From NCBI RefSeq assembly GCF_020144665.1, contig NZ_JAAHBQ010000011.1, forward strand, positions 1 to 64,000: a stretch of DNA of 64,000 nt, in the 5' to 3' direction. A program made the position numbers and the translations under genes. This DNA comes from Oscillatoria salina IIICB1. GTDB taxonomy: Bacteria > Cyanobacteriota > Cyanobacteriia > Cyanobacteriales > SIO1D9. The notes under the pieces were generated by a model, which made no database searches, was not told the origin of the DNA, and saw only the letters and a list, made by a program, of their open reading frames with translations. Shown in pieces: positions 1 through 64,000 of this stretch (its first letter is position 1; each line of letters opens with the position of its first letter).

Positions 1-86
1 TTTGTGAAACAATTTTACTGGCGAATAAATCAAAACACTCAGCGATCGCTATTTAACTAAACGCAGAATTTAAGGAAATTAAATCG

Positions 87-1229
87 ATGTCGGAGCAAAA
101 TCTCTCTATTTCTCGTTTCTCTGCACTCCAAAATGTGTTTTCGCAGCAACGCTACTGGTGGCTTTCCTTTTTATTTTGGCTGTTTTTGGTTCTCCCCGGA
201 CAAGCGGTAGAGTTGCGTATTGCGATTAAAGATACTCCCAGTCAGTTGAAAATCGGTAGTTCCACCACAGCAGTAGTTAAAGACAGCGCCGGTCGAAAAG
301 TGGGCGAAATCGCTGCTATGAGTGCGTTTATGGCTCAACCAGAAGGTAGTGGAGTAGCATTAGGAAACTGGCGTTCCGGTCAATTGTGGGTAGAACCAAG
401 CGGCGATGGTTATATTTGGATTGGCGATCGCTGGTATCGCGGTGCAGTTCATCTCGTGCGTAATGGGAATAAATTATTAGCGATCGATCGCGTCGATTTA
501 GAAGAATATCTCTATAGTGTAGTTGGTGCAGAAGCAATTCCTTCTTGGCATCTGGAAGCTTTGAAAGCGCAAGCAGTTGCAGCCCGCACCTATGCTCTTT
601 ATAAACGTGCTGAATCTAAGAGTAACTTATATGACCTCGATACAACTACCGCTACCCAAGTATATAAAGGTTTAGAAAGCGAATATAGCAGCACTCATCA
701 AGCCGTCAACGCTACCGCAGGCGAAATTTTGACTTACAACGGTAAAATCATCCTCGCTGTCTTTCATTCGTCTTCTGGGGGTCATACAGAGAATGTTGAA
801 GATATTTGGTCAAATCCCTTACCTTATCTGCGGGGTGTGGTAGATTATGACCAACAAGCACCCGTCTACCAATGGACAAAAAGCTTTTCTGCAAGTGAAT
901 TAGGTCAAAAATTAGGCGGAGTAGGAACAGTGAAAGCGATAACAGCCGAACGAACAACGCCCAGAGGGAGAGTAGTTACGATGAAAGTAATCGGCGATCG
1001 CGCTACAAAAATCCTGAGTGGTTCCGAGATTCGCCAAGCCCTCGGCTTACGCAGTACCCTCTTTACAGTATCCTCAAATGGTAGCAATTTCCAAATTTCC
1101 GGTCGCGGTTTCGGTCATGGTGTCGGACTCAGCCAATGGGGAGCAAAAAACCTCGCCCAGCAAGGACTTGGCTATCAGCAAATCTTAAGCCACTACTATC
1201 AAAATACCATCCTCGCCAAATTAAATTAG
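87..1229 (+). CDS. SpoIID/LytB-domain protein
   Basis: A 380-residue protein. One hydrophobic segment at about residues 24-42 (WWLSFLFWLFLVLPG) acts as signal or anchor, so the rest should lie outside the cytoplasmic membrane. The C-terminal half matches the SpoIID/LytB family: a VGAEAIPSWHLEALKAQAVA block near residue 146 and the terminal GHGVGLSQWGA motif near residue 345. In Bacillus SpoIID this fold is a lytic transglycosylase acting on peptidoglycan. Cyanobacteria do not sporulate, so a cell-wall remodelling role is inferred. The start is ATG with AAGGA about ten bases upstream. It stands alone, followed by a repeat-filled spacer before ffh. Confidence 0.88.
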   Translation: MSEQNLSISRFSALQNVFSQQRYWWLSFLFWLFLVLPGQAVELRIAIKDTPSQLKIGSSTTAVVKDSAGRKVGEIAAMSAFMAQPEGSGVALGNWRSGQLWVEPSGDGYIWIGDRWYRGAVHLVRNGNKLLAIDRVDLEEYLYSVVGAEAIPSWHLEALKAQAVAARTYALYKRAESKSNLYDLDTTTATQVYKGLESEYSSTHQAVNATAGEILTYNGKIILAVFHSSSGGHTENVEDIWSNPLPYLRGVVDYDQQAPVYQWTKSFSASELGQKLGGVGTVKAITAERTTPRGRVVTMKVIGDRATKILSGSEIRQALGLRSTLFTVSSNGSNFQISGRGFGHGVGLSQWGAKNLAQQGLGYQQILSHYYQNTILAKLN

Positions 1230-1235
1230 GGATTG

Positions 1236-1465
1236 GGGTTTTCAGTGAACAGTGAACAGTTTTCAGTTAACAGTTAGCAGTTAGCAGTTAGCAGTTAGCA
1301 GTTAGCAGTTATCAGTTATATATCAGTTAGCAGTTACCAGTTACCAATTCCTCCTTGTCTCCCAGTTTCCACCACTAACTGTTCACTGTTCACTGTTCAC
1401 TATTCACTGAAGTCCCCCTTGTCTTCCCCCTCTCCCAATCCCCAGTCCCTAGTCCCCAATCCCTA
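1236..1465. repeat. STRR-like heptamer repeat cluster
   Basis: Tandem heptamers such as CAGTTAG and CAGTTAT are followed by the opposite-strand forms (CACTGTT) and then CCCCAAT/CCCCAGT-type units, so the tract can fold back on itself. Similar tracts recur at about 19.33, 20.49, 28.84, 60.70 and 62.44 kb. The type resembles the short tandemly repeated repetitive sequences described in cyanobacteria. Confidence 0.85.
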
Positions 1466-1529
1466 AAAAGCGCTATCCTGAAAGGAGTTTGATTAAGAAA
1501 AGAAATAATATCTACTTACGAATTGCTTT

Positions 1530-2987
1530 ATGTTTGATGCCTTATCTGAACGCTTAGAAGATGCCTGGAAAAAATTACGCGGTCAGGATAAAATCTCTCA
1601 ATCGAATATTCAAGACGCTTTAAAAGAGGTTCGTCGCGCACTTCTGTCCGCAGATGTTAACCTCCAAGTTGTTAAAGATTTTATTAGTGATGTTGAAGCA
1701 AAAGCTCAAGGTGCAGAGGTAATCTCTGGAGTTAGTCCTGCTCAACAATTTATCAAAATTGTCTACGATGAGTTAGTTGAGGTGATGGGGGAAAGTAATG
1801 TTCCCCTGGCGAAAGCGGATAAACCGCCGACTGTAGTTTTGATGGCTGGTTTGCAGGGTACTGGTAAAACTACCGCTACAGCAAAGCTTTCCCTGCATTT
1901 GCGGAAGCAAAATCGTAGTTGTTTAATGGTCGCAACAGACGTATATCGACCAGCAGCTATTGACCAATTAGTCACTCTGGGACAACAAATTGACGTTCCT
2001 GTGTTTGAATTAGGAACCGATGTTAATCCGGTCGAAATTGCTCGTCAAGGTGTCGCCAAGGCTCAGGAAATGGGCGTAGACACGGTAATTATCGATACTG
2101 CCGGACGCTTACAAATCGACCAAGAGATGATGGGCGAACTCGCCCAAATTAAGGAAACTGTCCAACCTGACGAAACTTTGTTAGTCGTGGACGCAATGAC
2201 AGGTCAAGAAGCAGCTAATCTAACTTTGACCTTCCACGACCAAATAGGCATTACTGGGGCAATTTTAACCAAGTTAGACGGCGATACTCGCGGTGGTGCA
2301 GCTTTGTCGGTGCGCGGTGTTTCTGGGAAACCGATTAAGTTTGTCGGTGTTGGGGAAAAAGTTGAGGCGCTACAACCGTTTTATCCCGATCGCATGGCAT
2401 CGCGTATCCTCAATATGGGTGATGTCCTGACTTTGGTGGAAAAAGCCCAAGAGGAAATCGATTTGGCTGATGTTGAGGAAATGCAGTCAAAAATCGTCGA
2501 AGCGCGCTTTGACTTTAATGATTTCCTCAAGCAAATGCGTCTGCTGAAAAATATGGGTTCCTTGGGCGGTATCCTCAAGTTAATTCCGGGAATGGGTAAG
2601 CTGAGTAGTGGCGACTTGGAAAAAGGCGAAGTTCAGCTTAAGCGCACCGAAGCGATGATTAACTCGATGACGAAGGAAGAACGAGGAAATCCAGAATTAC
2701 TGGCTAAATCTCCTTCTCGCCGTCGTCGGATTGCTAAAGGTTCCGGATTCAAGGAAAATGATGTTACTAAGCTGGTGAGCGACTTTACCCGAATGCGATC
2801 GATGATGCAGCAAATGGGTCAAGGTGGAATGCCTGCAATGCCGGGAATGGGTGGAATGAACCCAATGGCGGGAATGAACCCAATGGGCGGTATGGGAAAT
2901 GCTCGACCTGGATTTCGCGGTTATTCCGGTGGTTCTAAGAAGAAAAAGACCAAAAAGAAGAAAAAGAAAGGTTTTGGGAACTTGTAG
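1530..2987 (+). CDS. ffh: Signal recognition particle protein Ffh (SRP54)
   Basis: A 485-residue GTPase that binds signal sequences emerging from ribosomes and, with 4.5S RNA and FtsY, delivers them to the membrane (and, in cyanobacteria, probably thylakoid) translocon. Visible parts are the N domain (residues 1-95), the G domain with P-loop GLQGTGKT at 107-114 and a DTAGR motif near 190, and a methionine-rich M domain. The tail is unusual: many MGGMNPMAGM-type repeats and then a lysine-rich end. The SRP RNA gene was not found in the window. rpsP follows after 184 bases, a common neighbour of ffh in bacteria. Confidence 0.97.
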   Translation: MFDALSERLEDAWKKLRGQDKISQSNIQDALKEVRRALLSADVNLQVVKDFISDVEAKAQGAEVISGVSPAQQFIKIVYDELVEVMGESNVPLAKADKPPTVVLMAGLQGTGKTTATAKLSLHLRKQNRSCLMVATDVYRPAAIDQLVTLGQQIDVPVFELGTDVNPVEIARQGVAKAQEMGVDTVIIDTAGRLQIDQEMMGELAQIKETVQPDETLLVVDAMTGQEAANLTLTFHDQIGITGAILTKLDGDTRGGAALSVRGVSGKPIKFVGVGEKVEALQPFYPDRMASRILNMGDVLTLVEKAQEEIDLADVEEMQSKIVEARFDFNDFLKQMRLLKNMGSLGGILKLIPGMGKLSSGDLEKGEVQLKRTEAMINSMTKEERGNPELLAKSPSRRRRIAKGSGFKENDVTKLVSDFTRMRSMMQQMGQGGMPAMPGMGGMNPMAGMNPMGGMGNARPGFRGYSGGSKKKKTKKKKKKGFGNL

Positions 2988-3171
2988 AAGTTTTTCCTGA
3001 TTGGCGATCGAACCCTTAGCGATTTGCTAATTGACTTTTGCTATGGTAGTTTAATAGGTTTGTAGTCATTATCAATTTCCGATCGCCTAGACAAGGGTCG
3101 ATCGAGAAAGAATTCCCTCAGCAATAGCTCCTGGGAATGTCAAAATCAAGCAAGTTAGAAGTGAAATAAAT

Positions 3172-3423
3172 ATGGTCAAACTGCGTTTAAAGAGATTTGG
3201 AAAGAAAAGAGAAGTCAGCTATCGAATTGTCGCGATCGATAGCCGCGCTCGTCGAGATGGTAGTCCTTTAGAAGAATTAGGCTTCTATAATCCGCGTACC
3301 GACGAAACTAGATTAAACGTACCAGCGATCGTCAAGCGCCTGCAAGACGGAGCGCAACCTACGGATACTGTACGCCAAATATTGCAAAAAGCCCAAGTAT
3401 TTGAACAAGTCAATGCTTCCTGA
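3172..3423 (+). CDS. rpsP: 30S ribosomal protein S16
   Basis: An 83-residue basic protein with the S16 signature at the N terminus ([20 protein letters not shown]) and a GFYNPRTDE block near residue 38. It is a primary 16S rRNA-binding protein needed for 30S assembly. The length is normal for cyanobacteria. Its last codons overlap the start of the following KH-domain gene, so the two are likely translationally coupled. It lies downstream of ffh in the same direction. Confidence 0.97.
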
Positions 3424-3865
3424 GCAACAATCTTCGTCTACCGAAACTAATGAGAAGAGTCCTGACTACACTAAGTTAGTTCGCTTTTTGCTGTCACCGC
3501 TTTTAGATGCACCAGAAACCTTGAGTATAGATTTGGAAGAGTCAAATAATAACCGCCGAGTCTGGATTCGGGTAGCATTTGACGATGCAGAGAAAGGACG
3601 AGTAGTTGGTCGCGGTGGACGTAACTTGCAAGCAATTTCGACAGTTTTGAATGCGGCAGCCCAAACCGCAGGTCAATCTGTTTACTTAGAAATTTATGGC
3701 GATGGGCGCGGTAGTGGCAGCAACCAAAGCGGCGATACACCACAAGTGCGTCGGCAAAACCATCGCGCGAGTAATGATTCTGGGGCAAAAGGAGGGGGTA
3801 AAAAACGCTCCTCTCGTTCTCGTCCATCGCCGCCGAAACCTTCTCCGCGATCGCGTTCTGAATAA
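3413..3865 (+). CDS. KH-domain RNA-binding protein (KhpA/YlqC-like)
   Basis: About 150 residues. The N-terminal half matches the small single-KH family often encoded beside rpsP; the RNA-binding GxxG loop is GRGGRN within [12 protein letters not shown]. The C-terminal third is a low-complexity basic Ser/Pro/Arg/Lys tail, absent from short KhpA proteins, that could add nonspecific RNA affinity. I prefer the ATG at 3413, which overlaps the rpsP end by 11 bases; an in-frame TTG at 3401 is also possible. Role in RNA chaperoning or ribosome maturation is inferred from family and context. Confidence 0.88.
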
Positions 3866-3876
3866 GTAATCGTTGG

Positions 3877-3911
3877 TCATTAGTCATGCTTTTGTGGCTA
3901 GTGACTAATGA
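3877..3911. repeat. 10-bp perfect inverted repeat between KH gene and phoH
   Basis: TCATTAGTCA at 3877-3886 is mirrored by TGACTAATGA at 3902-3911, with a 15-base loop. No T-run follows, so it is more likely a fold in the transcript or a short cyanobacterial palindromic repeat than a terminator. It covers the upstream candidate ATG of phoH (3908), which argues for the downstream start. Confidence 0.7.
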
Positions 3912-3958
3912 GTTACGTCTTTAATCCTAAATTCACCATCATTAAAATATTTAATCGG

Positions 3959-4936
3959 ATGACCGAGGCATCCCAAATTATTCAGCTACCAAGTAACGAA
4001 AGTGCGATCGCTTTAGCCGGAGATCGAGAGGAAAACCTGCAAATTCTCTCTCGGCATACGGGAACGAAACTGGTGCTGCGAGGTTACGATCTGCATATCT
4101 ACGGTCAAGGGAAAGCGGTAGAAAGGTGTGCGGCGGTAATTGGTTTACTCGAACCTTATTGGCGCGAGGCTCAAAATATTTCTCAACCTGAGATTACCAC
4201 AGCTTTTCAGGCTCTTGATACTGGGCAAACCGAAGCTTATCGCCATCTCCAGCAAAATGAGCTAGCCCGCACTCGTCGAGGTGAGGTGATTCGGGCGAAA
4301 ACTCGTAACCAGCGCCAGTACGTGCAAGCGATTCTAACTCATGATGTTACCTTTTGTACCGGACCCGCAGGTACGGGGAAAACCTTTTTAGCCGCAGTTT
4401 TAGCTGTGCAAGCGTTGCTTAATGATGAATGCGATCGCCTCATTCTCACTCGCCCCGCCGTCGAAGCTGGAGAAAAACTTGGCTTTCTCCCCGGCGATTT
4501 ACAACAAAAAGTAAATCCTTTTTTACGTCCTTTGTATGATGCTTTATTTGAGTTTATTGACCCCGAAAAAATCCCCGACCTCATGGAAAGAGGTAAAATC
4601 GAAATCGCGCCTTTAGCCTATATGCGCGGACGTACTCTTAACAATGCTTTCGTAATTGTTGATGAAGCCCAAAATACCACTCCAGCGCAAATAAAAATGG
4701 TCTTGACTCGCTTAGGTTTTCGTTCTCGCATGGTAGTTACAGGCGATATTACCCAAACCGATTTACCTAGTTATCAAGCATCAGGATTAGTCGTCGCCAC
4801 TAATATCCTCAAATCAGTTGAGGGACTTGCTTTTTGCGAACTAACTTCCGCCGATGTCGTGCGTCATCCTTTGGTACAAAAAATTGTTGCTGCTTACGAA
4901 CTACACGAACAAAAAAATCAAAGTTCGAGTAAGTAA
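3959..4936 (+). CDS. phoH: PhoH-like ATPase
   Basis: A 325-residue P-loop ATPase of the PhoH family. Walker A is GPAGTGKTF near residue 135, with a VDEAQNTTP Walker B block and the family motif GDITQTDLP further on. In many bacteria the family is linked to RNA metabolism and ribosome maturation, which fits the KH protein and S16 upstream. The open frame extends to an ATG at 3908, but that codon lies inside an inverted repeat and the added 17 residues look unlike the family. The MTEASQ start at 3959 is preferred. No clear Shine-Dalgarno is seen for either. Confidence 0.9.
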   Translation: MTEASQIIQLPSNESAIALAGDREENLQILSRHTGTKLVLRGYDLHIYGQGKAVERCAAVIGLLEPYWREAQNISQPEITTAFQALDTGQTEAYRHLQQNELARTRRGEVIRAKTRNQRQYVQAILTHDVTFCTGPAGTGKTFLAAVLAVQALLNDECDRLILTRPAVEAGEKLGFLPGDLQQKVNPFLRPLYDALFEFIDPEKIPDLMERGKIEIAPLAYMRGRTLNNAFVIVDEAQNTTPAQIKMVLTRLGFRSRMVVTGDITQTDLPSYQASGLVVATNILKSVEGLAFCELTSADVVRHPLVQKIVAAYELHEQKNQSSSK

Positions 4937-5370
4937 TTCATAGTTTTAATAATTTGTCAAGTCTCTCAAGAATCAATAAAAAACCGTGGGACGCAAATAC
5001 CACGGCTGACGAACAGAAGGAACCATTACTTAGCTATTATCATAAAGCTCTTTTCTCGCTGCTAGGTTGCGGTTACAGTTTTTGTAACCAAGTGAATCAA
5101 GTTGTATTGACGAACTGACAAACAAGTTGAAACTTAGACTGATACTGTGTTTGCTGGTCTTAAATGAGTAAAAAATTAATACTTAGTCATTGAATAAAAG
5201 CGAATGATACTCTACTAATTTTTTCTTTTTCGTTCTTCTTCAGCTATTTTTATTAGCTTTGGAAGGGTATGCTTTTTATCTCAACTGCAAAGATTATTTT
5301 GCCCTAATTTTAGCTCAAGCTATTGGTAGAGACGCAGCCAAACTTCATCTCTACCAAATAATAATTAGCT
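4937..5370. other. Intergenic region between convergent phoH and CHAT genes
   Basis: No gene seen. It holds three hairpins: CCGTGG/CCACGG at 4984-5005, GGTTACA/TGTAACC at 5071-5089 and TTGGTAGAGA/TCTCTACCAA at 5323-5357. None has a clear following T-run, but together they may end transcription from both sides. The first hairpin loop and the bases around 5062-5076 resemble pieces of a c-di-GMP-I riboswitch, discussed as a finding. Confidence 0.6.
5323..5357. repeat. GTAGAGA-type palindromic repeat
   Basis: A 10-bp perfect inverted repeat (TTGGTAGAGA and TCTCTACCAA) with a 15-base loop, lying 13 bases past the stop codon of the CHAT gene. It shares the GTAGAGACG core with the longer palindrome at 56848-56895. 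Confidence 0.7.
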
Positions 5371-8199
5371 TTATTCAGCTTCACCAATTAACGTTGGAGC
5401 AGCCCAATTTTCCGGATCGGGAAACTGTTCCATTGTTGCTAACATTGCTTGTCGGAGAGCCACAGCTTTATCGCCAGTGCTATCAAGTTGTTGATAAAAC
5501 TCATTCATTAAAAAGGCTGTAGCATCGTCAGGAATTTTCCACAAAGTAACAATAATACTCGGCGTTCCTGCGGCAATAAACGAACGAGATAAACCAATTA
5601 CTCCATCACTTTTTATGTCTCCTTGACCAGTATCGCAAGCACTTAAAACAACTAATTCAGCATTCAAATTTAAGTCCAAAATTTCGCTAGAAGTTAAGAA
5701 GCCACGATCTTCGGAAGAAGGTGCAAGTGCTAAAGCCCCCGGTACTCCTAACCCGACCACATCTTCTAGCAAACCATGCGTAGCAATATGAACAATTCGC
5801 GAAGCTTCAATTGACTGTAAAACCTTGTTTTTTGTGGCTTCAACTCCTAAGATAGGGTCGGTATTCAGAAATTCAGCTATTTGTTGTGCTTCCGCTTCTG
5901 CACCTTTTAAAGGCATCAAAGTTTCGCCTGTTTCGGGATTTTTAGGCATTTCTGGATTGCCTAAAATTAGGTCGTTTATCGCCCCGGGATCGCGAGGAAA
6001 ACCAACAATTAATGAGTGTTGAGGATTAGTTTGTTTGTTTCTTTCTCGTTGTTGACGAGTTAAGTCGAGAACTTGAATTGCCGGAGCAGTTAGCAAGGTA
6101 TGCTTCTGAACTAAATATTGTTCATTTTCATCTAAAAGGGCGACAAAGGGAACTAAGAATAATTCTTTTTGGGGAATGAAAACAATTCTTTTATTTTCGT
6201 CTTGGGGAAGCAAATCGGCGATCGGATCGATCAAGATTTGATGTAGTTTTTGGAGTTCTTCCCCTGGATAGAAAGGAGGGATAAATAAGCCATCGCGAGT
6301 GTTTTTAACTAACTGAGCTAAAGTTTGATTTTCTAGGAGAGAGGAAACTTCTACATTCCGAAAAGCGACTTCTCCTGTTGGTTGAATTACCCAAGTATAA
6401 ATGTTATCGTTGACTAGGGAGTATTGAACTAAAGTTGCGTTTTGTTCTTGAGCAATTTGTTTGATTTTTTGAATGTTTGGCGGGTTAATATCGGGCGGAT
6501 TTTCGGCAAAGTTAGCAGCGAGTAATTCAATAAAAGCTCTGGCTCGTCCTCGTTCGGCGATTTCTAAAGCTGCTTCAATTTTATTTTGCGCGATCAGTGT
6601 TTCTTGGAGGTAGCTATAAGTTTGATTTTGTCTTTCTGCAAGAGAAACTTTATTTTCATCAGTTAAACCGGGACGAAGAGATTCCCAAGCTTCAACTGCG
6701 GCAAAAAGTTGTGTTTCTGCTTGAGAATATTGTTGAGATTTGAGATAAGCAACACCGATATTATTTAAAGTTGCACCAATTCCGGCGCGATCGCCAACTT
6801 CTTGACGAATAGCTAAAGCTTGTTGAAAAATAGAAATAGCTTCAGATTGCTGACCTGTTTTGGAGAGAACTTCGCCAATATGGTTGAGAATTTGGGCTTC
6901 CGTCGCGCGATCGCCGATTTCTCTGGCAATAGTTAAGGCTTGTTGCAAAACTGCGAGGGCTTTTTCCGTTTGTCCTAGTTCAGCATAAGTGACACCGAGG
7001 GTATTTAAACTTATCGCTTCACCATAGCGCTTGGTATTAGTTCCATAAGCTTCAGGAATCAAGCGAAATGTTGCTAAAGCTTCTTCAGCAGATTTTAAAG
7101 CCTTTTCGTGCTGTCCGAGTCGATTATGAACCAAAGCAAGGTTATTCAACAAAGTCGCTTGTTCTTTCGGTAACTCCCAAAAACCGCCTGCGGCTTCATC
7201 TAAACGTAGTTGAAAATTCTCATCTTGTTCCCGAACGATCGCTAAAGCTTCTTCTAGTGCAGCTAAAGCTTTTGGATACCTTCCCAAACGTTCGTAAGCA
7301 GCAGCTAATCCTGTGAGCGTAACACTAACTCCTGGTAAATCCCCTAACTCGCGACGTAGCGCTAAAGCTTGTTTGTAAGTTTCTAAAGCTTGAGGATAAT
7401 TACTCAGGTTAACATAAGTATCGCCAATGCGGTTGAGAGTATCACCTTCCTTGAGGCGATCGCTTTCTCGCTGATAAACTTCGAGAACTTGATTATAACT
7501 GTTAAGTGCGGTTTGGAAATTTCCCTCTTGAAACTGTTTTTCCGCTTGCACGTAAAGGTCTTGTCCCGCATTATCAAAAATACACTTATTTGCAGGTTGT
7601 AGGGGACAAACTTTCGACTGAATCGGATTTTGTAAGAGAGTTAAATTTCGGAGTTTTGTCAGAGTTCCCAGCGAATCGATCTCAGTAATTTGATTGCCTG
7701 TTAAGCTTAAATAAGTGAGATCGGTGAGCTTAGCCAAGGGCGTGACATCGTTAATTTGATTAAAACCCAGGACAAGATAAGTCAGGTTAGTCAGATTTGC
7801 CAGAGGAGTAACATCTGTTACCTGAGTCCCAACTAAAGTTAGATTAGTTAAATGAGTTAAACTCCCAAAAGGACTTAAATCGGTAATCGGAGGCTGAGTT
7901 AAACTTAAACTTGGATTAGCCGAAAGTAATTCTTGTGCAGCATCGCAATCAGTCGTCCCCACATATTGTAAAAGAACATCGACAGTTTGTTTGGCACTCT
8001 CAGAAAGGCGAGATCGATTTTGACACCATTCCGCAAAGGTACGATAATTTTCCGCCGCTTGGACAGACTGTTTTAGCGCACTCGATTGTCCTAAACCGAG
8101 GACTAAGAAAGTAGCGATGGCTGCGCCGACCTGGCGATACGCTAGAGTGAAGCGACGCTTAGAAAACAAGACACTCTTAATTTTATTAACTTGTGACAT
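5371..8199 (-). CDS. Exported LRR-TPR-CHAT domain protein
   Basis: A 942-residue protein with four parts. Residues 1-49 form a likely signal peptide (hydrophobic AAIATFLVLGLG, then VQA-AE). Residues about 100-200 are internalin-like leucine-rich repeats (DVTPLANLTNLTYL type). About 215-530 are TPR repeats, and about 620-940 are a CHAT peptidase-like domain. The caspase-type dyad is intact: His808 in HIATHG and Cys855 in SACDTG. CHAT proteins are clan CD proteases; some are activated by partner proteins to cut specific targets. Substrate here is unknown. It is the last gene of a six-gene minus-strand run. The signal peptide implies action in the periplasm or lumen, unlike cytoplasmic TPR-CHAT effectors. 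Confidence 0.9.
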   Translation of the reverse strand: MSQVNKIKSVLFSKRRFTLAYRQVGAAIATFLVLGLGQSSALKQSVQAAENYRTFAEWCQNRSRLSESAKQTVDVLLQYVGTTDCDAAQELLSANPSLSLTQPPITDLSPFGSLTHLTNLTLVGTQVTDVTPLANLTNLTYLVLGFNQINDVTPLAKLTDLTYLSLTGNQITEIDSLGTLTKLRNLTLLQNPIQSKVCPLQPANKCIFDNAGQDLYVQAEKQFQEGNFQTALNSYNQVLEVYQRESDRLKEGDTLNRIGDTYVNLSNYPQALETYKQALALRRELGDLPGVSVTLTGLAAAYERLGRYPKALAALEEALAIVREQDENFQLRLDEAAGGFWELPKEQATLLNNLALVHNRLGQHEKALKSAEEALATFRLIPEAYGTNTKRYGEAISLNTLGVTYAELGQTEKALAVLQQALTIAREIGDRATEAQILNHIGEVLSKTGQQSEAISIFQQALAIRQEVGDRAGIGATLNNIGVAYLKSQQYSQAETQLFAAVEAWESLRPGLTDENKVSLAERQNQTYSYLQETLIAQNKIEAALEIAERGRARAFIELLAANFAENPPDINPPNIQKIKQIAQEQNATLVQYSLVNDNIYTWVIQPTGEVAFRNVEVSSLLENQTLAQLVKNTRDGLFIPPFYPGEELQKLHQILIDPIADLLPQDENKRIVFIPQKELFLVPFVALLDENEQYLVQKHTLLTAPAIQVLDLTRQQRERNKQTNPQHSLIVGFPRDPGAINDLILGNPEMPKNPETGETLMPLKGAEAEAQQIAEFLNTDPILGVEATKNKVLQSIEASRIVHIATHGLLEDVVGLGVPGALALAPSSEDRGFLTSSEILDLNLNAELVVLSACDTGQGDIKSDGVIGLSRSFIAAGTPSIIVTLWKIPDDATAFLMNEFYQQLDSTGDKAVALRQAMLATMEQFPDPENWAAPTLIGEAE

Positions 8200-8363
8200 C
8201 AGTTGGCTCTCTCAAAATTAACAGAGAATAGTTCTGAAGAAAATATTGAGCGAGGCTAAATTACCTCTACATTCTCTTTTTTAACTTCTACAAGCGGCAA
8301 CGTCTAATTTCGAGCAAAAGAACTTCACCGAAATCGCTATCTCCAACTGAGTCAAGAAAATAA

Positions 8364-9029
8364 TTATTCCAATAACGGAACTTGAGTAAATTCTTCCAAG
8401 CCAACCGAATCTAAAAGTATTGGCGCTGTCTGTTCGGCATAAGCGGCATCCAAAGCATCATACCAGACACCTAAATCGGCAAAATCAGCCGCCGTTTTTC
8501 CGTCTGGATTAATATTCGGGAGGCGGTGAACCCAACCACTCACAGAAACATCTTTCGTTGCATCAGCAGGATCGCAAACTAAAGTCAAAGTCCATTCATA
8601 AACTTTTGGTTCACCATTAAGCTGTCTAGTTTCCAGAGAGACAGTTTCGGGAATTGGCAGACGCAAAATACCAGCTTGAGAATTTGGCTCTAATTCTGTG
8701 AAATAAACTTCCTTGCCACTATCATACAAAGCAAACTCTAAATAAGAAGCATTAGTTTCGGGGACATAAACAAAAAAGGTAGGATGAGCAGAAGCGGTTA
8801 CAGGCATACCAAAGTTTGTCCCAGGAATTAAAGGAGTGAGTTCAGTTTCCGCCGGAAAACACTCGCCAAAATCTCCACGGGGAGGTAAAAACACTCTCCG
8901 GGGAGGTACGGGAATACCCGACGGTTTAAAAGCTTGAGCCAGAGTGAAAGATGGCTTACCAACCAATACAGTAATTTCCAAGCCCAAAATACAAGTCAAA
9001 GATATTAACTGAGTGCGTGAGTATGGCAT
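8364..9029 (-). CDS. DUF928 protein, copy 1
   Basis: A 221-residue protein with an N-terminal signal-like segment and a DUF928 core. Conserved blocks shared with the two neighbours are the PLIPGTNFGMPVTASAHP stretch, FFVYVP, AGILRLPIPETVSLE and WYDALDAAY. DUF928 is a cyanobacterial family of unknown function, often near CHAT or TPR genes. The start is supported by GGAGT about six bases upstream. It is 164 bases before the CHAT gene, 103 after copy 2. Export is inferred from the N terminus; no catalytic residues are evident. Confidence 0.85.
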   Translation of the reverse strand: MPYSRTQLISLTCILGLEITVLVGKPSFTLAQAFKPSGIPVPPRRVFLPPRGDFGECFPAETELTPLIPGTNFGMPVTASAHPTFFVYVPETNASYLEFALYDSGKEVYFTELEPNSQAGILRLPIPETVSLETRQLNGEPKVYEWTLTLVCDPADATKDVSVSGWVHRLPNINPDGKTAADFADLGVWYDALDAAYAEQTAPILLDSVGLEEFTQVPLLE

Positions 9030-9132
9030 TTTTTACTCCTTAAATTAGGTAAAAAGAATAAATGTAAAGATTCAGATAGATAATTTCCAGAGACGCTGGC
9101 GCTACCACACCAATCGCCACTTTCAACTAGAG

Positions 9133-9882
9133 TTAATTTAACAAAGGAACTCGTTGAAATCGTTCTAGCCCCACCTCATCTAAAAGCTTGGAGGCTGTAC
9201 CTTCGCGATAAGCCGCAGCTAAAGCATCATACCAAATGCCTACATTAGCAAAATCTACGGCTGTTCTGCCACGAGGATGAACATCTGCACTACGGTGAAC
9301 CCAACCACCAACAAATAAATCTTGGGCGCGATCGCTCTCGTCGCAAACTACGGTTAAAAACCATTGATAAATTTTCGGTTTCCCGTTAACTTTCCCTGCT
9401 TGCAAAGAGACTGTTGGGGGAACCTGAAGCCGCAAAATACCAGGTTGAGCAGTTGGTTGCAGTTGCAGCTTATAAAGTTCGCGGCGATCGTCATACAAAG
9501 TAAACTCGAACTTAGAAGCATTTGTGCGCGGCACGTACACAAAAAAACTAGGATGAGCGGAAACTGTCAGAGGCAAACCAAACTCTGAATTAGGAATTAA
9601 AGCAACTAAACTAGTTTCTCCCACTACACAACTCATTCTTGTTTGCGGAGTCCGAGGTCGTCTGAGCCGAAAAATACTTCTCGGTAAACGGGCGCGAGGA
9701 GGCGGAAAAGGTAAACGAGCAGGTACAGGAATACCAGATGGTTTAAAAGTTTGAGCAAGAAGAAAATCTGCTTCGCTTTGGGCTTGTGCTTGTCTAGAAA
9801 AACTTACATTTACAGTAACTTGTAAGCATAACAGACAACTAACAAAGATCCACTCGATCGACTTACCCAGCGTGTAGCTCAT
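9133..9882 (-). CDS. DUF928 protein, copy 2
   Basis: At 249 residues it is the longest of the three DUF928 paralogues, because of a longer signal region and an Arg/Pro-rich linker (RLPFPPPRARLPRS) after it. The core repeats the family blocks LIPNSEFGLPLTVSAHPS, FFVYVPRTNAS, PGILRLQVP and WYDALAAAY. A cysteine pair (CVVGETSL and VVCDES) is present in all three copies, so a disulfide in an oxidising compartment is plausible. AAGGAGC precedes the ATG. Function unknown. Confidence 0.85.
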   Translation of the reverse strand: MSYTLGKSIEWIFVSCLLCLQVTVNVSFSRQAQAQSEADFLLAQTFKPSGIPVPARLPFPPPRARLPRSIFRLRRPRTPQTRMSCVVGETSLVALIPNSEFGLPLTVSAHPSFFVYVPRTNASKFEFTLYDDRRELYKLQLQPTAQPGILRLQVPPTVSLQAGKVNGKPKIYQWFLTVVCDESDRAQDLFVGGWVHRSADVHPRGRTAVDFANVGIWYDALAAAYREGTASKLLDEVGLERFQRVPLLN

Positions 9883-10034
9883 TATTTTTCCTTGCTCCTT
9901 AGCTTGTCAATAAGATATTTGTCGTGAGGGGGAAGTATGACGGGAGAAGAAGAATTAAATTGAAGTTGGAAATTGTCAAACCTCTGTCATCAATTTTCCC
10001 GAACAAGTTTCAGCTTAAATCAAATTAGTGACTG

Positions 10035-10052
10035 AGACTGCTTTGGCAGTCT
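10035..10052. other. Hairpin between DUF928 copies 3 and 2
   Basis: AGACTGC and GCAGTCT pair perfectly over 7 bp around a TTTG loop. No T-run follows on the minus strand, so it is more likely a stabiliser or processing structure in a polycistronic transcript than a full terminator. Confidence 0.55.
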
Positions 10053-10081
10053 GTAATCAAATCTGGTTGTCTCACAAAAAA

Positions 10082-10747
10082 TTATTCAACTAAAGGAATG
10101 GCACTAAATTGCTCTAAACCAACCGAATTAAGCAATACCGGAGCAGATTGTTCGGCATAAGCTGCATCCAAAGCATCGTACCACAAACCAAGCTCGGCAA
10201 AATCTGTCGCTGTTTGAGTTGCGGGAGCAATATCGGCAACACGGTGAACCCAACCATTAGCGCGCAAATCGGCAGAGCGATCGTCCTCGTCACAAACTAT
10301 ACTAAAGAACCATTGATAAACTTTTGGTTGACCATTTACTTCCCCAGCTTCGAGAGAAACTGTTTCCGGTAAGGGAAGACGCAAAATACCTGCTTGGGAG
10401 GTTGCTGGTAATTCTAGGCTATACACTTCGGTTCGACCATCAAACAAAGCAAACTCGAAGCGAGAAGCCGTTGATTGGGGTACATATATATAAAAAGCTG
10501 GATTTGCCGAAGCAGTTAAAGGCATACCAAAATCTCGCCCTGGAACTAAAGGTGTGAGTTTCAGGTCTCCAAGAGCACAATCGCCACTCGCACGAGGAGG
10601 AGGAAGTCGCCGACGTGCAGGGATTGCTGCATTACGAGAAGGTTTAAAGGCTTGGGCTAAGGTGAAAGGTTGTTCGCTAATCAAGGCAGTAAGTTGTATA
10701 CCTGCTAGTAAACTTAAAGATACTAACTTACCAGTCAAATTAGTCAT
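10082..10747 (-). CDS. DUF928 protein, copy 3
   Basis: A 221-residue DUF928 paralogue and the first of the three to be transcribed. The hydrophobic N terminus (LVSLSLLAGIQLTALI) suggests export. Core blocks are LVPGRDFGMPLTASANP, FYIYVPQST, AGILRLPLPETVSLEAG and WYDALDAAY. GGAGC lies about 13 bases before the ATG. It is 136 bases downstream of the WD40 gene. Copies 1 and 3 have the same length and look closest to each other by eye. Function unknown. Confidence 0.85.
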   Translation of the reverse strand: MTNLTGKLVSLSLLAGIQLTALISEQPFTLAQAFKPSRNAAIPARRRLPPPRASGDCALGDLKLTPLVPGRDFGMPLTASANPAFYIYVPQSTASRFEFALFDGRTEVYSLELPATSQAGILRLPLPETVSLEAGEVNGQPKVYQWFFSIVCDEDDRSADLRANGWVHRVADIAPATQTATDFAELGLWYDALDAAYAEQSAPVLLNSVGLEQFSAIPLVE

Positions 10748-10883
10748 GTCTTTTGTTCGCTCCTTGCATTGGTAATTTTGATGAGAATTAATTATTAATC
10801 CAAAATAACAATTGAATTCTCCGGATTTCGAGCAATTATCTCAAGAGCGTATTTGTTTAAGTAGTCTTTATCTGTTTGCGATC

Positions 10884-12890
10884 CTAAGATGCCTTTTTCT
10901 TAGGAACTAAGAGCCACCAAGGAGTAGGAATTGTACGCCAGAGTTTAATCGTATGGTCGTAGCTACCACTAGCTAACATTTCTCCATCAGGACTAAACTG
11001 AACGGATCTTACTGGAGCAGCATGACCGATTAAGGTGCGTAAAAGTTCCCCATTTGGTAAATTCCAGAGTTTAATTGTATGGTCGTAGCTGCCGCTAGCT
11101 AAAAGTTTGCCATTGGGGCTAAAGGCGATCGAGTAAACAGGCTGATTATGTCCTCCTTGCTGAGGATTTGTTTCCAGGGTCAGGGGTGGTGAGTTATTTT
11201 GTAAGTTCCATAGTTTGATTGTGAGATCAAAACTACTGCTAGCGAGGGTTTTACCATCAGGACTGAAAGTAACATCTAATACTGAGTCAAAATGTTCTTC
11301 CAGACTGCGATTTAAGGAACCATCTGAGACTTTCCATAACTTAACGATCGCATCTGCACTGCCACTGGCTAAAAGTTTACTATCGGGGCTAAATTCTAGG
11401 GAGCGAATACCGAGAGAATGTCCTTCAATCGGGATTTCGCTTTCTTTTCCTTCCCGAAGATCCCAGATTTTAATTCCACCATTGTTATTACCACGGGCTA
11501 GCCAATGTCCGTCGGGACTAAAGGCAATTGTTGTCACATCAGCTTCGTGAGTAATTATTTCTTTTGGTTCGGTTTCTTCTGCTTGGAGATCCCAAATTTT
11601 AATTGTTTGGTTGGTACTGACTGTAGCTAAACGAGTACCATCGGGACTGTAAGCAACGGAACTAAATTCTATTAGTCCTTCGGGTTGCAGTTGCGGTTTT
11701 TCTTCTTGGGCTGTTTTTATATTCCAAAAGTTTACTGTATAATCATCGCCACCACTAGCAAGAATTTGCCCATCAGGGCTAAAAGCCAGCGATCGCACTT
11801 CGGCAATTCCCCCTGTAGGTTCGTCTTTACGCAGGGTAAATTTTTCGCTACCATCGGCTACATTCCAAAGCTTGATCGTGCGATCGTCGCTTGCACTGGC
11901 TAAGGTTGTACCATCGGGACTATATCTAACTGCAAATACCGAACCGTAATGTCCTTCGAGGGTTTTAATCAGTTTCCCGTTTTCGAGATTCCAAAGTCGG
12001 ATTGTATTGTCTTCGCTAGCACTAGCTAAGGTTTTACCGTCGGGACTAAAATCTATTGAACCGACAGGATTGTAATGACCTTCAATCGGTAAGGAAATTT
12101 CTCCACCTGCTTGAGTATCCCACAGTTTAATAAATCCTTGTTCGCTAGCACTAGCTAAAGTTTGACCGTCGGGACTAAAAGCTAGAGTTCTCACCCAATA
12201 ATCATGACCTTCTAAAGTGGTGGCGAGTGTAGCTTCGGCGACATTCCACAATTTAATCAGGTTATTGTCGGTACTGCTACTAGCAATTATTTGACCGTCG
12301 GGACTAAAAGCAATGCTATAAACTAAACCTCCGGTTTCAATGGTTTTGGCTTGACTAGTTTCTAGATCCCAAATTTTAATTGTCCCATCGACACTACCAC
12401 TGGCTAAAGTTTTGCCATCAGGACTAAAAGCTAGGGAAAGAACTTCTTCTTGATGTCCTTGCAGGTCGGTAATTTTTGCTCTGGTTTGAACGTCCCAAAG
12501 AGTGATGGTAAAATTGCCAGTTACACTAGCAAGAGTTTGACCGTCGGGACTGTAAACTACTGACCAAACTTCATCATAATGTTTTTCCAGAAGTTGAGCA
12601 GAATCGAGATCCAGATGCCACTGTTTTACGGTGATATCGTCGCTGATAGTAGCAAGAGTTTGACCGTCGGGACTAAAAGCGAGATCCAAAATATCGTCGT
12701 CATGTTTGAGGAATAAATCGCTAACTTCCACCAAATCGTCAAGAATGTCTGGGGTAATTGGATTTGTCCTTTTCGAGCGCGAGGCGATCGCCACAAATAA
12801 TCCGCTTAAAATAGCGATCGCTAATAAAAATCCGGCTATACTTACAGATTTTTCCCGCACAGGTTCAGCAATTGACTTGATGTTACTCAT
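10884..12890 (-). CDS. Membrane-anchored WD40 repeat protein
   Basis: A 668-residue protein. A single transmembrane segment at about residues 18-37 (AGFLLAIAILSGLFVAI) is followed by 14 WD40 repeats that I can count by their FSPDG...LASGS...IKLW pattern, enough for two seven-bladed propellers. Such propellers are scaffolds for protein binding. No enzymatic domain is fused to it. Charges flank the anchor on both sides, so the side of the membrane facing the propellers cannot be decided by eye. The gene starts 8 bases after the upstream triple-Trp repeat gene ends, so the two are almost certainly co-transcribed and translationally coupled. Confidence 0.92.
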   Translation of the reverse strand: MSNIKSIAEPVREKSVSIAGFLLAIAILSGLFVAIASRSKRTNPITPDILDDLVEVSDLFLKHDDDILDLAFSPDGQTLATISDDITVKQWHLDLDSAQLLEKHYDEVWSVVYSPDGQTLASVTGNFTITLWDVQTRAKITDLQGHQEEVLSLAFSPDGKTLASGSVDGTIKIWDLETSQAKTIETGGLVYSIAFSPDGQIIASSSTDNNLIKLWNVAEATLATTLEGHDYWVRTLAFSPDGQTLASASEQGFIKLWDTQAGGEISLPIEGHYNPVGSIDFSPDGKTLASASEDNTIRLWNLENGKLIKTLEGHYGSVFAVRYSPDGTTLASASDDRTIKLWNVADGSEKFTLRKDEPTGGIAEVRSLAFSPDGQILASGGDDYTVNFWNIKTAQEEKPQLQPEGLIEFSSVAYSPDGTRLATVSTNQTIKIWDLQAEETEPKEIITHEADVTTIAFSPDGHWLARGNNNGGIKIWDLREGKESEIPIEGHSLGIRSLEFSPDSKLLASGSADAIVKLWKVSDGSLNRSLEEHFDSVLDVTFSPDGKTLASSSFDLTIKLWNLQNNSPPLTLETNPQQGGHNQPVYSIAFSPNGKLLASGSYDHTIKLWNLPNGELLRTLIGHAAPVRSVQFSPDGEMLASGSYDHTIKLWRTIPTPWWLLVPKKKAS

Positions 12891-12898
12891 ATTTTTAT

Positions 12899-15685
12899 TT
12901 ACTCACTCGCTGACTCGGTTGCTTGGACTTGCACTTGCGCTGGTTCTGGTAACTGAGTAATTGCTAGATCCTCATTTTCTTGTTCTTCTGATTCATTAAT
13001 TTCTGCTTTAATTGCTGGAATGTCGCTATTAATCGTATGCCAAACCAAGGCGCCATCATAGAGATCGTATCCTGGTTGAGCGATCAGGCGATCGTAACAG
13101 GCTCGATAGGGAGGTGTATGAGCATAAAGTCGTGTTTGTCCGTTCAATTTTTCTTGCACGTAGCCTGCTAATTCTAAGTAACATTTTGCTTTACCTCCAT
13201 CGGCGGTTGCCGGTAAATTTTCTTCATATTGAGCCGCGCGTCGAAAAGATTCATAAGCTCGGAAAACTAAGTAAGGAACTCTGGGGTCGGGATTTTCACT
13301 TGCTTGTTCGGATTGAATTAATAAGTTTTCCGGTTCTTCATAGGGACTTTCAAAATCTACTTGCGCCCAGTAAAGTAAGCCGTAGTTGAGAGAAACTTCT
13401 TTGAGTAGTTGTCGCTGAGCTGGTACAGAAATTTGGTTTGCTTCGTTTTCGCCTAAAGTTCGCAGTCGATTCCAGGCTAGTTCCAAATAAATTTCTGCTT
13501 GTCGTAACTGTTCGACGCTTTCCATTTTGCCCGTCCAGTTAACTTGCTGTAAACCTTGTAACAAGATAACTCGACCTAAACGAATAATTGATTCGGTGTT
13601 TTCTGCTTCTAAGCCTTTTTCGTACTCGATTTGGGCTTTGTCTAACTGTCCGAGTTGTTCGTAAACTTTACCCACAGCGAGACTTAATTCGGCTTCTGCT
13701 TCTGCGGTTTCGAGAAATTTACTCGCTTGACGGTAGTTTTCTAGTGCTTGTAATAGTTCTCCTTGTCTGACTAAATGATTGCCTCGGTATTGATACCATT
13801 TTCCCAGTTTGGGTAAATTGTCGTTGATGCTATAAGCACCTAAAAATACTAAGCAAGAAAAGCCAAAGGCAGCTCGCGAGTTCCATTGGGGAGGTAAGCG
13901 TAAGGATGCTAAAACGTTTTCAATGGTTTTTTGTCCGTTTTTCGTCAATGCACCGCCAGCCCCGGCTAAAAGTGCTGCTCCCTGAGCAATTAAAGCGCCA
14001 TTTTGCAACGCATCGGCGGCAGGAACGCCTTCAACTTGCTGAAAAAATGTTTGGGTGGTGGTAGTCATAAAGGCAGCCGCAGCGCCGAGAAAACCTACCG
14101 CAGCCGCAGTCCATACCCAGTCAAACAAGGAAACTGGTTCGTCGTCGCCACCAACTAAAGTGGGTTTGAGATGCCACCACCAGTTTGCGTCTTCTCCTTT
14201 TAAACTATTACGCCATGCAGCGAGTTGATTGCCGCGAGCAATGACAAAACGTTGTTTTTTCAGTCGTCGATCTAATTCGACGATCTGACGCACTGATTTT
14301 TCTGGAGCAGAGGTTTTATCTACTTCTTCAACTTCATCGCGAGCGAGTAATACTTCTAAAACTAAATCCCAAGCAGGGTTGCGGGTTTCTTCTAAGGCGA
14401 TAAGCGCTTTTTCGTAGCGTTCGAGCGCTTGCTCGATTGGAGAGCGTTCGTCAGTTAAGCGCCACCACCAGTTATCTGCTGGTTTTAAGCTTGCTTTCCA
14501 CTCGTCTAAGAGATTATCGTCAGCGATAACTTTGGCTTGTTTGCGTAAGCGATCGTCGAGGGCGATAATTTTGGCGAGTCGTTCCATTGGGGGTTGTTTT
14601 TGACCGCTTTCGGCGACTTCGACGGCATCTCTAGCGAGGAGAACTTCTAAGAGTTCGGCTGAGGAAGGTTGGGGTGGTTCTTCGAGTTTAACTAACGCTT
14701 TTTCGTAACGGTCGATCGCTTGGTTGGGAAGGGGTTTGGGATCTGTGAGTTCCCACCACCAATAACTACTGGGAATTTCTAAACCTTGTTTCCATTCTGT
14801 TAGCATTTTGCTGACAGCGATCGCGTTTGCTTGTTTTTTTAAGCGATTATCGAGGCGAATTATGGTGACAATATCTTCGATTGGTAAAACACTGTTACCT
14901 TTTTTGGCTTTTTCTACTGCATCTCTAGCTTGCAGCATTTCTAAGAGTTGGGGACATTCGGGAGGTTGGTTAGACTCGACGGTAGCGATCGCTTTTTCGT
15001 ATTGTTCGATGGTTTGACGCAGTAAGGGTAAGGGGTTGGTGAAATCCCACCACCAGGAGGAGTTTGGTGGTTTGAGGTGGTGTTTCCAGTCTTCTAAGCG
15101 GCGATCGCGTGTCAGGGCTACTCCCAAGGCTTTTAGTTGTTCGTCTAAGGTAATGATTTCGGCAATTTTGCTTCGTTCTGGTTTTTGTTCGTTAAGAACT
15201 TCTTCGAGGCGATCGCGACTGAGGAGAACGTCAAGTAATTTTTCGGTGGGAATTCTCTCTGGATATTGTTTGGTTTTGCTTAAAGCGTGTTGATAAGCAT
15301 TTAAAGCTTGTTTTAGCAAGGAAGTTTGCGCATTATTTAAATTCCACCACCAATGAGCGGCGGGAATATTCAAATTTTCTTTCCATTCGGCTAAATTTTC
15401 GTATTCTGCGAGTTTATCACTTTGAGCTTTTAAACGAAGATCTAGTTCAATTAATTTAGCGATCGCGTTTCCTTTTGATTCTACTTCTGAGGTGCGATCG
15501 CGTTCTACCTCATCTCTGGCGAGAAAAACTTCGAGAATCTCTTCTAATGCTGGTTCCAAGGCTTTTTCCAGATTTGAGAGTGCTTTTGCGTATCGCTTCA
15601 GCGATCGCTCGAAATCTACTTTTGTCCCTACACCTGGATTTTCGGAAGTATGTTGTCCAGGATGAAAATTCAGTTTCATGTCCAT
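12899..15685 (-). CDS. Triple-tryptophan repeat protein with membrane segments and TPR
   Basis: A 928-residue protein I do not recognise as a named family. Residues about 27-505 hold five repeats of roughly 97 residues. Each has a RYEKAL helix, an LLEVLLARDEVE helix, an LDxRLKKQA helix and an EWKxxL helix, and ends in an invariant WWW at 112-114, 211-213, 309-311, 406-408 and 502-504. A hydrophobic region with two or more segments (about 523-580) and another near 604-618 follow, then TPR-like repeats (about 630-720) and a Glu/Gln-rich tail. There is no signal peptide, so the repeats probably face the cytoplasm and the TPR side depends on the number of crossings. It is the first gene of the six-gene run. 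A link to CHAT signalling is inference only. Confidence 0.85.
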   Translation of the reverse strand: MDMKLNFHPGQHTSENPGVGTKVDFERSLKRYAKALSNLEKALEPALEEILEVFLARDEVERDRTSEVESKGNAIAKLIELDLRLKAQSDKLAEYENLAEWKENLNIPAAHWWWNLNNAQTSLLKQALNAYQHALSKTKQYPERIPTEKLLDVLLSRDRLEEVLNEQKPERSKIAEIITLDEQLKALGVALTRDRRLEDWKHHLKPPNSSWWWDFTNPLPLLRQTIEQYEKAIATVESNQPPECPQLLEMLQARDAVEKAKKGNSVLPIEDIVTIIRLDNRLKKQANAIAVSKMLTEWKQGLEIPSSYWWWELTDPKPLPNQAIDRYEKALVKLEEPPQPSSAELLEVLLARDAVEVAESGQKQPPMERLAKIIALDDRLRKQAKVIADDNLLDEWKASLKPADNWWWRLTDERSPIEQALERYEKALIALEETRNPAWDLVLEVLLARDEVEEVDKTSAPEKSVRQIVELDRRLKKQRFVIARGNQLAAWRNSLKGEDANWWWHLKPTLVGGDDEPVSLFDWVWTAAAVGFLGAAAAFMTTTTQTFFQQVEGVPAADALQNGALIAQGAALLAGAGGALTKNGQKTIENVLASLRLPPQWNSRAAFGFSCLVFLGAYSINDNLPKLGKWYQYRGNHLVRQGELLQALENYRQASKFLETAEAEAELSLAVGKVYEQLGQLDKAQIEYEKGLEAENTESIIRLGRVILLQGLQQVNWTGKMESVEQLRQAEIYLELAWNRLRTLGENEANQISVPAQRQLLKEVSLNYGLLYWAQVDFESPYEEPENLLIQSEQASENPDPRVPYLVFRAYESFRRAAQYEENLPATADGGKAKCYLELAGYVQEKLNGQTRLYAHTPPYRACYDRLIAQPGYDLYDGALVWHTINSDIPAIKAEINESEEQENEDLAITQLPEPAQVQVQATESASE

Positions 15686-15801
15686 TGAGCGATTTTGTCT
15701 AGGGATTACTTCTACTAAGATAACTACTTCTAGCCCTTAGTTGAAATCTAGGGAAACTTACTCAATATTTATTTGTTATTTTTCATAATTTCACCCTGAT
15801 T

Positions 15802-15837
15802 ACTCATTTTCGCCACTAACTGCGAAAATGAGTTTTT
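15802..15837 (+). terminator. Strong 12-bp hairpin with T-run
   Basis: ACTCATTTTCGC (15802-15813) pairs perfectly with GCGAAAATGAGT (15822-15833) and is followed by five Ts on the plus strand. Both flanking genes run on the minus strand; there it would form the same hairpin just after the MscS gene but without a T-run. It probably protects or ends that transcript. Confidence 0.6.
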
Positions 15838-15894
15838 CGAGCAATTTTGCTGGCGGTTTGTTTCTGCAAATCACTTCTCAGCAGTTCCCTGTCT

Positions 15895-17583
15895 CTAATC
15901 GCGTTTTTTCCCTAAACTGAAAGGACTTTGACTTTTTTCTTCTTTATCTGTCTTTACTTCTGGCAAAGAAATATCGCTTTCTTTTACCTCTGTTTCGCTT
16001 GATAAATCTGCCTGATTCAAAGCCTCTCGAATCATTTTTCGCAGTTGACGCTGGACTGCTATATGCTTTCCTGGTTTCACTTTGGTTGATGTACTGATTA
16101 ATAACTCCTCGCTATCAAGATTTTCTAAACCATCTATACGAGTAGCATTAAGTACATTACTATTTTGTTGTTTAATTTTTTTCCCTACTTCACTAAGAAT
16201 TGCATAAATGCGATCGAGGTTAGCATCTGCATCCACGCTCACTTCGACAACTGCATAAACATAATCCTTAGAATAGTTGACAATTTTGTTAATACTACCA
16301 TTCCGCAGGATATAAACTTGACCAGTTAAAGCACGAATACGAGTTGTTCTTAAATCAATTGCTTCTACTATCCCTTCGGCGACTACACCTTCGCCATCAT
16401 CTGTTTGAATGTAGTCTCCAATTATATAATAGTTTTGAAACAAAATTGAAATCCCATTAACCACATCGTCAATTACGTTTTGGGCGCCTAAACCCACAGC
16501 TAAACCGACAATTCCTGCACCTGCAAGGACGGGAGTTGGGTCCATATCAATTGTGCGCAAGATAATAAATCCTGACCAAAAATAAATAAAGTAGTTACAG
16601 AAATTTTGTCCTAAGGGAACAAAGGTTAAACTGCGGCGATATTTTTCTTCGTTATCATCACCTTGAAGTAAGATATATTCTATAAATAAATCAGCAACTT
16701 TAACAGCAATTTTGGTAACGAAAACAATCGAAACGATTCTCAATGCTGCCTGACCATAACCAATTAAAAAGTTCAGCCATTCTACTTGTTGGAAAGCTAA
16801 AATAGCTGTGCCAATGTAAATAGCATATTTTAAACAAGTCTGAGCGAAAGGAATCAAAGAACGAAAGTTATGATAAAATCGTAAAACTGTTTTAGCATTT
16901 TTGGCTTCTGTGGCTAGTTTATAGCCAGAAGAATCAATTGTATTAACAATCGCGGCTGAAGTTTTAGCAATCACTAAACCGATGGAAATTATTAAATACA
17001 GTTTAATTACTAACCATAAACTTTCATAAATAGTTTCGGGCAAGTTAAAAAAGCTCAGACATAAAGCGACAATACCTAACCGCAAACCGTTAATTAAGCT
17101 ACGATCGAGAACCTGAAAAAATTCATCTATTTGTTCGTCGTTGGCTGCAATTAATTTCTTATTTTTTACATAATCGCTTGCTTTTTGCAAATATTTGTGC
17201 AGCCATTTTAAGGCAAAATAACCTAAGAAAATTACTCCTAAAGTTTTCAGGAGAGCCAGACCTAAATTCAGCCAAAAACTGCGTGGAACTGAACTAATAA
17301 TTTTGAAAGTAGTTTTGGTTAAGTCTTTTTGTTGGTAAATTAGCCAGGCGTCTACAGCTAGGACGAAAATAATTAAAACTACCTCTGCAAATAAAAATAA
17401 TCGACTTAAATTTTGTCTAATTTTAATGAAATTATCTTTCTGTTCCTGGGAGAAATATTGAGATTTCAACAATTGCTTGACGACCGATTTATTAGTCAAA
17501 TTAAGGAGGTAAAATAAAATGACTAAAACAGCAATCTCACTAAGAATAAGCAACCCGTTACTAATTAGTGGAGACATGGGCAT
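15895..17583 (-). CDS. MscS-type mechanosensitive channel, long form
   Basis: A 562-residue membrane protein with several predicted transmembrane segments in the first ~340 residues. The MscS pore-helix block follows: a glycine/alanine-rich stretch GAGIVGLAVGLGAQN near residue 365, then a cytosolic beta domain with GDYIQTDDGEGVV and IDLRTTRIRALTG. Channels of this family open under membrane tension to release solutes on hypo-osmotic shock. It differs from the five shorter paralogues in this window: longer N-terminal region, divergent pore helix and a charged Lys/Glu C-terminal tail instead of a DSPxTI-like end. Confidence 0.9.
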   Translation of the reverse strand: MPMSPLISNGLLILSEIAVLVILFYLLNLTNKSVVKQLLKSQYFSQEQKDNFIKIRQNLSRLFLFAEVVLIIFVLAVDAWLIYQQKDLTKTTFKIISSVPRSFWLNLGLALLKTLGVIFLGYFALKWLHKYLQKASDYVKNKKLIAANDEQIDEFFQVLDRSLINGLRLGIVALCLSFFNLPETIYESLWLVIKLYLIISIGLVIAKTSAAIVNTIDSSGYKLATEAKNAKTVLRFYHNFRSLIPFAQTCLKYAIYIGTAILAFQQVEWLNFLIGYGQAALRIVSIVFVTKIAVKVADLFIEYILLQGDDNEEKYRRSLTFVPLGQNFCNYFIYFWSGFIILRTIDMDPTPVLAGAGIVGLAVGLGAQNVIDDVVNGISILFQNYYIIGDYIQTDDGEGVVAEGIVEAIDLRTTRIRALTGQVYILRNGSINKIVNYSKDYVYAVVEVSVDADANLDRIYAILSEVGKKIKQQNSNVLNATRIDGLENLDSEELLISTSTKVKPGKHIAVQRQLRKMIREALNQADLSSETEVKESDISLPEVKTDKEEKSQSPFSLGKKRD

Positions 17584-17928
17584 TAGCTCCGATAAATAAA
17601 CTCAAAAATATTGGCAAATAAAAGTATAAGGCTATTATAAATCAAAGGGGATAAATTCAATATAAAGTTATTTAAAATAATTAAAATAGCGATAAGGAGA
17701 GTGAAATAGATCGCTCGAGAGAGCATACCAATGGCGATCGTCTAAGCAAAATCCAGGCGATCGCCAAAAAGCTGGTTCGAGAGTAACTTGCTAGGGGAGA
17801 TTCAAGCACAAACAAAAGTAAGACGAACAAAACCGATTAACTTTCTAAAATAAAGCTTGGGAACCTAGCTACAACCGAAACTTGCAGCGTAAAATAGCGA
17901 GAATCGAAAGCGAACTTATTTCTCCCTA
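17584..17928. other. Divergent intergenic region
   Basis: 345 bases between the minus-strand MscS gene and the plus-strand malic enzyme gene. It is AT-rich near the MscS start and contains a HIP1-like GGCGATCGCC. Promoters for both genes must lie here, but no convincing -35/-10 pair was chosen. No gene or RNA was recognised. Confidence 0.5.
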
Positions 17929-19320
17929 ATGGTCAAACTAACACCAAATCCAAGCTTCAGTTTAACGATTCGCCTAACATATCCCAATCGAGCCGGGATG
18001 TTAGCCAGTGTAGCCCAAGCGATCGCCGATGTGGGCGGTAACTTAGGACAAGTATTACTGATCGAACAAACCAGGAAAACCTACTTGCGTGAAATTACCG
18101 TTGACGCAGCAAGTACCGAACACGCCGAACAAATTGTTGCCGCCTTGAAAAGTTTACCAGACGTGCAAATCGTCAAAGTGTCCGATCGCACCTTCGATCT
18201 TCATCGCGGTGGCAAAATTCACATCCAGAGTCGGATCCCCCTAACCGCCCAATCCGACCTCGCAATGGCATATACTCCAGGAGTAGGACGAATTTGTAAA
18301 GCGATCGCCGAAGATCCCGAAAAAGTTTACTCGCTGACGATGAAAAGTAACACCGTCGCGATCGTTACTGATGGTAGCGCAATCCTCGGATTAGGTAATC
18401 TCGGACCCGAAGCAGCTTTACCAGTCATGGAAGGTAAAGCTATGCTCTTTAAAGAATTTGCTGGTATCGATGCCTTTCCCATCTGTTTAGCCACCCAAGA
18501 CACCGAGACAATCGTCGAAACCGTGAAAAATCTCGCCCCAGTCTTTGGCGGTGTCAACCTCGAAGATATCAGCGCCCCACGCTGCTTTGAAATCGAACAA
18601 AAACTGCGACAAGAAACCAACATTCCCATCTTTCACGACGATCAACACGGAACCGCGATCGTCACTTTAGCCGCCTTATATAACGCCCTGAAACTGGTCA
18701 AAAAAAGCCTAGAAGAGGTGCGAATTGTAATTAACGGAGCCGGAGCCGCCGGAGTCGCGATCGCCCACCTCCTCCGCAAAGCAGGCGCAACCACCATTTT
18801 GATGTGCGACTCAAAAGGCATCCTTTCCACCGCCCGAAACGATCTCAACGCCCAGAAACAAGAATTTGCCGTTGCAGAAAGTGGTTCCCTCGCCGATGCC
18901 ATGAAAAACTCAGATATCTTTATTGGTGTCAGCGTTCCCGGAGTAGTCACCCCAGAAATGGTGAAATCGATGGCTAGCGATCGCATCGTCATGGCAATGG
19001 CAAACCCAATCCCCGAAATTCAACCAGAATTAGTTTACGACGACGTAGCAGTTATTGCCACCGGACGCAGCGACTATCCCAACCAAATCAACAACGTCCT
19101 CGCCTTTCCCGGCGTATTTCGTGGCGCACTCGACTGTCGCGCCGCCGCCATTACCACCAATATGTATTTAGAAGCAGCAGCCGCGATCGCCTCATTAATT
19201 TCTCCCCACCAACTCGAACCCGAACATATTATCCCCTCCGTCTTTGACGAACGAGTGGTTACCGCCGTCTCCGGAGCCGTCCAAAAAGCCGCCCGTCAAG
19301 ACGGAGTAGCCCGACTTTAG
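17929..19320 (+). CDS. Malic enzyme with N-terminal ACT domain
   Basis: A 463-residue NAD(P)-dependent malic enzyme, oxidatively decarboxylating malate to pyruvate. Residues about 8-85 form an ACT-type small-molecule binding domain (LTYPNRAGMLASVAQAIADV). The catalytic malic N-terminal domain follows, with AYTPGVG and GKAMLFKEFAG, then a Rossmann domain with INGAGAAGVAIAHLL near residue 268. The ACT fusion implies allosteric control, with the ligand unknown. It stands alone between an MscS gene and a repeat tract. Confidence 0.93.
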   Translation: MVKLTPNPSFSLTIRLTYPNRAGMLASVAQAIADVGGNLGQVLLIEQTRKTYLREITVDAASTEHAEQIVAALKSLPDVQIVKVSDRTFDLHRGGKIHIQSRIPLTAQSDLAMAYTPGVGRICKAIAEDPEKVYSLTMKSNTVAIVTDGSAILGLGNLGPEAALPVMEGKAMLFKEFAGIDAFPICLATQDTETIVETVKNLAPVFGGVNLEDISAPRCFEIEQKLRQETNIPIFHDDQHGTAIVTLAALYNALKLVKKSLEEVRIVINGAGAAGVAIAHLLRKAGATTILMCDSKGILSTARNDLNAQKQEFAVAESGSLADAMKNSDIFIGVSVPGVVTPEMVKSMASDRIVMAMANPIPEIQPELVYDDVAVIATGRSDYPNQINNVLAFPGVFRGALDCRAAAITTNMYLEAAAAIASLISPHQLEPEHIIPSVFDERVVTAVSGAVQKAARQDGVARL

Positions 19321-19545
19321 GGATTAGGGACTGGGGACTGGGGACTGGTGATTGGGGACTGGGTTCAGTTATCAGTTATCAGTGAACAGTGAACAGTGAG
19401 CAGTGAATAGGGAACAGTTAACAGTTTATTCGCTAATTGCTTTTTGTCTCCAATATCTACTGGTAACTGATAACTGATAACTGATAACTGATAACTGTTC
19501 ACTGCTCACTGAAAACCCCCTCTTCCCAATTCCCAGTCCCCAGAT
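19321..19545. repeat. STRR-like heptamer repeat cluster
   Basis: GGGGACTG-type units are followed by CAGTTATCAGTGAACAGT-like heptamers, and further on by the complementary series ACTGATA/ACTGTTCACTG, ending with CCCAGTCCCC. The two halves can pair into a long imperfect hairpin directly after the malic enzyme stop codon. Confidence 0.85.
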
Positions 19546-19610
19546 AGAGCTAAACCAAACCAAAACCCGAAAAAATAAGAAAAAATGCTGTTATTTCCAG
19601 CTTCTTAAAC

Positions 19611-20483
19611 ATGAACTTTAACTTTTTCGATTTATTTTGGGTGTTTCTCATCTTCTCTTCCCTGCAACCTTGGTGGCAGCGTCGTCAACTCGAATATCGT
19701 CGAGTCAAAACAATCCAAGAATTCGAGCAGGAACGCAAAAGCCGTGTAATCTTGCTCATTCACCGCCAAGAATCAATTAGCTTGCTCGGAATTCCCCTCT
19801 CGCGCTACATTTCTATCGAAGACTCAGAACAAGTATTACGAGCAATTCGCCTTACTCCAGATAACGTCCCCATCGACTTAATTCTCCATACCCCAGGAGG
19901 ACTGGTATTAGCCACCGAACAAATTGCTAGGGCATTAATTCGTCATCCCTCCAAAGTAACTGTCTTTGTACCTCACTACGCCATGAGTGGCGGTACAATG
20001 CTCGCCTTAGCAGCAGATGAGATCGTCATGGATGCAAATGCAGTCTTAGGACCAGTCGATCCCCAACTTGGTAATATGCCAGCAGCTAGCATTTTGCAAG
20101 TAGTGACCGAAAAGCCAATTGAGAAAATCGACGACGAAACGCTGATTATGGCAGATTTATCGAAAAAAGCCATGAATCAAGTGCAACGTTTTGTCCGAAC
20201 CTTACTTAAAGACGACATTCCGGAGCAAAAAGTCGCCCCAGAAGATATTGAGAAAATCGTCGATACCCTCACCAGTGGTAAAATTACCCACGATTGTCCG
20301 ATCGCTGTAGAAGAAGCTACCGAATTAGGTTTACCCGTCACCGTCGGTTTACCCAAAATCATTTATCAACTGATGGATTTATATCCCCAACCCCAAGGTG
20401 GTCGTCCCTCTGTACAATATATTCCTATGCCCTACAAACCTTATCCAGCTTTACCAGAAAGCAAAGGTAGACCGCAAGAATAA
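19611..20483 (+). CDS. Clp-fold serine protease-like protein (SDH_sah family)
   Basis: A 290-residue protein of the SDH_sah family, which has a ClpP/crotonase-like fold. An N-terminal hydrophobic segment (LFWVFLIFSSL) anchors it. The fold is marked by LHTPGGLVLATEQIARAL and YAMSGGTMLALAADEIVMD, where the SGG serine is the expected nucleophile, followed by GPVDPQLG. Members resemble the signal peptide peptidase SppA/NfeD-type membrane proteases. The substrate is unknown. It is set apart on both sides by heptamer repeat tracts. Confidence 0.87.
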   Translation: MNFNFFDLFWVFLIFSSLQPWWQRRQLEYRRVKTIQEFEQERKSRVILLIHRQESISLLGIPLSRYISIEDSEQVLRAIRLTPDNVPIDLILHTPGGLVLATEQIARALIRHPSKVTVFVPHYAMSGGTMLALAADEIVMDANAVLGPVDPQLGNMPAASILQVVTEKPIEKIDDETLIMADLSKKAMNQVQRFVRTLLKDDIPEQKVAPEDIEKIVDTLTSGKITHDCPIAVEEATELGLPVTVGLPKIIYQLMDLYPQPQGGRPSVQYIPMPYKPYPALPESKGRPQE

Positions 20484-20484
20484 G

Positions 20485-20640
20485 GATTTGGGGACTGGGT
20501 TCAGTTAGCAGTGAACAGTGAACAGTAAACAGTGAACAGTTTATCCTTTTTATCCTTTCCCTTTTCCCCCTCTTGCTTGCTTGTCTCCAATCTCTACTCT
20601 CTACTGATAACTGGTAACTACACCCAATCCTCAATCCCTA
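20485..20640. repeat. STRR-like heptamer repeat cluster
   Basis: Short tract with GGGGACTGGGTTCAGTTAGC, AACAGTGAACAGTAAACAG units and later ACTGATAACTGGTAACTA and CCCAATCC units. Same repeat family and inverted layout as the tract before the Clp-fold gene. Confidence 0.75.
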
Positions 20641-20700
20641 ATAATTGCACAAATACTGCTTTGAGAGCCATACTATTGCCATCAACCAAAACCAAAGAAA

Positions 20701-22251
20701 ATGACAAGCGCACAGAAATTATCAAAAAATAGGCGAGAAGCCCGCCGTAACTTGTGGTTTGAAAGAGCAATGGCAATAATTGCGACAATTAATTATCTAG
20801 TAGTATTATTTGACGTTACTTATCTTCCCTTACGAAATTTTTGGCTTCAAGGCAGAATTCAGCTTTTTAGCTTTCAAGTTGGTCCGTGGGAAACTGAAGG
20901 AATTCCGGTTGAAGTTCCGCTCCCGCCAGTAACAAACTGGTATGATTGGGTAAAGGGAATCGAACCTTATCGCGATACAGAGCAGTATCTAGAAGTAGTT
21001 GAAGAATTAGAAGATCAAGTTATTGCTACCAGTCTGCGATCGCCGGAAGTAGAGGTAATTCTTGCGGAATTGCGCCAGCGTAGTATAGACATAATTGAAA
21101 CCAATCCTTTCCAAATTGCTAATAAAACTGGCACTTTGGAAAAAATTAAAAATGAAATGCGCGAGCATCTCGAAGAAGAGTCAGCGAAAGAGGCTTTTCG
21201 TGTTTTTTGGAGTCAAGAATATTTAGCAGAGCAAGGTTTTACCGAAGCCTTGGCTTTTTTCAATGAAGAAATTCGCCCTTTATTTGCCATCAATTATTAT
21301 CGTCCTATTGGTGAAAATGGCGAGTTTGTAGACAATTTTGGTTTATTTGATTTTCCCTTTGAAGCACTTTTTTTTGTGGAATTTTTGGCGCGGACCTGGT
21401 TTATAAGTCGCCGCCATCATGGAATAAGTTGGTTCGATGCAATGCTCTGGCGCTGGTATGATTTCTTCTTCTGGTTGCCAATTTTTATTCCTTTTCAAGA
21501 TTTAGCGAGATATTTACGTTTGCTGCGGATTATTCCCGTAACAATTCGTTTAAATCAAGCTAATTTAATTAATCTTGACAAAATTCAAAAACAGGCAAGT
21601 CAAGGATTTGTCGCTGGAATTGCTGAAGATGTAACCGAAGTAGTAATTATTCGGGTATTAAATCAATTTCAAGCCGCAATTCGCGATGGAGAAATTACTA
21701 ATCTCCTGCAAAGTAGCAGAGTGAAGCCTTATATAGACCTTAATGATGTTAATGAAACAGCAGAATTAACTAAGTTGATGACTAAACTAATGGTAGATGA
21801 AGTCATCCCGAAAGTCAGACCAGATTTAGAAGCTTTATTACAGCATAATATCGATAAAACAATTCATGATTTTCCTGCTTATCAAGCAATTCAACAATTA
21901 CCAGGAGTTGAGGATATAGAAAATAGATTAGTCGCGCAATTAGTTCCTCAAATTTATCAAATTATTTACGATAATCTCAAAAATGCGACCAAAGAAGATC
22001 CAGTTAATGACGAATTAATGTCGCGCTTGTTAGAAAATCTGGGTCAAACATTAGGAAGCGAACTTCAAGCTCAAGATACTTTACAGAGAACTCAATATTT
22101 GCTAGATGCCTTAATTGAAGAAGTCAAAATTAACTACGTCGAACGTTTGTCTCAAGAAGACATCGAACAAATCCTCGATCAAACTAGGGCTTTGCGGGAA
22201 AAAGCTCGCCAACAGTATCACGAGACAAGATTACTCAGCGATCGCCCCTAG
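20701..22251 (+). CDS. Conserved hypothetical membrane protein
   Basis: A 516-residue protein I cannot assign with certainty. One transmembrane segment lies at about 25-45 (MAIIATINYLVVLFDVTYLPL), then a soluble acidic region. A second membrane region at about 220-290 is rich in aromatics (WFDAMLWRWYDFFFWLPIFIPF) and followed by DLARYLRLLRIIPVTIRL, which by eye recalls the amphipathic end of a voltage-sensor-like helix. The C-terminal ~200 residues look helical and charged. It might be a channel-like or structural membrane protein, but no pore motif is visible. Confidence 0.7.
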   Translation: MTSAQKLSKNRREARRNLWFERAMAIIATINYLVVLFDVTYLPLRNFWLQGRIQLFSFQVGPWETEGIPVEVPLPPVTNWYDWVKGIEPYRDTEQYLEVVEELEDQVIATSLRSPEVEVILAELRQRSIDIIETNPFQIANKTGTLEKIKNEMREHLEEESAKEAFRVFWSQEYLAEQGFTEALAFFNEEIRPLFAINYYRPIGENGEFVDNFGLFDFPFEALFFVEFLARTWFISRRHHGISWFDAMLWRWYDFFFWLPIFIPFQDLARYLRLLRIIPVTIRLNQANLINLDKIQKQASQGFVAGIAEDVTEVVIIRVLNQFQAAIRDGEITNLLQSSRVKPYIDLNDVNETAELTKLMTKLMVDEVIPKVRPDLEALLQHNIDKTIHDFPAYQAIQQLPGVEDIENRLVAQLVPQIYQIIYDNLKNATKEDPVNDELMSRLLENLGQTLGSELQAQDTLQRTQYLLDALIEEVKINYVERLSQEDIEQILDQTRALREKARQQYHETRLLSDRP

Positions 22252-22345
22252 TCGTCAATTTGTCCTTTATTTTGATAGACTAGAGATCGGTTGAGTTGCC
22301 GTGACGGGGACTCAAGCCAGAAGCAAGACATAATTTTGTCTGCGG

Positions 22346-22370
22346 AAAGTGGGTCGTACCCGCTTTTTTT
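22346..22370 (+). terminator. Attenuator-like hairpin in the rimP leader
   Basis: AAAGTGGGT (22346-22354) pairs with ACCCGCTTT (22358-22366) around a short CGT loop and runs straight into seven Ts (22364-22370). It lies 17 bases before the rimP ATG, with no gene in between, so it is placed as a transcription attenuator of the rimP-nusA-ylxR-infB operon. Upstream bases 22291-22345 contain further potential pairing partners. Confidence 0.7.
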
Positions 22371-22387
22371 GTTGGATAGATTTTTCG

Positions 22388-22843
22388 ATGACTCATCCTC
22401 TAATACCCGAAATTATCGAGCTAGCGACACCAATCGCAGCAGAACTAGGTTTAGAATTAGTCGGCGCGGTTTTCCAGACGAACCGAAAACCGCCTGTATT
22501 GCGCGTGGACGTGCGTAATTTAGCTGATGACACCAGTTTAGATGACTGCGAACGGATGAGTAGAGCTTTAGAAGCACAATTAGATATTCAGGAATTAATT
22601 TCCGAACCCTACGTGCTAGAAATATCGAGTCCCGGTATTTCCAGACAGTTAACCACAGATCGAGAATTTATTTCCTTTAAAGGGTTTTCTGTCATTATCA
22701 AAACCTACACTCCCTATGAAGGAAAAAAAGAGTGGCGAGGAAAACTCCAAGGTAGAGACCAAGAGACAGTGTATCTCAACCAAAAAGGACGGGCGATCGC
22801 TATTCCTCGTCAACTCGTCGCCAAAGTGCAACTAGAAGATTAA
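22388..22843 (+). CDS. rimP: Ribosome maturation factor RimP
   Basis: A 151-residue protein required for 30S subunit maturation. Family features are the N-terminal [20 protein letters not shown] helix, the [16 protein letters not shown] block and the [16 protein letters not shown] motif near residue 80. The ATG at 22388 (MTHPLIP) is chosen. An in-frame GTG 39 bases upstream lies inside the terminator-like hairpin and is very unlikely. First gene of the rimP-nusA-ylxR-infB cluster. Confidence 0.95.
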
Positions 22844-22969
22844 CCCCTATCGCTCGTTGGGCAAAAATTATTGGTCTTTTCTGGGTAGATGGTTCTTATT
22901 CGCGATTACCGATCGCCCCAATTGACCAACGAGCGATGACTGCTTACTGAAAAAGGAGATGCGTGCTAT

Positions 22970-24280
22970 ATGTCAATTGTTGCTTTACCAGGACTGAAAA
23001 AATTAATTGAAGAAATCTCTCAAAAACACAATTTACCCAAATCTGCCGTCCAGCAAGCATTACGAGAAGCGTTAATCAAAGGATACGAACGCTATCGTCG
23101 CGCTCAAAGTTTAAATCGCAACCAATTTAGCGAAGATTATTTTGAGAACTTTGAAGTCGAACTGGATACAGAAGAAGAAGGTTTTCGGATTCTCTCAACC
23201 AAGGTAATTGTCGAAGAAGTTGATAATACCGATCATCAAATTTCCCTCGAAGAAGTTCAGCAAGTAGCATCCGAAGCACAAACCGGGGATTCAGTAGTCT
23301 TAGATGTTACCCCAGATCAAAGAGAATTTGGTCGGATGGCAGCAATTCAAACCAAGCAAGTCCTGCTGCAAAAACTTCGGGATCAGCAGCGTAAATTGAT
23401 TCAAGAAGAATTTCAGGACATTGAAAACACGGTTTTGCAAGCCAGAGTATTAAGATTTGAGAGACAATCAGCGATCGTGGCTGTGAGTAGTTCCTTTGGT
23501 CAACCAGAAGTAGAAGCCGAATTGCCCAAACGCGAACAACTTCCCAACGATAACTATCGAGCTAATGCGACATTTAAGGTTTATCTGAAAAAAGTGCGCG
23601 AAGGAACCCAACGCGGTCCGCAATTAATCGTTTCCAGAGCATCTGCTGGTTTAGTAGTTTATTTATTCGCCAACGAAGTACCAGAAATTGAAGACGAAGT
23701 TGTCAGAATTGTCGCCGTAGCTAGAGAAGCTAATCCTCCCTCTCGTCAAGTCGGTCCCCGCACGAAAATTGCTGTAGACACCCTAGAGCGAGATGTCGAT
23801 CCAGTAGGTGCTTGTATTGGTGCAAGAGGATCGCGCATCCAAGCAGTAGTAAACGAACTACGCGGTGAGAAAATTGACGTTATTCGTTGGTCTCCCGATC
23901 CCGCTACCTACATTGCCAACGCCCTCAGTCCCGCCCGCGTCGATCGAGTATTATTAGTTAATCCTGACGAACGTCAGGCATTAGTTCTTGTACCAGATAA
24001 CCAACTAAGTTTAGCGATCGGAAAAGAAGGACAAAATGTGCGCCTTGCTGCCCGTCTTACAGGCTGGAAAATTGATATCAAAGATACCGCGAAGTACGAT
24101 CCTGAAGCTGAAAAACAAAAACAAGCAGCTCAAGCTGAATCGATCGAAGAAACAGCACAAGAAGATTTAGATCCTTTAGAAATAGGGATAAAAAAACAGT
24201 CTCAGCAAGAATTTGCTGATTTTGAGGACTTTGAGCAAGAAGAACTAGAGAGGGAATTTGGCGCAGACGAATCAGAATAG
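22970..24280 (+). CDS. nusA: Transcription termination/antitermination factor NusA
   Basis: A 436-residue RNA polymerase-binding factor. It has an N-terminal NusA domain ([20 protein letters not shown]), an S1 domain at about 135-205 and two KH domains at about 230-345, including [14 protein letters not shown] and [18 protein letters not shown]. After the KH domains there is only a short acidic tail rather than the repeats found in E. coli, as usual in cyanobacteria. GGAG lies about 11 bases before the ATG. If the leader hairpin responds to NusA, it would give autoregulation, which is inference. Confidence 0.97.
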
Positions 24281-24303
24281 GAAGTAAGGAGGTGAGGTAA
24301 GGC

Positions 24304-24624
24304 ATGAAAACCAACTACCGACGTTGCCTAAGCTGTCGAAGAGTAGGACCAAAAGATTCATTTTGGCGAATTGTCAGAGTCTACCCATCCCGACAGGTAC
24401 AATTAGATGAGGGGATGGGACGTTCTGCCTACCTCTGTCCTGGTGAAAGTTGTCTATCTCGCGCCCAAAGCAAAAATAGATTGGGGCGATCGCTGAGAGC
24501 TTATGTTCCTCAAGAGATTTATCAAAGCTTGTGGCAACGTTTAAGCTCAGTTACAAACAAAGAAGAAATCTCGGCAGTGCCAAAAAATAACTGTCCCGGA
24601 CACAGCAGCGATCGCGCTTCTTGA
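24304..24624 (+). CDS. ylxR: YlxR-family (DUF448) RNA-binding protein
   Basis: A 106-residue protein with the YlxR signature: CLSCRRVGPKDSFWRIVRV at the N terminus and a GRSAYLCPGESCLSRAQ loop near residue 38. The family binds nucleic acid and is encoded between nusA and infB in many bacteria; in Firmicutes it is linked to RNase P and to transcription regulation. AAGGAGG lies upstream of the ATG. The gene begins 23 bases after nusA. Confidence 0.93.
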   Translation: MKTNYRRCLSCRRVGPKDSFWRIVRVYPSRQVQLDEGMGRSAYLCPGESCLSRAQSKNRLGRSLRAYVPQEIYQSLWQRLSSVTNKEEISAVPKNNCPGHSSDRAS

Positions 24625-25022
24625 ACTCCAAGCAAAGGTTTCACCCTCAAGGGACGAAAAACTAATTATCAAACCGACCTTACAATAGAAACAGCAGGGA
24701 GTTAAATTAAACTAAAAAAAACGTACTAAGCATGACAGAGGGAATTAATCTGGTAACTTACAACTACCAGACTAAACCCGAAATTATTCCTTCTGGTTGA
24801 ATGTCGAAAAAGAAAAAAATGCTTGTATATACCTTGAAGTGATAGTTAGTCGATTGGCTAAAGCTTCAGTCAAATTAAACTATATTGTCAATTAAATCAA
24901 GATGAGGTGCTGTTTTCAAACTTATTTAATTTAAACAAGATTTAAGAGATCTAAATAACAAAATGAACTACTCTCTCTTACTCAAAACTTGAAAACTGGT
25001 AAGTATTACAGGACAAACGTGG
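24625..25022 (+). promoter_or_regulatory. Long leader region before infB
   Basis: 398 AT-rich bases between ylxR and infB, unusually long for this cluster. They contain a hairpin CTGGTA/TACCAG at 24750-24770 and two tiny open frames: 22 codons at 24732 and 13 codons at 24801 (MSKKKKMLVYTLK). A separate infB promoter or a post-transcriptional control region is plausible. No terminator with a T-run was seen. Confidence 0.45.
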
Positions 25023-28000
25023 ATGAACAACGGCAAAGTTAGAATTTACGAATTATCAAAGGAATTGGATTTGGAGAATAAAGTTATTCAGAAAATTTGC
25101 GACCAACTCAATATCGCAGTTAAAAGTCACAGTAGCACGATTACAGAAGCTCAAGCAGAAAGAATCCGCGCGGCAGCAGAGCGGTATACAGCCAATAACG
25201 TTGCTGGCAAAAGTGGCGGTCTCAGTCAGGGTGAAAAAAATTCAGATTCGGGCTCGGTTCAGTCTCCACCCCGCTCAAACCGCTCGCGCAAACAACAAAT
25301 TTTGGAAATTCGCCCCTCGAAACCTCGTTCTTCGTCTGGATCTCGTCAGTCGGAAAAAGAAAATACACCCAGGATGCCTACACCTCCCCGTCCACCTGTG
25401 AAACCACAGCCTCATAAATCGTCGCCAACACCTCAACCAAGTCTCAAAAAGCCGCAAGAAAGCCTTGCTGAAGAAGATAGAGACGAAAAAGCTTCTTCTG
25501 ATCCTCAACAAATTGAGGTGGAAAAACCACAGGAGCGATCGCCTGACGGGGAAGCTAATCAAGGAGTTGTGGAAAAACCTCAACTGCTCGGACCTCCGGC
25601 AAGACCAACACAAGAAAGTTCTCAACCGGAGCAACCCAAGCAACCGCAGAACAAAAAAACTGCCAAAGTAGAAGCTCCGCGATCGCCGAAACCACCTCAA
25701 CTAACTCCGACTCCTACTAAGGCAAAAGCACCGGAAAAACCAACTTCCGAAGAAAGTTCGCCCAGAAAAGCTAAACCGGCACTCAAAGAGCCACCTAAAC
25801 TTCAGCGTCCGAGTAAACCGAAACCTGTGGAGCCACCAGAGGAAATTAAACCGAAAAAAGTGGCAGAGGTTGAAGAACCGGAAACTCCAGATCTTGAAGA
25901 AGAACAAGATTTACTCGAACTTCCTCAGAAGCCTAAACCTAAGCTGAAACGACCTGCTCCACCTCGTCCTTCGGTGGAAGAGTGGGAAGAGGAAGATGAA
26001 GATGAAAAACAAGCCAAAAAAGCTGGTAAACCTGCGGCTAAGGGTAAGCGTCGAGTTCAGCCTCTCATTGATGATGACGAGGATGAATTGGAAACAGAAT
26101 TAACCCAATCTCAGGCAACAGTATCGGTAAGTCTGTCTATGGCTCGTCCTCCTAAGCCTAAAGCCGCCAACGGACAACAGGGTGGCGCAGTAGCTACCAG
26201 TGGCAAAAAACAGAAAAAGCCAGTTACGCCGAAAACTGATGCTGGTAATCGGAGCGAGAAAAGCGATCGCCGTCGCGAGAAAAAAGCGGCTCCGGAACTT
26301 CCAGAGATAATAGTTTTGGAAGGTAATCAGACTGTTCGCGATTTGGCTGAATTGCTGAATATCTCGGAAACGGAAATTATTAAGAAGCTGTTCATGAAGG
26401 GCATTGTCGTTAATGTTACTCAAATGCTCGACTTGCCGACAGCAAAAATGGTGGCAGAAGAACTCGGCGTCACTGTCGAAACTCCAGAAGAACGAGCCGC
26501 AGCTACGAAGATAACCGAGATGATTGACGAGGCAGATTTAGAAAATCTCCAGCGTCGTCCTCCAGTGGTGACGATTATGGGTCACGTCGATCACGGAAAA
26601 ACTACTTTACTCGATTCGATTCGCTCGACAAAAGTGGCACAAGGTGAAGCAGGTGGTATTACCCAGCATATCGGAGCCTATCACGTCGATGTGGATCATG
26701 ATGGGAAAACCCAGCAGGTCGTTTTTCTCGATACTCCAGGTCACGAAGCTTTCACGGCGATGCGAGCGCGGGGAACTCGCGTAACAGACATCGCGGTCTT
26801 AGTCGTAGCGGCTGATGATGGCGTGCAACCTCAAACTAAGGAAGCAATATCTCACGCTCGGGCTGCTAAAGTACCGATCGTGGTCGCGATTAATAAAATC
26901 GATAAAGAAGGCTCTCAACCCGATCGCGTCAAACAAGAACTGACCGAACAAGGCTTGGTTGCTGAAGAATGGGGCGGCGAGACGATTATGGTTCCAGTGA
27001 GCGCGATTAAAGGAGAAAACCTGGATACGCTCTTGGAAATGATTCTCCTAGTTTCGGAAGTGGAGCAGCTAGAAGCTAACCCCGATCGCCTTGCTAAGGG
27101 TACAGTGATTGAAGCTCATTTGGATAAGGCAAGAGGTCCAGTGGCTACTTTACTGGTTCAGAATGGTACGCTGCGCGTGGGAGATTGTATCGTCGCTGGT
27201 TCTGCTTTTGGTAAAATCCGGGCAATGATCGATGACCGAGGTCAAAAAGTTGAAGCCGCTAGTCCTTCTTTCGCAGTGGAAGTGTTAGGTTTAGCTGACG
27301 TTCCCGAAGCAGGTGACGAGTTTGATGTCTTTGCTAGTGAAAAAGAAGCTCGCGCGATCGCTTCTCAGCGTAGCGACGATAAACGAACTTCTCGCTTACA
27401 ACAAGCAATGGGATCTCGTCGCGTTACTCTCAGCAGTATCTCGGAACAAGCTCGAGAAGGCGAACTCAAGGAACTGAACTTGATTCTCAAAGCAGATGTT
27501 CAAGGTTCGGTGGAAGCAATTCTCGGTTCCCTCAAGCAATTACCCCAAAATGAAGTACAAATACGGGTGTTGTTAGCTGCTCCCGGTGAAATTAGCGAAA
27601 CTGATGTCGATTTAGCTGCGGCTAGTGGTGCGATCGTCATAGGTTTTAGTACCACATTGGCTAGTGGTGCGCGACAAGCCGCAGATCGTGAGGGTGTCGA
27701 TATCCGCGAGTACAACATTATCTATAACCTCCTGGACGAAATTCAGGGAGCGATGGAAGGTTTACTCGATCCTGAAGAGGTTGAAGAACATCTCGGTCAA
27801 GCAGAAGTTCGTGCTGTCTTCACTGTCGGTCGCGGTGCTGTTGCAGGCTGTTACGTCCAATCAGGAAGAGTGGTACGCAATAGTAAGATGAGAGTTCGCC
27901 GTGGTGGTGAAGTGATTTACGAAGGTAATCTCTCTTCGCTCAAACGAGTCAGAGAGGACGTGAAAGAAGTTAAATCCGGATTTGAATGTGGTATCGGTGC

Positions 28001-28082
28001 TGATAACTTCAACGCTTGGGAAGAAGGTGACATCATTGAAGCTTATCAAATGGTGTTAAAGCGCCGGACTCTCTCGAAGTAG
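25023..28082 (+). CDS. infB: Translation initiation factor IF-2
   Basis: A 1019-residue GTPase that places initiator tRNA on the 30S subunit. Residues 1-55 form an IF2_N-type domain, followed by a very long Pro/Lys/Glu-rich linker to about residue 420, a second IF2_N domain, then the G domain with GHVDHGKTT near 519, DTPGHEAF and NKID, and the C-terminal beta-barrel domains. The extended proline-lysine linker is characteristic of cyanobacterial IF-2. The terminator directly after it closes the operon. Confidence 0.97.
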
Positions 28083-28129
28083 CATCGGCTTAATTAGTTA
28101 TCTAACCGGCTAAAGTTAAGTATTGTTGT

Positions 28130-28152
28130 GCGACCAGCTTGGTCGCTTTTTT
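28130..28152 (+). terminator. Rho-independent terminator after infB
   Basis: GCGACCA pairs with TGGTCGC over 7 bp around a GCT loop and is followed by six Ts, 48 bases past the infB stop codon. Confidence 0.9.
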
Positions 28153-28245
28153 GATTATTTGTGGCGATCGCTATTTGATATAACTACTTCAAGGGTGCAT
28201 AAGTGACTGTGCGCCTCTACCAAATAATTCATTATCATTCGACTA

Positions 28246-28839
28246 ATGGAATCTTTTAAATCTGAACCTTTCTTGTGGATTCATTTAGCAGGCTTGGCTG
28301 TATTACCACTCGCTTTAGAATTGGTGTGGTTATCTTTAGCCGTCGGAGATCCAGTGCTACCCTTTTGGTTAGAATTGTTTTTCCTAGCAGCGATCGCGAT
28401 CGTGCCAATCCTCGTTATGCAGTGGTATCGTCCTTTCGATATCTTTAGCATCTTAGTGGTTTCGCTTCAGCCACAACAACTTACTGAGAAACAACGCAAA
28501 ATTTTGAGTTTGTTCAAAACTCCTAAACATCGAGTTTTTACTGTTGTGGGAGCAATTTTAATGCTGTTGCTGTTATGGCAAATATATCGCTATGCTCCCG
28601 CCGCCGCAACTGTGGCTTTGTTTCCCCCTCAATGGCGCATAGCCGCCCTGTTAGTGGCAGCTTTAGCTTTTTTAGTTAGCAATTTGTTTTTACAAGTACC
28701 GATTAGTGTGTTAACCGTGTTGTTGACAACTCAAGCTGAATACGAAGCGATAGAAGCGATCGCTGAATCCCAAATTCCTCAGCAATTTACTGTTCCTGGC
28801 TTTCGCGTCAGAAAAATTTTACCAACTTTGCAGGATTAG
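28246..28839 (+). CDS. Low-complexity-tail membrane protein
   Basis: A 197-residue, very hydrophobic protein with four or five predicted transmembrane segments. The opening SEPFLWIHLAGLAVLP and the LTEKQRKILSLFKT stretch near residue 80 match the cyanobacterial family annotated as low-complexity tail membrane protein. Function is unknown. A half copy of the GTAGAGA-type repeat lies just upstream at 28211-28230. Confidence 0.75.
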   Translation: MESFKSEPFLWIHLAGLAVLPLALELVWLSLAVGDPVLPFWLELFFLAAIAIVPILVMQWYRPFDIFSILVVSLQPQQLTEKQRKILSLFKTPKHRVFTVVGAILMLLLLWQIYRYAPAAATVALFPPQWRIAALLVAALAFLVSNLFLQVPISVLTVLLTTQAEYEAIEAIAESQIPQQFTVPGFRVRKILPTLQD

Positions 28840-28925
28840 GGATTTCCGTTAACAGTTACCAGTTATCGGTTACCAGTCACCAGTTTATCCTCCCCCTCTT
28901 CCCCACCTCCCCAATCCCCATTTTG
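28840..28925. repeat. Short STRR-like repeat tract
   Basis: TTAACAGTTACCAGTTATCGG and CCAGTCACCAG-like heptamer units, then CCCCAATCCCCA, directly after the stop codon of the low-complexity-tail gene. Confidence 0.65.
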
Positions 28926-29004
28926 TGTATTTTGCAGCAGCAGCATTGAGAAGAACTAGGCTATTCTAAAAGTAAAAACACCCGATTATGGAGTAAGAGT
29001 GTAA

Positions 29005-29211
29005 ATGCCTAGTTCAACAATTTCCTCTTTAGGTCAATATTCCCCAGACAGCGAAATCTGGCAAAGTTTGAAAGAAGCGATCGCCAATAGTTCCGGTTTT
29101 AAGCGTTGGCAACTTCAACAAAATAATTCTCTTGTATCATCTCAACCACAAAATACTGACGCACTTGTGCGTCGCTATCTCCGGGAGACTCTCGAAACCT
29201 TGGCTTATTAG
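29005..29211 (+). CDS. Small conserved hypothetical protein
   Basis: A 68-residue soluble protein, polar and helix-prone, with SEIWQSLKEAIANSSGFKRW in the middle and RRYLRETLETLAY at the C terminus. I do not recognise a domain, though the style matches small conserved cyanobacterial proteins. GAGTAAGAG precedes the ATG. It is a single gene, followed by a hairpin. Confidence 0.65.
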   Translation: MPSSTISSLGQYSPDSEIWQSLKEAIANSSGFKRWQLQQNNSLVSSQPQNTDALVRRYLRETLETLAY

Positions 29212-29267
29212 GTTAATATCACATCCTCCCGACGCTGCATTTATCTATCCAGCGCGGGATTTATCCC

Positions 29268-29288
29268 TTTCTTAACTTAGTTAAGAAA
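29268..29288. terminator. Hairpin between convergent genes
   Basis: TTTCTTAAC pairs with GTTAAGAAA (9 bp, TTA loop) directly beside the stop codon of the minus-strand DUF1400 gene and 57 bases after the small plus-strand gene. AT-rich and without a strong T-run; probable shared terminator. Confidence 0.5.
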
Positions 29289-29852
29289 TTAAAAAGGTAA
29301 GTGGGGTATACGCTTGAGCAAACTACTAACTCGATTGTAAACTTCTTCAATCCTTTCCCCCTCGACATGAACTTCTGTCGTCGGATAATTTTGCAGAATT
29401 TCAATTAACGTAATTTGGTCGTCTTCAAGGGCAGATTTGACCAAAGCAGCACGTAAAGCTTGTTCGTTAGCTCGATTTGTGGGAGTATGAATAATCTCGC
29501 TTACTTGGTCAAGGACGAGTTCGCCAGGCGTGGTGTTAAGTATTCGATATAAAATCAGCGAATCTACATCTACTTCATTGTTTAAAACTCTGCGCAATTC
29601 TTCTGGTTCCTTGTTTGCCATTCTTAAGTACGCCTTTAACGAAGAAGATACCTCTCCGGTTTCCGCCAGTGCAGTTAACTCTGGTATCGATACTGACTCG
29701 CGTAGAAAACCGTACTTCAAAACTACATTCTCAGCAGCTTCAGCACTACTAGTCAAGAAAATTACTCCCGCCGCAGTTAACATACTAATGTAACTTAGCG
29801 ATCGCCAGATTTTTCTTGACATTTTCTTGGTTTTGTGGTAAGACATAAACAT
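29289..29852 (-). CDS. DUF1400-type exported protein
   Basis: About 187 residues from the chosen ATG. A signal peptide (SLSYISMLTAAGVIFLTSSAEA) is followed by a DUF1400-like region: LKYGFLRESVSIPELTALAETG, then VDVDSLILYRILNTTPGELVLDQVSEII. In larger cyanobacterial proteins this region precedes an alpha/beta hydrolase domain. No hydrolase follows here, so it is a stand-alone form. Several in-frame starts exist: a TTG at 29864 and ATGs at 29852, 29846 and 29822. Confidence 0.78.
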   Translation of the reverse strand: MFMSYHKTKKMSRKIWRSLSYISMLTAAGVIFLTSSAEAAENVVLKYGFLRESVSIPELTALAETGEVSSSLKAYLRMANKEPEELRRVLNNEVDVDSLILYRILNTTPGELVLDQVSEIIHTPTNRANEQALRAALVKSALEDDQITLIEILQNYPTTEVHVEGERIEEVYNRVSSLLKRIPHLPF

Positions 29853-30057
29853 AAAATTATCCAATTTGAATTTGTAATCTAAGTTAATTCTTAGACTTAA
29901 TAGTTATATCTTCATCATTCAAGGGGATAATCTTGCGTCCAGCAAAATCCCCACTCAACAAGTCGCTCGTTTGTAGCAAAAAAGTTTCCGCAATGGTAGT
30001 ATCGTTTTCGTGCCTGTCATACTAGAAAGAGAAGGCAATTTAATTCTAGGAGTGACT

Positions 30058-31386
30058 ATGACTCCCAATCCTGCCATTATCAAATCTGTAGAACAACTAG
30101 GTTATCGAGTCACCGTTGGTGACGTTGCTGCACAAGCAGGATTAGAAATTAATCAAGCACAGCAAGGATTACTCGCCCTCGCATCCGAAGCTGGCGGACA
30201 CCTGCAAGTAGCAGAATCAGGAGATATTGCTTACCTATTTCCGAAAAATTTTCGCTCAATTTTGCGAAATAAATACTTGCGGTTGCAACTGAAAGAATGG
30301 TGGGAAAAAATTTGGGCGGTTTTATTCTACCTAATTCGCATTTCTTTCGGAATTATCTTAATTGTTTCGATTGTCCTAATTTTTGCAGCGATCGCCATTA
30401 TCATTATCACACTTAGTGCTAGCGATAGCGATAATAACTCTGGTGGCGGTAGTAGAAATCGTTCTGGCGGTGGAGGCGGAATTTTCTTCTTTCCTCGTTT
30501 CTGGATTGGACCGGATATTTTCTGGTTTTTTGACCCAACTTATTCTCCCAGATCGCGACGACAACGCCCTCAAAATCGTCGTTCTACTAACGAAAACGAG
30601 ATGAACTTCCTCGAAGCTATCTTCTCCTTTTTGTTTGGTGACGGAAATCCTAATGCCGACATAGAAGAGCGTCGTTGGCAAGAAATTGGGGCGGTAATTC
30701 GCAATAATCAAGGTGCAGTAGTCGCAGAACAAATAATGCCCTATTTAGATGATTTCGACAATCGCGGCGACTACGAAGACTCTCTCCTACCAGTGTTAAC
30801 TCGTTTTAATGGCTACCCAGAAGTATCGCCAGACGGAGAAATTATCTACTATTTTCCAGAGTTACAGGTAACAGCAAGAAACCAATCTCACTCAGCAGTA
30901 CCAGAATATCTCCAAGAAAAATTATGGCAGTTTAGTCGAGCCGGAAGCGGACAACTAATCGCTGCGGCTGCCCTAGGCGCTGTAAATATTATCGGTGCTT
31001 TGGTACTCAATTCTCTCTTACAAGATGGTCAAGTGGCTGCTCAAATCGGGGGACTAGTAGCATTTGTCGATTCTATCTACTGGCTTTTACTCGGATACGG
31101 GACTGCCTTTTTAACCATACCTTTACTGCGCTACTTCTGGATTCAGTGGAAAAATCCCCAAATACAAGCTCGCAATCAAAAACGAGAAACCCGGGCTTTG
31201 GCTTTAAATAGTGGAGATAGCACTTTGCAGCAGAAAATTAGTTATGCTCGTCAGTTTGCCGCTCAGAAAGTCATTGGAGAAGAGGATATCAGTTACTCTA
31301 CCGAAACTGATTTAATCGACCAAGAAATTAAACGTTCCGATCGCATTGACGAAGAATGGCAGCGTCGCTTAGAATCTGGTTCGTAA
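30058..31386 (+). CDS. Conserved cyanobacterial membrane protein
   Basis: About 442 residues. The N-terminal 80 residues look like a small winged-helix-like domain (VTVGDVAAQAGLEINQAQQGLLALAS). A strong transmembrane segment (IRISFGIILIVSIVLIFAAIAIIIITL) and a glycine-rich, aromatic stretch follow, then two more membrane segments near residues 305-360. Related proteins occur in cyanobacteria and plastids. The Fe-S biogenesis label sometimes given to the plant relatives is not supported by any cysteine motif here. AGGAG five bases before the ATG at 30058 fixes this start over the one 48 bases upstream. Confidence 0.78.
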   Translation: MTPNPAIIKSVEQLGYRVTVGDVAAQAGLEINQAQQGLLALASEAGGHLQVAESGDIAYLFPKNFRSILRNKYLRLQLKEWWEKIWAVLFYLIRISFGIILIVSIVLIFAAIAIIIITLSASDSDNNSGGGSRNRSGGGGGIFFFPRFWIGPDIFWFFDPTYSPRSRRQRPQNRRSTNENEMNFLEAIFSFLFGDGNPNADIEERRWQEIGAVIRNNQGAVVAEQIMPYLDDFDNRGDYEDSLLPVLTRFNGYPEVSPDGEIIYYFPELQVTARNQSHSAVPEYLQEKLWQFSRAGSGQLIAAAALGAVNIIGALVLNSLLQDGQVAAQIGGLVAFVDSIYWLLLGYGTAFLTIPLLRYFWIQWKNPQIQARNQKRETRALALNSGDSTLQQKISYARQFAAQKVIGEEDISYSTETDLIDQEIKRSDRIDEEWQRRLESGS

Positions 31387-31390
31387 GCTT

Positions 31391-31879
31391 CTAGCGATCG
31401 CCACTTTCTCTTGAGGTTGACTGTGGTTCAACTTGTTCGAGACGCGACCGCAAAAGCTGCAACTGACGTTGATTAGCTTGAACTGTATTAGTTAAGGTTT
31501 CCAACTCCTGGGGGACTTCTTCTCGAAAAGTTTCTAGCTGTTTTCTCTGGCGTTGTAATTGGGCTTCCATTTCCTCGATTTGTTCGAGTATTTCCGCATT
31601 TTCTGCTGCTGACTGTTGGCTCTCGCGCTGGGCAATTTGCTCTTGTAAAAGCAAACGGTAGGCGAACCAGCCAGAAATGCCAATTGCTAGCAAAACAGCG
31701 ATTACCAAACCGACAACTAGGGTTTGAAGTAACCCACGCAGTTGAGTTACCCTGGATTCGAGTTTCTCAACATTAAGCTTCAGGTTCAGGTGTTGTTCCT
31801 GAAGCATTTCGAGAGAAGTTTCCCGATCCCAGTTGTTGGTTCGATCTGGATTAGACTCAAAAGGGGATGGAGTATTCAT
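31391..31879 (-). CDS. Coiled-coil membrane protein
   Basis: A 162-residue protein with a transmembrane segment at about 52-75 (LLQTLVVGLVIAVLLAIGISGWFAY) flanked by heptad-rich helices, the second strongly Glu/Gln/Arg-rich. No enzyme motif. It converges with the preceding plus-strand gene, with four bases between the stops, and lies downstream of an MscS-like pair on the same strand, 41 bases after the last one. A role linked to that channel pair is possible but only positional. Confidence 0.7.
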   Translation of the reverse strand: MNTPSPFESNPDRTNNWDRETSLEMLQEQHLNLKLNVEKLESRVTQLRGLLQTLVVGLVIAVLLAIGISGWFAYRLLLQEQIAQRESQQSAAENAEILEQIEEMEAQLQRQRKQLETFREEVPQELETLTNTVQANQRQLQLLRSRLEQVEPQSTSRESGDR

Positions 31880-31920
31880 GTCATTTGCCGGGAAATAACA
31901 GCTTCAATTGATTCTCTCAA

Positions 31921-33036
31921 CTACAGAGACATGGGTGAATCAATATAAATAGTTGGTTCTGGAACAATAAATCTCAGGTTTTGGACTGCCAGTTTTTTAG
32001 CGATCGCCTCATTAGCCAATTCTAAAAGTCGTTTGCGCAGTTCTAGAGAGTTTTCACTCGGACTGGTAAGGAAAAAAAACACCCGTGCGCGGGTTATTGA
32101 AGTAGGTTCTGCTTTTTCATACTGAACTCGCGTACTAGCGCGATCGAAGCCCCAAAATAAGCGACTTTCTTGCTCGATAATCTGAGTTACCAGGGCTTGC
32201 TCCTCTTCTCTAAGATATCTCGAAAAGTCGAGACAAAGCATCGCCATCGTCTTTTTCCCTCGACTAACATTTTCAATATTTTTGCCAGCCATTGTCAAAT
32301 TTGGCACAATCATGATTGTATTTTGAGCAACAATCCGAATTTTGGTCGAACGCAAACCAATTGACTCGATCCGACCATAAACATCTTCTGCATAAGGATT
32401 AAAATTGACTCGGATATACTCTCCACAAAGATAAGGGCGATCCAGATATAGTTCTAGGGTGCCAAAAAGTTGTCCGAGTGTCTGCTGGGCTGCCAAACCG
32501 AGTACCGCACCACTAATACCTAAACCAGCTAAGAGAGGAAACAATTCTACTTGAAGTCCGATCGCAAAAATTACGATTGCCATCACCACAATCAATACAT
32601 AACTCAGAGTCTCAAAAATCAGCACTACTTCATTAACTTTTCCAAACCACCGATGCACTAAACTAATAACTGAACGATGGATAATTTTGCGGACAATTCT
32701 GGCAGTAAACCAGCCAATTCCAATTGACAAAGTTGAATAGACAAAAAATCCTAAAAATTTATGCAGCTCTTCGTACTTAATCAACAAATTTAAAGCAATG
32801 GCGATAAAAAAAAATACACCTATTAACCAGAGGGAATTCTCAAATGGTTCGATCGAGCGAGCATAAACGGCTTTAGCGTTAATTATTTGCCGATAGTCTA
32901 GTAACTTAAGGATTAGCTGAATAAACTGAAGTACAAATTGACCTGCAAATGGCGAGATGACCACAGCTAAGGAAAATAATCCTAATCTCGCCATTAATTC
33001 CCAAATATATTCTAGGATTTCTGAATCTATTTGCAT
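31921..33036 (-). CDS. MscS-like channel, type B
   Basis: A 371-residue MscS-family protein. Predicted transmembrane segments occupy roughly the first 175 residues. The pore-lining block GLGISGAVLGLAAQQTLGQLFG follows, then DRPYLCGEYIRVNFNPYAEDVYGRIESIGLRS, which has an eight-residue insertion in the beta domain also seen in the two type B paralogues at 51.5-53.8 kb. It ends in EPTIYIDSPMSL. Second gene of a pair; the start is 30 bases after the type A gene. Confidence 0.9.
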   Translation of the reverse strand: MQIDSEILEYIWELMARLGLFSLAVVISPFAGQFVLQFIQLILKLLDYRQIINAKAVYARSIEPFENSLWLIGVFFFIAIALNLLIKYEELHKFLGFFVYSTLSIGIGWFTARIVRKIIHRSVISLVHRWFGKVNEVVLIFETLSYVLIVVMAIVIFAIGLQVELFPLLAGLGISGAVLGLAAQQTLGQLFGTLELYLDRPYLCGEYIRVNFNPYAEDVYGRIESIGLRSTKIRIVAQNTIMIVPNLTMAGKNIENVSRGKKTMAMLCLDFSRYLREEEQALVTQIIEQESRLFWGFDRASTRVQYEKAEPTSITRARVFFFLTSPSENSLELRKRLLELANEAIAKKLAVQNLRFIVPEPTIYIDSPMSL

Positions 33037-33066
33037 CGCCTCGGCATTTTTAACTGGTTCCCATGA

Positions 33067-34197
33067 CTAAATATTCATGGGCTGGCTGACATCAACAATG
33101 CTTTCTTTGATGTCAAACATAATTCCGTATTCTTGTAGTCGCTTAGTGATATTTTCCCTCGCCATTCCTAGCAAACCTCTCCGTAATTCCATTGATGTGT
33201 CTGTTGCCCCTAAAATAAAGAAAATTACTTGTGCTTGAACTTGGTATTGACCAGAGCGATCGGGTAGATCTTGAAAGTTAACTTGGGTTAGTTGACGATC
33301 GATTCCTAGTATATCGCTGGTACTGTCCAAAAAAAGCTGTTTGAGTATGGCTTTTTCTTCTTCAGACATTGCTCTAAAAAAGGTTAGCGTTACCATTGAA
33401 ATGACTCGCTGCGCACTGCTTAAGTTCTCAATGTTAATTTGGGCTAGGTTACTATTGGGTACTACGACGAGGGTATTTTTCCCCGAAAGGCGAATTTTTG
33501 TGGAACGCCAGCCGATTGATTCAACTCTACCAAGAGTTCGGTCTGGTAAATGGATATAATCGTCAACGGTGAAAGGTCGATCGATGTAAAGAACAACACT
33601 CCAAAGAATTTGCTCGATTACTTTTTGCGATGCAAAGGCGATCGCAAATCCGCCAATTCCTAAGCTTGCTACTAAACCGATTAAATTTACTTGATGAGCT
33701 TGGGCGAAGCAAAAGATTACAATTAGGACAATTAATGCTTTGGTTAAAAATTTGCCTAAAGTCAATAGTTCAGTATTGATTTTTGCTCGCTCATCTAGTG
33801 CAACTACTAGCAAATAGTTATCGAATATTTCGGAAAAAAGTCTGAATCCTAAAAAAGTGGTACTGATTGCTAAGAGTAAACTTAAGGGAAATTCAAATAA
33901 GAGTAGCCAAGATGGTGTTGGCAGTGCGAGAACAATCAAATCAACGATGATTGAAATAATTACCCAAATTAACCAACCTTGATAAGGTTGAATGAGCTTT
34001 TGGATAATTTCTTGAGATTCAGGTGAACTAAAGCGCGCGCTGAGGGATTTGCTTAGTTGCGGAAGTTTGACGTAGGAAATTCCTTGGAAAAAGAGAATGG
34101 TTAAAAGTGTCATTAAACTCAGTAGCGCCATCGCGAGCGCTGGAATTGCAATGCTATCTGGTAATGTCACTTCTAAACCCAATTGGCGATCGAACAT
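33067..34197 (-). CDS. MscS-like channel, type A
   Basis: A 376-residue MscS-family protein with four predicted membrane segments, the pore block SLGIGGFAIAFASQKVIEQIL and DRPFTVDDYIHLPDRTLGRVESIGWRS without the type B insertion. It has the same layout as the first gene of the three-gene cluster at 53786-54883. It ends in VDVSQPMNI, a diverged version of the DSPxTI end. First gene of a two-gene transcription unit. Confidence 0.9.
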   Translation of the reverse strand: MFDRQLGLEVTLPDSIAIPALAMALLSLMTLLTILFFQGISYVKLPQLSKSLSARFSSPESQEIIQKLIQPYQGWLIWVIISIIVDLIVLALPTPSWLLLFEFPLSLLLAISTTFLGFRLFSEIFDNYLLVVALDERAKINTELLTLGKFLTKALIVLIVIFCFAQAHQVNLIGLVASLGIGGFAIAFASQKVIEQILWSVVLYIDRPFTVDDYIHLPDRTLGRVESIGWRSTKIRLSGKNTLVVVPNSNLAQINIENLSSAQRVISMVTLTFFRAMSEEEKAILKQLFLDSTSDILGIDRQLTQVNFQDLPDRSGQYQVQAQVIFFILGATDTSMELRRGLLGMARENITKRLQEYGIMFDIKESIVDVSQPMNI

Positions 34198-34382
34198 AAA
34201 TTGCCTCTAATTTCCAGGGGGGCTTTATCCTCTAGTTGGACTTTTCTACTATACTGCTAAGTTCAATTTGTTGATTATTATGGCGCAGTTTGGCTGGGAG
34301 TGCCGCGCGATCGCCTTCCTGGCAAAATGTTAATTTTTGTTACAAACAGGCATTTTGTAGCAAATGTTACAGAAATGTCCGC

Positions 34383-34388
34383 TATAGT
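34383..34388 (+). promoter_or_regulatory. Candidate -10 element of the small-protein gene
   Basis: TATAGT in the context CGCTATAGT, about 60 bases before the start codon at 34452. No well-spaced -35 is visible (TTGTAG lies too far upstream), so this could be an extended -10 promoter or a promoter for an alternative sigma factor. Confidence 0.3.
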
Positions 34389-34451
34389 AAAAATGTAGAA
34401 AGCAATCATCCCTACCACTAATACAAGTTAAGCAATCCGGAGGAAACAAAA

Positions 34452-34649
34452 ATGTCTAGCCAAGAAAGATCTCGCGCTTTAATGATGCGTCATCATCAAT
34501 TAGTTAAAAACCGTCAACAATCAATGCTTGGACGTGCAGCCTCAGAAATCGGTATGGATGTTGATAGTGAATATTGGAACCACATTCAAGGTAAACCACA
34601 TTCCAGTTTCCGAGTTAGCTACGATCGCAGCCGTGCTTCCCTAAGCTAA
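34452..34649 (+). CDS. Small conserved protein with strong expression signals
   Basis: A 65-residue basic protein (MSSQERSRALMMRHHQLVKN at the start; SFRVSYDRSRASLS at the end). I do not recognise a domain. The gene is clearly built for expression: a CCGGAGGAAAC Shine-Dalgarno sits at the right spacing, a candidate -10 lies upstream and a strong terminator lies downstream. It is monocistronic. The Arg/His/Gln-rich composition could suit nucleic-acid or protein binding, but that is speculation. Confidence 0.8.
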   Translation: MSSQERSRALMMRHHQLVKNRQQSMLGRAASEIGMDVDSEYWNHIQGKPHSSFRVSYDRSRASLS

Positions 34650-34730
34650 ATTGGTTGCCATGACAACAAATAAATAAATTAGTTTAAACTTTGTCGAGAT
34701 TAAATAATAGTTTGATCCTCTCGCAAAAGA

Positions 34731-34774
34731 AAAAAAATGGACGTTCCTCCTCAGAAGAACGTCTTCATTTTTTT
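34731..34774. terminator. Bidirectional terminator after the small-protein gene
   Basis: GACGTTC (34740-34746) pairs with GAACGTC. The outer A-run plus ATG pairs with CAT plus a T-run beyond a two-base bulge, ending in seven Ts at 34768-34774. It has T-runs readable from both strands. Confidence 0.85.
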
Positions 34775-34980
34775 GAGAAAATATCCGCAAAAAATCAAGC
34801 AAAACTTCCCGATTATTCCGGAGAACTAGAGAAAATTGATGGGGTAAAGATAACCAGGGATCGATAAGAGATCCCAACTGATAGAATAGCCGCTCTCATC
34901 AAAGTTAAAACGACGGCTTCTCGGTTGGGAAAAGCAGCAAATACCAGCAAACCCATCGTCAAGCTCGGAGTAAGGAATCA

Positions 34981-37900
34981 ATGAAATCGATAATTGCACA
35001 GTATAAGGGTTTACAGACAAGCACTACAACAATTGAAAGCCCTTTAGACGATCGAGATACAGGAATGCTAGTAGTCATCGATAAAAAGATACAAGACTAC
35101 GAAATCCTGGCAAAAGGAGGACAAAATGGCGCAAAAGTCTTTATTCTAGACGATAAAGATGACGGCGTTAAACAAATTACAGCATTACTGCAAAACCAAA
35201 CTGTCCAGAGTTTACATATTGTTACTCATGGTGCATCTGGTTGCTTATTTTTAGGTGACAGTAAACTCAGCTTAGAAACCCTCGATAATTACTTTACAGA
35301 ATTAGAAAATTGGGCAAAAACACTTCATGGCAGCTCATTATTAATTTATGGTTGTAACGTTGCCCAAAAATCCAGAGGTCAAAATTTTGTCGAACAGTTA
35401 AGTAGAATAACTGGAGCAAAAATTGCCGCAGCTTCTCATCCCGTAGGTAGTAGATCTCAAGGCGGAAACTGGAACTTAGATTACACCACTGGAAAAATTA
35501 CCTCACCCCTAGCATTCACCGACGAAGTTAGATTGGCTTACCAGGGAATTTTTCCTGTAGATATTGCTGATGGAGACGTTGCTGGCTTAATCGCCGCCAT
35601 TGAAGCAATTAATAACGGTACTGCTGCCGATAATATCATCAACCTAGCTACAGGCGGTACATACACCTTTGACGGTACAACCACTACCTTATTTCCCGAT
35701 ATCCCTGATGGTAACGCAGCGATCGATAACGGCGTTTCCGCACTACCACCGATTACCAGCGATGTCGTAATTAATGGTAACGGAGCGACTATCGCTAGAG
35801 ATCCCGCCGCTTCAGCTTTCCGTCTCTTTTATATTGACGGTACCAGCACTCCTGCGGGTAATCTCAGCTTAGATAACGTTACGCTTACAGGTGGTAGAGC
35901 CGAAGTACCTAGCGGTGGTGCGGGTACTTTTCCCGTAGCCGAAGACGACGGTGGTGCGATTTTCATTACTAACGGTGCTACTGCGACAATTACTAATAGC
36001 ATCCTTAGCGATAACTCCTCGGCTGATGATGGTGGGGCGATTCTCAACCAAGGTACTCTCAGCGTTGAGAATACCGATTTTCTCAATAATACAGCCGAAG
36101 GAGACGATGGTATTGAAGATGGTGGTGGTGCTATTGAAAATGATGGCGCTTTGGGTGAAGGTATTCTCAATCTTACTAACAGTGACTTTAGCGGTAATAC
36201 TGCTGCTGACGAAGGTGGGGCGATTCGCAACCGCAACAACGCTCAAATAATCGATGGTGGGAACAATACTTTTAACGATAATAATCCCTCTAATGTGGAA
36301 ATTATCGGCGATATGAATCCCGCAGCGAACGATCCCCCGTTTAATTCCGTCCCTCCAGCCCAAACAACCGATCTCAGTACACCGCTACTTTTTCAAACGG
36401 ATGCAGCTACCGATACAGGTAACGATCTCCAAATTTTAGACCCTGATGCCGATCCTGCTGTCGATCCCTTTGAAGTTACACTGGCAGTAGATTCGGGGAC
36501 TTTAACTCTTCCCAATACTACTGGGTTAACCTTTACTACCGGAGATGGTACTGACGATCCGACGCTAACTTTTACAGGTACTCTCAACGATATCAATGCG
36601 GCGCTTGATGGTCTAGCCTTTAATCCGGCTGCTGCGGGTGTGGCTACTTTGACTGTAACTAGCGATGACGGTGCATTGACTGATACAGATACAGTTGAGA
36701 TTACTGTTACTGGGGCTGGTGGTGTGTTTGATGCGGTTGATGATACGGCTACTACTGCACTGGATACACCTGTTAATATCGATGTCTTGGCTAATGATAC
36801 TGACGATGATGCCGATCCTAGTGACTTAGAAGTAGATCCGGCTAGTATCGCAGGTGTGATTAACGGGACAGCAGTAGTTGATGCTGATGGGACAATTTTA
36901 TACACACCTAATACTGGTTTTGTTGGCTCTGAAGACTTTACTTATGATTTAATTGACGCTGATGGTAATCGCGATACCGCTACGGTGACAGTAACAGTTG
37001 GTGGGACGACAGGTGGTGTGTTTGATGCGGTTGATGATACGGCTACTACTGCACTGGATACACCTGTTAATATCGATGTCTTGGCTAATGATACTGACGA
37101 TGATGCCGATCCTAGCGACTTAGAAGTAGATCCGGCTAGTATCGCAGGTGTGGTTAATGGTACAGCAGTAGTTGATGCTGATGGAACAATTTTATATACT
37201 CCGGATGCAGATTTTGTTGGCTCTGAAGACTTTACTTATGATTTAATTGACGCTGATGGTAATCGCGATACCGCTACAGTGACAGTAACAGTTGGTGGGA
37301 CGACAGGTGGTGTGTTTGATGCGGTTGATGATACGGCTACTACTGCACTGGATACACCTGTTAATATTGATGTCTTGGCTAATGATACTGACGATGATGC
37401 CGATCCTAGCGACTTAGAAGTAGATCCGGCTAGTATCGCAGGTGTGGTTAATGGTACAGCAGTAGTTGATGCTGATGGGACAATTTTATACACACCTAAT
37501 ACTGGTTTTGTTGGCTCTGAAGACTTTACTTATGATTTAATTGACGCTGATGGTAATCGCGATACCGCTACAGTGACAGTAACAGTTGGTGGGACGACAG
37601 GTGGTGTGTTTGATGCGGTTGATGATACGGCTACTACTGCACTGGATACACCTGTTAATATTGATGTCTTGGCTAATGATACTGACGATGATGCCGATCC
37701 TAGCGACTTAGAAGTAGATCCGGCTAGTATCGCAGGTGTGGTTAATGGTACAGCAGTAGTTGATGCTGATGGAACAATTTTATATACTCCGGATGCAGAT
37801 TTTGTTGGCGTTGAAGACTTTACTTATGATTTAATTGACGCTGATGGTAATCGCGATACTGCTACGGTGACAGTAACAGTTGGTGAAGGTGTAGTTGGTG

Positions 37901-40635
37901 GTGGACTCGATGCAATTGATGACACAGTATCAACTACCATCGACACACCGATCGATATTCCACTTCTCAATAATGACCAACTTGGTGATGGTTTAGCAGA
38001 TCTCGCGATCGATGAGGCTAGTATTGTTAACGGAACAGCAATTGTCAACGATAATGGTACTCCGGCTGACTTTTCTGACGACTTTATCAGCTACACTCCC
38101 GATGCAGGTTTTACTGGGGTAGAAGACTTTACTTATACCCTCACGGATATTAACGGTAATACTGATACGGCGACGATTACTGTTAACGTAGGTGGTGTAG
38201 TGGTCGAACCACTCGATGCGATCGATGATACAGTGACAACTGAGATTGATACACCAGTAGAAATCGATGTTTTGGGTAATGATACTCCTACCGAAGGACA
38301 ACTACAAATTGCGATCGCTGAAGATGAAGTTGTCAATGGAACCGCAGTAGTCAATAATAATGGTACTCCTGATGATTTATCTGACGACTTTATCGTTTAT
38401 ACTCCTGATGCAGGTTTTGAGGGTGTAGAAGACTTTGGTTATACGATTACCGATGCTGATGGTAACACTGATACTGCCCGAATTACAGTGGAAATTGGTA
38501 ATCAACTACAAGCGGAAGATGATTTAGCTACAGCCGATCCGAATACACCAGTCGAAATTGATGTTCTTGCTAATGATACCGATCCTGAAGGAGATCCGCT
38601 ACAAATTAGCATTCTGACAGATCCTACCAATGGTACGGCTGTAGTTAATGATAACGGTACTCCTGACGATCTCTCTGATGACTTTGTTACCTATACACCC
38701 AATGCTGATTTTAATGGTGTTGATAGCTTTACTTATCAAGTAGATGACGGTAATGGTAACACTGACACGGCTACCGTGAATGTAATCGTTGAAGAAGCTA
38801 ACCAACCACCAGAAATTCTTGCCCCAGAAGTGGTGGAAATCGACGAAGATACAGAAGGGGGAATTGTCTTTACTGGAAACGATTTAACGATTTCGATTAC
38901 CGATCCTGATGTTCTCGACGACGCGATCGGTGTAGAATTGGTGGCGACGGATGGAAGTTTGAGTCTTGGCGATCCTAGCGGATTAATTTTCTTTAATGGG
39001 GATGATACGAGTAACCTCTTGCTGACTGGGACGCTGGATGCGATTAACTCAGCTTTGGATGGTTTAACTTTCACTCCCTTTGCTGACTTCGCTGGTGAGA
39101 CGACGATTGAAATTTTTGCTAACGATTTCGGTAATAATGGTGCAGGTGGTCCGCTAACCGATAATGAAGTCATCGAAATTACTGTTAATCCCATCAATGA
39201 TGCACCAATAAATCTGTTTAACGGTGAATCTCTCGACGACACTACGCTTCCAGAGTTTACCAGTACGGAAACTAATCCTGCGATTGTCTTTTCTAGCGAG
39301 AATGGAAATCAACTCTCAATTACTGATGTTGACGCATCGCCAGATCCAGTTACAGTAACATTAGCGGCAGAAAATGGCATTCTCGATTTAGGTGGTGATA
39401 CCACCGGATTAATTTCTTCTGGTGGAGATGGTACGAATCAAATTAGTTTGACTGGTACCGTTGAAGAGATTAACACAGCTTTAGATGGTTTAACTTATAC
39501 ACCAAATGCTGATTTCAGTGGCGAAGATAGCATTACGATTACTACCAATGACTTAGGAAATAATGGTGCAGGTGGTGCGTTATCTGATACCGATGCGATC
39601 GCGATTACGGTTGAAGAAGGAACAGTGACAGAACCACCAAGCCTCACTCGCAACAATAATAACGTTTTTGCGATCGGTGGCAATCAAGAAAATGTCAATC
39701 TCAAATTTACCTTGAATGAAGCGCTTTCTGATGCAGCGAATGTCAATGAGGTTGGTTTCTATCGCGTTGATGACGAGTCTGGTACGATTAACGGGATTTC
39801 ACCAGGAGACTTACGCTATACTACCGCAGCCCTGAGCAATGGAGAAGTAATTTTCTCTGCTTTATCGAACGAATCTCCAGATTTCTTTATCGATCCTGAA
39901 CGTATTATCGAGTTTAGCGGTGGGGATAATATCGGTTTCTATCTGGTTTCTGATGGTTCTACAGATGAAGTTTTAGCCGGACAAGTACCTTCAAGTCAAG
40001 TTTACTTCGGTACGGTCGATTTAACTCAGCTAGAGGTTTCTGACTTGGGAACTAATGCGTTTACAATCGGTTGGGAAGATTTACCTGTTAGCGGTAGCGG
40101 TACGGAAAATGACTTTGATGATGTTTTGTTTGAGGTTGAGTTAACTACCGAAGATACGCGATCGGGAACTGATATTCAAGGGCTACGAGAAATCGTTGAT
40201 TTGCGGGAAATCGATGTTGACGGTGATGGTAATGTCGATACTTCGGTTTCCGCTATCTTCCAAGCTTTCGGTGAATCTGGTTTGACTAATCGCGGTGGTT
40301 TGTATCAGATTGATAATCTTCTTGGTAGTGTTGGTGGTGTTAATCCCGGAGATGCAGGTTATGCTCAAGCTGCTTTATCAGCGAGTGTGGTAGAGTTTGC
40401 TGAAGGTGAGACTCTTTCAGCTAATCTCACTGGTGGTCAACTTTATGCACCTTATCTGATTTCTACCGATGGACAGACGACGAATACTTACTTTGCTTTC
40501 TTAGAAGCTAATCCGGGTAGTGCTGACCAAGTTCGTTTGTTGGGAGATAATACTTTTGGTTTCGAGGATTTAATCGCTAATGATGCTGGTTTCGATGCTT
40601 CTTACGATGATTTTGGTTTCCAAGTGGTTATTTAA
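34981..40635 (+). CDS. Giant DUF4347 surface protein with tandem Ig-like repeats
   Basis: An 1884-residue acidic protein. Residues about 30-185 are a DUF4347 domain with HIVTHG (His83) and IYGCN (Cys125). A right-handed-helix-like region (about 190-450) follows, then a run of cadherin/Ig-like repeats with the DVLANDTD motif. Four of these, encoded at 36718-37893, are near-identical 98-residue units, followed by diverged copies. The C terminus holds two DUF4114-like units (VGFYRVDDESG...GWEDLPVSG...FDDVLFEV). No classical signal peptide is visible; such proteins usually leave by type I secretion. A role in adhesion or surface coat is inferred. GGAGTAAGG lies just before the ATG. Confidence 0.88.
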   Translation: MKSIIAQYKGLQTSTTTIESPLDDRDTGMLVVIDKKIQDYEILAKGGQNGAKVFILDDKDDGVKQITALLQNQTVQSLHIVTHGASGCLFLGDSKLSLETLDNYFTELENWAKTLHGSSLLIYGCNVAQKSRGQNFVEQLSRITGAKIAAASHPVGSRSQGGNWNLDYTTGKITSPLAFTDEVRLAYQGIFPVDIADGDVAGLIAAIEAINNGTAADNIINLATGGTYTFDGTTTTLFPDIPDGNAAIDNGVSALPPITSDVVINGNGATIARDPAASAFRLFYIDGTSTPAGNLSLDNVTLTGGRAEVPSGGAGTFPVAEDDGGAIFITNGATATITNSILSDNSSADDGGAILNQGTLSVENTDFLNNTAEGDDGIEDGGGAIENDGALGEGILNLTNSDFSGNTAADEGGAIRNRNNAQIIDGGNNTFNDNNPSNVEIIGDMNPAANDPPFNSVPPAQTTDLSTPLLFQTDAATDTGNDLQILDPDADPAVDPFEVTLAVDSGTLTLPNTTGLTFTTGDGTDDPTLTFTGTLNDINAALDGLAFNPAAAGVATLTVTSDDGALTDTDTVEITVTGAGGVFDAVDDTATTALDTPVNIDVLANDTDDDADPSDLEVDPASIAGVINGTAVVDADGTILYTPNTGFVGSEDFTYDLIDADGNRDTATVTVTVGGTTGGVFDAVDDTATTALDTPVNIDVLANDTDDDADPSDLEVDPASIAGVVNGTAVVDADGTILYTPDADFVGSEDFTYDLIDADGNRDTATVTVTVGGTTGGVFDAVDDTATTALDTPVNIDVLANDTDDDADPSDLEVDPASIAGVVNGTAVVDADGTILYTPNTGFVGSEDFTYDLIDADGNRDTATVTVTVGGTTGGVFDAVDDTATTALDTPVNIDVLANDTDDDADPSDLEVDPASIAGVVNGTAVVDADGTILYTPDADFVGVEDFTYDLIDADGNRDTATVTVTVGEGVVGGGLDAIDDTVSTTIDTPIDIPLLNNDQLGDGLADLAIDEASIVNGTAIVNDNGTPADFSDDFISYTPDAGFTGVEDFTYTLTDINGNTDTATITVNVGGVVVEPLDAIDDTVTTEIDTPVEIDVLGNDTPTEGQLQIAIAEDEVVNGTAVVNNNGTPDDLSDDFIVYTPDAGFEGVEDFGYTITDADGNTDTARITVEIGNQLQAEDDLATADPNTPVEIDVLANDTDPEGDPLQISILTDPTNGTAVVNDNGTPDDLSDDFVTYTPNADFNGVDSFTYQVDDGNGNTDTATVNVIVEEANQPPEILAPEVVEIDEDTEGGIVFTGNDLTISITDPDVLDDAIGVELVATDGSLSLGDPSGLIFFNGDDTSNLLLTGTLDAINSALDGLTFTPFADFAGETTIEIFANDFGNNGAGGPLTDNEVIEITVNPINDAPINLFNGESLDDTTLPEFTSTETNPAIVFSSENGNQLSITDVDASPDPVTVTLAAENGILDLGGDTTGLISSGGDGTNQISLTGTVEEINTALDGLTYTPNADFSGEDSITITTNDLGNNGAGGALSDTDAIAITVEEGTVTEPPSLTRNNNNVFAIGGNQENVNLKFTLNEALSDAANVNEVGFYRVDDESGTINGISPGDLRYTTAALSNGEVIFSALSNESPDFFIDPERIIEFSGGDNIGFYLVSDGSTDEVLAGQVPSSQVYFGTVDLTQLEVSDLGTNAFTIGWEDLPVSGSGTENDFDDVLFEVELTTEDTRSGTDIQGLREIVDLREIDVDGDGNVDTSVSAIFQAFGESGLTNRGGLYQIDNLLGSVGGVNPGDAGYAQAALSASVVEFAEGETLSANLTGGQLYAPYLISTDGQTTNTYFAFLEANPGSADQVRLLGDNTFGFEDLIANDAGFDASYDDFGFQVVI
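36718..37893 (+). repeat. Four 294-bp tandem repeats inside the surface protein gene
   Basis: Units start at about 36718, 37012, 37306 and 37600, and the same TTTGATGCGG site recurs exactly every 294 bases. Differences between units are few and mostly silent. The fourth unit changes SEDF to VEDF near its end. The near identity implies recent duplication or gene conversion. Confidence 0.95.
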
Positions 40636-41006
40636 GGAACCACGAATGAAGGCTGATGAACTCGAATAATTGTCAGTTCATCGGATAAATTACTGTTTGA
40701 GTGACAAAGTCCGCTTGGGTGGACTTTGTTTTGTTTTCTAGCAATAGCAATGAACAGTAAACAGTAAACAGTAAATAAAGAAAAGATCGGAGCCTATGCT
40801 AGCAAGTTTTTCTGAAAATGAGGATATCTTGAGTCAACTCGTTCTCTGCTCTAAAATCTGGATCGGGATTAGCTCCCCAATCTATATTGCCTAGTTAAGA
40901 GGATAAGAAGCAAGAATCTCCCGTTATAATCTTTGAATTAGCGGGAGATTGTCAATACTTCAGCTTGAAAAATACCATGCAGAAATAACTTAGAAGAAAT
41001 TACTAC
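40636..41006. other. Intergenic region after the surface protein
   Basis: 371 bases with no gene. It contains the terminator at 40705-40737, a short AACAGTAAACAGTAAACAG repeat near 40750, and a 9-bp hairpin AATCTCCCG/CGGGAGATT at 40915-40950 just beyond the 3' end of the minus-strand peptidoglycan-binding gene. Confidence 0.7.
40705..40737 (+). terminator. Terminator of the surface protein gene
   Basis: CAAAGTCC (40705-40712) pairs with GGACTTTG (40721-40728) around an 8-base loop, followed by a T-rich tract (TTTTGTTTT). Confidence 0.85.
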
Positions 41007-41474
41007 TTAGTCGCGAGTGCGAGTAATAGTTAAAGCTTTCCAAGTATTTTCACCAACCATACCATCTGCAATTAAATTATAACGGCGCTGAAAAGCCATC
41101 ACTGCGGCTTCAGTTTTCGAGCCAAAAATACCATCAATTTTGCCTCGATATTCGCCACTTTCCTGCAAAGCTGTTTGTAAAGTTTCTACAGCCGCTCCCC
41201 GACTACCTCGTTCGAGCAAAGGTAGATTAACTGGAGCATCTTTATACAAACTTTCCCAAGTTTTTTCCCCAACGATCCCATCTACAGGAAGAAACATTCG
41301 GTATTGAAATTTTTTGACAGCCATTTCTGTTTCCTCATCGAAAACACTATCAACTTCGCTATCGAAAACACCGCGATCTGCTAATAACTCTTGTAATTCT
41401 CGCACGGAATTCCCGCGATCGCCAAGCTGTAACAGGGGTTTATTTACTTTGATTTGAATTTTTGTTTTAGTCAT
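41007..41474 (-). CDS. Protein with two peptidoglycan-binding domains
   Basis: A 155-residue protein made of two PG_binding_1 repeats: LQLGDRGNSVRELQELLADRG...VDSVFDEETEMAVKKFQ and LERGSRGAAVETLQTALQESG...IDGIFGSKTEAAVMAFQ, each ending in DGxVGExTWxxL. These three-helix modules bind cell-wall peptidoglycan. There is no catalytic domain and no obvious signal peptide, so the export route is unclear. It stands alone. Confidence 0.92.
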   Translation of the reverse strand: MTKTKIQIKVNKPLLQLGDRGNSVRELQELLADRGVFDSEVDSVFDEETEMAVKKFQYRMFLPVDGIVGEKTWESLYKDAPVNLPLLERGSRGAAVETLQTALQESGEYRGKIDGIFGSKTEAAVMAFQRRYNLIADGMVGENTWKALTITRTRD

Positions 41475-42074
41475 GTGAATTTTCGATATCGACGTTCTAA
41501 TACTCTCAGATTAGAAAGTGTAAGTTATGTCTTACGTCCCTCAAGATGCAGATATTTTTGGGGGGTATTTCTTTCTCACCCCCATCCTGGGGAGGAGGAG
41601 AAGAAGAGAAAATTTATTCTCATTCTGCAAAAGGAGTACTATCTAGGAGAGATAGTCAGAAAAAATACTCAAATTCTCTAAAGAGCTGCTGCTATCTTTG
41701 CGGATGGGAAGCGAAGAGATCGCTTTTGTCTCGTGGGAAACTAAGCTGAAAGTTTGCTAAGTTTGTTGCCAAAAACACGAGCAATAGCTAAACTAGCTTG
41801 AGTTGTGTTTTAGTAATTGCTTGAGTCATTCAATTACCGGAAGTATAATTTCGATATTTCAAATCTAATCTCGACAAAAACCGTATCACCTCACCTGTAT
41901 TAATTAGCTTTGACTCACTTGAATAGTTCACCCAGTAGCAGGATGTCAAAGTAAATTTATTTGGGGAATACTAGCTAGTGAAACTTGTTTGTGAGTGCTA
42001 GTGGGAAGATTCAATAATTATTTTCACAGAGCGCCATAAGCACGCTGCAAGTGTAGTTAAGTTTGAGAAAAATT
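41475..42074. other. Gene-poor 600-base region
   Basis: No convincing gene. A 38-codon frame from ATG 41527 (MSYVPQDADIFGGYFFLTPI) has a plausible opening but decays into Arg-rich nonsense and may be a remnant. The rest is AT-rich with no repeats or RNA that I recognise. Confidence 0.5.
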
Positions 42075-42548
42075 ATGTCTTGGCTAAGATTTTCGCCTTT
42101 TGGGAGAGTAGCGATCGCTTTAGGATCGGCTATTCTAATTACTTCTTGTTCCCAACCAAATGTAGCAGTAACTCAAGCACAAGTTGAACCCGAAGAAACT
42201 GAAATCGCACAAGCTACTTCCGAACAATGGCGACGTATGAGTGCAGCCGAACAAAACGAAGAAATTGAAAATATTTTAAATAATCGTTTGGGTATTGCTG
42301 CACTTAATCAGTTAGCAATTGAAGGTTTTATTGGCTACGGTTGCGATAAAAGTTACTATGTTAGCGAGCAATACGGCAGATTTCAAACTTTATTAAGGGT
42401 ACAATGCAACGAACCCAAAGGAGCGTCTTCAGCTATCGGTTACGATGAAGTTCGGGTAATTTTCAGCCGCTTTGAAGATAATATTGAAAATTTTGAAATT
42501 GAGCGAGTTTCTCAAGAAACTCCTCCAGAAACTACTTTACCTGATTAA
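42075..42548 (+). CDS. Putative lipoprotein
   Basis: A 157-residue protein from the ATG at 42075 (an in-frame TTG lies 12 bases upstream). The N terminus is a lipoprotein signal peptide: IALGSAILITSCSQ, with the lipid-carrying cysteine at about residue 25. The mature part is acidic, has a helical EQWRRMSAAEQNEEIENILN stretch and two further cysteines (GYGCDKSYY and RVQCNE) that could form a disulfide. I do not recognise the family. A terminator follows at once. Confidence 0.72.
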   Translation: MSWLRFSPFGRVAIALGSAILITSCSQPNVAVTQAQVEPEETEIAQATSEQWRRMSAAEQNEEIENILNNRLGIAALNQLAIEGFIGYGCDKSYYVSEQYGRFQTLLRVQCNEPKGASSAIGYDEVRVIFSRFEDNIENFEIERVSQETPPETTLPD

Positions 42549-42588
42549 TAATTAATCAAGTGGCGCTTTGACGTTAATTATTTTTTTT
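42547..42588 (+). terminator. Terminator of the lipoprotein gene
   Basis: AATAATTAA, overlapping the stop codon, pairs with TTAATTATT at 42574-42582 and runs into a tract of eight Ts. Confidence 0.7.
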
Positions 42589-42646
42589 GCAGAGGGGCTA
42601 AAGAGTTATTTACTAACTTTTGTTTAGCCCCTGCTGACTAGGAACT

Positions 42647-42721
42647 TTAACCATTAAGAAGTAAGCCTAAAAAGATGAGTAAAGCCACGAATGCTAAACT
42701 ATAAATGTATTTTTTCATCAT
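42647..42721 (-). CDS. Possible 24-residue single-pass membrane peptide
   Basis: A very short minus-strand frame: MMKK, then a hydrophobic run (IYSLAFVALLIFLGLLL) ending in NG and stop. The composition is that of a one-helix membrane peptide with a positive N terminus. No strong Shine-Dalgarno is seen. It could be a real micropeptide or chance; conservation would decide. Confidence 0.3.
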   Translation of the reverse strand: MMKKYIYSLAFVALLIFLGLLLNG

Positions 42722-42788
42722 CAAAAACTATCTCAACTAAATATCTATATTTTATGGTAAAATACTAGGCAAAGTAGGTTAACCAAAA

Positions 42789-43256
42789 ATGGCTTATAAT
42801 AGAATCAGGGTTGCGAAAGATAAAGCTGATTTAGTAAAAAGTTTATTGAATTCCAATAACAAAACCGCTCCCTTTCAAACCTATGCCGATCTTATCGCCT
42901 TTGCCGCAGCTTTAGGCGCAAAACGGAAAAAACGAGTTTCTCTAGGAGAAATTTCCCAAAGCGAACCAGCCCCTATTGGTTTAGAGATTTTTGTTTCTAG
43001 AGGCTACGATTTAGAGATTAAGTTATTGGCGATCGCGGAAACTCACGATACCAAAATTCTCTCTCCTCTTGACCCCATTGCTGAAAATGAACGCTTGCAA
43101 ATTTTTGAAGAATATGCTAATGGAGGATTAGAAATTTTGCAAGAAGAATTACGCGGCGCAGTGGACTATACCGAACGACTATTATTAATAATGAGTCAAG
43201 AACGTTATCAGTCAGTACAGCCCGGAGAAGAATTCGATTTAAGTCGATTTCTGTAA
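42789..43256 (+). CDS. DNA phosphorothioation-associated protein 4
   Basis: A 155-residue protein matching the Dnd system-associated protein 4 family: VAKDKADLVKSLLNS at the N terminus, TYADLIAFAAALGAKRKKRV near residue 32 and EEYANGGLEILQEELRG near residue 105. Its molecular job is not established. Genes of this family travel with dnd clusters, which supports treating this as the left edge of the phosphorothioation island. It converges with the following DGQHR gene. Confidence 0.85.
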   Translation: MAYNRIRVAKDKADLVKSLLNSNNKTAPFQTYADLIAFAAALGAKRKKRVSLGEISQSEPAPIGLEIFVSRGYDLEIKLLAIAETHDTKILSPLDPIAENERLQIFEEYANGGLEILQEELRGAVDYTERLLLIMSQERYQSVQPGEEFDLSRFL

Positions 43257-43268
43257 TTAGTAAATGCT

Positions 43269-43293
43269 TGTAATTGGGCTATAATTACATTTT
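43269..43293. terminator. Weak terminator between convergent genes
   Basis: TGTAATT pairs with AATTACA (7 bp, 7-base loop), followed by four Ts. It separates the protein 4 gene from the minus-strand DGQHR gene. Confidence 0.5.
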
Positions 43294-44898
43294 CTAACAA
43301 ACAAATTTTTTTGCCAAAATTCTCGGTAATCCTACCTCTTTTGGCGCAACAAACTTACCCTTAAAACCGATTGCTCGATCCTCAATTGTTCTCGCTTCAG
43401 CAAGTTCTCGTCGCAACTCCGCACGTTCAAATTTATCTTTAATTCCACCAAGAATATAAACTATTAACCGGGCTGCTAAATCTCGTCCCGATACCAGAAC
43501 TCGCTTTTTATTTGGGTCATATAAAACACTATACCAAAGAGAACTAGGACGATCCATATTACTGAAACCATCATCAACATCGAAGCTAATTAGTTTCGGA
43601 AAAATCTCTTCTAGTGAGAAGTTTTTTTGGAAAACTAAGATACCCAAAGCTTGCGCGATCGCCACTTGTCCCACAGGACGAAAAAGCATATTTCCTTCAC
43701 CTTTTGGCTTCTCAAAACTAAAGCGACGCAGTTGGGGAGTTTTTTCACCTTCTGCTAATCTTTGATAACTAGGTAAACTCGCTAAATAATCAAACAATTC
43801 TTGAAAATATTTAATGCCAATTTCTAATTCATCATCCTCAGGACGCATGGGAATCAAATTCTTTTTATCCGAAGATTTCCAATTTTTAAACTTATAGCCT
43901 AAATATCTTTCAGACATATCTTGTAGCGCTTGTAAGGTCGTCAAAACCGTTGCTTTAGCCGCTACTGTCGGACTATCCCAATTAACCCGAGAATCGTCTC
44001 GTAACAAAGGATGAGATACAGCTACTTTCCTCGCCACAATCGAAAATCCATTGTCTTCATCGAGTAAAGCCAATTGTCCTTTACTCAGTCTTACCGCCAT
44101 TAAATTGACGTGAACAAAAATTGACCTAATGCGTCGTTTTGCTTCGTCACGAGTTTCGCCTTTCACTACAGCAGGAATAAATTCAATACCGATTTGTTCG
44201 TATGCCAAATTTTGTAAATAAGAAAATTCAAGTTCGTATTCTTCGAGCAGATCGTCAACAGTAATTACACCTCCGCTAGCTTTTTTAACTTTGTTGTAAC
44301 ACTGAAGTTTACCAGTTTTAATTAATTCCATTAAGCCTTGAATTCCCATTAGTCGATGTTGTCCATCAAGGGCAAAAATGGAAACCCCAGGAGACACATC
44401 TAATAATCCGACTTTTCCTTCTTTATCTAAAGCATTAAAATCAACTGCGGATTTAGTTGCGCGTTTGTTTTCGTCCCACTCTGTTGCATTTGGGTTGTCT
44501 ACCCAGTCAGGACTAATAACTACTAAAACCGCCGGAAATTTATGTGCAACTCTTGCCGCGAGATATTGAGCGAGAGGTGCTTGACGCGACCAATCTAAAG
44601 GACGTTGTTGGATGTCGTCAATAGTGTCTGAATCTCTAACTACATTACCTGTTTTTTCGTCGAATTTTTGCCGAAATAAAGGTAATTGGGAGGCGAAACG
44701 GACGCGACTGTCTAACCATTCAAGAGTCACGGAACCAATATATGCTTCTGTACTCCCCATCCAAGTCTTTTGAGCTAAAATGCGATCGTTTTTTCCTAAG
44801 TATTTATCTAATAAAATGGCTAGTGTGGATCGTTCTTGGTTTTCTTGTTCCAGCACTTGACTGGTTATGTCTCCAGTTGAGCTTGTGGCGCTGTCCAT
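43294..44898 (-). CDS. DGQHR-domain protein (DndB-related, long form)
   Basis: A 534-residue protein with the DGQHR signature (LDGQHRLMGIQGLM, residues 177-190) that defines the DndB-like family. It is much longer than DndB itself (391 residues here), with extra N-terminal sequence before the motif and a long helical C-terminal half. DndB relatives act as transcriptional regulators or in phosphorothioation-linked functions. Located inside the dnd island but as its own minus-strand unit, with a candidate promoter upstream. It may be a second regulator or an accessory defence protein; that is inference. Confidence 0.82.
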   Translation of the reverse strand: MDSATSSTGDITSQVLEQENQERSTLAILLDKYLGKNDRILAQKTWMGSTEAYIGSVTLEWLDSRVRFASQLPLFRQKFDEKTGNVVRDSDTIDDIQQRPLDWSRQAPLAQYLAARVAHKFPAVLVVISPDWVDNPNATEWDENKRATKSAVDFNALDKEGKVGLLDVSPGVSIFALDGQHRLMGIQGLMELIKTGKLQCYNKVKKASGGVITVDDLLEEYELEFSYLQNLAYEQIGIEFIPAVVKGETRDEAKRRIRSIFVHVNLMAVRLSKGQLALLDEDNGFSIVARKVAVSHPLLRDDSRVNWDSPTVAAKATVLTTLQALQDMSERYLGYKFKNWKSSDKKNLIPMRPEDDELEIGIKYFQELFDYLASLPSYQRLAEGEKTPQLRRFSFEKPKGEGNMLFRPVGQVAIAQALGILVFQKNFSLEEIFPKLISFDVDDGFSNMDRPSSLWYSVLYDPNKKRVLVSGRDLAARLIVYILGGIKDKFERAELRRELAEARTIEDRAIGFKGKFVAPKEVGLPRILAKKFVC

Positions 44899-44928
44899 AA
44901 GTTTTTTATTATTTGCTTGATTTTTATA

Positions 44929-44957
44929 AAATTATCAGTTTACTATATTATAGTCAA
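44929..44957 (-). promoter_or_regulatory. Candidate promoter of the long DGQHR gene
   Basis: On the minus strand TTGACT (44957-44952) is followed after 17 bases by TAATTT (44934-44929), about 30 bases before the start codon. Spacing is ideal for a housekeeping sigma factor; the -10 is imperfect. Confidence 0.4.
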
Positions 44958-45174
44958 CACAATAAAAAATACTTTTTTATCATGTATTAGCAAATTAGTC
45001 AAGTTAAGTTTTGAAATATCTGTTTTGGCTGTGGAGCGAGTAGAGGAGAGTTTAGGCGCGCGATCGGGTTTATCCTTCTTGCCTCTCTCAGTCCAATAGT
45101 AACCTACTTGCAGCCATAATTACAATTGTCATTGAATCTTGAAATATACTCAATCGATGAAAAGTAATATGAGT

Positions 45175-46350
45175 TTACATCCAATCCAAGCTCACTTTAA
45201 CTCTTTCAATTGCTACTCTTACAGCACTGGTATGAGATAAAACTTTGTATGGTTTAGCTGGGTTTTTCGGATTCGGACTAGAGATAATGACATTTCCTTG
45301 CCAAAGTTGGCTTCCTCTTGACCAATCTAATTGAGCGAGTTGAGATACTTTATCAGCCTCAAAATAATAATTATATTGATTGTAAGTCTGATAAAGTAAA
45401 CGTCCTAAAATTTCAAGTCCGACACTTCTACCTAAAATACAATGTTCTTTGAATTTAGCGATTTCATCAACTGTTAAATCTTCAACATTGGTTTCAAATA
45501 TGTGTTTAGTAGAACTGCACTCTGAAAAAAACTGATTCAAACAGGCAACCATAGCATCAGATAACTTGTCTACATCATGGTGTTGAAGTTCATTGCTTGG
45601 AACGTTAGTAAAAGCACAACTTACAGTTCTAGCTATGTAGTTAGTGGTGTAAATTAATTTTTTCTTTGTAGAAGGAGAATTTTTAATTTTTTCCGTTTTT
45701 CCATTAAACATTGGCACTCGCTCGATTAAGTTTTTAGTAATACCAACTCTTCCTTCAAACTCACCAAATGACAAAAGTAGCGCTTTATCCAATGGCTTAG
45801 TTTGTGCCATGTCACGGAAATCTGTTTGACACTGATTAAAGTCAGACTCTAGAACCAGTGTAATCGGAAAATCATTATCAGCTATCAATTCGCCTTCTTG
45901 ACTTTCAATCAGTTCATGAATAGCACGTTTACGATGTTGTCCGTCTGTAATATCTAACTTAACACCGCGAGGAATGACTACTAAACAGAATCCCCTACCC
46001 AACTCGATTAATTCAATCTCCTCTGGGTTGACATTAGCCGTCAAAGTACCTAAAATCCAAGGTTTACTCCTTTTAGTACGTTCGAGAAGATATTGTTTTA
46101 CTTCATCAACATGACCTTTTACCTCTGGACGATTTTTACCTGAATCGGGATCGTTACCTGTAGATGGCTTTGCTTGTAAAAGAGTAGGTAGGTCATCAGC
46201 AGGAAGATTGATTTGCACCATTTTCCGCTTTCCCTGCTGGAAAATAAGCCCCGGATAGCACTTCTGACGGTGATATTTTGCAAAGTATGGCTCAATAATA
46301 GAATCTAGTCGCTGATTGGTTTCAAAGTAAAGGTCGTTGTTTTCAGACAT
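45175..46350 (-). CDS. dndB: DNA sulfur modification protein DndB
   Basis: A 391-residue DGQHR-domain protein (ITDGQHRKRAIHEL, motif at about residues 136-140), of normal DndB length. In studied systems DndB is a DNA-binding regulator that represses the dnd operon and tunes modification. Here it is divergent from dndC, the classic arrangement, with 89 bases between the starts. The chosen start is the ATG at 46350 (MSENNDLYFE); the frame continues upstream only to a TTG. Confidence 0.9.
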   Translation of the reverse strand: MSENNDLYFETNQRLDSIIEPYFAKYHRQKCYPGLIFQQGKRKMVQINLPADDLPTLLQAKPSTGNDPDSGKNRPEVKGHVDEVKQYLLERTKRSKPWILGTLTANVNPEEIELIELGRGFCLVVIPRGVKLDITDGQHRKRAIHELIESQEGELIADNDFPITLVLESDFNQCQTDFRDMAQTKPLDKALLLSFGEFEGRVGITKNLIERVPMFNGKTEKIKNSPSTKKKLIYTTNYIARTVSCAFTNVPSNELQHHDVDKLSDAMVACLNQFFSECSSTKHIFETNVEDLTVDEIAKFKEHCILGRSVGLEILGRLLYQTYNQYNYYFEADKVSQLAQLDWSRGSQLWQGNVIISSPNPKNPAKPYKVLSHTSAVRVAIERVKVSLDWM

Positions 46351-46439
46351 CTTAGCTAATAAAATCAAATAAAACCTATCTAATCATCATAATAGCGATT
46401 TAATACCATATAAAACCAGAACAATACGGAGTTTATTAC
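46351..46439. promoter_or_regulatory. dndB-dndC divergent promoter region
   Basis: 89 AT-rich bases between two divergent start codons, so promoters for dndB and dndCDE must overlap or abut here. ACGGAG lies eight bases before the dndC ATG. If DndB acts as in other dnd systems, its operator should be in this stretch; no operator motif was assigned. Confidence 0.65.
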
Positions 46440-48005
46440 ATGATAGGCACACAGACATCACTATTTCCACCGCGTACTTTAGAAGAGTTAGTGGAAGATA
46501 TACAAAACCTGACACAAGAAATTCAAGATTTGTATTGTTTAGACGAAATTCCTTGGGTAATAGGATATAGCGGCGGAAAGGATTCAACAGCAGTGTTGCA
46601 GTTAATCTGGTATGCGATCGCCGGATTGCCACCAGAAAAACGGACTAAAACGATTCATGTTATTACCACAGATACGCTAGTAGAAAATCCTATTGTATCT
46701 GCTTGGGTTCGTAATTCTCTAAAACAAATGAAGTCTGTTGTTCAAAAACAGCAAATGCCAATTGAACCTCATTTGCTACAACCTGAATTTACAGAAACAT
46801 TTTGGGTAGGATTGATAGGCAAGGGCTATCCGCCTCCAAGAGATAAATTTCGTTGGTGTACTAATCGTTTAAAAATTAGTCCATCTAACCGTTTTATTCG
46901 TGAAGTAATTCGTACCTGTGGTGAAACTATTCTTGTTTTAGGTATCCGGAAAACTGAAAGTAAAAAACGAGCTTCTAGAATGGAAAAAATGGAAGCATGG
47001 CGGCTACGCGATCGCCTAAGCCCTAACGCTAATTTACCTAACTCTCTAGTTTATACTCCTATTGAAGATTGGCGTACTGACGAAGTTTGGCTTTATCTAA
47101 TGCAGTGGGAAAATCCTTGGGGATATAGCAATAAAGATTTGTTTGCAATGTATCGAGGTGCGACAGCAGATAACGAATGTCCTCTCGTAGTTGATACTTC
47201 TACTCCTAGTTGTGGTAGTTCTCGCTTTGGATGCTGGGTTTGCACTTTGGTGACTCAAGATAAATCTTTAACAGCGATGATTCAAAACGATGAAGAGAAA
47301 GAGTGGTTACAACCTTTATTAGATTTACGTTCTGAGTTAGATGTAAAAGATAACCGCGATCGACGTGATTTTAGACGTAGAACGGGTCAAGTTCAATTAT
47401 ACGAACGTAATTTAGAAGGAAAAATCTCTGTCGAACCCATTCCGGGTCCTTTTACTAAAGAAGCACGAGAAGATTGGCTGAGAAAAATTCTTACTGCTCA
47501 AATGCAAATTCGTTATAATGCTCCTCCAAAAATGGGCGAAATTACTCTGATTTACCCAGAAGAATTGAGCGAAATTAGACGGATATGGATTGAGGAAAGA
47601 CACGAATTTGATGATAGCTTACCTCGTATTTATGAAGAAGTGACAGGCGAACCTTTTCATGATGTTCGTCTTGGTGCAGGGAATCACCTTCTTGGTACTG
47701 ATGAATGGACAGTTTTGGAAGAAATCTGTGGTGAGGATGGTATGCACTTAGAATTGATGGCGAAACTGTTAGATACGGAACGTCAATATCAAACTATGTC
47801 TCGTCGTGTTGGTATCTATGATTCTTTACAAAAATGTTTTGAAACCAGTTCGCGTTCCCAAGATGAAGCAATTGAAAATGCTCAAGACAAATGGAAAATG
47901 AAAGAGGCAGCAAAGAAGGGCGATGTTGAGCATATAAAACAATTAAGTTGGGGTGATATGAAGTTTGGTACTCGCAATTCTGATGATGAGGCTGATAATT
48001 CATAA
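46440..48005 (+). CDS. dndC: DNA sulfur modification protein DndC
   Basis: A 521-residue ATP pyrophosphatase of the PAPS-reductase type, which activates the DNA backbone or handles sulfur during phosphorothioation. The nucleotide-binding SGGKDS motif is at residues 44-49. Four cysteines at 247, 258, 265 and 268 (ECP...SCG...GCWVC) form the expected iron-sulfur cluster site. All key residues are present, so it looks functional. First gene of the dndC-dndD-dndE run. No dndA (cysteine desulfurase) is in the window; a housekeeping IscS is often used instead. Confidence 0.97.
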   Translation: MIGTQTSLFPPRTLEELVEDIQNLTQEIQDLYCLDEIPWVIGYSGGKDSTAVLQLIWYAIAGLPPEKRTKTIHVITTDTLVENPIVSAWVRNSLKQMKSVVQKQQMPIEPHLLQPEFTETFWVGLIGKGYPPPRDKFRWCTNRLKISPSNRFIREVIRTCGETILVLGIRKTESKKRASRMEKMEAWRLRDRLSPNANLPNSLVYTPIEDWRTDEVWLYLMQWENPWGYSNKDLFAMYRGATADNECPLVVDTSTPSCGSSRFGCWVCTLVTQDKSLTAMIQNDEEKEWLQPLLDLRSELDVKDNRDRRDFRRRTGQVQLYERNLEGKISVEPIPGPFTKEAREDWLRKILTAQMQIRYNAPPKMGEITLIYPEELSEIRRIWIEERHEFDDSLPRIYEEVTGEPFHDVRLGAGNHLLGTDEWTVLEEICGEDGMHLELMAKLLDTERQYQTMSRRVGIYDSLQKCFETSSRSQDEAIENAQDKWKMKEAAKKGDVEHIKQLSWGDMKFGTRNSDDEADNS

Positions 48006-48028
48006 AATAAACACTCACCCAAAAGTTA

Positions 48029-48048
48029 CCCGGAAATAAATTTCCGGG
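48029..48048 (+). other. Perfect hairpin in the dndC-dndD gap
   Basis: CCCGGAAA and TTTCCGGG pair over 8 bp around TAAA, 24 bases past the dndC stop. A weaker pair (AATAGTCC with GGATTATT) follows at about 48051-48081. No T-run follows the first. It may mark an RNA processing or partial termination point between dndC and dndD. Confidence 0.65.
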
Positions 48049-48134
48049 CTAATAGTCCAAGTCCTTGAAAAAGGATTATTAAAAAATGAGTTTTTGAGCC
48101 GACTTTCGCTATCATACTATCTTAATATTACCTA

Positions 48135-50117
48135 ATGATTTTCCTTGAACTTGTATTAGAAAATTTCGGTCCCTACTTGGGTAAGCAGGTAATTAACTTG
48201 CGCCCGGAAAAGGATGAAAATACTCGCCCAATTATCCTTTTTGGGGGTATGAATGGTGGCGGAAAAACGACACTGATGGATGCTATTCGTCTGGCGCTTT
48301 ACGGACATCGCGCTCAATGTTCTACTCGTGGTAATTTAAGCTATAGCGATTTTTTAATTCAGTGTATTAATCGCCATACGCCAGGAAATGAAAAAACTCG
48401 TGTTGAGTTACTTTTTCAGCATTTCCTGACTGGTGAAGTTACAGAATTAAGAGTTGTTCGGTACTGGACAAAACAGCTAAAAGATGGTAAAGATCATCTT
48501 GGTATTTTGAAAGATGATTGGCTGGATGATACGCTTAAGAATATTTGGGATGAGTATATAGAAAATTTGCTTCCTTTGGGTATATCTAATTTGTTTCTTT
48601 TTGATGGCGAACAGGTGAAAGAGTTGGCGGAGTTGGAAACGCCTCCTGATACGGTTGTTGAAGCAATTCAATCTTTGTTGGGTTTAGAATTGGCGGAAAG
48701 ATTGTCGCAGGATTTAGAGATTTTAGTTAATCGGAAGCGGAAAGAAGTTGCTAGTAAGAAACAGTTGGCGGAAATTGAAGATATTGAAGCGAGATTAAAG
48801 GAAAAAAAAGCTGCTAAAGCAAGTGCAATTGAAGAACAGGAAAAAATAGAAAAGCAACTTAAGTTAGCGAAGCAAAAGCAAAAGGAAGCTTTTGATAAAT
48901 TTACTTCTGAAGGTGGGAAAATTGCTGCGGAAAGTGCTGGTTTAGAACGTGAGTTACGCGACTTGACTGAAGCAACGGAATTAGGACGAGAAACATTGCG
49001 AGAGTTGGCTGCTGGTATTCTTCCTTTGGGGTTGATTTCTCCTTTATTAAAACAAGCTCATCAACAAGGAGAATTAGAGTTAAAACGTCAGCAAAGTGAA
49101 ATAGCTAGAGATGTGATGGTTGCTCGCGACGATCGCCTGCTCGCTCATCTGAACGAAATTAAGCTAAAATCTAGTCAGGTTGAGGATATCAAGGCTTTTC
49201 TCGATCGCGAAAATCAAGCTTTAGATGCTGAAATTGCTTCGATACCGGAACCTTGGCTGAAGGCAGATCGAGAAGATATTCACAAGCTACAATCTATTTT
49301 AGAGCATCAGTTACCATCGAAAATTACAACCGCAACTGCCGAATTAAAGCGTCTGCAAAAGTTAGAAGCAGATATTGATAATAAGGAAAGACAAATTGCT
49401 GCGGCTGCTTCTCCAGAAGTCTTTTCTCAATTAAAAAATGCTTTGTCAGATGCACAAGATGAGTTTGTGAAAGTACAAGCAAATTATCAAGAAATAGAGC
49501 GGAAAATTCAAGAATTGCAGCGCGGAATTGACCAAGTTAAAAAGGAATTAACTAATTATGGTGAAAAAGCTTTTGCAAGCCAAAATAGCGAACATATTAT
49601 TAAATCAGCTACTAAAGTACAAAAAACGCTGCAATTGTTTCGGGAACGTTTAACGCTGAAAAAACTGAATAAACTCGAAGGTGAAGTAACTGAATGTTTC
49701 CGTTATTTGTTACATAAATCCGATTTAGTACATCGCGTGGCTATTGACACTGATTCCTTTCGCCTTTCTTTATACGATAACCAAGCTCAACCTGTACCCA
49801 AACATCGCCTTTCTGCGGGGGAAAAACAACTGTTAGCTATTTCTTTTTTATGGGGATTAGCGCGGGTTTCGGGACGCAATCTTCCGGTAGCGATAGATAC
49901 ACCTTTGGGACGTTTAGATTCTTCTCACCGGAATAATTTAGTCGAACGATATTTTCCCACTGCTTCCCATCAAGTAATTTTGCTATCAACAGATACAGAA
50001 ATTGGCGAAAATGAGGTTAAAATTTTAAGAGAGCAAGAGGCGATCGCTAGTGAATATCTGCTTGAATACAACTCTCAACAAGGTCAAACTACTGTTAAAC
50101 CTGGTTATTTCTGGTAG
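48135..50117 (+). CDS. dndD: DNA sulfur modification protein DndD
   Basis: A 660-residue SMC/Rad50-like ATPase. Walker A is GGMNGGGKT at residues 37-45. A long coiled-coil centre (about 190-530) precedes the ABC signature LSAGEKQLL and a Walker B-type VAIDTPLGRLD. The P-loop, signature and DTPLGRLD are intact. DndD is thought to use ATP hydrolysis to remodel DNA or to provide nicking during sulfur insertion. No Rad50 zinc-hook CxxC is visible in the coil. It begins 129 bases after dndC. Confidence 0.96.
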   Translation: MIFLELVLENFGPYLGKQVINLRPEKDENTRPIILFGGMNGGGKTTLMDAIRLALYGHRAQCSTRGNLSYSDFLIQCINRHTPGNEKTRVELLFQHFLTGEVTELRVVRYWTKQLKDGKDHLGILKDDWLDDTLKNIWDEYIENLLPLGISNLFLFDGEQVKELAELETPPDTVVEAIQSLLGLELAERLSQDLEILVNRKRKEVASKKQLAEIEDIEARLKEKKAAKASAIEEQEKIEKQLKLAKQKQKEAFDKFTSEGGKIAAESAGLERELRDLTEATELGRETLRELAAGILPLGLISPLLKQAHQQGELELKRQQSEIARDVMVARDDRLLAHLNEIKLKSSQVEDIKAFLDRENQALDAEIASIPEPWLKADREDIHKLQSILEHQLPSKITTATAELKRLQKLEADIDNKERQIAAAASPEVFSQLKNALSDAQDEFVKVQANYQEIERKIQELQRGIDQVKKELTNYGEKAFASQNSEHIIKSATKVQKTLQLFRERLTLKKLNKLEGEVTECFRYLLHKSDLVHRVAIDTDSFRLSLYDNQAQPVPKHRLSAGEKQLLAISFLWGLARVSGRNLPVAIDTPLGRLDSSHRNNLVERYFPTASHQVILLSTDTEIGENEVKILREQEAIASEYLLEYNSQQGQTTVKPGYFW

Positions 50118-50144
50118 TCGTTAAAAAATAAGATAATAACTAAA

Positions 50145-50552
50145 ATGGAACCTCCAGTCGAACGTTTTCGCTTATCTCAAGGCGCTAAAGATCAACTTAG
50201 TAAACTCAAACGTTACACAAAAATTGACCAATGGAATATTTTGTGTAGATGGGCGTTTTGTCGTTCCCTCGCCGAACCAACAATTCCTTCTCCCGTGCCT
50301 ATACCCGCCGATAGTAATGTAGAATTAACTTGGCGAGTTTTTGGCGGGGAAATTGGAGATTATTTAGCGATCGCGCTGAAACAACGCTGTCAAAATGACG
50401 GTTATGAAACTGATAAAGATACCCTAGCTTATCAATTTCGCCTGCATTTACATCGGGGAATTGGTTATTTAGCAGGCGAGCAAAATTTAAAGCAAATTGA
50501 CGATCTAGTAGTTTATGTTTTACACCCTGAAAGCGAACAAATTACTCTTTAA
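50145..50552 (+). CDS. dndE: DNA sulfur modification protein DndE
   Basis: A 135-residue protein with family features: an N-terminal RFRLSQGAKDQLSKLKR helix, WNILCRWAFCRSL, and the WRVFGGEIGDYLAIALKQRC block near residue 65. DndE binds nicked DNA and helps assemble the modification complex. It starts 27 bases after dndD, so the two are co-transcribed. Its 3' end overlaps the 3' end of the convergent DUF2062 gene by 11 bases, which marks the right edge of the island. Confidence 0.93.
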   Translation: MEPPVERFRLSQGAKDQLSKLKRYTKIDQWNILCRWAFCRSLAEPTIPSPVPIPADSNVELTWRVFGGEIGDYLAIALKQRCQNDGYETDKDTLAYQFRLHLHRGIGYLAGEQNLKQIDDLVVYVLHPESEQITL

Positions 50553-51144
50553 ATTGTTTGTAATTGGAAGCTTTATTTTGCTGCTTAATAAGCTCGGAAT
50601 GATGGCGATTGGTGCGGTAGCGCCAGCGCCCTAGCGGGCGATCGCGCAAACGGGCGTACAACCATAAACTTAAAAAATAAGTACAAATTCCCGCTACTAA
50701 ACCAGTCACTAAACACCCCACAAATAAGGTTGAAATTAAAGCTGAACCCAACTCTAACAACTGATCCGTTGATGCGACACCGATCCGGTCAATATCAATT
50801 AAAGATTCATCTACTCTTAAAAGCAGTGCGCCAACGTGAAAATTAAAAGCATAAATTGGTACATAAGTCAAGGGGTTGCTAATCCAAGTTGCTGCTGCCG
50901 CCGCAAATTTATTACCGCGAATCAAAGTAGCCAGCAAAACACCGATTAAGGTTTGCATCCCAAATAAAGGAAAAAAGCCAGCAAACACACCTACAGCCAA
51001 GCCGCGAGCAATCTTCTGTTTACCGCCTCGTAGTCGTCGCAAGCGATACAAATAATATCGCCAGCGTCTTACCAACCAAGACTGAGATTGTTTTGAGTGG
51101 GGATCGCGAGAATCAGAATTAGACACAGTGGGAAATGTCTGCAT
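50542..51144 (-). CDS. DUF2062 membrane protein
   Basis: A 200-residue protein with the DUF2062 core: RGLAVGVFAGFFPLFGMQTLIGVLLATLIRGNKFAAAAATWISNP continuing to YVPIYAFNFHVGALLL, two or three transmembrane segments, and a basic N terminus (RRWRYYLYRLRRLRGGKQ). The function is unknown; some relatives are fused to glycosyltransferases. No link to the neighbouring dnd genes is expected beyond position. Confidence 0.85.
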   Translation of the reverse strand: MQTFPTVSNSDSRDPHSKQSQSWLVRRWRYYLYRLRRLRGGKQKIARGLAVGVFAGFFPLFGMQTLIGVLLATLIRGNKFAAAAATWISNPLTYVPIYAFNFHVGALLLRVDESLIDIDRIGVASTDQLLELGSALISTLFVGCLVTGLVAGICTYFLSLWLYARLRDRPLGRWRYRTNRHHSELIKQQNKASNYKQFKE

Positions 51145-51472
51145 ACACCTTCATTAGAGATCGTTACTGATGACAGAATTTGTAATTTCAACTTAATTGT
51201 ATAGTTAATTTAAGATACACGCTTTGTACCGAAGAAATCGCGATCGCGCAATCGGTATAACGGGCGTCAGCGCAGCCATCGCTTCTCAACTGCTTTTCAG
51301 ACTACAGCGAAAAAATTAGGCTCAGTGTCATCGACGCATAAATTCAACCATAAGTGCCATCTTGCCACCAAAATAGCTAAAAACTTTAATTATCACCTCA
51401 TCCCACTGGCGGAAATTGTTACGAAATAACCTAATTTTCTCGCCCTTTACCGACAAAATAATCTCAGATTAG
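51145..51472. other. Intergenic region with no recognised feature
   Basis: 328 bases between the DUF2062 start and the end of the MscS-like cluster. It contains a HIP1-type GCGATCGCGC and a CGGGCGTCAGCGCAGCC stretch like other short GC-rich repeats in the window. No gene or clear terminator seen. Confidence 0.5.
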
Positions 51473-52600
51473 TTAGATTGTCACTGGAGAATCTACATAA
51501 ATTGTCGGCTCTTGCATAGTAAACTCAATTCCATGTTCGATCAACTCTTGATAAATTTTCTTATTAGCTAACTCTAGTAAGCGCTTGCGAAGCTGAAGTG
51601 AATTTTCTGACGAACCTAAAATAAAGAAAGATACCCTAGCCCGACTTCCTAAAACATTTTCTTGGTTGGTAAAAGTAATCCGAGTGCTACCAGGATCGAT
51701 TCCAAATAAAGTATCAGTGCTTTGCTGAATTTCTTGTTCGACTAAAGCTTGTTCTCGCTCAGTCAAAACTCGGTGAAAATCCAAGTAAAGTAAAACCATT
51801 ACTTTCTTCCCTCTAGTAACATTTTCAATCTTCTTATTCGCCATAATAGAATTAGGTACAATTAACAAAGTACCTTGACCAGCAATACGAATTTTTGTCG
51901 AGCGCAAACCGATAGATTCGATGCGTCCAAAAACATCAGGAGCGTAGATATTAAAGTTAGCGCGAATATAATCTCCGGGGATAAAAGGGCGATCTAAATA
52001 TAAGACTATGGTTCCCAATAATTGCTCCAAAGTTTTTTGCGCGGCAAACGCGATCGCCAAACCACCAATTCCTAAACCTGCAAGTAAACCAAACAAATCT
52101 ACATCCTGACTATTCAAAAAAGCTGTCACGGCTACAAAAATAATAATTACATTAACAAAAGTTTCAACAATTAACAGTAATTCATTAACTTCCTTGCCTA
52201 ATTTTCGGAGTAAATCTATACCATAAACGCGCATTAATTGGCGGAAGAGTCGCGAAATTAACCAAGCTAAACTGATAGTTAATGCTAAAGCTAAAGGTGG
52301 TCGAAGAAATTCATATAAGCCTGGATATTCTCTCAACCAACCAAAGGATAAAGAGATAAATATTAGCGTTCCCGCAATCTTTATCTCTTTTTTAAGAGGA
52401 TTAATAAAATTACGCACAACTTTTCTCCCTATTTTTGGGAAAAAACGTTTAATTAAGAAACTAACAATTGCTGGAGTATAGCGACCGAGAAAAATTGCTA
52501 AGAGGGTAAATAATAAAAAAGTGACAAAGTCAGGGATTCCCGCATTTTCTATATATTCTAAACCAAGCTCGACAAAGTTTTTTATCTGTTCGTAATTCAT
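51473..52600 (-). CDS. MscS-like channel, type B (third of cluster)
   Basis: A 375-residue MscS-family protein from the ATG at 52600. The frame continues to a GTG at 52639, but MNYEQIKNF aligns with the start of the paralogue next door, so the shorter form is preferred. Pore block GLGIGGLAIAFAAQKTLEQLLG, beta-domain block DRPFIPGDYIRANFNIYAPDVFGRIESIG with the type B insertion, C terminus EPTIYVDSPVTI. Last gene of a three-gene unit; very similar to the middle gene. Confidence 0.9.
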   Translation of the reverse strand: MNYEQIKNFVELGLEYIENAGIPDFVTFLLFTLLAIFLGRYTPAIVSFLIKRFFPKIGRKVVRNFINPLKKEIKIAGTLIFISLSFGWLREYPGLYEFLRPPLALALTISLAWLISRLFRQLMRVYGIDLLRKLGKEVNELLLIVETFVNVIIIFVAVTAFLNSQDVDLFGLLAGLGIGGLAIAFAAQKTLEQLLGTIVLYLDRPFIPGDYIRANFNIYAPDVFGRIESIGLRSTKIRIAGQGTLLIVPNSIMANKKIENVTRGKKVMVLLYLDFHRVLTEREQALVEQEIQQSTDTLFGIDPGSTRITFTNQENVLGSRARVSFFILGSSENSLQLRKRLLELANKKIYQELIEHGIEFTMQEPTIYVDSPVTI

Positions 52601-52651
52601 AAATAGTTCTTCATTGCTTAATCTTTTTTGACTAACCACGCACTATTTTGC

Positions 52652-53776
52652 TTAAATAGTCACTGGTGCATTAACATAAATTGTCGGTTCATCTAAGGTA
52701 AATTCAATTCCCCGCTCCTTTAATTTTTTCGAGATATTTTCATGAGCTAATTCTAATAAGCGTTTGCGTAATTCGAGAGAATTTTCTGAAGAACCTAGAA
52801 TAAAGAAAGAAACTCTCGCCGCGATCCCTGTTTCTCCTTCATTAGCGGACAAATTAATATTAGTGCTACCTGGAGCTATACCTAACAAGGCATTGGTACT
52901 TTCTGCCGCAACTTGTTCGACAAAAGCTCGTTCTTGTTCGTTTAAATTATTAGGGAAATTAAGGTATAATAAAACCATAACTTTTTTTCCCCTAGTAACA
53001 TTTTCGATTTCGCGATCGGTCATCATTGAATTAGGAATAATTGCCAGGGTATTTTTACCAGGAATGCGAATTTTTGTCGAGCGTAAACCAATAGATTCGA
53101 CTCTACCATAGAGATCGGGGACGCGAGGATTCATCGTGACTCTGATATAATCTCCAGGTAGAAAAGGACGGTCTAAATAAAGGACAATTGCACCAATTAA
53201 TTGTTCGAGAGTTTCGCGTGCGGCAAAGGCGATCGCTATTCCCCCAATTCCCAAACCTGCTAGTAAACCAACTAAATCAATGTCTTGACTTTGGAGAAAA
53301 ACCATCACTGCAATAAAACCAATAATCGCGTTAACAACAGTTTCTAAAATTAGGAGCAATTCGTCTTCTTTACCCATTTTTCGCAGCAATTTTATCCCCG
53401 AAATTCGCAGGAATTGACGAAACAAGCGAGATAACAACCAAGCAATACTAATTGTTACAAATAACTCTAAACCAGGTTCGACCAATTGATTAATCTCTGG
53501 ATATGGATCTAGCCATTCTGACGACCACAACAGTAAAATTAATGTCCCGGTAACTTTAAATTCTTTTTGCAGGGGTTCGACATAATTATCGTAAATTTTT
53601 CTTCCTGGTTGAGGAAAAAAGCGATGAATAATCCAGCCAACCAGTTTGGGTGTATATCGCCCAATCAAAGTTGACACAATGGCAAAAAATAAGAAAATTA
53701 GATAGTTAGGAAGATCGGAGGAATCTAGATAATCGCTAACCTCGTTAATATTGTTGTTGATTTGAGCAAACTCCAT
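52652..53776 (-). CDS. MscS-like channel, type B (second of cluster)
   Basis: A 374-residue MscS-family protein with pore block GLGIGGIAIAFAARETLEQLIG, DRPFLPGDYIRVTMNPRVPDLYGRVESIG and the end EPTIYVNAPVTI. Note the Arg-Glu in place of Gln-Lys in the pore-helix continuation, unlike its neighbour. It starts nine bases after the upstream type A gene stops, so it is co-transcribed. By eye it looks like a tandem duplicate of the following gene. Confidence 0.9.
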   Translation of the reverse strand: MEFAQINNNINEVSDYLDSSDLPNYLIFLFFAIVSTLIGRYTPKLVGWIIHRFFPQPGRKIYDNYVEPLQKEFKVTGTLILLLWSSEWLDPYPEINQLVEPGLELFVTISIAWLLSRLFRQFLRISGIKLLRKMGKEDELLLILETVVNAIIGFIAVMVFLQSQDIDLVGLLAGLGIGGIAIAFAARETLEQLIGAIVLYLDRPFLPGDYIRVTMNPRVPDLYGRVESIGLRSTKIRIPGKNTLAIIPNSMMTDREIENVTRGKKVMVLLYLNFPNNLNEQERAFVEQVAAESTNALLGIAPGSTNINLSANEGETGIAARVSFFILGSSENSLELRKRLLELAHENISKKLKERGIEFTLDEPTIYVNAPVTI

Positions 53777-53785
53777 CGGTTAAAT

Positions 53786-54883
53786 CTAAATTGTAATTGG
53801 GGAATCAACGTTAATCATTTGTTCTTCGATATCAAAAGCGATACCGTATTCTTTCAATTGTTGGGTAATATTGTGGTTAGCAATTTCTAACAATTGACGG
53901 CGCAAGTCCATTGAAACTTGTCCGGAACCGAGAATAAAGAAATTAACTTGGGCTTGGGTAAGAGAATTTTTCCCATCTTGAACGATCTCTTTAAAGTTTA
54001 CTTCCGTACTGCGCGGATCGATACCAAATATATCTCTGGTAGATTCGATTATTACTTGACGAATTAAGGCTTTTTCTTGTTCGAGTACCTGACGATAAAA
54101 AGTTAGGTAAATAATCGAGATAATCTTTTTGGCGCCTGTAAAGTTTTCGATATTAACCTGAGTTAAAGAGTTGTTTGGGACAATAACTAAAGTTCCTTTT
54201 CCAGAAGTCCGAATTTTGGTCGATCGCAAACCAATTGATTCGACACGTCCGAAAGTTCCGTCGGGTAAACCAATGTAATCATCGACAACAAAAGGACGGT
54301 CAATATAAAGCACAATTCCGCCTAATAATTGAGATAATGTACTTTGGGCAGCAAAGGCAACTGCTAATCCGCCAACTCCTAAACTTGCTAGTAAACCAAA
54401 AACATTAATATTGTGAGTTTCTGCGAAGATAAAGGTGACAATAATAACAATTAGGGAAGTTGCTAATAGTTTGGCAAGAATTAGAAATTCGCTGTTAACT
54501 TTACGCTTGCTTTGGAGAGCAACCTCTAATAAATAAACGTCGAAAAATTGTTTAAATAAGCGAGATCCTAGCCAAGTAATGGCTAGGGCGAGAGATAAAC
54601 TAACTCCAATTTCAAATTTATCTATCCATCGAGGTGTTGAGGTAATTAAAATAAATAAATCGCCGAGTAAAAGCAAAACAACTAAGCCAAGCCAATTTTG
54701 ATAAGGGGCAACAATTTGTTGATAAGCTTTCTTGGCTTGAGGAGAAAACAATTTCCCAATCATTGGTGCAATAAGTCGGGGTAAATAAAGAAAAAAAGCA
54801 ATTCCTACTACTCCCGCAAATCCGCTTAAAGCTAAGAAAATTGGGGTACTGATGCTTGTAGTTTCAGGTAAAGTATCCAGCAT
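53786..54883 (-). CDS. MscS-like channel, type A (first of cluster)
   Basis: A 365-residue MscS-family protein with four predicted membrane segments, pore block SLGVGGLAVAFAAQSTLSQLLG, DRPFVVDDYIGLPDGTFGRVESIGLRSTKIR and the end EEQMINVDSPITI. Closest by layout to the type A gene at 33067-34197. As a heptamer each would form a tension-gated pore; co-transcription with two type B proteins raises the possibility of mixed channels, which is inference. Confidence 0.9.
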   Translation of the reverse strand: MLDTLPETTSISTPIFLALSGFAGVVGIAFFLYLPRLIAPMIGKLFSPQAKKAYQQIVAPYQNWLGLVVLLLLGDLFILITSTPRWIDKFEIGVSLSLALAITWLGSRLFKQFFDVYLLEVALQSKRKVNSEFLILAKLLATSLIVIIVTFIFAETHNINVFGLLASLGVGGLAVAFAAQSTLSQLLGGIVLYIDRPFVVDDYIGLPDGTFGRVESIGLRSTKIRTSGKGTLVIVPNNSLTQVNIENFTGAKKIISIIYLTFYRQVLEQEKALIRQVIIESTRDIFGIDPRSTEVNFKEIVQDGKNSLTQAQVNFFILGSGQVSMDLRRQLLEIANHNITQQLKEYGIAFDIEEQMINVDSPITI

Positions 54884-55067
54884 AGGTGAAAGATGAAAAT
54901 TTTTAGTTAAATTGAGTCAATTGCTGAAACTGTTTCGTTACAGTTAAAGTAGAAAACGATCGCGTCTGTCTTGATTAGTCGAAAACAGATGTTGCTTCGA
55001 TCGCATAGCAACCCAATTACCAAGAAACAGCAATTAGTCAAGGAAAATTTAGGAAAATACAGCCGTA

Positions 55068-56450
55068 ATGTCACAGCCAGTTTTACCTAGAGATACGATC
55101 GCCGCGATCGCTACTGCTATTGTCCCTCAACAAGGTAGCATCGGTGTTGTTCGCTTGTCGGGAGAGAAGGCAGTGACGATGGCTAAGACTCTTTTTCACG
55201 CCCCAGGAAAGCAGGTTTGGGATTCTCACCGCATTCTCTACGGCTATATCCGCAATCCGGAAACGAAGGAATTAGTAGACGAAGCCCTCTTACTGATTAT
55301 GCTTTCGCCTCGTTCCTACACTCGTGAAGATTTGGTCGAGTTTCATTGTCACGGCGGTATCATACCAGTACAGCAGGTTTTAAACCTCTGTCTCGAGGCA
55401 GGTGCGCGTCTTGCCCAACCGGGAGAATTTACTCTCCGGGCATTTCTCAACGGGCGACTCGATTTAACTCAAGCTGAAAGTATTAGCGAAATTGTCGGGG
55501 CGCGATCGCCTCTCGCTGCTAAAGTCGCCTTGGCTGGCTTACAAGGTAAACTCGCTCACCCAATTCATCAGTTACGGGCGACTTGTCTGGATATTCTCGC
55601 TGAAGTTGAGGCGCGGATTGACTTTGAAGACGATTTGCCACCTCTCGATGAAGGGGAAATTTGCAATAGCATAGAAATGGTATTAAAGCAAGTAAAATCT
55701 ATTTTAGCTACCGCAGACAAAGGCGAATTATTGCGTAGCGGTTTAAAAGTGGCGATCGTCGGTCGTCCCAATGTGGGCAAATCCAGCTTACTCAATGCTT
55801 GGAGTCAGAGCGATCGCGCGATCGTTACCGAACTTCCCGGCACTACCCGCGACGTGGTAGAATCTCAACTCATCGTTGGTGGCATCCCCGTCACGATCCT
55901 CGATACTGCCGGAATCCGCGAAACAGTAGATACTGTCGAAAAAATTGGCGTGCAGCGATCGCGTCACGCCGCCGCTTCAGCCGATCTTGTTCTCCTGACG
56001 ATCGACGCTCAAGCAGGTTGGACGCCAGACGATGCAGAAATCTACGAGCAAGTCAAACATCGCCCTCTGATTCTCGTCATCAATAAAATCGACCTCGCTT
56101 CCGGCAACAATATCAAATCTTTACCACAAATAGATAAAATTGTCAAGACAGCCGCTGCAAAAAATCGAGGTATCCACAGCCTCGAACAAGCCATTCTGAA
56201 CATAATTGAAACTGACAACCTCAGCGCCGCCGATATCGACATCGCCATCAACCAAAGACAAGCCGCAGCCCTAACCCGCGCCAAAACTGCCTTACAGCAA
56301 GTCCAACAAACCATCGACGAAGAATTACCCCTCGACTTTTGGACAATCGACCTCCGTAGCGCTATTCAAGCCCTTGGAGAAATTACTGGAGAAGACGTAA
56401 CCGAATCAGTTCTCGATCGCATTTTCAGTCGTTTTTGTATTGGAAAATAA
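55068..56450 (+). CDS. mnmE: tRNA uridine modification GTPase MnmE
   Basis: A 460-residue GTPase that, with MnmG, makes the 5-carboxymethylaminomethyl group on wobble uridine 34. It has a tetrahydrofolate-binding N-terminal domain ([24 protein letters not shown]), a G domain with [12 protein letters not shown] near residue 230 and LDTAGIRET, and the C-terminal FCIGK end that carries the catalytic cysteine. Complete and normal length. Confidence 0.97.
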
Positions 56451-56474
56451 AAGAGCAACCACGGCGGGTTGCCC

Positions 56475-56822
56475 CTACTCATTATCCTGTTTATTAAATA
56501 AACCGAATGATTCTAAAAAACCTTGAAAAGTCCTTTTTTCTCTCGCAGCTCGTCTTCTTTGCGCTTCAAAAATACCCTTGTTACTAGGAGCTTTTTCCCT
56601 AAACTTCTTACTTTGGACGTGAGAGCGATCGATGTCTCGCTCTGGAGATTTCCACCAAGACATGATAAATGCACCCGAAAAACCCGCCACAGCACCTAGA
56701 AAAATACTTATATAAACTGAGTATTCTAATAAGACAAAGCTAATCAGAAAAAATAGCCAAAGCTTAATTCCTGTGGAAAAACCTTCGTAAAAATCTGCTT
56801 TTTGTCCTTTGTCTTTAGTCAT
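56475..56822 (-). CDS. Small hypothetical membrane protein
   Basis: A 115-residue protein with two adjacent transmembrane segments (about 15-55: GIKLWLFFLISFVLLEYSVY, then ISIFLGAVAGFSGAFIMSWW) and a basic C-terminal tail rich in Arg/Lys (AQRRRAAREKRTFQ). No domain recognised; resembles small cyanobacterial membrane proteins. Flanked by a short hairpin after mnmE and by the palindrome at 56848. Confidence 0.7.
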   Translation of the reverse strand: MTKDKGQKADFYEGFSTGIKLWLFFLISFVLLEYSVYISIFLGAVAGFSGAFIMSWWKSPERDIDRSHVQSKKFREKAPSNKGIFEAQRRRAAREKRTFQGFLESFGLFNKQDNE

Positions 56823-56847
56823 GATTACTACACGAGTTTATTTAATT

Positions 56848-56895
56848 ATTTAATTTTGTAGAGACGTTGGATGCAACGTCTCTACAAAATTAAAT
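56848..56895. repeat. Long perfect palindrome, GTAGAGACG type
   Basis: Bases 56848-56868 pair perfectly with 56875-56895, a 21-bp stem (22 with the closing G-C) around a four- to six-base loop, with core GTAGAGACGTT/AACGTCTCTAC. The right arm ends on the last base of the kinase gene stop codon. It resembles a common cyanobacterial dispersed palindrome and could stop or stabilise transcripts. Confidence 0.9.
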
Positions 56896-58427
56896 CACCA
56901 ATCCCCGATCGCCAATTGCCAATCTTGGGTAGTATCAATTGTAGTCACATAAACTTGTTCGGTGTTGGTAAAAGCCTCGGCTGCGGCTTGTTGATTGGCT
57001 AAAAGCTCCGCAGTTGCGTCAGAAATATCATTTTCGCGAGATCCTAATCTCGTGCGTAACACCTCAATTGGTGCAGTACAATGCAAAATTTGCACGGGTA
57101 AAGACGCTTTTTGTGCCGCAGTCAGACATTTTTCTCTCGTTGCGACGCGATCGTACTTTGCATCCAGGATAACCGAGAAACCTTCACTCGCTAACATCAA
57201 GCCTAATTCTAAAAGGCGATCGTAAGTTTTTTGGCTCATTTCAGTCGTATAAAGCTCATCTCCGCCTTTTTCCGCCAAAGAAATACCAGCCAAATGCTTT
57301 CTTACCGCATCCGATCGCAAATGAATCGCTCCTAACTTTCTCGCCAAATGTCGTGCTACTGTAGTCTTACCAGAACCTGACAACCCCGACATTAAAATCA
57401 GTCGTCCTTGAGTTTTTTTCGTGTAATCCCAAGCTAAACGATAATAATCCGCCGCCGTTTTTGCTGCTTCTTGTTTATCGGTTTCTGGTACTCCAGGATC
57501 GTCCAACAAAAACGAAATTACCTTACCTCGTACATAAGCTTGACGACTCAAATACAAAGGTAAAACTCGTAACCCTTCCCAGTCCCCTGTTTCTTCAATA
57601 TAAGCATTTAAAAAAGCATTTCCTAAATCTTTACTTCCTCGCGAATCCAAATCCATTACTGCAAACCCTATATCATACATCACGTCTACAAAACGGAAAG
57701 GCTCATTAAACTCAATTCTGTCAAACAAGCAAATGCGATCGTGCCAAAAACAAATATTTCTTAAATGTAAATCGCCATGACACTCGCGAATTTTATCATT
57801 TTGACGGCGTTGGGCGAATAAATCTGTTCTTTCGGCGAAAAAAGTATCGCTAAATTGCTTGGTTTCCTCAAATTGTTGTTTGGTTTGCGGTCCACCAATA
57901 TATTTATCTGTTTGTTCGTAATTTTCAGTAAAAGCTTCGCTAATTTTCTCAATTTCTCCGAAGGAACGAATGTAATCATTGGTCGGTGTTTGACGGTGAA
58001 ATTCCGCAACTACTCGTCCCAAATCTGCCATTAATTCTGTCGTCAGCTTTCCTTGCTTAAACATTTCGTTCATTAAAGCATCTTGGGGAAATTGACGCAT
58101 TTTCAGCACATATTCTACAGGTTCGCCATCGCCATCGAGAACAAATTTATCGCCAGTTTGAGCGATACTTAAAACCTCTAGATAAATTTCTGGTGCATTG
58201 GGCTGATTCAAGCGAATTTCTTCTTCACAAAAATGCTTGCGCTTTGTCACACTGGAATAGTCGAGAAAGCCAAAATTAACGGCTTTTTTCACTTTATAAG
58301 CATAATCTCCCGCAAGCAGCACGTAAGAAACATGAGTCTGAAATAACTTAATTGGTGTTTCTACCGGATGAGGATAAAACTCCGGCTGTTGCATTTGCTG
58401 AATTAAATTTGCTTGTTGAGTATTCAT
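56895..58427 (-). CDS. Phosphotransferase / P-loop kinase fusion protein
   Basis: A 510-residue two-domain protein. The N-terminal ~330 residues resemble an aminoglycoside phosphotransferase-like kinase, with a catalytic-loop block ECHGDLHLRNICFW and a metal-binding FDRIEF. The C-terminal ~170 residues are a P-loop kinase: MSGLSGSGKTTVARHL near residue 345 and LRSDAVRKHLAG. The family is widespread in bacteria as a bifunctional protein of unknown substrate; drug resistance should not be assumed. Single gene after the rplY terminator. Confidence 0.85.
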   Translation of the reverse strand: MNTQQANLIQQMQQPEFYPHPVETPIKLFQTHVSYVLLAGDYAYKVKKAVNFGFLDYSSVTKRKHFCEEEIRLNQPNAPEIYLEVLSIAQTGDKFVLDGDGEPVEYVLKMRQFPQDALMNEMFKQGKLTTELMADLGRVVAEFHRQTPTNDYIRSFGEIEKISEAFTENYEQTDKYIGGPQTKQQFEETKQFSDTFFAERTDLFAQRRQNDKIRECHGDLHLRNICFWHDRICLFDRIEFNEPFRFVDVMYDIGFAVMDLDSRGSKDLGNAFLNAYIEETGDWEGLRVLPLYLSRQAYVRGKVISFLLDDPGVPETDKQEAAKTAADYYRLAWDYTKKTQGRLILMSGLSGSGKTTVARHLARKLGAIHLRSDAVRKHLAGISLAEKGGDELYTTEMSQKTYDRLLELGLMLASEGFSVILDAKYDRVATREKCLTAAQKASLPVQILHCTAPIEVLRTRLGSRENDISDATAELLANQQAAAEAFTNTEQVYVTTIDTTQDWQLAIGDW

Positions 58428-58450
58428 GGGTAATTGTTATTAATGGGCTG

Positions 58451-58480
58451 AAAAAAAAACAGGGACGAAATTCGCCCCTG
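58451..58480 (-). terminator. Rho-independent terminator of rplY
   Basis: On the minus strand CAGGGGCGAA pairs with TTCGTCCCTG (one G-T wobble) and runs into nine Ts, 26 bases past the rplY stop. Confidence 0.9.
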
Positions 58481-58506
58481 GTACGAGTAATCTAACAAAA
58501 AATAAT

Positions 58507-59175
58507 TTATCCTTCTTCGCCTTCCGTGGCGATTTCTTCACCCTCTGTTTCTGAAGAAGCAACTAATTCTACTTCGGGAAGTATTCCTTCTGTCTCTTCA
58601 GTTTCTTCTGTGGTTGTAGCTAAACGTGGTGCAACTACTGTTAAGACAGTTCTGTCGAGATCGTCTAATACAGTAACACCTTCTGGTACAACTACCTCGC
58701 TCAGGTGGATATTTGTCCCAATCTCGAAACTAGAAACATCAATTTCAATCGATTCGGGAATGTCACCGGGTGGACATTGTACCTTCAATTCAGTGATAAT
58801 TTGTTCTAAGATACCACCTTCTTTCGCTCCGGCGGGTTCTCCTACCAAATTTACAGGTACTACCACTTCTACACTATCTTGTCCGGCGACAGCAAAAAAG
58901 CTTAAATGATAAAGAGTTCTTCTCCAAGGGTGAGCTTGAACTTCTCTAATTAAAGCTTTCCCTTTCCAAGACAAATCGGGAATTTTGAGGTCAACTAAAG
59001 TATTGTTTACCGAAGCTTTTTTGAGTAAATTTTCGGCTTCTTTAGCGTTCATGACTAAAGAAACTGATTCGGCTCCATTATGTCCGTATAAAGCCGCAGG
59101 AAGCAATCCTTCGCGACGCAGTGCATTTGGTTTACTACCTTCGGGTCGTTTTTGACATTCAACTGTAACTTGCAT
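58507..59175 (-). CDS. rplY: 50S ribosomal protein L25 (TL5/Ctc form)
   Basis: A 222-residue protein of the long L25/Ctc type that binds 5S rRNA. The N-terminal L25 domain (CQKRPEGSKPNALRREGLLPAALYG) is followed by a TL5 beta domain (about 95-185) and a Glu/Thr-rich acidic tail. Long L25 forms are linked to general stress in some bacteria. Upstream terminator and own start region indicate a separate transcript from purA. Confidence 0.95.
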   Translation of the reverse strand: MQVTVECQKRPEGSKPNALRREGLLPAALYGHNGAESVSLVMNAKEAENLLKKASVNNTLVDLKIPDLSWKGKALIREVQAHPWRRTLYHLSFFAVAGQDSVEVVVPVNLVGEPAGAKEGGILEQIITELKVQCPPGDIPESIEIDVSSFEIGTNIHLSEVVVPEGVTVLDDLDRTVLTVVAPRLATTTEETEETEGILPEVELVASSETEGEEIATEGEEG

Positions 59176-59205
59176 TGTTTTTGGTTCAGTAATTAATAAT
59201 CAGTA

Positions 59206-59231
59206 ACAAAAAACTGGAAATTTTCCAGTTT
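59206..59231 (-). terminator. Terminator after purA
   Basis: AAACTGGAAA and TTTCCAGTTT form a perfect 10-bp inverted repeat with a one-base centre; on the minus strand it ends in a run of six Ts. It lies between purA and rplY. Confidence 0.85.
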
Positions 59232-59284
59232 GGCTTGACAAGCAAACACAATTATGTTATCGCAAATTTTAGATAAGCATAACT

Positions 59285-60631
<1,347 letters not shown>

Positions 60632-60699
60632 TTATTTAAGCTAGAGTTTTCACAAACTATAATTATCCACATTTGGGGTCATAACTGTCAAGTTATTAA

Positions 60700-60897
60700 T
60701 TCGTGGTTGGGGATTGGGGATTGGGGATTGGGGATTGGGGATTGGGAGAGGGGGGAGATAAGGGAGAGGGGGAAGCAAAGGAGACAATGGAGATAAGGGA
60801 GAGGGGGAAGCAAAGGAGACAATGGAGATAAACTGATAACTGTTCCCTGGTAACTGTTCACTGATAACTGAACCCAGTCCCCAATCCCCAATCCAAA
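60700..60897. repeat. Repeat tract between purA and the adaptor gene
   Basis: Five GGGGATT heptamers in a row (about 60711-60745) are followed by a 35-bp unit present twice in tandem (60755-60824), then CTGATAACTGTTCC-type heptamers and CAGTCCCCAATCCCCAATCC, ending three bases before the start codon at 60898. Confidence 0.9.
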
Positions 60898-62436
60898 ATG
60901 CAGCAGTTAGCGAAAGAAAAATATAAAAGCGGCGTAAAATGGTTAACTTGGTCAGCAGTGTTGGCTGTAGTCAGTGTTGGTGGCTGGTTAGTTTATACCA
61001 CTCGTTTTCAAGAAAGCTCTCAACCAGTAGAAGTCCGTTTGCTTACCGTCAAAAGAGACACTTTAGAGGAAGTAATTAACGAGAGCGGTACAGTAGAATT
61101 AGCAGAACAACAAACGCTCAAAGCACCTGCTGATGGTACAGTAGAAAAGATTTTAGTTGAGGTAGGCGATTTTGTTACTTCTGGTAAACGCTTGATTGTG
61201 TTGCGCGATCCCGAAGCACAAACTAAACTGGCAGATCATCAGTTAGAGATTCAACGACAAGAAGTTACACTCGCTAATGCGAAATCGCAAGTTACAGCCG
61301 CTCAAGAAAAGTTAAAAGTAGCACAAGCTGAACTAGAGAAACTGAAAAACGGCGATAGTGGAGGCGATCGCACTCGTCTTCCCGCACAAAGGTTAGCGAT
61401 CGCTAAACAGGAACTAAATTTAACTAATCTTCGCGCTCAAGTTACTGAAGCTCAGGAAAAATTACGCGTCGCTCAAAATAAACTCGAAGCTGACCAAAAA
61501 CTCTTCGCTAAAGGCTTTATTGCTGAAAATGAGTTGCAAAATCAAAAAGATGCAGTTCGTGCGGCACAGGCTGAATTAAGGGGCGCTCAGTTGGAAGTTA
61601 GCACCGCTCTCCTGGATCTCAAAAACGACAATCTGGAATTAGAAAGAATCGAGTCGGAATTACAACAAGAAATTGCTGATGCGGAGTCTGAATTAGCACA
61701 AGCTGAAGTTAGTTTACAAGATGCCGTCGCCCAGTTACAAAACGCACAAACTCAAGTCCGTCAAGAAGCGATCGCATTACAAAAACTACAACTCGAACGT
61801 CAGACAATTGAGCAAGAATTGCAAGAAAACGTGGTTATCGCCCCCGTAGCCGGACAAATCCTTGATATCGTAGTGAAAAAAGGAGCAGTAGTCCAACAAA
61901 GCGAAGCTTTATTGGTTCAAGGAAACCCCACTGAAGAAATCATTAAACTACAACTTTCTACCTTAGATGCAAGTAAGGTAGAATCTCAGCAAGTTGCTCG
62001 GATTAGCGTTATCGGTCCCAATCCAGAATCTTACACCGGACGAGTTGAAGAAATTTCGTTACTCGCGAATCTTAGTAGCGGTGATAATAGTGGCGATAGT
62101 TCACAAGCAAGAGTACCAGCAATAGTCCGTTTAGATAATCCCACGGGTAGTTTGATTCCTGGTAGTCAAGTAAGTGTGGAAATTATCATTGAACAGCAAA
62201 AAAACGTGCTAGTTTTGGACGCAGAAGCAATTCACCAGAAAGATGACGAAGCTTTTGTCTGGTTGATTGACGAACAAGGTAGGGTGAGCAAGCAATCTGT
62301 TACTCTCGGACTAGAAGCTTTAACTGCTATTCAAGTTAAATCTGGTTTAAGTGAAGGATCTCGCGTGGCTGTACCTGCTCCCGATACTACTTTACAACCA
62401 GGTATGAAAGTTAAAACAGTGGACAGTGAACAGTGA
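60898..62436 (+). CDS. HlyD-type periplasmic adaptor (membrane fusion protein)
   Basis: A 512-residue adaptor with one transmembrane segment at about 14-34 (VKWLTWSAVLAVVSVGGWLVY), a lipoyl/barrel-sandwich half near 60-105 (LKAPADGTVEKILVEVGDFV), a long coiled-coil hairpin at about 110-310, the second lipoyl half (VIAPVAGQILDIVVKKGAVV) and a beta-barrel domain. Such proteins link an inner-membrane transporter to an outer-membrane channel. The next gene is a MacB-type permease, so a MacAB-like exporter is likely. There is no Shine-Dalgarno; a repeat tract reaches to three bases before the ATG. Confidence 0.92.
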   Translation: MQQLAKEKYKSGVKWLTWSAVLAVVSVGGWLVYTTRFQESSQPVEVRLLTVKRDTLEEVINESGTVELAEQQTLKAPADGTVEKILVEVGDFVTSGKRLIVLRDPEAQTKLADHQLEIQRQEVTLANAKSQVTAAQEKLKVAQAELEKLKNGDSGGDRTRLPAQRLAIAKQELNLTNLRAQVTEAQEKLRVAQNKLEADQKLFAKGFIAENELQNQKDAVRAAQAELRGAQLEVSTALLDLKNDNLELERIESELQQEIADAESELAQAEVSLQDAVAQLQNAQTQVRQEAIALQKLQLERQTIEQELQENVVIAPVAGQILDIVVKKGAVVQQSEALLVQGNPTEEIIKLQLSTLDASKVESQQVARISVIGPNPESYTGRVEEISLLANLSSGDNSGDSSQARVPAIVRLDNPTGSLIPGSQVSVEIIIEQQKNVLVLDAEAIHQKDDEAFVWLIDEQGRVSKQSVTLGLEALTAIQVKSGLSEGSRVAVPAPDTTLQPGMKVKTVDSEQ

Positions 62437-62497
62437 TTAGGGACTGGGGACCCCTAATCCCCAATACCCAATCCCCAATCCCTAATCCCCAATCACC
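62434..62497. repeat. STRR-like tract filling the adaptor-permease gap
   Basis: GATTAGGGACTGGGGACCCC, then TAATCCCCAATACCCAATCCC-type heptamers fill the whole gap between the two genes and end at the permease ATG. Confidence 0.8.
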
Positions 62498-63688
62498 ATG
62501 AGTCTCGTAATTTCTGATTTACTACATTTAACTTATCTTTCCCTGCGTGGGAATCCTTTGCGTTCCGCTTTGACAACTTTAGGGGTATTTATGGGAGTAG
62601 CGGCAGTGACGGCGACAATGCAAGTGGGTAATATTAGTAAAGCAGTAATTGCCAAACAATTAGCAGAACGAGATGCACCTCAAGTTACTTTATTTTCAGG
62701 ACGACATCCAGTTACAAGAGATCGGGTTCAATTGCAGTCAGAGGATATAGAATTATTGCAGAAACGATTGCCACAGGTACAAGCGATAAGTAGTTACAGA
62801 GGGATTTGGAATCGATCGGAGATTTTGTTTCTCGATCGCGCTGCGACACCTTACCAAGCGGCAGTTTCGCAAGAGTTTTTGCTAACATCGGGGCGATCGC
62901 TATTGTCAGGACGCTTTTTTACTGAGGCGGATTTTGCTAATTTTCGCCCTGTGGTAGTTATTGATACGGTTTTGGCGGAAAAATTGTTTTCTGATGAAGA
63001 TCCCATTGGTGAGCGTATTTATCGCGATCGTAAGCCTTATGTGGTGGTAGGTGTAATTGAAAGTAAGCTGGAAGAGGGGGAAGAAGAACCTCCGGGTTTG
63101 TTGTTGATGCCTCTGGCGACTTACAATGCTCTTACTGGTAGAGATAATGTGGGAGCGCTTTCTCTTCGTCCTGAGAGGATCGAAGATTTGACGAATTTGC
63201 AAGAGCAAGCAAAAGTTATTTTAGAGCAACGTTACCCTGGTTATGAGTTTTGGACTTGGAGTAATGTTGAGGATGTAATCGAACAACAGCAAACTTTACG
63301 CTGGGTTTCGCTTTCGTTACTTGCGGTTGGTGGAATCGCGTTACTTGTTGGTGGTGTGGGTATTGCTAATATTACTATTGCTTCGGTGATGGAACGCACC
63401 CCGGAAATCGGTTTGCGACGAGCTTTAGGTGCGACTCGACAGGATATTATGCTTCAATTTATCCTGGAAGCGGTACTTTTAAGTTTAGTTGGAGGAGTTG
63501 GTGCGATCGCTACTGTTCATGGAATTACGGTTGTGGTAGCTGACACTTTTGCGTTACCCTACGAGTTTAATCGCCAAACTACGGTTTTGGCTTTAGGTTC
63601 GGCTTTGCTAGTTGGAGTTGGTGCTAGTTTTTTTCCAGCCCTACGTGCTAGTAAACTAGATCCAGTTAAAGCTTTAAGAGCTTCCTAA
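62498..63688 (+). CDS. MacB/FtsX-type ABC transporter permease
   Basis: A 396-residue permease with the MacB topology: one membrane segment near residues 20-45 (LRSALTTLGVFMGVAAVTAT), a large extracytoplasmic domain (about 55-260), and three C-terminal membrane segments including GGIALLVGGVGIANITIASVMERTPEIGLRRALGAT. No ATPase domain is fused and none is visible in the remaining 300 bases, so the partner ATPase must lie elsewhere. Substrate unknown. Confidence 0.92.
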   Translation: MSLVISDLLHLTYLSLRGNPLRSALTTLGVFMGVAAVTATMQVGNISKAVIAKQLAERDAPQVTLFSGRHPVTRDRVQLQSEDIELLQKRLPQVQAISSYRGIWNRSEILFLDRAATPYQAAVSQEFLLTSGRSLLSGRFFTEADFANFRPVVVIDTVLAEKLFSDEDPIGERIYRDRKPYVVVGVIESKLEEGEEEPPGLLLMPLATYNALTGRDNVGALSLRPERIEDLTNLQEQAKVILEQRYPGYEFWTWSNVEDVIEQQQTLRWVSLSLLAVGGIALLVGGVGIANITIASVMERTPEIGLRRALGATRQDIMLQFILEAVLLSLVGGVGAIATVHGITVVVADTFALPYEFNRQTTVLALGSALLVGVGASFFPALRASKLDPVKALRAS

Positions 63689-63703
63689 GTTAAGGTAACA
63701 GTT

Positions 63704-64000
63704 ATGATGGAGAATGAGCCTCCAGTATTTTCTCAATCTCCCTACCAACGACCAATCTCGCTACCGTCTCTGAGTTTGATTCAAGTTTTTTTGGTCGCAA
63801 TTTTTTCGGCAATTTTGGGTAGTGTTTTTACCCTCAGTTTTTTGGGAATTTTCTCTAAAGAAAAAAAATCTCTCGCTCCCGCGATCGCTGCTGTTAAATC
63901 TTCTTCTTCTCTTACTTTGGACTCTTTTCCCTCTCCGATTATTTCGTCGAGAACTTTTCCTACTTCACCTCAACAATCAGTTTCAAGAAAACCACTAACT
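63704..64000 (+). CDS. Truncated gene at window end, single-pass membrane protein
   Basis: Starts at ATG 63704 (or 63707) and runs off the window after 99 codons. One transmembrane segment (LIQVFLVAIFSAILGSVFTL, about residues 25-50) is followed by a Ser/Pro-rich stretch. It begins 15 bases after the permease, so it may be in the same operon. Family not recognisable from this part. Confidence 0.6.
   Translation, partial: MMENEPPVFSQSPYQRPISLPSLSLIQVFLVAIFSAILGSVFTLSFLGIFSKEKKSLAPAIAAVKSSSSLTLDSFPSPIISSRTFPTSPQQSVSRKPLT

Follow-up and report, generated by a model that had tools for sequence, protein, structure and literature searches.

Five tandem copies of an unnamed, WWW-ending domain in a cyanobacterial membrane protein

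Introduction

What is a helical unit that ends in three consecutive tryptophans, and what does a membrane protein do with five such units in a row? The question is raised by one open reading frame in a 64,000-nucleotide stretch of the Oscillatoria salina IIICB1 genome (NZ_JAAHBQ010000011.1, positions 1 to 64,000; hereafter, the window). The frame (12899-15685, minus strand) encodes a cyanobacterial membrane protein of 928 residues. Working from the letters and their translations, the original prediction described an unrecognised repeat of about 97 residues and suggested that its invariant tryptophans make a repeated contact with a membrane surface or a ligand. Here, we describe the unit in the window protein, its family, its neighbours and its relatives in other architectures, and weigh what it may do.

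Results

The WWW motifs of the window protein fall at residues 112, 211, 309, 406 and 502, with spacings of 99, 98, 97 and 96, exactly as first described, and each closes one of five helical units of about 97 residues. On the minus strand, copy 1 (residues ~22-114) lies at 15344..15622, copy 2 (115-213) at 15047..15343, copy 3 (214-311) at 14753..15046, copy 4 (312-408), the most conserved, at 14462..14752, and copy 5 (409-504), which adjoins the membrane segment, at 14174..14461; all five were matched by a hidden Markov model of the unit (E 5e-30 for copy 1). None of 20,000 shuffles of residues 1-510 gave more than three WWW. Fifteen columns are invariant across the five units, including Y, A, L, R-D, E, L-D, L, L, W, L and WWW. 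The series of helix strings said to precede each WWW held as a pattern and failed letter for letter; in unit 2, for example, the strings read AYQHAL, LLDVLLSRDRLE, LDEQLKALG and DWKHHL. Pairwise identity among the units was 29-49% in protein and 42-61% in DNA, and the duplication is therefore neither recent nor a product of assembly. On these DNA identities, and given a five-copy orthologue in another genome, an assembly artefact or recent duplication was rejected. Confinement of the repeat to the window genome was also considered and rejected, since homologues occur in other cyanobacterial genomes.

The unit had been reported to match no named domain, and profile scans of Pfam, NCBIfam, PADLOC and PDB sequences agreed. 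Pfam and NCBIfam gave no match over their curated cut-offs in residues 1-510 of the window protein, PADLOC gave no match to its WWW units, and PDB sequences gave no significant match to them. When 43 diverse unit copies were scanned singly, no Pfam family reached E 0.1 in more than two of them, and none of the EAD or Death-like Pfam models matched the WWW domain in these copies. The unit is therefore unnamed in the libraries searched. A weak PHROG match to the window protein (phrog_33261, E 1e-4, residues 249-294) led to a family of unknown function. Fold searches against the PDB, run with models that included the tetratricopeptide repeat (TPR) part of the protein, listed TPR structures almost throughout and hardly probed the WWW unit, and word searches of the open-access literature found no description of a WWW domain. 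Nor is the unit a TPR: it is about 97 residues long with three main helices and some short ones, and residues 1-510 hold no 34-residue TPR motif.

Across the cyanobacterial class, the unit profile matched 93 of 390 genomes, about a quarter, in 50 of 159 genera, a genome count that takes in a stand-alone form of the WWW domain described below. When the model also contained the TPR part, an order-wide search matched all genomes and gave no usable count. Each of the 110 complete units that the profile recovered ends in WWW. The R, the D and all three W never vary across the 43 diverse units, where Y, L, D, L and L exceed 90%; these 43 had been excised by their WWW, and the 110 profile-found units supply the independent count of that motif. 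Among 75 distinct homologues, a few of them cut by contig ends, 58 carried one unit, seven carried two, three carried three, five carried four and two carried five. The label "repeat" accordingly suits the window protein better than the family, in which the unit is usually a single domain. The commonest architecture is one WWW unit followed by a membrane segment and a TPR part, and the window genome also encodes a paralogue of this kind. Plasmid homologues are named "tetratricopeptide repeat protein" in RefSeq, a name that is silent on the WWW domain. In a SBLK cyanobacterial metagenome-assembled genome, adjacent genes (L033:5123-11872) encode three, three and two WWW units. As a separate observation, a WWW-membrane-TPR gene lies near an eCIS_core protein on a contig labelled gammaproteobacterial (L042:1211-7691), by either transfer or mis-binning.

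A tree of the region that follows the final WWW was built by a quick method, with SH-aLRT support only. On it, the state "more than one unit" required two changes, against a shuffle average of 14.7, and none of 500 shuffles was as low. L114 and L135 stood apart as a pair, and the other multi-unit proteins formed one main clade; the long-branched L118 was placed unsurely. With 56% identity over 878 residues, the nearest relative of the window protein is one from another GTDB family (G342, L099/L106) that likewise carries five units. Its units 2, 3, 4 and 5 best match their positional counterparts, at 46, 62, 80 and 58% identity, and unit 1 matches unit 1 weakly, at 25%. Because this five-unit orthologue matches mostly unit for unit, the array predates the split of the two GTDB families. 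Each array position has its own history, with unit 4 the most constrained, and copies 2-5 have been positionally stable since that split. The WWW domain is real, old, widespread and unnamed, and its tandem form in the window is unusual.

After the array comes a three-helix membrane segment (residues ~520-622; 13820..14128, minus strand), recognised from predicted helices, hydropathy and a charge count over 68 homologues, and then a TPR superhelix (residues ~624-886; 13028..13816, minus strand). The C-terminal part counts as TPR by both profile and fold: TPR_12 matched residues 634-693 at E 6e-6, just short of the gathering score in the window protein but exceeding it in homologues, and the superhelix matched TPR structures with Z ~14. 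All TPR profile matches of the window protein fall at residues 634-704. The model of the full-length protein was of low confidence (pLDDT 68, pTM 0.42), and that of a 372-residue construct of unit 5, membrane segment and TPR part had a mean pLDDT of 84. In construct numbering, unit 5 was mostly at pLDDT 84-96, with main helices at 8-25, 31-46 and 54-69 besides short ones, and its WWW lay in a short helix at 94-97 with pLDDT about 85. Helices 112-140, 149-169 and 191-214 fit the three predicted membrane helices, with pLDDT below 50 around the second and its preceding loop.

Over 68 homologues, the net charge was +2.0 for the loop between membrane helices 2 and 3 and -0.6 for the first loop. By the positive-inside rule, these charges would put the WWW units on the cytosolic side of the membrane and leave the TPR part outside, and this is the topology that we predict. 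At least two cysteines were present in the TPR part of all 68 homologues; in the window protein, C835 and C863 (13097..13183, minus strand) form a conserved pair, in columns at least 90% conserved among 15 homologues. Such conserved cysteines suit an oxidising compartment.

This layout bears on what the tryptophans do. Tryptophans favour membrane interfaces, and the last WWW lies about 16 residues before the first membrane helix, as it does in single-copy relatives. Both points would suit a membrane-interface or ligand-contact motif that keeps the units on the inner membrane surface, with tandem copies strengthening attachment or binding a small molecule or pigment. However, the other four of the five WWW motifs lie about 100-400 residues from the membrane helices, and a protein with three such helices needs little further attachment. 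Alternatively, WWW could be a structural clasp that closes the three-helix unit, the array being a rigid spacer that sets how far another cytosolic component lies from the membrane and has no docking partner. The good confidence with which WWW is predicted inside the unit, the invariance of WWW, R and D, as in a core, and the range of one to five copies would all be compatible with a clasp. Against it, conservation is copy-specific (80% for copy 4 and 25% for copy 1 between orthologues), which a mere spacer would not need.

The gene after the window gene, starting 8 bp downstream, encodes a 668-residue WD40 propeller protein anchored in the membrane at its N-terminus (10884..12890, minus strand; PF00400, E 3e-150). 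Four other multi-copy loci likewise have a WD40 gene as the following one, namely L106 (five units), L107 (four), L043 (two) and L103 (two), and no WD40 neighbour was present at the four-unit Nostoc and Calothrix loci or at the SBLK locus. Beyond the WD40 gene of the window on the same strand, with gaps of ~100-200 bp, lie three tandem DUF928 paralogues with signal-peptide-like N-termini (8364..10747, minus strand; PF06051, E 3e-27 to 2e-29) and a gene for an LRR-TPR-CHAT protein that also starts with a signal-peptide-like stretch (5371..8199, minus strand; PF12770, E 6e-67); a link between these genes and the WWW system is no more than possible. Elsewhere in the window, 34981-40635 encodes a 1884-residue protein in which DUF4347 and DUF4114 accompany many Ig/cadherin-like repeats; it is probably a large adhesin that is exported.

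The search for CHAT or caspase association that the original prediction recommended was positive. A CHAT gene lay within four genes of the WWW gene in 13 of 66 loci, compared with about two or three expected by rough arithmetic; the CHAT background was 396 matches in 20 genomes totalling ~104 Mb, with 4-50 per genome. A protein of ~360 residues, usually exported and sometimes containing TPRs, was encoded no more than four genes away in 23 of 66 loci. In one large clade, it is the immediate downstream neighbour of many single-copy genes, often together with a CHAT gene. A CHAT neighbour was absent beside many single-copy genes of the other clades. A FecR domain in the exported partner and a TonB-like C-terminal domain in long homologues, both suspected by eye, were dropped, the former having no Pfam match and the latter no Pfam support. 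Several CHAT or neighbouring proteins bore signal peptides or a TPS secretion domain (PF05860, E 1e-41 and 2e-56), and the partners therefore probably act outside the cytosol. The gene neighbours point to transmembrane signalling by CHAT/caspase-type systems. We also observed, two genes downstream of a WWW gene, a CHAT protein with a TPS secretion domain at its start and DUF4347 as well (L038:3146-7060).

In one homologue, a caspase domain (Peptidase_C14, E 2e-19) is fused in one frame to a WWW unit, a membrane segment and a TPR part, in that order (L138:678-2894, plus strand). Its caspase scored 104 bits against the NCBIfam model caspase_w_EACC1, below the 140-bit cut-off. This N-terminal caspase fusion was seen once, and 14 more long homologues had no further N-terminal fusions. 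Next to the fusion gene lie another gene for a caspase and one for a protein related to the exported TPR-type partner.

The WWW domain also occurs as a protein of ~104 residues, without a membrane segment, that keeps R-D, D and WWW. A comparison of its profile with that of the unit aligned 82 of 104 columns (probability 96.7%, E 4e-10). The gene overlaps an upstream gene of ~127 residues through ATGA at all four junctions read, in the pairs L133:3850-4817, L122:4233-4933, L124:3650-4350 and L139:3860-4554. The upstream family was found in 5 of 386 genomes, with a stand-alone WWW gene adjoining it in all five. The pair thus consists of two small overlapping genes with a sporadic distribution, and in layout it resembles toxin-antitoxin pairs, the upstream product being a putative toxin. 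Pfam, NCBIfam, PHROGs and the PDB gave no convincing match for that product; our impression is that it is somewhat like BECR-type nucleases. A search for phage or viral relatives of the stand-alone form found none. At L121:3379-5479, short membrane ORFs that closely resemble one another (MWLNFLALLPST...) form an array with a stand-alone WWW gene inside it.

These forms bear on each of the alternatives. The membrane-surface contact first suggested for WWW becomes less likely because the stand-alone relatives, which have no membrane segment, retain the motif along with R and D; the tryptophans more likely belong to the fold or to a protein interface than to a membrane anchor, and we consider the membrane-interface or ligand-contact reading unlikely. 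The clasp and spacer reading seems to us similarly doubtful, since a WWW protein that stands alone and is encoded together with a partner points to binding. A further alternative is that WWW is an antitoxin or immunity domain: the stand-alone protein would neutralise the upstream product, and the membrane forms would restrain a caspase, or a toxic enzyme akin to that product, until signalled from outside. The ATGA overlap, the constant pairing with the upstream gene and the L138 caspase fusion fit such a role; however, the upstream protein matches nothing convincingly in the libraries named above, its nuclease likeness is an impression, and no upstream-type gene was recognised near the membrane forms. 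We judge an antitoxin role for the whole family to be distinctly improbable.

Discussion

We tentatively favour, as a reading somewhat short of probable, a transmembrane scaffold with cytosolic WWW docking adaptors and a TPR part outside that holds a partner, the tandem copies making it multivalent. The TPR superhelix, lying outside the cytosol, would hold an exported or membrane-anchored partner, which here would be the WD40 protein and in many single-copy relatives the exported TPR-type and CHAT proteins. The three membrane helices would link the outside TPR part with the cytosol, in which one to five WWW units would dock a cytosolic effector or regulator, tandem copies rendering that docking multivalent. 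We infer that the WWW domain docks proteins in signalling, with copy number setting avidity; the caspase fusion and the stand-alone proteins, whose genes overlap a second gene, would count toward such adaptor-like use. A bolder version, to which we give only a small chance, is that WWW constitutes an undescribed cyanobacterial adaptor family, Death-like in role, whose caspase-fused forms, and tandem forms on transmembrane TPR receptors, couple exported CHAT or WD40 sensors to cytosolic effectors and whose stand-alone form is the antitoxin in a toxin system of two genes.

Cyanobacterial CHAT, caspase, WD40 and TPR proteins are numerous, and their wiring is largely obscure. The WWW domain, which apparently sits between exported sensors and the cytosol, offers a handle on that wiring, and its stand-alone form reduces the question to one small protein and so makes it testable.

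Several known systems invite comparison. The C-terminal part of the window protein is like tetratricopeptide repeat proteins, whereas the ~97-residue WWW unit is not TPR. DdvA, a transmembrane anti-sigma factor (PDB 8rw5, 8rot) and so also a membrane protein, ranked third when the full-length model was searched with Foldseek (E 6e-3), but the match was weak (rmsd 39 Å, TM-score 0.18) and the likeness is probably one of shared helical repeats only.

By description, the nearest studied protein in layout is HetF of Anabaena, in which CHAT is followed by one membrane helix and TPRs (PMC8406250). HetF has a caspase-type domain, a membrane segment and TPRs in one chain, and the L138 homologue has the same order of parts. 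The two differ in that HetF has one membrane segment and no WWW domain described, whereas the window protein has three membrane helices; the window protein gave no CHAT match, and CHAT is encoded in a separate gene.

Neither the window protein nor the neighbouring genes scanned gave an EACC1 or caspase match. EACC1 has a single membrane helix, in contrast to the three predicted in the window protein, and in those parts of PMC7159879 and PMC8195603 that word searches brought up, no passage on a WWW-like domain was seen. Nearest in concept are the EACC1-caspase and effector-associated-domain systems, in which adaptor-type domains work with caspase effectors in multicellular bacteria (PMC7159879, PMC8195603).
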